Shown here: one piece after another, positions 1-20,383 of the stretch
How positions within the stretch are numbered: the first letter of the stretch is position 1
Layout: each line of letters opens with the position of its first letter
DNA from: a virus
DNA length: 20,383 nt
Direction: 5' to 3' (one strand)
Virus record (IMG/VR): IMGVR_UViG_3300025325_000165
Coordinates: 1-20,383 of that record
Program-made: the position numbers and the translations under genes
The notes under the pieces: generated by a model
Database searches by the model: none
What the model saw: only the letters and a program-made list of their open reading frames with translations
Told to the model about the DNA's origin: nothing

Positions 1-1
1 C

Positions 2-136
2 CCGGCGCCCGACCTCGACCTGTTCTTTGATTCGGAATGGTTCGGCCAATTGTGCTACTTCGGCGGTTGGGACGCGCGGCAGGTGCTGGAGCTGATGGAA
101 TTCGCATCGTCTGCTCGAGCACATCCTTCATCATGA
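2..136 (+). CDS. C-terminal fragment of an unknown protein
   Basis: The second reading frame is open from the window edge to a TGA at 134-136 and encodes the last 44 residues of a protein. The fragment is rich in aromatic and acidic residues (for example DLDLFFDSEWFGQLCYFGG). I do not recognise a family. A strong intrinsic terminator starts 26 bases after the stop, which supports this as a genuine gene end on the + strand. Its start and function lie outside the window. Confidence 0.5.
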   Translation, partial: PAPDLDLFFDSEWFGQLCYFGGWDARQVLELMEFASSARAHPSS

Positions 137-162
137 CAATTTAATAGAGCGTCCCGGTTCGC

Positions 163-189
163 AAAAGCGCCCTGATATGGGCGTTTTTG
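163..189 (+). terminator. Rho-independent terminator
   Basis: CGCCC (168-172) pairs with GGGCG (179-183) around a 6-nt loop, followed by TTTTT. The A-run at 163-166 can pair with the T-run. It closes the transcription unit of the partial gene that ends at 136 and isolates the unit that begins at about 251. Confidence 0.8.
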
Positions 190-190
190 T

Positions 191-210
191 TCTAACAAAG
201 TCTAACAAAG
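191..210 (+). repeat. Tandem 10-bp direct repeat
   Basis: The decamer TCTAACAAAG occurs twice in direct tandem (191-200, 201-210). It lies between the terminator at 163-189 and the -10 box at 239, roughly 30-50 bases upstream of the predicted transcription start. It could be an activator or repressor site, but nothing else in the window shows the same decamer. Confidence 0.6.
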
Positions 211-215
211 TCAAT

Positions 216-250
216 GTTTCAAATCCGCGATCCAGATGTATAATATTCAC
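216..250 (+). promoter_or_regulatory. Promoter of structured RNA copy 1 and the DUF5131 gene
   Basis: A perfect TATAAT lies at 239-244. The -35 region is weak: GTTTCA at 216-221 with a 17-bp spacer matches consensus at only three positions. The predicted start is G251, the first base of helix B of the structured RNA. The two other copies of the RNA keep the same seven-base step from the -10 box, which supports this assignment. Confidence 0.6.
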
Positions 251-340
251 GTCGAGGTCGCAGTACCGTAAGCGCGTTTCGCTTTCTGTGCTGCCCCGGG
301 CTGGCGGTGCGACCTCGACAATCGCGCAGCAGCCTGGGGC
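251..340 (+). ncRNA. Pseudoknotted leader RNA, copy 1 (undescribed family)
   Basis: Three helices can form. B is 251-260 with 310-319 (10 bp, perfect). C is 272-276 with 323-327 (GCGCG/CGCGC). A is 293-303 with 330-340 (11 bp including one G-U). The strand order B-C-A-B-C-A means all helices cross. Features shared with the copies at 11907-12001 and 19901-19991 are AGG at positions 5-7 of helix B, AA directly after the second B strand, a U-rich linker between C and A, and the position next to a -10 box. GGCTCTTTT follows helix A. The DUF5131 start codon is 37 bases downstream. I do not recognise a known RNA family; the function is unknown. Confidence 0.75.
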
Positions 341-377
341 GGCTCTTTTAAGAGAGACAATTGGCTATGGAGGCGAA

Positions 378-1166
378 ATGAAAGACACGATCATCGCCTG
401 GACGGATTCCACATGGAATCCCGTCTTTGGCTGCTCGAAGGTCAGCGAGGGGTGCCGCCACTGCTACGCCGAGCGCATCGCGCTGAAATTTGGCCACAGC
501 CGGAAGGACTGGACGGCGGCCAATGCACCGGAGAACGTCCAGCTAAAGCCCGACAAGCTCCGCGAGCCATACAGGCTCAAGCATCTGTCGCGTATCTTCG
601 TCAACTCGATGTCTGACCTTTTTCACGAGTTGATCCCCGACGACTACACTGACCGGGTTTTCGCGGTGATGTGCGACTTGCCCCAGCACACCTTCCAGGT
701 GCTCACCAAGCGCCCCGAGCGCATGGCGCGGTATGTGGACGGTTGGTTGCGCCGAACCGGGTACGAGATTGTCCCGGCGCATATCTGGCTGGGCACTTCG
801 ACGGAAGACCAGAAGAACTTTGACAAGCGCCTGCCCCATTTGCTGGCGACAAAGGCAACCATACGCTTCATAAGTGCGGAGCCGCTCATTGGCGCGATCG
901 ATATGGCCGGGCGGCTCAATGGCGTGCATTGGGTCATCGCCGGCGGCGAATCCGGCCCAGGCTTCCGGCCCATGCCGCACGAATGGCCGCGCGCCATCCG
1001 GGACGCCTGCCGCGCCCAGGGCGTTGCGTTCTTCTTCAAGCAGTCGGCTGCGTTCGTGACCGAGCGCGGAACGTATCTCACCGAAGAGGACGGCAGCAAG
1101 ATGGAATACAAAGAGTATCCCGCTGTTCCCGCCAAACCGGGGTTGACACAGACCGCCTTTATATGA
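378..1166 (+). CDS. DUF5131 (phage Gp37/Gp68) family protein
   Basis: This 262-residue protein has the N-terminal signature of the phage Gp37/Gp68 family (DUF5131): WNPVFGCSKVSEGCRHCYAE, with cysteines C19, C26 and C29. These are the candidate ligands of a metal or iron-sulphur site. Later blocks typical of the family are FVNSMSDLFHE, FQVLTKRPERM, WLGTSTEDQ, RFISAEPLIG and VIAGGESGPGFRPM. The reaction is not established; the cysteine cluster recalls radical-SAM proteins, but the spacing is CX6CX2C rather than CX3CX2C. I chose ATG378 because GGAGG lies seven bases upstream and the family signature begins there; the frame is open upstream but that part overlaps the leader RNA. The gene is a self-contained unit with its own promoter, RNA leader and terminator, like a phage 'moron'. 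Confidence 0.9.
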   Translation: MKDTIIAWTDSTWNPVFGCSKVSEGCRHCYAERIALKFGHSRKDWTAANAPENVQLKPDKLREPYRLKHLSRIFVNSMSDLFHELIPDDYTDRVFAVMCDLPQHTFQVLTKRPERMARYVDGWLRRTGYEIVPAHIWLGTSTEDQKNFDKRLPHLLATKATIRFISAEPLIGAIDMAGRLNGVHWVIAGGESGPGFRPMPHEWPRAIRDACRAQGVAFFFKQSAAFVTERGTYLTEEDGSKMEYKEYPAVPAKPGLTQTAFI

Positions 1167-1172
1167 TAGACT
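1143..1172 (+). promoter_or_regulatory. Sigma70-type promoter in front of a terminator
   Basis: TTGACA (1143-1148) is followed after 18 bp by TAGACT (1167-1172), preceded by TGA as in an extended -10. It overlaps the end of the DUF5131 gene. The predicted transcript meets a strong terminator (1187-1216) within about 40 nt. The promoter at 7902-7930 is similar: both share TTGACAC at the start and TGATARACT at the end. Confidence 0.55.
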
Positions 1173-1186
1173 TTCAACTGAGCCGG

Positions 1187-1216
1187 GACGCTACGATCAT
1201 TTCGTAGCGTCTTTTT
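1187..1216 (+). terminator. Rho-independent terminator
   Basis: GACGCTACG (1187-1195) and CGTAGCGTC (1203-1211) form a perfect 9-bp stem with a 7-nt loop, followed by TTTTT (1212-1216). It ends the DUF5131 unit. It also lies just downstream of the promoter at 1143-1172 and eight bases before the next start codon, so it may act as an attenuator for the terminase operon. Confidence 0.88.
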
Positions 1217-1224
1217 GCTTTGCC

Positions 1225-1827
1225 ATGCCGACAATTATTCAAAAGCAACATATCGAATTCTATCGTAAAGTCATGCTTCGCAAGAAGCTGTTAATCTATG
1301 CCTTACCTGGCGCGGCCTATGTTCCTTTTATCGGCGATGGTGATCTGGCCGTCGAGTGCCTGACTGGTCGCAAGCTCTATGGTGCGGACATCGCTCCTGA
1401 CCGCGTTGAACGGGCACGGGAACGACTGCCAGATATGATCATTAAAATATACGACTGCAATTTCTGGCCCTTTGGCATTCTGGATGAAGTTTTTTCTATC
1501 GCTGATTTCGATGCCTATTCGCATCCTTATGCGGCATTCATCTCGTTTTGGCATATGGCGGACAAGGCACAGCGCGTAGTTCTGTTCTTTACGGATGGGC
1601 ATCGGCAAGCTATCAATCGTTTGGGTATCTGGAATAAGCCGGACGGCACTTCTGAAAGAAATCTCGACATCAAGCGCAGGCGGGAGCTTTATAATTTCTA
1701 TTATAGGCGATTCATTAGACCGTGGCTTGATTCATTCATTGTACAGGAGGATTATCATATTCTGCGTGAAGCTTTTTATTTGAGAAAAGATATGCTCTAC
1801 TTTGGCGTGGTGATTGAACATGTCTGA
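1225..1827 (+). CDS. Class I SAM-dependent methyltransferase-like protein
   Basis: This 200-residue protein has a methyltransferase-like core: VPFIGDGDLAVECL (about residues 33-46) resembles the glycine-rich SAM-binding motif I, and LYGADIAPDRVERAR resembles motif II, with an acidic residue after the second strand. A later block, IADFDAYSHPYAAF, looks like the catalytic region of Trm1-like RNA guanine methyltransferases (DxDPFG-type), but this match is weak. There is no NPPY motif of DNA adenine methylases. The start at 1225 follows the T-run of the terminator by eight bases and has no obvious Shine-Dalgarno; ATG1273 is an alternative. The gene overlaps the terminase small subunit by eight bases, so it may be co-expressed with the packaging genes. 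Its 3' half is richer in A+T than the later structural genes. Confidence 0.6.
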   Translation: MPTIIQKQHIEFYRKVMLRKKLLIYALPGAAYVPFIGDGDLAVECLTGRKLYGADIAPDRVERARERLPDMIIKIYDCNFWPFGILDEVFSIADFDAYSHPYAAFISFWHMADKAQRVVLFFTDGHRQAINRLGIWNKPDGTSERNLDIKRRRELYNFYYRRFIRPWLDSFIVQEDYHILREAFYLRKDMLYFGVVIEHV

Positions 1828-2293
1828 AGTCAAGGACACAAAGCGGGCTTATAAATTTAATGCTCAAAGAAAAGGAGCCTACTTGGAGCTCTTGAGGCAA
1901 GGAGGGCGTCGCCATGCATCCGCGCGTCAGGTTGGCGTGACGCCTGTCACCGTTTGGCATCACATGAAGATTGATCCGGAATTCGAGAAAGCCGTTCATG
2001 TGGCTGAAATGGAGGCAGATGACGAAGTGGAGGATGCTCTACGCATGGCGGCTGTCAGCGGCAATGTGACGGCGACACTTGCGTGGCTCTATTCCCGTCG
2101 CCCTGAACGATGGCGAGATATGAGATCAATCAAACACGAATTATCTTGGCGCGAAGAAGCACAAAGAGATGGCTATGATCCAGATCAACTCTTCGCCGAT
2201 CTCGTCGCAGCGGCCCGCGCCCGCCTGGATGAAGCAAGCGGTAGCGGAGGCGTGGCGGGCGGCGAAACAACAGGCGATCAGCAGGCAAAGTAG
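1820..2293 (+). CDS. terS: Terminase small subunit
   Basis: A 157-residue protein at the usual place just before the large terminase. The N-terminal part carries a helix-turn-helix (about residues 15-50: RKGAYLELLRQGGRRHASA, then VGVTPVTVWHHMK), as expected for the DNA-recognition domain. The C-terminal block ALRMAAVSGNVTATLAWLYS followed by RRPERWRD is typical of phage terminase small subunits. I chose ATG1820, which overlaps the stop of the upstream gene; a TTG six bases earlier is also in frame. The last 125 bases overlap the large subunit in another frame, so the two are probably translationally coupled. The low-complexity tail GSGGVAGGETTGDQ lies in the overlap and may be shaped by it. 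Confidence 0.85.
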   Translation: MSEVKDTKRAYKFNAQRKGAYLELLRQGGRRHASARQVGVTPVTVWHHMKIDPEFEKAVHVAEMEADDEVEDALRMAAVSGNVTATLAWLYSRRPERWRDMRSIKHELSWREEAQRDGYDPDQLFADLVAAARARLDEASGSGGVAGGETTGDQQAK

Positions 2294-3743
2294 CAGGCTG
2301 ATCGAGCCATACCGCCGCGACCCGGTCGCCTTCGTCCACGACATTCTGGGCGTCACAGAGATCCGCCCGTACCAGGAGCATGCGCTATCGGCGCTGCTGG
2401 AGCATCGGCGCGTCTGCATGCGCGGGCCGCATGGTATCGGCAAGACGGCGCTGGAGGCGTGGGCCGTGCTATGGGCGCTGGCCGTGCACGAGGAGATCAA
2501 GGCCCCGACGACGGCGAGCGCATGGCGGCAGCTCACGGAGTACCTCTGGCCCGAAATACACAAATGGTCGTCGCGCGCAAAATGGGATCGCATTGGCCTG
2601 CGTGTGCGCCCGGAGCGCGAGCTGCTCAAGCGCCGCCTGCAGCTGGGCGATAACCGCTTCGCCTTTGCGCTGGCGTCCAGCGACGAGGCCAAAATCGAGG
2701 GCGCGCATAGCGCGGTCGTGTTCTACGGGTTCGACGAGGCCAAGACGATAGCCGCCGAGATATGGGATGCTGCCGAAGGCGCGTTCTCCACGGGCGAGGG
2801 GTATGCGCTGGCCATCAGCACGCCGGGCGAGCCGGCTGGCCGATTCTACGACATCCAGACGAATCGACGCTCCTATCCGCACTGGCATATCATTCGCGTC
2901 ACCGAGGCGGAGGCGCGGCGAGTCGTGCCGGGCTTCGCGCAATGGGCCGATCTGATGGCCGTGCAGTGGGGCGAGCAGTCGGCGGTCTACCAGAACCGCG
3001 TCGCGGGTGAGTTCGCGCAGTCCGAGACGGATACCGTGATCCCGCTGGCCTGGGTCGAGGCGGCGATGGACAGGTGGACGCCGGACGGCAGGCCGAGCGA
3101 TACGCCGACGACGTTCGGCGCGGACATCGCCCGCACGGGCGAGAACAAGACGGTCTTCGCGCCGCGCACGGGCAACTGGTTCGCGCCGCTCATCAGGCAC
3201 AGCAAGCGCGACACGATGGAGACGGCGGGCTTCCTGGCCTCGGAAATGATCAGCGTGGATTGGGCCAACATAGACGTGATCGGCATCGGCGCCGGTGTGT
3301 TCGACCGCCTGCGCGAGCAGGGCCTGAATGTGCGCCCGATCAACGTCGGTGAGGCGACGGGGCTGCGCGACAAGACGGGCCGCTTCGGATTCGTCAACCT
3401 GCGCTCAGCCCTGCTGTGGGGCCTGCGCGAGCGGCTCGAGCCGGAATCGGGCGATGACATTGCCCTGCCGCCCGACGACGACCTGCTGGCCGATCTGACC
3501 GCGCCGAAATGGACGCTCACCAGCGCGGGCAAGATCAAGGTCGAGAGCAAGGACGAGATCGTCAAGCGGCTGGGGCGCAGCCCGGACAGCGGCGACGCTG
3601 TGATGCTGGCCTATGCCGCGCCGGAATCCATGCCGGGCGCCGCCCGCGAGGCCAACCCGAAGGCGCGCTCGAAATTCGTGCGCAGCGATCTGCAAGGCGG
3701 GCGCTTCGGGCGCGACCGGCCGGCGGGACACCATAGGCGGTAG
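2169..3743 (+). CDS. terL: Terminase large subunit (ATPase and nuclease)
   Basis: This 524-residue DNA-packaging motor has a Walker A motif GPHGIGKT (G86-T93) and a hydrophobic strand ending in D189-E190 (VVFYGFDE) as Walker B. The C-terminal RNase H-like nuclease domain begins at GADIARTGENKTVF (D319), with further candidate acids D369 and D476 (SPDSGDAVM). Length fits terminases of phages with Mu-like heads. The start is uncertain: ATG2169 and ATG2175 lie inside the small-subunit gene, and ATG2229 (MKQAVAEAW) would shorten the overlap but has no ribosome binding site. The portal gene follows after five bases. Confidence 0.95.
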   Translation: MAMIQINSSPISSQRPAPAWMKQAVAEAWRAAKQQAISRQSSRLIEPYRRDPVAFVHDILGVTEIRPYQEHALSALLEHRRVCMRGPHGIGKTALEAWAVLWALAVHEEIKAPTTASAWRQLTEYLWPEIHKWSSRAKWDRIGLRVRPERELLKRRLQLGDNRFAFALASSDEAKIEGAHSAVVFYGFDEAKTIAAEIWDAAEGAFSTGEGYALAISTPGEPAGRFYDIQTNRRSYPHWHIIRVTEAEARRVVPGFAQWADLMAVQWGEQSAVYQNRVAGEFAQSETDTVIPLAWVEAAMDRWTPDGRPSDTPTTFGADIARTGENKTVFAPRTGNWFAPLIRHSKRDTMETAGFLASEMISVDWANIDVIGIGAGVFDRLREQGLNVRPINVGEATGLRDKTGRFGFVNLRSALLWGLRERLEPESGDDIALPPDDDLLADLTAPKWTLTSAGKIKVESKDEIVKRLGRSPDSGDAVMLAYAAPESMPGAAREANPKARSKFVRSDLQGGRFGRDRPAGHHRR

Positions 3744-3748
3744 ACACA

Positions 3749-6214
3749 ATGACAGACCACAAAGCACGCAACGCGCAAATCCTTGACGCACTCAAGGGCG
3801 AATCCGCCCAGGCCGTCGCCGACCGCTTCGGCCTGTCGCGCTCCTATATCTACCGGCTGCGCTCCGACATGCAGCGCAATGGCCATGGCGACGGCGAAAC
3901 GTTCCAGGCGAACGCGCGCCCGACCGGGCCGACGTTCCGCGAGATCGGCACGAGCGGCCTGCGGCAGTTCGCGGGCAATGTGGATGAGGACTATGACCGC
4001 GTCTTCAAGCCGCTCTACCGCAAAATACAACTCTACCGTGAGATGGGCGACGACCCCATCGCCGCCGCCGTGCTCATGGCAACGAAGATGACGATCCGGC
4101 GCTTGTCGTGGAGCGTGGAGCCTGCCGGCGAGACGCGCGCAGATGAACAGGCCGCCGAGTTCCTGGACGGCTGCATGGGCGATATGAGCCATTCATGGAA
4201 TGACGCCATCGATTGGGCGCTCGACATGCTCCAGTTCGGATTCGTGCCGATGGAGCTTGTCTACAAGCGCCGCCTGGGCAGTGAGCGTGACCCGGCCAGC
4301 AACCACGATGATGGCAAGATCGGCTGGCGCAAATGGATCTACATTGGCCAGGACACGCTGGCGCAAAACGAACCGTGGCTGTTCGACGAGCACGGCGGCA
4401 TCCAGGGCTTCCGGCAGCAGGACCCGAACACAGGCAAAGCGCCCATCGAAATCCCCGTCGAAAAGGCACTTCTGTTCCGCACGACTGCGCGCAAGAACGA
4501 CCCCGAGGGACGTGCCATCCTGCGCGCCATGTATCCTGCGTGGTACATGAAGAAGAATCTGGAGGAGATTGAGGCCATCAGCGCGGAGCGGTTCGGAAGT
4601 GGTCTGCCAGTCATATATCTCGGCTCGGACACCTCGCGCACCGACGATGCCGATTCCGACCTGACCGCGTACAAGGGCATCGTGCGCAACATCCGCGTGG
4701 ACGAGCAGATGGGCGTCGTCAATCCCTACGCCAAGATGGGCGCGGGCGCGCTGGAGGGGCAGGGCGTGCTCGTCGAGCTTCTGACGCCCAGCGGCGGGCG
4801 GCCCGTCGTGCTCGACACGACCATCCAGCGGTACGAGAAGCGCATGGCGATGGTCGGCCTCGCGCAATTCATCCATCTCGGAATGGACAAAGTCGGCACG
4901 CAGGCGCTGGCCGGCGAGACGGTGGACTTTTTCACGCTGGCCGTGGCGGCCTGGGCCGACCTGATCGAGGAGACGATCCACCGCTTCGGCACGGAGCGTC
5001 TGTTTCGCCTAAACCATTTCTCCAACCTGACGGGCAGGCCTCGCATCGCGCATTCGCCGGTGTTCAAGCAATCTCTGATCGACGTGGCGACGTTCGTCGA
5101 GAAGATGACCGGCGTCGGATTGCTGACGCCCGATCCTGAGCTTGAGGCGCATATCCGCGAACTGGCCGACCTGCCGGAGAAGCCGATCGAGGTCATCCAG
5201 CAACAGCAGGAGGAGGCTGAACTGCGCCGGGAGCAGATGCGGCAGGCACTGGCGAAAAAGAAAGAGGGCGGCGAAGACGAAGGCGAAGGCGGCGATGAAA
5301 AATCCGAAGATGGCAAAGACGAGGCGGGCGCGGAAGAGGCAGCGGAGCGATTCTATAATCCCGCCCAGGCGCGTGACCGAGAAGGCAAATGGACAGAGGG
5401 CGCGGGTGGTGCTGCCAGCGGTAGCCGTGAAAGTGGTGGTGATGCTGCCCCACAATGGGGCGCAGGAACTATCGCGGGTATCAATCGATCAGGAGTGAAA
5501 ATCGGCAGATCACCTGAACAGACATCGGAATCATTCCAATCCGACCTGCGCGGCGGCGGACCCGGGCGCCGCCCGAAGGCCATCGTCCACGTCAACGCCT
5601 ACCAGCGCGAGCTTGAGGATACCTACACCGACTGGTCGGAAGATCTGGCGCGCGACCTGGCCGCCGCCGAAGACGACGACCGCCGCGAAGAAATCCTGGC
5701 CGCCGCGCTTGCCGCGCTCCTGCTGCGCCTGCGCCAAGCGGGCCGTGAGAGCATGGCTGAATGGCTGTCCAGCGTCGAGCCGACGCCCGAAGTGCTCCAG
5801 GCGCTGGCCGATGCCGTCGCGGAGAACGAGCGCCTGCTGGAGCAGAGCCTGCTGCCCGCCGTCGAGCGCAAGGTGCGCGGCGGGCTGCAGGACGAGGACA
5901 TCCTCAAGGCGCTCGCGTTGGGCACGGGCGCGGCGGCGCTGGTCGGCCTGCTCGCCACGATCCGGGCGCGCGTCGCACTGTATGCCGGCGGGCTATGGTC
6001 ATTCATGCAGCACGCCATCGGCCTGGGCGCGCCAGACCGCATGTATTGGCATCTCGATCCGCTGGCGCACCATTGCCCATCGTGCCTGGCGTTCGGCAAC
6101 AAGGAATATGAGTCGTTCGACGCAATGCTGCGCGAGACAGGCGGCATATGGCCGTCGCATGGTACAGACTGTGCAGGTAATTGCAGATGTTCGCTGGAAG
6201 CGGTCACGACTTAG
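3749..6214 (+). CDS. HTH + Mu gp29-like portal (DUF935) + Mu gpF-like minor head fusion
   Basis: This 821-residue protein carries three parts. Residues about 5-40 form a helix-turn-helix (ILDALKGESAQAVADRFGLS, then RSYIYRLRS). Residues about 60-485 match the DUF935 (Mu gp29) portal family, with blocks such as DDPIAAAVLMATKMTIRRLS, YPAWYMKKNLEEIEAISAER and GLPVIYLG. A charged, coiled-coil-like linker (about 485-555, many E and K) leads to the C-terminal gpF-like head-morphogenesis domain. Its end carries conserved cysteines C776, C779, C808, C812 and C814 (HCPSC ... DCAGNCRC), probably a zinc site. In Mu, portal and gpF are separate genes, so this is a natural fusion. The protein should form the DNA-entry vertex of the capsid. 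The HTH is unusual for a portal. Confidence 0.92.
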   Translation: MTDHKARNAQILDALKGESAQAVADRFGLSRSYIYRLRSDMQRNGHGDGETFQANARPTGPTFREIGTSGLRQFAGNVDEDYDRVFKPLYRKIQLYREMGDDPIAAAVLMATKMTIRRLSWSVEPAGETRADEQAAEFLDGCMGDMSHSWNDAIDWALDMLQFGFVPMELVYKRRLGSERDPASNHDDGKIGWRKWIYIGQDTLAQNEPWLFDEHGGIQGFRQQDPNTGKAPIEIPVEKALLFRTTARKNDPEGRAILRAMYPAWYMKKNLEEIEAISAERFGSGLPVIYLGSDTSRTDDADSDLTAYKGIVRNIRVDEQMGVVNPYAKMGAGALEGQGVLVELLTPSGGRPVVLDTTIQRYEKRMAMVGLAQFIHLGMDKVGTQALAGETVDFFTLAVAAWADLIEETIHRFGTERLFRLNHFSNLTGRPRIAHSPVFKQSLIDVATFVEKMTGVGLLTPDPELEAHIRELADLPEKPIEVIQQQQEEAELRREQMRQALAKKKEGGEDEGEGGDEKSEDGKDEAGAEEAAERFYNPAQARDREGKWTEGAGGAASGSRESGGDAAPQWGAGTIAGINRSGVKIGRSPEQTSESFQSDLRGGGPGRRPKAIVHVNAYQRELEDTYTDWSEDLARDLAAAEDDDRREEILAAALAALLLRLRQAGRESMAEWLSSVEPTPEVLQALADAVAENERLLEQSLLPAVERKVRGGLQDEDILKALALGTGAAALVGLLATIRARVALYAGGLWSFMQHAIGLGAPDRMYWHLDPLAHHCPSCLAFGNKEYESFDAMLRETGGIWPSHGTDCAGNCRCSLEAVTT

Positions 6215-6402
6215 GCGTTCTGCCCATCGGCGCACACTATGGTCCGTCTGTTGCCATCATCCGCACGCTGCGCGACGGGACGGTGACGCACGAATGGCTG
6301 CCACGGTTCCTGGCCGAGCAGGTCGTGGCAATGATCCCGTTCGACGAGCCGCTGGTGGCGTCGGCGAGGATTGCATACTCAGGGCTATCGCACCATGTCT
6401 GA
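6187..6402 (+). CDS. Small hypothetical protein (71 aa)
   Basis: The start ATG6187 lies inside the end of the portal-gpF gene (stop at 6214), with AGGTAA nine bases upstream as a possible ribosome binding site. The product contains GVLPIGAHYGPSVAIIRTLR and DGTVTHEWLPRFL and has no membrane segment or known motif. Its stop overlaps the start of the next gene (ATGTCTGA). The tight packing supports a real gene translated with the head operon. I do not recognise a family. Confidence 0.65.
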   Translation: MFAGSGHDLGVLPIGAHYGPSVAIIRTLRDGTVTHEWLPRFLAEQVVAMIPFDEPLVASARIAYSGLSHHV

Positions 6403-6904
6403 CGTGTTCCGCAAGGCCGCCCAACGAATCGAAAATAGCCCATTCATCATACCGATCTTCGGGATCTTCGCGCTGATGCTGGTGGTGGGTATCGGGATCT
6501 TCGTCGAGGACTATAGCACCAGCCTGGCCGGATACCAACAGCTGCCGACTCGGAAAGTGAATGAGTGGGTGATCGGCCTGGTGGCGCTCCTGCCGCAGGT
6601 TGGCCAGATCGGATTCATGTACGTGTTCGCAGCCGACACGAACAAGAGATGGTCGATTCTGGTTGCCGCTGGATTGCACCTCGTCGATGTCGCCACTGAT
6701 GTCATTTACAAGGCGAGCGGATTGGGATTCGAGGCGTGGGTCGTCGCACTGGTCGAAAGCGAAATCGTCTACACGTTGGGCAGCGAGATCATGATAGTCA
6801 CCTCGCTTGGCATGATCATCCGCCTGTTCCCGGCTTTTATTGAGCAGATAGGCGAGCTATTCAATAGCATCATGGGGCGGATGCAAAAAGGAGATGAGGA
6901 CTGA
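6395..6904 (+). CDS. Four-helix integral membrane protein, possibly holin-like
   Basis: This 169-residue protein has about four membrane segments: residues 17-37 (FIIPIFGIFALMLVVGIGIF), 58-78 (WVIGLVALLPQVGQIGFMYV), 86-105 and about 112-148. The N-terminus is short and basic and the C-terminus is charged (GRMQKGDED). A small multi-helix membrane protein in a phage structural operon could be a holin or another membrane-acting protein, but no lysis enzyme is adjacent, so this is only inference. I chose ATG6395, which overlaps the previous stop; an in-frame TTG at 6371 would add eight residues without a clear ribosome binding site. Confidence 0.7.
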   Translation: MSDVFRKAAQRIENSPFIIPIFGIFALMLVVGIGIFVEDYSTSLAGYQQLPTRKVNEWVIGLVALLPQVGQIGFMYVFAADTNKRWSILVAAGLHLVDVATDVIYKASGLGFEAWVVALVESEIVYTLGSEIMIVTSLGMIIRLFPAFIEQIGELFNSIMGRMQKGDED

Positions 6905-6982
6905 GTGATTCGACTGATTTACACGGTAACAGGAAGGAAACTCAAAAAAGATTATGTTCAATACTTGCTTAGCCGCTGGTAG
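6905..6982 (+). CDS. Possible 25-residue peptide, GTG start
   Basis: A GTG directly after the stop of the membrane protein opens a 25-codon frame ending in TAG at 6980-6982. AGGAGATGAGGA lies just upstream and gives a good ribosome binding site. The peptide is basic (TGRKLKKDYVQYLLSRW). It is too short to judge by composition and could be chance; the strong ribosome binding site is the main support. Confidence 0.3.
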   Translation: MIRLIYTVTGRKLKKDYVQYLLSRW

Positions 6983-7104
6983 TATATGCGGCGGCGATCC
7001 CCCTGCCCCTCCAGCGCACCCATCCCCCAAATCGTTTGAGAAAAGTTGCGGTACATTAACATATCCGTAACTCTATTCATACACACTTTCGGGCGGAATG
7101 GGCT
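6983..7104 (+). other. Intergenic stretch without a recognised element
   Basis: No ORF, clear hairpin or repeat stands out here. The first half is C-rich, the second half AT-rich, and it leads to the -10 box at 7105. Confidence 0.5.
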
Positions 7105-7110
7105 TATAAT
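7105..7110 (+). promoter_or_regulatory. -10 box nine bases before a start codon (possible leaderless mRNA)
   Basis: A perfect TATAAT lies at 7105-7110 with no recognisable -35 hexamer 15-19 bp upstream. Transcription would begin about 7117, within a few bases of ATG7120. This would leave almost no leader for the next gene. Confidence 0.45.
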
Positions 7111-7119
7111 TTTCCTAGG

Positions 7120-7473
7120 ATGAAACTACAAGAGTTCTCCACTCTGCTCAAGGCCAAATATCCTGATGCCGAATGCTACCGCAACCGCGAGCTGGGCGGC
7201 GCGGCGGTGAAAAACGGTCTTGCGATCACCTTCGGACCAAGCGGCAAGGTTTACAGCTATCGCGGCTCGTTTGACTCGATTGCGGTTCAACTCGAGCTGG
7301 TATCTGTCTTCTCCGTGCGGCGACGGGGCGAGATCGTCGGAGAAGCATTTACGCGCGAAGAGGCTGAGGCTATTCTCACGCGCGAACAGATGCGCTATGT
7401 CGAAATGGCTGCGAAGTGGCCGGCCAGTTGGAACTATGGCCGCGACACGTTTGAAATCGTGCAGACACAGTAG
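7120..7473 (+). CDS. Hypothetical protein (117 aa)
   Basis: A soluble 117-residue protein with a mixed alpha/beta look: an N-terminal helix (LQEFSTLLKAKYPDAECYRN), then strands around LAITFGPSGKVYSYRGSFD, and a C-terminal helix containing FTREEAEAILTREQMRYVEM. I do not recognise a family. The start codon follows a TATAAT box by only nine bases, and no Shine-Dalgarno is clear, so it may be read from a leaderless transcript. It heads a small cluster (7120-7838) that separates the portal genes from the protease-capsid genes and ends in a terminator, so it looks like an accessory insertion. Confidence 0.7.
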   Translation: MKLQEFSTLLKAKYPDAECYRNRELGGAAVKNGLAITFGPSGKVYSYRGSFDSIAVQLELVSVFSVRRRGEIVGEAFTREEAEAILTREQMRYVEMAAKWPASWNYGRDTFEIVQTQ

Positions 7474-7524
7474 TTATTGCGGCCCAGGCCGCCGGGTGCG
7501 CCCGGATAGCGCGGAGAAAATAAA

Positions 7525-7623
7525 ATGTGGAGTCCTGAAGAAGATAAGAGGTTGATTGAGAGCGTGCTATTGTTTATCTTCGCTCTCGTTGTGGTAGGTA
7601 TCCTCGTGTCTGGTGGTGGATGA
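7525..7623 (+). CDS. 32-residue single-span membrane peptide
   Basis: GGAG at 7513-7516 precedes ATG7525 by eight bases. The product has a charged N-terminus (MWSPEEDKRLIE), then one hydrophobic segment (residues about 13-28, SVLLFIFALVVVGILV), and a short GGG tail. Its stop overlaps the next start (ATGATGA), which suggests coupled translation. The function is unknown; small phage membrane peptides of this size include spanins, lysis regulators and exclusion factors, none of which can be chosen from the sequence. Confidence 0.6.
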   Translation: MWSPEEDKRLIESVLLFIFALVVVGILVSGGG

Positions 7624-7838
7624 TGAGAATCTTTCATCTCCATCGGACGGAGGACATTTCCGGCAATACCGGAAATGGTGTGGTCGCGGAGGGGGTTGTA
7701 CTGAGCAACGGCAAAGCGGTTGTATCATTTTATCCATCGCCGCAAATGCAGGTATCCTCGGTGATCATATACGACAATATCGCCGAAGCGGAAGCCGTGC
7801 ATGCGCATGGCGGGCGGACAAAGCTGATGTTTGATTGA
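7620..7838 (+). CDS. Small conserved phage-type protein (72 aa)
   Basis: A compact beta-rich protein with the pattern RTEDISGNTGNGVVAEGVVL, then SNGKAVVSFYPSPQMQVSSV, an ending AVHAHGG, and R-T-K after it. From memory, this layout (D-SG-TG--VAEG ... W or F ... H-H-G-T) recurs in small hypothetical proteins of many phages and prophages; its function is unknown. Two ATGs (7620, 7623) are usable, and the first overlaps the upstream stop. A terminator follows at 7857-7893, so this is the last gene of its unit. Confidence 0.75.
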   Translation: MMRIFHLHRTEDISGNTGNGVVAEGVVLSNGKAVVSFYPSPQMQVSSVIIYDNIAEAEAVHAHGGRTKLMFD

Positions 7839-7856
7839 GATTCGTTCGGAACAGTC

Positions 7857-7893
7857 GCCGTCCAGGGAGAGCATCCTCCCCTGGCCGGCTTTT
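7857..7893 (+). terminator. Rho-independent terminator
   Basis: GCCG-CCAGGG-GAG (from 7857) pairs with CTC-CCCTGG-CGGC (to 7889), with one mismatch and one bulged A, around a CATC loop. Four T follow (7890-7893). It ends the small accessory unit before the promoter at 7902. Confidence 0.65.
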
Positions 7894-7901
7894 CGTGTCC
7901 C

Positions 7902-7930
7902 TTGACACGAATCGCCGAATCTGATAAACT
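7902..7930 (+). promoter_or_regulatory. Sigma70-type promoter of the protease-capsid operon
   Basis: TTGACA (7902-7907), 17-bp spacer, TAAACT (7925-7930) with an adjacent upstream TGA (extended -10). It resembles the promoter at 1143-1172. The predicted transcript starts near 7937 and runs into the hairpin at 7974-8005 before reaching a gene. Confidence 0.7.
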
Positions 7931-7944
7931 GACGGCACAACTGG

Positions 7945-7979
7945 GCGCATCAGCGCGCACTGGCGGCAATCCAGCCGCC
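7945..7979 (+). promoter_or_regulatory. Candidate antiterminator in the leader
   Basis: GGCGGC (7962-7967) can pair with GCCGCC (7974-7979), which is also the first arm of the terminator. The two structures exclude each other. A further small hairpin GCGC-ATCA-GCGC lies at 7945-7956. No leader peptide is evident, so the switch, if real, would sense a protein, RNA or polymerase state rather than translation. Confidence 0.4.
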
Positions 7980-8005
7980 GATCCACATCGGATCGGCGGC
8001 TTTTT
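7974..8005 (+). terminator. Strong Rho-independent terminator / attenuator
   Basis: GCCGCCGATCC (7974-7984) and GGATCGGCGGC (7990-8000) form a perfect 11-bp stem with a 5-nt loop, followed by TTTTT. It sits between the promoter at 7902 and ATG8013, seven bases before the start codon, so it must be bypassed or read through for the downstream genes to be expressed from that promoter. Confidence 0.88.
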
Positions 8006-8012
8006 CATTTCT

Positions 8013-8303
8013 ATGCGATATGACACGGCCTGCGACACCTGCGGCTACACCGGAGAAATCGAGAAGCGCCTGACCGAGGCGCTGCCGCCGTGTCCCGATT
8101 GCGGCTGTGAGACGCGGCAGGTTTACAGCCCGCCCGGTATCATCCTGGCCGCGCCGGGCTTCTACCACACGGACTATGCGCGCCTCGAATCGCAGGTCGG
8201 CAAGGAACGCGCCGAGCGGTTCCGGGCGCAACGCGCGGACGCTGAAAGTCGCGCGAAAGCGGGCCGACTGACGGAATACGAGCGTGGGTTGGAGACGATC
8301 TGA
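8013..8303 (+). CDS. FmdB-type zinc ribbon protein
   Basis: A 96-residue protein with an N-terminal zinc ribbon: MRYDTACDTCGYTGEIEK, then PPCPDCGCETRQVYSPPGI. The four ligand cysteines sit in two CxxC knuckles, and the spacing matches FmdB-family regulatory zinc ribbons, which are frequent small proteins in phage structural operons. The C-terminal half is a charged helix (YARLESQVGKERAERFRAQR). The role in the phage is unknown. ATG8013 comes seven bases after the T-run of the attenuator and has no Shine-Dalgarno; the same geometry is seen at the gene starting at 1225. Confidence 0.8.
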   Translation: MRYDTACDTCGYTGEIEKRLTEALPPCPDCGCETRQVYSPPGIILAAPGFYHTDYARLESQVGKERAERFRAQRADAESRAKAGRLTEYERGLETI

Positions 8304-8321
8304 TGCCGTATCGAGAAGGTC

Positions 8322-10373
8322 ATGGCGCAGGGACACAGCAAGAGCCGCGCGATTGCGATGTGCCGAACGTCTATGAAGATGAGTGAGAAGCCGATGATTC
8401 GATGGGTTGAACCTTTCGCGTATCAGGCAGGCAAGCCGTTTCGGGTCATGCCGCTTGGCACATTCAAGCGCGGCGAGCGCACCTTGACTATCACGAAAGA
8501 TAATCTCCAGCAGATGGCCGCGAATTTCGAGAATGGGCGTCCGCGTTGGAAGGTCCCGGTTTATTTCGGCCATCCGACCGCCGAACAGCCCGATCCGCCG
8601 AAGGCGGGCAATATCGCTTCGGTCGAGGTACGCGACGATGGCCTGTACGCCGTGCCGGAGTACACCGACAAGGGCAAGGCCAGCGTCGAGGGCGGCGAGT
8701 ATCAGTTCGTCTCGCCGGGCGTGCTGTGGGACAAGAACGGCTCGGCCTACGTGGATGAGCAAGGCCGGCAGTTTGACAATGTCATTGAGCACGTCGCCCT
8801 AACGAATCGGCCCTTTTTCGGGCAGCATGTTGCGCTATTCAGCGAGCCGGGAGTAATCGAAAATATGCACGATGAGGCATACGGGCACGGCTACAAGGGA
8901 CATCGCTTGCTGGAAGCCCTGGAAACCGTGAGCGGATTGGCCGACAGCATGGAAGATGTCGAGGAATTGTCGGGTCCGCTGCAAACGGCCAAGAACGCGC
9001 TCAAAGAGGCCATGAGCAAGATTCTCGCGCTGTTTAGCGCGGATGGGCCAAACCCGGATGGAGAACTTTTTCAGAGCAAAGGCCACATGGGCAAGAGTGG
9101 GCCACATGCGGGCCACGGCGGCGGCAAAGGGAGCATGAAGGGCGGCGGTGGTGCGGCGGGTGGCGCATCGAAAGAGGAGCGCGACAAGGCACACGAAGAA
9201 TTCAAGTTCCTGAACAAGAGAATGGCGGCTGGCAATCTCAAGGCGGGCGAAAAGGCATTGCTGGAACAACGCATGGAGAAGCTCGCCAAGAAAGTCCTCG
9301 GCGTTCCAGAGAATGCCAGTGAGGGCCTTGAGTCAGAAACATTCGCCATGACGCCTAAAATGCTGGAGAAGATGCAGCAGATGCTAGATGACATGCCGGA
9401 AGGCGAAGCGAGGGCCATGCGCAAGCAGATGATGGGCATGAATTTGGCCGAGATGGAGGCCCACATGCGCAAGGAGATGGGCATGGACAAGATGTCTGAG
9501 ACCTTCGCCGTCTGGACAACCGCATTCATGAACGATCTACCCGATTCCAGTTTTTTATACGTTGAATCGGGCGGCGAAAAAGACGAGAGTGGGAAGACCA
9601 AACCGCGCAGCCTGCGGCATTTCCCCTACAAGGACGCCGGCGGCAAGATAGACCTGCCCCACCTGCGCAATGCCCTGGCGCGCATTCCACAAAGCAGCTT
9701 GCCTGCCGATGTGAAGGAGCGCGTCGCCGCGAAGGCGCGACGCCTCGCAGGCGGCACAGGCGAAATCGAAGTCAGTGAAAAGAACAGCATAACATCGGAG
9801 GGTGAAAAGATGGGAAACGACAATCAATCACAGCCCGTCAGCGCCGAAGAGTTCGCCGCATTGAAGGCTAAGGCCGACAAGCTTGACGCGCTGGAGGTCG
9901 AGGTCGGCACGCTCAAGACAAAGGCTGCGGAGGCCGACACCTTCGCCACGCAGCTTGTCGAGATGAAGCGACAACGCCGACGTGACCAGCTCCTGCGGCG
10001 CGCCGAGCAGTTCGTGGCGATTCCGGAGAAGCCGGAGACCATCGCCGAGAAGCTGCAGGCCCTGGAGGAAATGGACGCGGCCCGCGTCGCCGCGCTGCCG
10101 GAGGCGCAGCGCAAGGACGCGCCGAGCCTATTTACCTGGTTTGATGGCCTGCTGGGTACGCTCGATCAAGCAATGGTGCAGGCCGATCTGTTCGGCCAGA
10201 AGTCGGTCGCGCAGAAGGAGCAGGCCGACACATTCGAGGCGGCGGTCGAGGCGAAGCTGGCCGAGAAGTTCGCCGGTGACCGCGCAAAGTACGCCGAGGC
10301 GATGGAAGCCGTCGGCGCGGAGCGGCCTGACCTGGCGCACCAGTACACCATGCGCCAACGCAAGGCGCGGTGA
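8322..10373 (+). CDS. Mu gpI-like prohead protease with C-terminal scaffold
   Basis: This 683-residue protein begins with a small motif VMAQGHSKSRAIAMCRTSM, followed by the protease domain (about 28-185) resembling Mu gpI: PFRVMPLGTFKRGERTLTIT, VPVYFGHPTAEQPDPPKAGN, EYQFVSPGVLW. A glycine/histidine-rich and methionine-rich middle part follows. Next comes a module with FMNDLPDSSFLYVESGG and PRSLRHFPYKDAGGKIDLPH, seen in other phage maturation proteins. The C-terminal 187 residues are a coiled-coil scaffold (EFAALKAKADKLDALEVEVG). It should process and scaffold the prohead. The start is uncertain: the frame reads on upstream (RIEKV) to a stop at 8301 without a start codon, and ATG8379 or ATG8394 are alternatives. 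A nested start at 9810 probably makes free scaffold. Confidence 0.85.
   Translation: MAQGHSKSRAIAMCRTSMKMSEKPMIRWVEPFAYQAGKPFRVMPLGTFKRGERTLTITKDNLQQMAANFENGRPRWKVPVYFGHPTAEQPDPPKAGNIASVEVRDDGLYAVPEYTDKGKASVEGGEYQFVSPGVLWDKNGSAYVDEQGRQFDNVIEHVALTNRPFFGQHVALFSEPGVIENMHDEAYGHGYKGHRLLEALETVSGLADSMEDVEELSGPLQTAKNALKEAMSKILALFSADGPNPDGELFQSKGHMGKSGPHAGHGGGKGSMKGGGGAAGGASKEERDKAHEEFKFLNKRMAAGNLKAGEKALLEQRMEKLAKKVLGVPENASEGLESETFAMTPKMLEKMQQMLDDMPEGEARAMRKQMMGMNLAEMEAHMRKEMGMDKMSETFAVWTTAFMNDLPDSSFLYVESGGEKDESGKTKPRSLRHFPYKDAGGKIDLPHLRNALARIPQSSLPADVKERVAAKARRLAGGTGEIEVSEKNSITSEGEKMGNDNQSQPVSAEEFAALKAKADKLDALEVEVGTLKTKAAEADTFATQLVEMKRQRRRDQLLRRAEQFVAIPEKPETIAEKLQALEEMDAARVAALPEAQRKDAPSLFTWFDGLLGTLDQAMVQADLFGQKSVAQKEQADTFEAAVEAKLAEKFAGDRAKYAEAMEAVGAERPDLAHQYTMRQRKAR
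9810..10373 (+). CDS. Nested in-frame scaffold protein
   Basis: Inside the protease gene, ATG9810 is preceded at seven bases by GGAGGG (9797-9802), a stronger ribosome binding site than that of the full-length gene. Translation in the same frame gives 187 residues that begin MGNDNQSQPVSAEEF and form a long coiled coil, then a helical C-terminus ending RQRKAR. This repeats the known arrangement of lambda C/Nu3 and of Mu I/Z, where the scaffold is the C-terminal part of the protease made from an internal start. Whether both products are made here is inference from the ribosome binding site. Confidence 0.7.
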   Translation: MGNDNQSQPVSAEEFAALKAKADKLDALEVEVGTLKTKAAEADTFATQLVEMKRQRRRDQLLRRAEQFVAIPEKPETIAEKLQALEEMDAARVAALPEAQRKDAPSLFTWFDGLLGTLDQAMVQADLFGQKSVAQKEQADTFEAAVEAKLAEKFAGDRAKYAEAMEAVGAERPDLAHQYTMRQRKAR

Positions 10374-10381
10374 GGTGAAAC

Positions 10382-10807
10382 ATGGCAACCTATAAGGCAA
10401 TATCCATTGACGGCGATGTCAGCTTCCAGGCTGACGTCGACCTGACCCTGGCGCAATACTACTTCGTCGCCGCCGCATCGACGGCGGGCAACGTCAAAGT
10501 CGCCACGGGCGCCAGTAACCCGGTTCCCATCGGCGTGTTGCAGAATGCGCCGAGCGCGGGCCAGGAGGCGCAAGTGCGCGTCATTGGCATGTCGAAGGTC
10601 TTTGCCGTGACTGACGGCACATGCGCGCTGGCCTGGAGCCGCTTCCTGACCGTGAATGCATCCGGGCAGGCCGCCGGCGTCGCCGCCAATCAGGAAGTGA
10701 CCCTGGGGCGCTGGCTCGACACGAGCGCGCCGCTTTCGGCGTCCCGCTTCGGGAACGCGTTCATCAACTGCATGGCCGCGACCGGCTGCGCGCCGAGCGC
10801 CTCGTGA
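10382..10807 (+). CDS. Head decoration-like protein, paralog 1
   Basis: A 141-residue protein just before the major capsid gene, the usual place of a capsid decoration (DUF2190-like) protein. GAGGTGAAAC precedes the ATG. Shared blocks with the protein encoded at 12080-12529 are QYYFVA, ATGASNP-PIGVLQNAP, a G-x-x-K turn, GRWL and a C-terminal AF--CM-----C. The beta-rich, glycine- and alanine-rich composition fits a capsid-surface protein. No transmembrane segment or signal peptide is present. It should bind the outside of the capsid lattice; the exact fold is not provable from the sequence alone. Confidence 0.7.
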   Translation: MATYKAISIDGDVSFQADVDLTLAQYYFVAAASTAGNVKVATGASNPVPIGVLQNAPSAGQEAQVRVIGMSKVFAVTDGTCALAWSRFLTVNASGQAAGVAANQEVTLGRWLDTSAPLSASRFGNAFINCMAATGCAPSAS

Positions 10808-10815
10808 GGTGAGAC

Positions 10816-11739
10816 ATGGCAAAGCCAACCTACGCACAAGTTCACATCGACCAGCCTCTGACGAACATCAGCATCGCGTATCGACCGTCGAAGTTCATCG
10901 CGGAGCAGGTGTTCCCGCGCGTGCCGGTGACGAAGATCTCCGACAAGTTCTTCGTTTACACCAAGGCCGACTGGCTGCGGCGCGAGGCCGAGCCGCGCGC
11001 GATGGGCACGCGCGCCAGCCGTGGCGACTACGGGCTGACAACGGACTCCTACGTCTGCACGGAGAAGGCCATCGCCAAGGGCGTGCCAGACGAGATCGTG
11101 GACAATGCGGACAATCCGCTCAGGCCCGCGCAGGACGCCACGAACTACGTCACCAGCCAGATCCTGCTGGAGCTGGAGAGCGAGGTCGCGGGCAACGCCT
11201 TCGGCGCGGGCTGGTCGTCCAGCGCGACCCCCTCCCCCACCTGGGACAATGCCACATCCACGCCGATTGAGGATGTGGCGACGGCAGTAAATACAGTCAT
11301 CTCGAATATCGGCAACATGCCGAATGTGGGCGTCATGGGTCAGGGTCTTTGGAGATTCACCTCCCAGCATCCGGACATCATTGATCGTATCAAGTATTCT
11401 GCTGGCCCGACCTCGCCCGCCGTCGTGACGCTTCAGGCGGTCGCAGCGCTGTTCGGACTGGACAGGCTCTTGATCGGCATAACCATCGAGGACACCGCCG
11501 CCGAGGGCGCATCAAGCTCGCTGGCCTACGTGTGGGGCAACCATCTGCTCGTGGCCTATGTGACCGCGCAGCCGTCGCTGCTGGAGCCGACGGCGGGCTA
11601 CGTGTTCACGTACAAGAACCGGGTCATCAACCGATACCGGGAAGAACAGGAGCACCAGGATGTCGTGGAAGCCGTTCAGTCTTGGGACACGAAGCTCACC
11701 GCGACCGATGCAGCATACTTGATAAAAAATGCTAGTTAA
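10816..11739 (+). CDS. Major capsid protein
   Basis: This 307-residue protein follows the decoration gene after eight bases, with GAGGTGAGAC as ribosome binding site. It starts YAQVHIDQPLTNISIAYRPS, then FIAEQVFPRVPV and SDKFFVYTKADWLR, a recognisable start for major capsid proteins of this phage group. The C-terminal part (HLLVAYVTAQPSLLEPTAG, FTYKNRVINRYREE) and the ending LTATDAAYLIKN also fit. It should adopt the HK97 fold and build the icosahedral shell. The stop codon lies within an 11-bp palindrome (11727-11752) that acts as terminator for the opposite-strand unit. Confidence 0.88.
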   Translation: MAKPTYAQVHIDQPLTNISIAYRPSKFIAEQVFPRVPVTKISDKFFVYTKADWLRREAEPRAMGTRASRGDYGLTTDSYVCTEKAIAKGVPDEIVDNADNPLRPAQDATNYVTSQILLELESEVAGNAFGAGWSSSATPSPTWDNATSTPIEDVATAVNTVISNIGNMPNVGVMGQGLWRFTSQHPDIIDRIKYSAGPTSPAVVTLQAVAALFGLDRLLIGITIEDTAAEGASSSLAYVWGNHLLVAYVTAQPSLLEPTAGYVFTYKNRVINRYREEQEHQDVVEAVQSWDTKLTATDAAYLIKNAS

Positions 11740-11752
11740 CTAACTAGCATTT
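11721..11752 (-). terminator. Terminator of the minus-strand RNA unit
   Basis: AAATGCTAGTT (11727-11737) and AACTAGCATTT (11742-11752) form a perfect 11-bp stem with a 4-nt loop. On the minus strand the stem runs into six T. On the + strand the T-tail is only three, so it should act mainly on minus-strand transcription. Confidence 0.7.
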
Positions 11753-11888
11753 CTGAACCTTTCCAACTCAAGTTCAAGTTCGGTGATTCGTTTCAAAGCA
11801 TCTTGCCAGAGACGATAATACTTAGTATCCAATCTGCGATGATCGGCATGACTTGAGTTTTATTGGGTACAGGCAACCTTTTGCGCAT
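11740..11888 (-). pseudogene. Broken small ORF downstream of RNA copy 2
   Basis: On the minus strand, ATG at 11888 opens a 31-codon frame (MRKRLPVPNKTQVMPIIADW...) that ends at 11793. A second frame (11859-11740) encodes a coding-looking segment, HADHRRLDTKYYRLWQDALK followed by RITELELELERFRNAS, that ends next to the terminator. A -1 shift near 11848 would join them into a protein of about 52 residues with an amphipathic, leucine-rich C-terminal helix. There is no classical slippery heptamer, so a deleted base is likelier than programmed shifting. The family is unknown. The nuclease led by RNA copy 3 also starts MRK--RLP, which may be chance. Confidence 0.45.
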
Positions 11889-11906
11889 GATATTTCCGTA
11901 AAAGGA

Positions 11907-12001
11907 ATCCGCCCTCTGGCAGAGCCGTCGCGTTGTCTAGGCGCGTCGGGCCAAAAGGCGGATATGAAATCAAAAACGACTCAACCGATAAGCGCCTAGA
12001 C
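11907..12001 (-). ncRNA. Pseudoknotted leader RNA, copy 2 (undescribed family)
   Basis: Read on the minus strand from 12001. Helix B is 11992-12001 with 11935-11944 (10 bp). Helix C is 11977-11980 with 11927-11930 (4 bp, extendable across a bulge). Helix A is 11957-11963 with 11907-11913 (7 bp). The order and the conserved AGG/CCT, AA and U-rich linker match copies 1 and 3, while the paired bases differ in a compensating way. A TTCCTTTT run follows helix A. Only a broken small ORF lies downstream, so this copy may be an orphan or may act in trans. Its transcript would be antisense to the gap between the capsid gene and the next gene, not to a coding region. Confidence 0.75.
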
Positions 12002-12007
12002 GATTAC

Positions 12008-12036
12008 AGTATACAGCGCATCGGATGATTCGTCAA
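12008..12036 (-). promoter_or_regulatory. Promoter of structured RNA copy 2
   Basis: On the minus strand: TTGACG (12036-12031), 17-bp spacer, TATACT (12013-12008), then six bases to helix B at 12001. Both hexamers are one base from consensus. Confidence 0.75.
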
Positions 12037-12079
12037 GCCTCTGGCGCGTAATGCGCTGGTCATCTGACTGGAGGGCAAC

Positions 12080-12529
12080 ATGCCTATCAACTACCGCAAC
12101 AAGGCCAACTTCACGGCGGGCGCGGCCATCGACGAGATCTTCACAGCCGCCGAGTCTCTGACGGGCAAGCAATACTATTTCGTCGCGCCCGGTTCGATCG
12201 CAGGCGAGGTCATCGCCGCGACCGGCGCGAGCAACCCGGCGCCGATCGGCGTCCTGCAGAACGCGCCCGGCGCGGCGAAAAAGGCTTACGTCCGCATCTT
12301 CGGCGTCACGAAGCTGACAGGCTGCGCCGCGACGTGCGACATCCGCAACGGGCGTTTCGTCCGTTCGTCGAGCGTCGGCGCGGCGGAAGTGCCGGCCAGC
12401 GCGGGTGGCGGCGTCATCCAGGGCCGCTGGCTTTCGGCAAGCGTCGCCACGAATGCGTCCGGCCTGGCCACGAAAGCGTTCGTGGACTGTATGAGCCTCG
12501 GCGGAGTGTGCGCCGTGAGTACATCCTAA
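12080..12529 (+). CDS. Head decoration-like protein, paralog 2
   Basis: A 149-residue paralog of the protein encoded at 10382-10807: shared blocks are KQYYFVAPGSIAGEVIAATG, then ASNPAPIGVLQNAP, a F-G-V-T-K turn, GRWLSAS and KAFVDCMSLGGVC. GGAGGG five bases before the ATG is a strong ribosome binding site. The two copies flank the major capsid gene and the minus-strand RNA unit. The cysteine count is higher here. It is probably a second capsid-surface protein, or a copy recruited to another virion position. Confidence 0.7.
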   Translation: MPINYRNKANFTAGAAIDEIFTAAESLTGKQYYFVAPGSIAGEVIAATGASNPAPIGVLQNAPGAAKKAYVRIFGVTKLTGCAATCDIRNGRFVRSSSVGAAEVPASAGGGVIQGRWLSASVATNASGLATKAFVDCMSLGGVCAVSTS

Positions 12530-12550
12530 AGCCCCTTCTCTCCTCCTTTT

Positions 12551-12609
12551 GGGCGGGCCGCCGGGGGAACTCTCTTTACCACAGACCTGGCGCTCCGAGC
12601 GGCCCGCCC
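12551..12609 (+). other. Long GC hairpin between genes
   Basis: GGGCGGGCCGC (12551-12561) and GCGGCCCGCCC (12599-12609) can form a perfect 11-bp stem with a 37-nt loop. No T-run follows, so it is not a normal intrinsic terminator. It may act in mRNA processing or stability between 12529 and 12664. No other gene is visible in this gap. Confidence 0.55.
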
Positions 12610-12663
12610 ACGGCGGTGATCGGCGATGGCTGAACCGACACGAATCTCCACAGGCAGGTCATT

Positions 12664-12951
12664 ATGGCAATTTTAGTGCCGAACACCGGCTCTACTTTCG
12701 CGTCTGCCGGTTGCGTTGTCGGGAGTGCTGATCGATGGATATGGTTCGGATTCCGGACCCTACCCAATGCCAGCGGCTCGGCGACGTTTTACCGCACCAA
12801 TGCTTCGACGAGCGGCTGCGAGATCCTGTCAATGTCGCTATGTCCGGGCAAAACCGTCGTCATTCCGCAGCCGTTCAACTCGCCGTGCGGCATCTACGTC
12901 GCCGGCGTAACTGGCGGCTGCGCCATCGTCTGGATGAAGGAGAAACAGTGA
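12664..12951 (+). CDS. Small beta-rich virion-type protein (95 aa)
   Basis: The protein is hydrophobic-patterned and beta-rich (SADRWIWFGFRTLPNASGSA, then CPGKTVVIPQPFNSPCGIYV), with five cysteines, and has no membrane segment. I do not recognise a family. It lies in a run of structural genes and ends one base before the start of the next gene. The ribosome binding site is weak (GCAGG about seven bases before the ATG). A minor capsid or fibre-associated role is inference from the neighbours. Confidence 0.6.
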   Translation: MAILVPNTGSTFASAGCVVGSADRWIWFGFRTLPNASGSATFYRTNASTSGCEILSMSLCPGKTVVIPQPFNSPCGIYVAGVTGGCAIVWMKEKQ

Positions 12952-12952
12952 T

Positions 12953-13560
12953 ATGTCTGCATTGAGCAACTTCCTAGAGAACGAAGTGTTGGATTAACTA
13001 TAGTCCCTCTGCGTGGTGACGCGCAGAGCAAACCCTGAATATCGGTGGAAGGCTGAGATGCTAACGCCGAGGCACAGGCCGCAAGGCAAGGCCGTAACGA
13101 CTACCAACGGGCGACTCTCTGAGTCGATGGCATAGTCTGGTCTGCAACGAAATGAAGTTGCAGAGTGCGGCAGAAATGACCGCACCCGCAAAAGCGAGTA
13201 ACAAAAACGCATTTGTTCGGAACCGGGACCTACAGCAGCCCGTGCGTCTATGTCGGTCTGGATTCCGGCTCGCCCACCGACACCGGCCCAGGTTCTGAGG
13301 TGAGCGGCGGCGGCTACCTGCGCCAGCGCGCCGTGAACTGGGACGTGGCGGCGGCGGGCGCGACCGAGAACTCCAGCGCGATCACCTTCCCGCAGGCCAC
13401 CGCCTCCTACAACGTCAAGGCAGTCATCCTGATGGACGGATCGACAGTCGCCTGCACGACGAATATGCTATGGTACGGCTTCCTGACCACCTCGCGGCTG
13501 GTGAACGAGAACGACACCTTCGAGATCGCGGCGTCCAGCCTGGATGTGACGATCGCTTAA
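12953..13560 (+). CDS. Phage tail-type structural protein split by a group I intron
   Basis: Exon 1 is 12953-12994 (MSALSNFLENEVLD) and exon 2 is 13210-13560 (HLFGTGTYSSPCVYVGLDSG...). Joined, they give 130 residues with the family pattern ALSN-LEN-LLDH-F--T-Y--P---YV-L----PT--GTG-EVSGGGY, as I recall it from many phage structural proteins. Without splicing, translation stops at the TAA that forms the first bases of the intron, giving only 14 residues. AGGAG lies ten bases before the ATG. Exon 2 alone could be mistaken for a gene starting at TTG13213. The rest is beta-rich and ends in SSLDVTIA. It is probably a virion protein; the exact position is not known. Confidence 0.85.
12995..13209 (+). 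ncRNA. Group I self-splicing intron, ORF-less, 215 nt
   Basis: All core helices can be placed. P1 is exon GGAT (12991-12994) with GTCC (13003-13006), with the required U-G pair at the splice site. P2 is 13007-13013/13022-13028. P3 is near 13033-13035/13109-13111. P4 is 13042-13047/13065-13070. P5 and P6 lie at 13051-13093. P7 is GACTA (13099-13103) with TAGTC (13133-13137). P8 is 13112-13117/13121-13126. P9 is 13141-13148/13157-13164, followed by a hairpin 13165-13170/13180-13185. The intron ends in G13209. The ACGACTA ... ATAGTCTG core recalls the T4 td intron. No endonuclease is encoded inside. Confidence 0.88.
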
Positions 13561-13575
13561 ACAGGTGGGCCGGAC

Positions 13576-13686
13576 ATGGAAAACGACCCGCACACAACTT
13601 GGGTCGCTTTCCTGCTTCTGGGGGAACACAACAATTGTACCCTATCGTGTGAGACTATCAAATGCCCGTCCATGACGTGTGGGTGA
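13576..13686 (+). CDS. Possible 36-residue peptide
   Basis: ATG13576 follows the tail-type gene after 15 bases, with AGGTGG upstream, and runs to a TGA at 13684-13686. The product is cysteine-rich near its end (NNCTLSCETIKCPSMTC) with a short hydrophobic stretch (WVAFLLL). Its last 25 bases overlap the next gene in another frame. It may be real or may only carry translation into the next gene. Confidence 0.3.
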   Translation: MENDPHTTWVAFLLLGEHNNCTLSCETIKCPSMTCG

Positions 13687-14015
13687 TTCATCCCAATCTG
13701 CCGCCGTTCCCGGCCTCAATGGGCCGCGACCGGGTTGACCTGCTGCAACTGAATCTGCCGCAGAACTCAACGGCTTCGCGCATACGCAATATCTGTGAGG
13801 ATTGGTGGGGAGGCGACTGGCCGGGATCGCCGGTGGGCAGAGTGATCAGCGCAAGCAAAGGAATCGGGCGCGGAGATTTGTCAACTTTCACATTCCAAGA
13901 GACACCGCGATCTGATAGCGATAAAGGAGCAAGCCGCGAATTCATCATCTATCCGCCAGCCGTGACACTCGACGAGGCGTTGGCGCTAATCAGTCCGTCG
14001 CGCGTGAGATACTGA
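13662..14015 (+). CDS. Hypothetical virion-type protein (117 aa)
   Basis: The protein starts MPVHDVWVIHPNLPPFPASM and includes RIRNICEDWWGGDWPGSPVG and an ending TLDEALALISPSRVRY. It has no membrane segment or enzyme motif. I do not recognise a family. The stop is one base from the next ATG, in keeping with an operon of structural genes. The ribosome binding site is weak (GTGAG), so translation may depend on the small frame at 13576-13686 that overlaps its start. Confidence 0.6.
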   Translation: MPVHDVWVIHPNLPPFPASMGRDRVDLLQLNLPQNSTASRIRNICEDWWGGDWPGSPVGRVISASKGIGRGDLSTFTFQETPRSDSDKGASREFIIYPPAVTLDEALALISPSRVRY

Positions 14016-14016
14016 T

Positions 14017-14739
14017 ATGGCTATCGCTCTGAACGGCGCGGCGATTTCGGCATCCGCTGGCTCTGGTAGCTTGAATATGCCAGAATGGACGCCGGCCGCA
14101 AACGACTTGTGCATATTCATGGCTGGCTGGCGCGATGCGACGCCCGTATCTTCGTCGGTCAGTGGCAACGGATTGACGTGGGTTCGTTCATTAAGCGTTA
14201 TGAACACGCAGGGTCAGAATGGCTTCCAGGTGTGGTATGCAACCGGCTTAGCGCCGACGACGGGTTGCATCAACTACGACATCACGGGCAATGCGCTGCC
14301 GGTGGTGTGCATTGCACAGCGGTTCAGCGGCGTCAACGTCGGTGCGGCCAGCGCGGGCATTGAGAGGACAGCCAGCAGCATAGGCCCAGCGGTTGACAAC
14401 AACGACATGCTGGAAAATATTACGACGATCACCGATAGCGCCTGGGCCGTCGCTGGCGGCACGCATCGCAGCAGAAATTTTACTGCTCCGAGCGGCGAGA
14501 CAGGCATCTTGGTCAACGCCGTGGGCGGCACAGGTGGCAACCAAACGAAGGTGTCGATGTGGTATCAGAATCCGGGCGCCATTTCGCCGCCGGCGACGTG
14601 TCAGCTGGGCGGGCTGGCCGATCTGTCGGGGTCGGACGACTGGTGCATGGCGATTCTGGACTTGATGCCGACTGCCAGCCTGCTAGTGGCGCGCGTGCCC
14701 CACAAACGGATTCTTGATTTTCCGCATTACAGGATGTGA
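14017..14739 (+). CDS. Beta-sandwich virion protein (240 aa)
   Basis: The composition is rich in S, T, G, N and A, with alternating strands throughout: GAAISASAGSGSLNMPEWTP, NDLCIFMAGWRD, SGNGLTWVRSLS, GFQVWYATGLAPTTGCINY, GGTGGNQTKVSMWYQNPGAI. Patterns such as D-C-I-F-x-A-G and T-G-C-I-x-Y occur in phage appendage proteins of jelly-roll or Ig-like type. A basic C-terminus (VARVPHKRILDFPHYRM) follows. It is probably a virion surface protein; no receptor or enzyme function can be assigned. Confidence 0.6.
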   Translation: MAIALNGAAISASAGSGSLNMPEWTPAANDLCIFMAGWRDATPVSSSVSGNGLTWVRSLSVMNTQGQNGFQVWYATGLAPTTGCINYDITGNALPVVCIAQRFSGVNVGAASAGIERTASSIGPAVDNNDMLENITTITDSAWAVAGGTHRSRNFTAPSGETGILVNAVGGTGGNQTKVSMWYQNPGAISPPATCQLGGLADLSGSDDWCMAILDLMPTASLLVARVPHKRILDFPHYRM

Positions 14740-14742
14740 GAC

Positions 14743-15183
14743 ATGCCCATTTACACGGCCAGGCTTGACGCGACAAGCTTGAGTTCTGCGGCGACGGCGG
14801 TGCAAATCAATGCGCCATCCAATGCGGCTCTCAAGATTCTGCGAGCGTGGATGAGCGTGTGTACCGTCACGTCTTGCGCGCTCCAGGTACGGCTGTCACG
14901 GCGCACGACAGGCGGGACCGGCACATCGTTCACACCGATTCGACACGATTCGTTTGATGTATCCACCAGTGCGACAGCGACGGTGAATCACAGTGTCGAG
15001 GGTACGTTGGGTGACGTGATTATCCGCGACACGTTCAATGCGCTGAATGGCTTCTTGTATCTGCCGATTCCTGAAGAGCGCATTGTTGTGCCGCCGGGCT
15101 GTGCGCTATCGCTGGATTTGCCCGTTGCGCCTGACAACGCCTCGTCGCTGAACGCCGGCATCACCTGGTCTGAGCGGGAGTAG
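14743..15183 (+). CDS. Beta-rich virion protein (146 aa)
   Basis: It starts three bases after the previous stop. Blocks include AVQINAPSNAALKILRAWMS, VRLSRRTTGGTGTSFTPIRH and PIPEERIVVPPGCALSLDLP, with an ending ITWSERE. Such single beta-sandwich domains with a late 'VPPG--L-L-L' strand occur in phage structural clusters. I do not assign a family or position. It is directly followed by the repeat protein gene and may attach to it, which is inference from order only. Confidence 0.6.
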   Translation: MPIYTARLDATSLSSAATAVQINAPSNAALKILRAWMSVCTVTSCALQVRLSRRTTGGTGTSFTPIRHDSFDVSTSATATVNHSVEGTLGDVIIRDTFNALNGFLYLPIPEERIVVPPGCALSLDLPVAPDNASSLNAGITWSERE

Positions 15184-15187
15184 AGAT

Positions 15188-16600
15188 GTGGCGGGCCACG
15201 TATTCAGAGCACCGCCCCACCCTACCCAGCGAGTCCGCAGCGTCGTCGGGCCGCTGTCCCCGCCGCCGCCTGAACTTATTCAGGGCGAGGCGACACTTTC
15301 TGCATTCGGTTCTTTAATATCTGACATACAGGCCACGCTGCGGCCCGATGCTGCATTGGCTGCGTTCGGTTCGCTCACGGCGGACGCCGCGCTCACCATC
15401 CGACACGCCGTCGCGCTGGATGCGTTCAGCGACCTGACGCCTGCGGGCCAAATCACGGCGCGCGGCGACTCGGCGCTGGCGGCGTTCGGGGATCTGGTCG
15501 CGGAGGGCATCAAGAAGATTTCGGGCGCGGTGATTCTGGACGCGTTCGGCGCGCTGACCATAGACCCGGCGCTGACTCTCCGGCCGGACGCCGCGCTCGC
15601 CGCCCTCGGATCGCTGACATCGGACGCGCGGGTCACGCTCCGCCCAGACGCGGCCCTGGCCGCCTTCGGGTCGGTCGTGCCTGACGCGCAGATGACGTTA
15701 CGACCCGATGCTGCGCTGGCCGCATCGGGCGACCTGACTCCCGATGGCGGGCTGCGCATCGCCGGGGATGCGGCGCTGGCCGCATTTGGCGATTTGGTCG
15801 CCGAGGGCATCAAGAAGATTGTCGCGGATGCTGCGCTCGCGGCCTTCGGCAGTTTGATCGCAGATGCTCTTCTGACGCTTCGGCCCGATACGGCGCTGGC
15901 TGCCTTCGGCAATCTGGATGCGGCGGCGCGGCTCACGCAGCGCGACAGTGCGGCCCTGGCTGCGCTCGGATCGTTGGATGCGGCGGCGCGACTCACGCTG
16001 CGCCCCGACCTGATAAGCGCCGCATTCGGTTCGCTCACGGCGGACGGCAGTATCGTCACTCCAATCGAAGTGGCGATGGCCGCGTTCGGCTCACTGACCG
16101 CAGACGGCCAGTTGATCCTGCGCGCGGACGCCGCACTGGCCGCCTTCGGCTTATTGACCGCAGATGTTGGCAAAGTGTTCGGTTCCGCGACATTGGAGGC
16201 GTTCGCTAACTTTGCGCAAACTGGTCAGCTAACACTTTCGGGTGATTCCGCGCTCGCCGCGCTCGGAACGCTGATCTCCGACGGTGCGCTGACGCAGCGC
16301 GAAACGGTATCATTGGCGGGTGTCGGCGCGCTGGATGTCGCATTCCAACTGAGGCTGGGCGGATCGGCGATGCTGGCCGGCATCGGGACACTGACGCCAG
16401 ATGGACGTCTGACGCTGTCGGCGGATGCCGCGCTCGCCGCCCTCGGATCGCTGGTGGCAGCTGGCGACATTCAGATTCAGGATGTGTTTGCGGCGCTTGC
16501 GCTAACGCTGGCGCGCCGAGATTTCGTTCTCAACCTGCGCGACCGCAGCTTGACGCTGAATTTGAATCGCAGGTCAAGAACGATTAGGACAAAGAACTGA
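15188..16600 (+). CDS. Repeat protein, likely fibre shaft (20 x 20 aa)
   Basis: The 470-residue product has a short proline-rich N-terminus, twenty repeats (residues 34-433), and a basic C-terminal tail (RDFVLNLRDRSLTLNLNRRS). The repeat consensus is AALAAFGSLTADARLTLRPD; invariant-like positions are A-L-A-G-L and a late L-x-L. Eighteen repeats are exactly 20 residues, one is 21 and one is 19. The pattern fits stacked beta structure, as in phage fibre shafts or adhesins. The start is GTG15188 with GGGAG upstream; ATG15186 is in another frame that closes early. Its stop overlaps the next start (TGATG). No enzymatic domain is present. Confidence 0.75.
   Translation: MAGHVFRAPPHPTQRVRSVVGPLSPPPPELIQGEATLSAFGSLISDIQATLRPDAALAAFGSLTADAALTIRHAVALDAFSDLTPAGQITARGDSALAAFGDLVAEGIKKISGAVILDAFGALTIDPALTLRPDAALAALGSLTSDARVTLRPDAALAAFGSVVPDAQMTLRPDAALAASGDLTPDGGLRIAGDAALAAFGDLVAEGIKKIVADAALAAFGSLIADALLTLRPDTALAAFGNLDAAARLTQRDSAALAALGSLDAAARLTLRPDLISAAFGSLTADGSIVTPIEVAMAAFGSLTADGQLILRADAALAAFGLLTADVGKVFGSATLEAFANFAQTGQLTLSGDSALAALGTLISDGALTQRETVSLAGVGALDVAFQLRLGGSAMLAGIGTLTPDGRLTLSADAALAALGSLVAAGDIQIQDVFAALALTLARRDFVLNLRDRSLTLNLNRRSRTIRTKN
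15287..16486 (+). repeat. Twenty 60-bp coding repeats
   Basis: Twenty units of about 60 bp encode the 20-residue repeats. Units are diverged except for a few near-copies, for example the two that encode GDLVAEGIKKI (repeats 4 and 9, 300 bp apart) and LDAAARLT (repeats 11 and 12). This suggests growth by duplication of blocks followed by drift. Confidence 0.85.
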
Positions 16601-16926
16601 TGGCGACGACGCTTGAGTTTCGTGACAGCCCGTACGAAATATCGGACGCCGAGCGGCTCGCGCTCGGCTTCGACGTGGCGGACTGGGGCATCACCTGCCC
16701 ACTGTCGCCGTCCGCCGTGATCCTCGACTCGTCCGGTGCGGATTTGTCGGCGTCGCTGTTCGCGGGATCGGCGGCCATCTCGTCTTGTCTAGCGACGTGC
16801 ATCGTCACGCCTCGCATCCAGAGCCTGATCGCGGGCTGCACCTACCGGCTGGAGGTGCGTTGGGAGGACAACCATAGCACGCCGAACCGATTCCAGGCGG
16901 CGTTGACGATCAAGGCGACATCATGA
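16600..16926 (+). CDS. Small virion-type protein (108 aa)
   Basis: The ATG overlaps the stop of the repeat protein (TGATG) and the stop overlaps the next start (ATGA), so three genes are translationally linked. The protein is beta-rich: ALGFDVADWGITCPLSPSAV, ASLFAGSAAISSCLATCIVT, GCTYRLEVRWED. The pattern (a conserved D-x-x-D-x-G-x near the start, Y-R-L-E-V near the end) resembles small Ig-like phage proteins encoded next to fibre and connector genes. No enzymatic motif is seen, and the function is not known. Confidence 0.6.
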   Translation: MATTLEFRDSPYEISDAERLALGFDVADWGITCPLSPSAVILDSSGADLSASLFAGSAAISSCLATCIVTPRIQSLIAGCTYRLEVRWEDNHSTPNRFQAALTIKATS

Positions 16927-17876
16927 TAGCGGAATTGACGGTTGGCAATAAATTTTCAGACACGACTTATGCCATGCCGATACGGAGATCGGTGCCCAGT
17001 CCAAAACAAGCCGATCCAATTGTCGCCTTCGTGCTTTCCGGCGGCGGCGTGCGGGGCGCGGTACAATGCGGAGCGCTCATTGCGTTGAATGAGCGCGGTG
17101 TCACTCCGCATCTCGTCGCGGGTACATCGGCGGGCGCGCTCAACGGCGCGGCCTACTGCCTGATGCCGGGACTGGTCGGCTTGGGGCATCTAGCGACACT
17201 CTGGCGGATGACGAAGCGGGATGATGTGTGGCCCGGCCATCCGCTGTCGTGGGCCTGGCGACTCATCGCGGGCGAGTTGGGATTTGGCCCGAAGCCGCTC
17301 GGCCTGGTGAGCCACACGCACCTGATCGGCTACATTGAAAAGGCGCTGGATTTTGTTGTGGGCCGGCACGATCTCACATTCGCCGATCTCGAAATTCGCC
17401 TGTTCGTGACGGCGGTTGATGTCGTCACTCGCGTCCCCATGATTCTGGGCGATCTCGACGAATCTCTGGTGTTCTCCATCGCGGCGAGCGCGGCCATGCC
17501 GGGCATTTCCGATCCCGTGCCGTTCATGGACACGCTGCTGACCGACGGCGGCGTGGCGAATCCGCTGCCGCTGGACATCGCCATCCAGCGCGGCGCGACG
17601 GAGATATACGCCATCGATCTGTCGGGCGTGGACACTCCGTATCGTCCCACGAACATTCTGGAGAAGCTGCTTGCGGACTTTAATGCGCAACAAATGGAAT
17701 TGGCGGCGCAGGGCATCCGCGACGCGCAGGAGAGCAACATCACGCTGCATCATCTCGACCTGGGTTTTGACGTGGACTTGCTGGATTTCAGCCGGGCGCA
17801 GGAGATGATCGAGTACGGCTACAAGTCCACGAAGGACTATCTCGACAGTCCGCACCCCTTGCGAGTGAGGGAATAG
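16923..17876 (+). CDS. Patatin-like phospholipase
   Basis: This 317-residue protein has the complete patatin catalytic set: the oxyanion-hole loop GGGVRG (residues 40-45), the nucleophile elbow GTSAG with S69, and the catalytic aspartate in DGG (D208-G210). Patatin-like enzymes hydrolyse acyl chains from phospholipids using a Ser-Asp dyad. It lacks a signal peptide or membrane span. It sits between a small virion-type gene and the head-tail connector, with a 4-base overlap upstream and one base before the next gene. It may be a virion protein acting on membranes at entry, or a protein made late in infection; the sequence does not decide. ATG16974 is an alternative start. Confidence 0.92.
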   Translation: MIAELTVGNKFSDTTYAMPIRRSVPSPKQADPIVAFVLSGGGVRGAVQCGALIALNERGVTPHLVAGTSAGALNGAAYCLMPGLVGLGHLATLWRMTKRDDVWPGHPLSWAWRLIAGELGFGPKPLGLVSHTHLIGYIEKALDFVVGRHDLTFADLEIRLFVTAVDVVTRVPMILGDLDESLVFSIAASAAMPGISDPVPFMDTLLTDGGVANPLPLDIAIQRGATEIYAIDLSGVDTPYRPTNILEKLLADFNAQQMELAAQGIRDAQESNITLHHLDLGFDVDLLDFSRAQEMIEYGYKSTKDYLDSPHPLRVRE

Positions 17877-17877
17877 G

Positions 17878-18378
17878 ATGGCCTACGCCTCGGCGAGCGA
17901 TGTCTCCAGCCTGACCCGCAATCTGGTCGGCGGGGAGTCCACATTCACGACCTCCACCTCTCCCACCCTGGCGCAGGTGAACGCCTGGCTCACCGCCGGC
18001 TGCGCCATGATCGAGACGGTCGTCGGCGGCACATCCATCGGCGCGACGCGCACGATCTACGGGTTCGCAGTTGAGGCCAACGCGCTCTACGCGGCCTGGA
18101 TGGCCGAGCGGTCGCGCACGATGGCGGCCACGACGGCGCAGGAGCGCACGCGGGCCGATCAGCTCAGGCGCGACTTCTTTGATCATCTGGGTTGGCTGGA
18201 GAAGTATGGCAACTCGCGCGGCGGCGTGGCGCCGGTCAGTCTGGCCTACGCCGGCGGCATCAGCAAGTCGGACAAGGAGGCTGTGGAGTCCGACGCCGAC
18301 CGAGTCGAGCCTCGCATGCGGCGCGGGCAATTCCGGAATCCAGAGGCGTTGTCGCCAGATGATACAAGCGCGAGTTGA
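17878..18378 (+). CDS. Head-tail connector / head completion protein
   Basis: The 166-residue protein begins YASASDVSSLTRNLVGGEST, then TLAQVNAWLTAGCAMIETVV, followed by a long helix (ANALYAAWMAERSRTMAATT) and RTRADQLRRDFFDHL. This layout of four helices is typical of phage head-tail adaptor proteins of the gp6/gp15 type, which bind under the portal ring. The C-terminal 60 residues are glycine-rich and charged. It follows the patatin gene after one base and its last 20 bases overlap the methyltransferase gene. The distance from the portal gene is unusual and shows that fibre and enzyme genes were placed within the head module. Confidence 0.7.
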   Translation: MAYASASDVSSLTRNLVGGESTFTTSTSPTLAQVNAWLTAGCAMIETVVGGTSIGATRTIYGFAVEANALYAAWMAERSRTMAATTAQERTRADQLRRDFFDHLGWLEKYGNSRGGVAPVSLAYAGGISKSDKEAVESDADRVEPRMRRGQFRNPEALSPDDTSAS

Positions 18379-18931
18379 GGATCGCTGGCCGGCCATATAC
18401 GAAATCAACATCCCGCAGCCGCTGACGGCGGTGGACGGCAATCCGCACATCTGGGAAACGCTGGCGCTGTGCCAGATTGCCGCGACGGTTCCAGCGCGCA
18501 CGATCTTCGAGATCGGGACGTACAACGGCTCGACGGTGACGGCCCTGAGCGCAGTGCCGGGCATCGAGAGGATATGGACGCTCGACCTGCCGCCGAACCA
18601 GGCCCCTGCCCTTCCGCTGGCCGACGGCGATTGGCGCTATCTGAATGCGCCGAAGCTCCCGTTGCCTGCCATAGTCGGACAACTCTGGGGCGACAGCGCG
18701 ACGTTCGACTTCGGGCCATACAAGCGCCGTTGCGACCTGGTATTCGTGATGGGTGCGCACAGCCCGGAGTACATTGAGAACGACCTGGCCGCCGCGTTCG
18801 TGCTGAAATCACCGATGGGCGTGGTCGTGCTGCACACGGGCACGGAGAAACCAATGCGCGATGTATGTCTGAAGTATGATATTTGGCTCATCAGTGCTCG
18901 GATGGCAGTGGTCGATTCATGTGCGAGTTAA
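18359..18931 (+). CDS. Class I SAM-dependent methyltransferase (Methyltransf_24-like)
   Basis: The 190-residue protein contains TIFEIGTYNGSTVTALSAVP (motif I, SAM-binding glycine loop), IWTLDLP (motif II), then DLVFVMGAHSPEYIENDLAA and GVVVLHTGTE. Related proteins have IDGAHSYEYV--D and a later WHD; here the first D is M and HT replaces HD, so activity may differ. Such enzymes often lie beside glycosyltransferases and act on sugars or small molecules; here the next + strand gene is a glycosyltransferase. I chose ATG18359, which overlaps the connector gene. Its stop overlaps the stop of the minus-strand nuclease gene. Confidence 0.75.
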   Translation: MIQARVEDRWPAIYEINIPQPLTAVDGNPHIWETLALCQIAATVPARTIFEIGTYNGSTVTALSAVPGIERIWTLDLPPNQAPALPLADGDWRYLNAPKLPLPAIVGQLWGDSATFDFGPYKRRCDLVFVMGAHSPEYIENDLAAAFVLKSPMGVVVLHTGTEKPMRDVCLKYDIWLISARMAVVDSCAS

Positions 18932-19890
18932 GAAATTGGCAATTCGCCTGTTCGTTCAAAATGAATCAATTCATCTTTACCTATGATGAGAATATGTTTG
19001 TCGGGATGTGCACAGGACACTAACCACATTTTAATTTTATCTTTTTCTCTGAACCATCCTTTTGTCTCTATATAGATAGATAGTGATGGGATGAAGAAAT
19101 CTGGCATATATCTATGATCTTTTCCAGAGGCATCCTTGTACTTAAGCGGCTTGATTTCACCATGAGCCAACCAATCAAGATTGAGTTTGTCGAGCATCAC
19201 GGCAAATCTGTACTCATAAGTGCCTTGCAACTTAACAACTGAATCATCGCGGCGTTTATAATCTATGCGCGGAACATGATATGGTCCACCCTCAAAGGTC
19301 GTATGTGGTTTGAGTCCAGCGAGCTCGCAGGCGCGTACCCAGCTTCCGAATTGTTTCCAGTATACAGCCGTGGAACAATTACCATGTTTCCTGAATTCTG
19401 TATCTGTTGGAGTGTGCCCAATCTCTCGAGCAACGCGCTGAAGTTCATCAATTAGTTGCTCGTCAGTATAGAGATTTTTCCCCTTGTTGTGAGGGTATTG
19501 ACTGCGGATAATCGGAGATTTCTTCTTATGGACAGTGGGTGTCTTAATGCCGAATCTATTTTCTGAGAGATATGGAATATCGGCGAAGCGGTTAGCATGT
19601 TCAACAGAACCAAAACGACGCGCATAAAGAATTGAGCGTCCTGACCATTCAGAATCAATATCTTTTGCAGTTGGACGTCTTTGAAGTTTATGAGCTAAAG
19701 TCAATAGATCGGATAAGGCTTGATCATCTTCAATCTTATTGGGCGGTATCCATCTTCCGCTCCGACGAAAAACATAGCGACAAGACTTTGAACAAAATGT
19801 ATGAGTCTTGCCGAGCATCTGTGAAGCAAGACGGTAAAAGATAGTATTGCAATTATCACATATATATGGAAGCCTTTGGATTTTTCTCAT
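18928..19890 (-). CDS. Homing-type endonuclease with PD-(D/E)XK nuclease domain
   Basis: The 320-residue protein has an N-terminal zinc finger (C11, C14, C33, C37: CDNC ... FCSKSC). Two homing-endonuclease-associated repeats follow (about 56-105 and 143-193), the second being EQLIDELQRVAREIGHTPTD ... FGSWVRACELAGL. The C-terminal nuclease domain (about 222-310) has E226, D264 (MPDF) and E275-x-K277 (IETKG), the PD-(D/E)XK set. Such proteins cut DNA at defined sites and spread by homing. The gene is AT-richer than its neighbours, lies on the opposite strand, and fits exactly between two + strand genes, which points to a mobile insertion. It is led by its own promoter and structured RNA copy 3. 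No intron is recognised around it. Confidence 0.85.
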   Translation of the reverse strand: MRKIQRLPYICDNCNTIFYRLASQMLGKTHTFCSKSCRYVFRRSGRWIPPNKIEDDQALSDLLTLAHKLQRRPTAKDIDSEWSGRSILYARRFGSVEHANRFADIPYLSENRFGIKTPTVHKKKSPIIRSQYPHNKGKNLYTDEQLIDELQRVAREIGHTPTDTEFRKHGNCSTAVYWKQFGSWVRACELAGLKPHTTFEGGPYHVPRIDYKRRDDSVVKLQGTYEYRFAVMLDKLNLDWLAHGEIKPLKYKDASGKDHRYMPDFFIPSLSIYIETKGWFREKDKIKMWLVSCAHPDKHILIIGKDELIHFERTGELPIS

Positions 19891-19900
19891 TGATAATGGA

Positions 19901-19991
19901 ACACCCCATCGGGAAGTCGGTATCGTTGCTTAGGCGAACCGGCCCAATGGGGTGTATGGAAACAAAATACCGAACACCGTTTCGCCTAAGC
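19901..19991 (-). ncRNA. Pseudoknotted leader RNA, copy 3 (undescribed family)
   Basis: Read on the minus strand from 19991. Helix B is 19982-19991 with 19928-19937 (10 bp, 12 with flanking TT/AA). Helix C is 19967-19973 with 19917-19923 (7 bp). Helix A is 19948-19955 with 19901-19908 (8 bp). The second strand of A is GGGGTGT, ten bases before the nuclease ATG, and is the only purine-rich stretch near it. Folding of helix A could therefore hide the ribosome binding site. The layout matches the copies at 251-340 and 11907-12001. Confidence 0.78.
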
Positions 19992-19997
19992 AAGTAC

Positions 19998-20026
19998 ATT
20001 ATAAGTCCAATTCTGATGGGAGTCAA
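19998..20026 (-). promoter_or_regulatory. Promoter of structured RNA copy 3 and nuclease gene
   Basis: On the minus strand: TTGACT (20026-20021), 17-bp spacer, TATAAT (20003-19998), then six bases to helix B at 19991. This is close to consensus and allows expression of the nuclease independent of the phage operon. Confidence 0.82.
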
Positions 20027-20059
20027 TGGGATTGGGCAATATGAAAGAGGGTGATTTGA

Positions 20060-20122
20060 ATGGCTCAGTCGAACGGTCTCCATATCGTATTCATGTATGC
20101 TGACAGTCCGACTGAGTGGTGA
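20060..20122 (+). pseudogene. 5' fragment of a glycosyltransferase gene, ended by a frameshift
   Basis: AGAGGGTGA lies six bases before ATG20060. The 20 codons (MAQSNGLHIVFMYADSPTEW) then meet TGA at 20120. The block YADSPTEW normally continues into N-C/S-S-x-W-R-C in glycosyltransferases of this kind, as I recall them. That continuation is found in another frame from 20128. Eight extra bases, TGACAAGG (20120-20127), separate the two parts. Confidence 0.65.
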
Positions 20123-20383
20123 CAAGGAACTGTTCGCAGTGGCGATGCCTTTCACCCTCAGACGCAATAAATGCCGAACACGCCAAAGGCACGACGCCGA
20201 TGACGGCGCAGTTGTTCTACATGCCGACCGCGCTCGGCTGGGATCACCCGGAGGTGCAGCGCAAGCTCGGCGCCGGCGACGTGCTGATCTTCCAGCGCAA
20301 CGTCATCATCCCGGAGGTGTGGCACGCCATCGACTACTGGCGCGCGCTGGGCAAGACGATAGTCATCGATCTCGACGACGCCT
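20116..20383 (+). CDS. Glycosyltransferase, 5' frameshifted, 3' cut by window edge
   Basis: From 20128 the frame reads NCSQWRCLSPSDAINAEHAK, then LFYMPTALGWDHPEV, VLIFQRNVIIPEVWHAIDYW and GKTIVIDLDDA, open to the window end. The 'IFQRN ... W-A-GK-IV-DLDD' layout is the N-terminal (acceptor-side) half of GT-B-like glycosyltransferases found in phages. It would transfer a sugar to DNA, a virion protein or a host polymer; the target is unknown. As the frame stands, translation could start at GTG20116 or GTG20119, but no ribosome binding site supports these, and the natural N-terminus is the fragment at 20060-20122. The methyltransferase at 18359 may work with it. Confidence 0.7.
   Translation, partial: MVTRNCSQWRCLSPSDAINAEHAKGTTPMTAQLFYMPTALGWDHPEVQRKLGAGDVLIFQRNVIIPEVWHAIDYWRALGKTIVIDLDDA

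Follow-up and report, generated by a model that had tools for sequence, protein, structure and literature searches.

A 215-nt ORF-less group I intron interrupting a structural gene of a phage, and its Rfam-negative sub-lineage

The window analysed here, a 20,383-base IMG/VR phage record with a Mu-like portal, protease and major head protein, contains a structural gene of the Gp80 family (Pfam PF23140) whose reading frame stops after 14 codons and is resumed 215 nt further on. What is the intervening segment, and how is a complete protein made across it? Our answer, held at a probability of about 95%, is that it is a group I intron, and we infer from its sequence that this copy splices itself. 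It is a genuine and ordinary member of a class already known. The coordinates of the exons, the intron and its helices are collected in Table 1.

Table 1 Features of the interrupted Gp80-family gene and its intron (positions in the window; a slash within a sequence marks the 5' splice site)
Feature	Position	Strand	Basis
Exon 1 of Gp80-family gene: MSALSNFLENEVLD (14 codons), last base U12994	12953–12994	+	Reading frame; joined PF23140 match from profile position 1
ORF-less group I intron, 215 nt	12995–13209	+	Covariance model R1, built without the window sequence: 136.1 bits, E 4.8e-45
P1: GGAU/UA (12991–12996) with UAGUCC (13001–13006); U12994·G13003 at the 5' splice site; internal guide 13003–13006	12991–13006	+	MFE fold; exon covariation in L037, KLEP7, L038 and L064
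P2, 9 bp, GUGA tetraloop	13007–13028	+	Fold; GNRA loop kept in L037, KLEP7 and L038 despite changed stem pairs
P3: CCC (13033–13035) with GGG (13109–13111); next pair U13036 × C13108 mismatched	13033–13111	+	Position is U·G in KLEP7, G-C in L064
P4 (13042–13047/13065–13070) and P5 (13051–13053/13060–13062), AA joiners	13042–13070	+	Covariance model alignment; pair counts on relatives
P6 (13071–13073/13091–13093) and P6a (13078–13080/13085–13087)	13071–13093	+	Fold; covariance model alignment
P7: GACUA (13099–13103) with UAGUC (13133–13137); predicted guanosine-binding helix, pseudoknotted with P3	13099–13137	+	Invariant in 10/10 relatives, present in window
P8, 6 bp, UCU loop	13112–13126	+	Fold; model alignment; covarying pairs in relatives
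P9	13141–13164	+	Fold; model alignment; covarying pairs in relatives
P9.1 (13165–13172/13177–13185) and P9.2 (13187–13189/13194–13196), 3' domain conserved in lineage	13165–13196	+	Relatives; model alignment
Terminal G of intron	13209	+	Sequence; same rule restores the motif in RNR genes of KLEP7 and L038
Exon 2 of Gp80-family gene, starts HLFGTGTY	13210–13560	+	PF23140: 85.5 bits alone, 103.9 joined

The boundaries are fixed by the host gene. Exon 2 alone aligns with positions 13 to 128 of the Pfam profile, and when the exons are joined the match runs from 1 to 128 with the frame open. Excision brings GAU to CAU (12994 to 13210), and the protein start LENEVLD/HLFGTGTY that the first-pass annotation had expected at this junction is restored, completing the Pfam match from its first position. 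Intronless homologues read through the site, for example, with LEILD/HVF in L002. The proposed comparison with intron-less relatives of the same gene yielded ~20 Gp80 loci, 13 of them from a search with a single relative, and the covariance model described below found an intron at this site in none of them. These results support the view that the intron occupies a conserved site in a virion gene.

The intron follows a splice rule that it shares with its relatives, in which the exon ends in the U of the P1 U·G pair and the intron ends in G. Both marks had been predicted here and both are present (U12994·G13003 and G13209). Applied to the relatives, the rule restores the active-site motif of ribonucleotide reductase (RNR) in Pseudaeromonas phage KLEP7 (NPCAEI) and in L038 (NPCGEQ), and in L064 it makes the major tail protein complete. 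The P1 guide and the exon change together (GGA/UCC, GG(G)/CCC, CCG/CGG and GGGG/CCCC), as seen in four relatives (L037, KLEP7, L038 and L064) from two other kinds of gene. One of these, the related intron at L037:6986-7208, lies in a tail-type gene with the exons MALRKGIKIGERIG / GMTLAVDDSGG. When the L037 exons are joined as predicted, the frame is off by a single base, perhaps owing to a slip in sequencing or in the contig, or to a different splice point.

The check originally suggested, a search with the Rfam group I model RF00028, gave no match to the intron: none was found in the whole window, nor in a 321-base piece at E ≤ 10. A missing Rfam match had been named, together with a missing spliced product, as what would speak against an intron; the first of the two was found, and relatives were therefore sought. 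In a nucleotide search for distant relatives, 29 Mycobacterium phage records matched over the 3' domain, and KLEP7 matched over a longer stretch. Among viral contigs, the shared 3' domain pattern identified 30 stretches and the core pattern of the sub-lineage eight more. Plasmids gave no match, nor did bacterial genomes searched with the sub-lineage core pattern; the broader 3' domain pattern found a single Bacillus contig, L050, in the bacterial genomes.

Five of the relatives (L007, L022, L026, L032 and L050) exceed the gathering score of RF00028, and through them the family is tied to group I. The sub-lineage nearest to the window intron, consisting of KLEP7, L036, L037, L038, L064 and the window, is unmatched by Rfam. 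Because homologous relatives pass, the failure reflects the range of the model, whose coverage of phage introns has been reported to be incomplete (PMC11878797). The window intron has the helix order P1–P9 and the P7 sequence GACUA/UAGUC in common with RF00028, although that model gives it no match. In two of the contigs, the Rfam group I matches come in clusters of three (L050:3287-5446, a Bacillus sp. contig, and L032:814-2332, a viral contig).

A covariance model was then available from the relatives themselves: ten sequences, the window not among them, were aligned and annotated by hand with the group I structure. This model matches the window at 13027–13208 with 136 bits (E ~5e-45), whereas its second-best match there reaches only 3.8 bits; one of the ten sequences, L037, shares 78% identity with the window intron, and the score rests partly on this near relative. 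In the ten relatives the named pairs are formed in 92.6% of cells and 23 of the 46 pairs have changed on both sides, compared with averages of 76.5% and 15.4 two-sided pairs for column shuffles and 33 to 40% paired for slid partners, a margin that is in part built in since the structure was drawn from the same sequences. The pairs of P9.1 are formed in 100% of cells and those of P9.2 in 90%, with compensatory changes in both. The window intron RNA also folds more stably than its shuffles (z = − 5.0). The leave-out model and the joined exons thus bear out a group I intron with exactly the boundaries first proposed.

The earlier statement that every core helix can be placed holds for P2 to P9.2, all of which were located, with the reservation that P3 is weak and consists of CCC/GGG only. 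The extra P7.1/P7.2 by P3 and P7 that mark subgroup IA are absent, because the joiner from P7 to P3 is only 13104–13108 and P8 follows directly after P3. Placement of P3 by alignment alone was doubtful and was settled by its counterpart in L064, where the strands are CCCG/CGGG; those of the window are CCCU/CGGG and those of KLEP7 CCCU/GGGG. The duplex energy of the window P3 (− 5.0 kcal/mol) is the weakest of the eleven compared, the relatives ranging from − 6.8 to − 14.0 kcal/mol, and a short P3 is typical of the sub-lineage. Splicing of the window intron could therefore be slow or impaired, and P3 is the chief ground for doubting its full activity.

The strongest alternative starts from this helix. 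The element might be a degenerate group I intron, rightly placed and recently active, in which the P3 mismatch leads to poor splicing and leaves the gene low or off. The P3 of three pairs, with U × C at the fourth where KLEP7 has U·G and L064 has G-C, speaks for it. The other core positions and helices are, however, all intact, and both exons are open and encode a protein that matches its family from end to end, so that the host gene shows no decay. We consider degeneration unlikely and retain the reading of a self-splicing group I intron.

That relatives of this kind do splice is established for the introns of the Cluster J mycobacteriophages BAKA (in a tail gene) and LittleE (in a capsid gene), which were shown by RT-PCR to be removed with a U at the exon end and a G at the intron end (PMC3706429). 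Their matches to RF00028 are weak, at ~30 bits, and fall below the cut-off. They share with the window intron the group I core, the 3' domain ATAGTCnGGTCT...GCAGAAATGAC...GTAACAAA, the exon-end U and intron-end G and a location in a virion gene, and the BAKA intron, as that of the window, is without an endonuclease gene. They differ in being longer (BAKA 265 bp, LittleE about 820 bp), in having a full-length P3 and a weak RF00028 match, and in their host genes. The description of the window intron as minimal is only mildly true, its 215 nt comparing with 223–230 nt in ORF-less relatives and 265 nt in BAKA (PMC3706429).

Closer to the window is the intron of KLEP7 (OM654377; L003:1146-1375), where RNR is annotated as two CDSs with an unannotated 230-nt group I intron between them; a literature search on KLEP7 and introns found no paper. 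It belongs to the same sub-lineage and has the short P3, the negative Rfam result and the P1 rule in common with the window intron, from which it differs in its length, in its RNR host gene and in sequence (59% identical).

The closest intron of all is that of L064 (IMGVR_UViG_3300031576_000521), at 8697–9371 and 675 nt long. With the P5 insert excluded, it shares 91% identity with the window intron over 215 nt, but it carries an antisense HNH endonuclease gene in P5, interrupts a major tail protein gene and has another guide sequence, matched to its own exon. Nearly the same ribozyme thus occurs in two host genes, with an endonuclease gene in one case and none in the other, and its guide region differs between them. 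The near relatives L037, KLEP7 and L038 are ORF-less, and comparison of these sequences therefore favours a gain of the HNH gene by L064 over its loss from the window copy. A wider reading is possible and is put forward tentatively: that this is a phage-confined sub-lineage with a short P3, invisible to Rfam, whose nearly identical copies pass from one virion gene to another, unrelated one with mainly the guide changed and the HNH gene in P5 optional. If true, the window and L064 pair would be a snapshot of a recent ectopic transposition.

How the window intron itself might move is a separate matter. No endonuclease gene lies within its 215 nt, as had been noted from the start; one 72-aa antisense frame, spanning the intron, is listed there. 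The gene that distinguishes a mobile (homing) group I intron is thus absent from the window copy and present in its sibling L064. It had been suggested that the intron may depend on a nuclease elsewhere, one candidate being that encoded at 18928–19890, which would make it an ORF-less intron spread in trans by a free-standing enzyme, a reading compatible with its identity as a group I intron. Phages do provide precedents for collaborative homing of ORF-less introns (PMC3984707), the window intron is without a nuclease gene, and the 18928–19890 protein bears homing-endonuclease-associated repeats together with a Phage_endo_I domain. Against this, the nuclease lies ~5.7 kb from the intron, bears no resemblance to the HNH protein encoded in the L064 intron, has no relatives in the viral contigs scanned and was not found in the L037 record, the last being a weak negative; in phages it gives partial matches only, at 34–38% identity. 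The proposed dependence is thus unsupported, and we regard spread by this nuclease as improbable. The region from 18928–19890 to about 20000 is AT-rich (42–44% GC), the nuclease gene on the minus strand abuts the end of a plus-strand ORF, and the stretch looks like a recent insertion.

Splicing of group I introns is started by a guanosine cofactor, and by analogy the window intron should splice in the same way. The RNA would fold around the P4–P6 and P3–P8 domains, with P7 binding the guanosine, which would attack the bond after U12994, a base that P1 pairs with G13003. Exon 1, once released, would then attack after G13209, so that GAU is joined to CAU and the protein is restored. The first in-frame codon of the intron is TAA, the unspliced message encoding only 14 residues, and the block to unspliced translation that had been predicted from this codon agrees with its presence. 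The same codon should stop ribosomes ahead of the ribozyme; its immediate position is in line with the idea, found in the literature, that in-frame stops aid folding by stalling ribosomes (PMC3984707). A stop right after the last exon codon is also found at the take-off site of programmed ribosome bypassing, as in T4 gene 60, but retention of the 215 nt in the mRNA with ribosomes hopping across is rejected as highly implausible given the full covarying group I core in the relatives, their splicing seen at the RNA level (PMC3706429) and the unmatched take-off and landing codons (GAT before the gap, CAT after).

The main value of the window intron is to illustrate the blind spot of Rfam and the way in which guides change between siblings. 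It confirms that structural genes of phages can conceal compact introns, of which the standard Rfam model overlooks a whole sub-lineage; gene callers consequently split these genes or place their starts wrongly. The two siblings, one ORF-less and one with an HNH gene, have guides fitted to different tail genes and provide a natural case of target-site change.

Two further features of the window were observed. A 470-aa protein encoded at 15188–16600 consists of many degenerate 'LAAFGSLTADA'-like repeats. The proteins encoded at 10382–10807 and 12080–12529, which flank the major head gene, have the motif QYYFVA...TGASNP.PIGVLQNAP in common and are likely to be paralogues.
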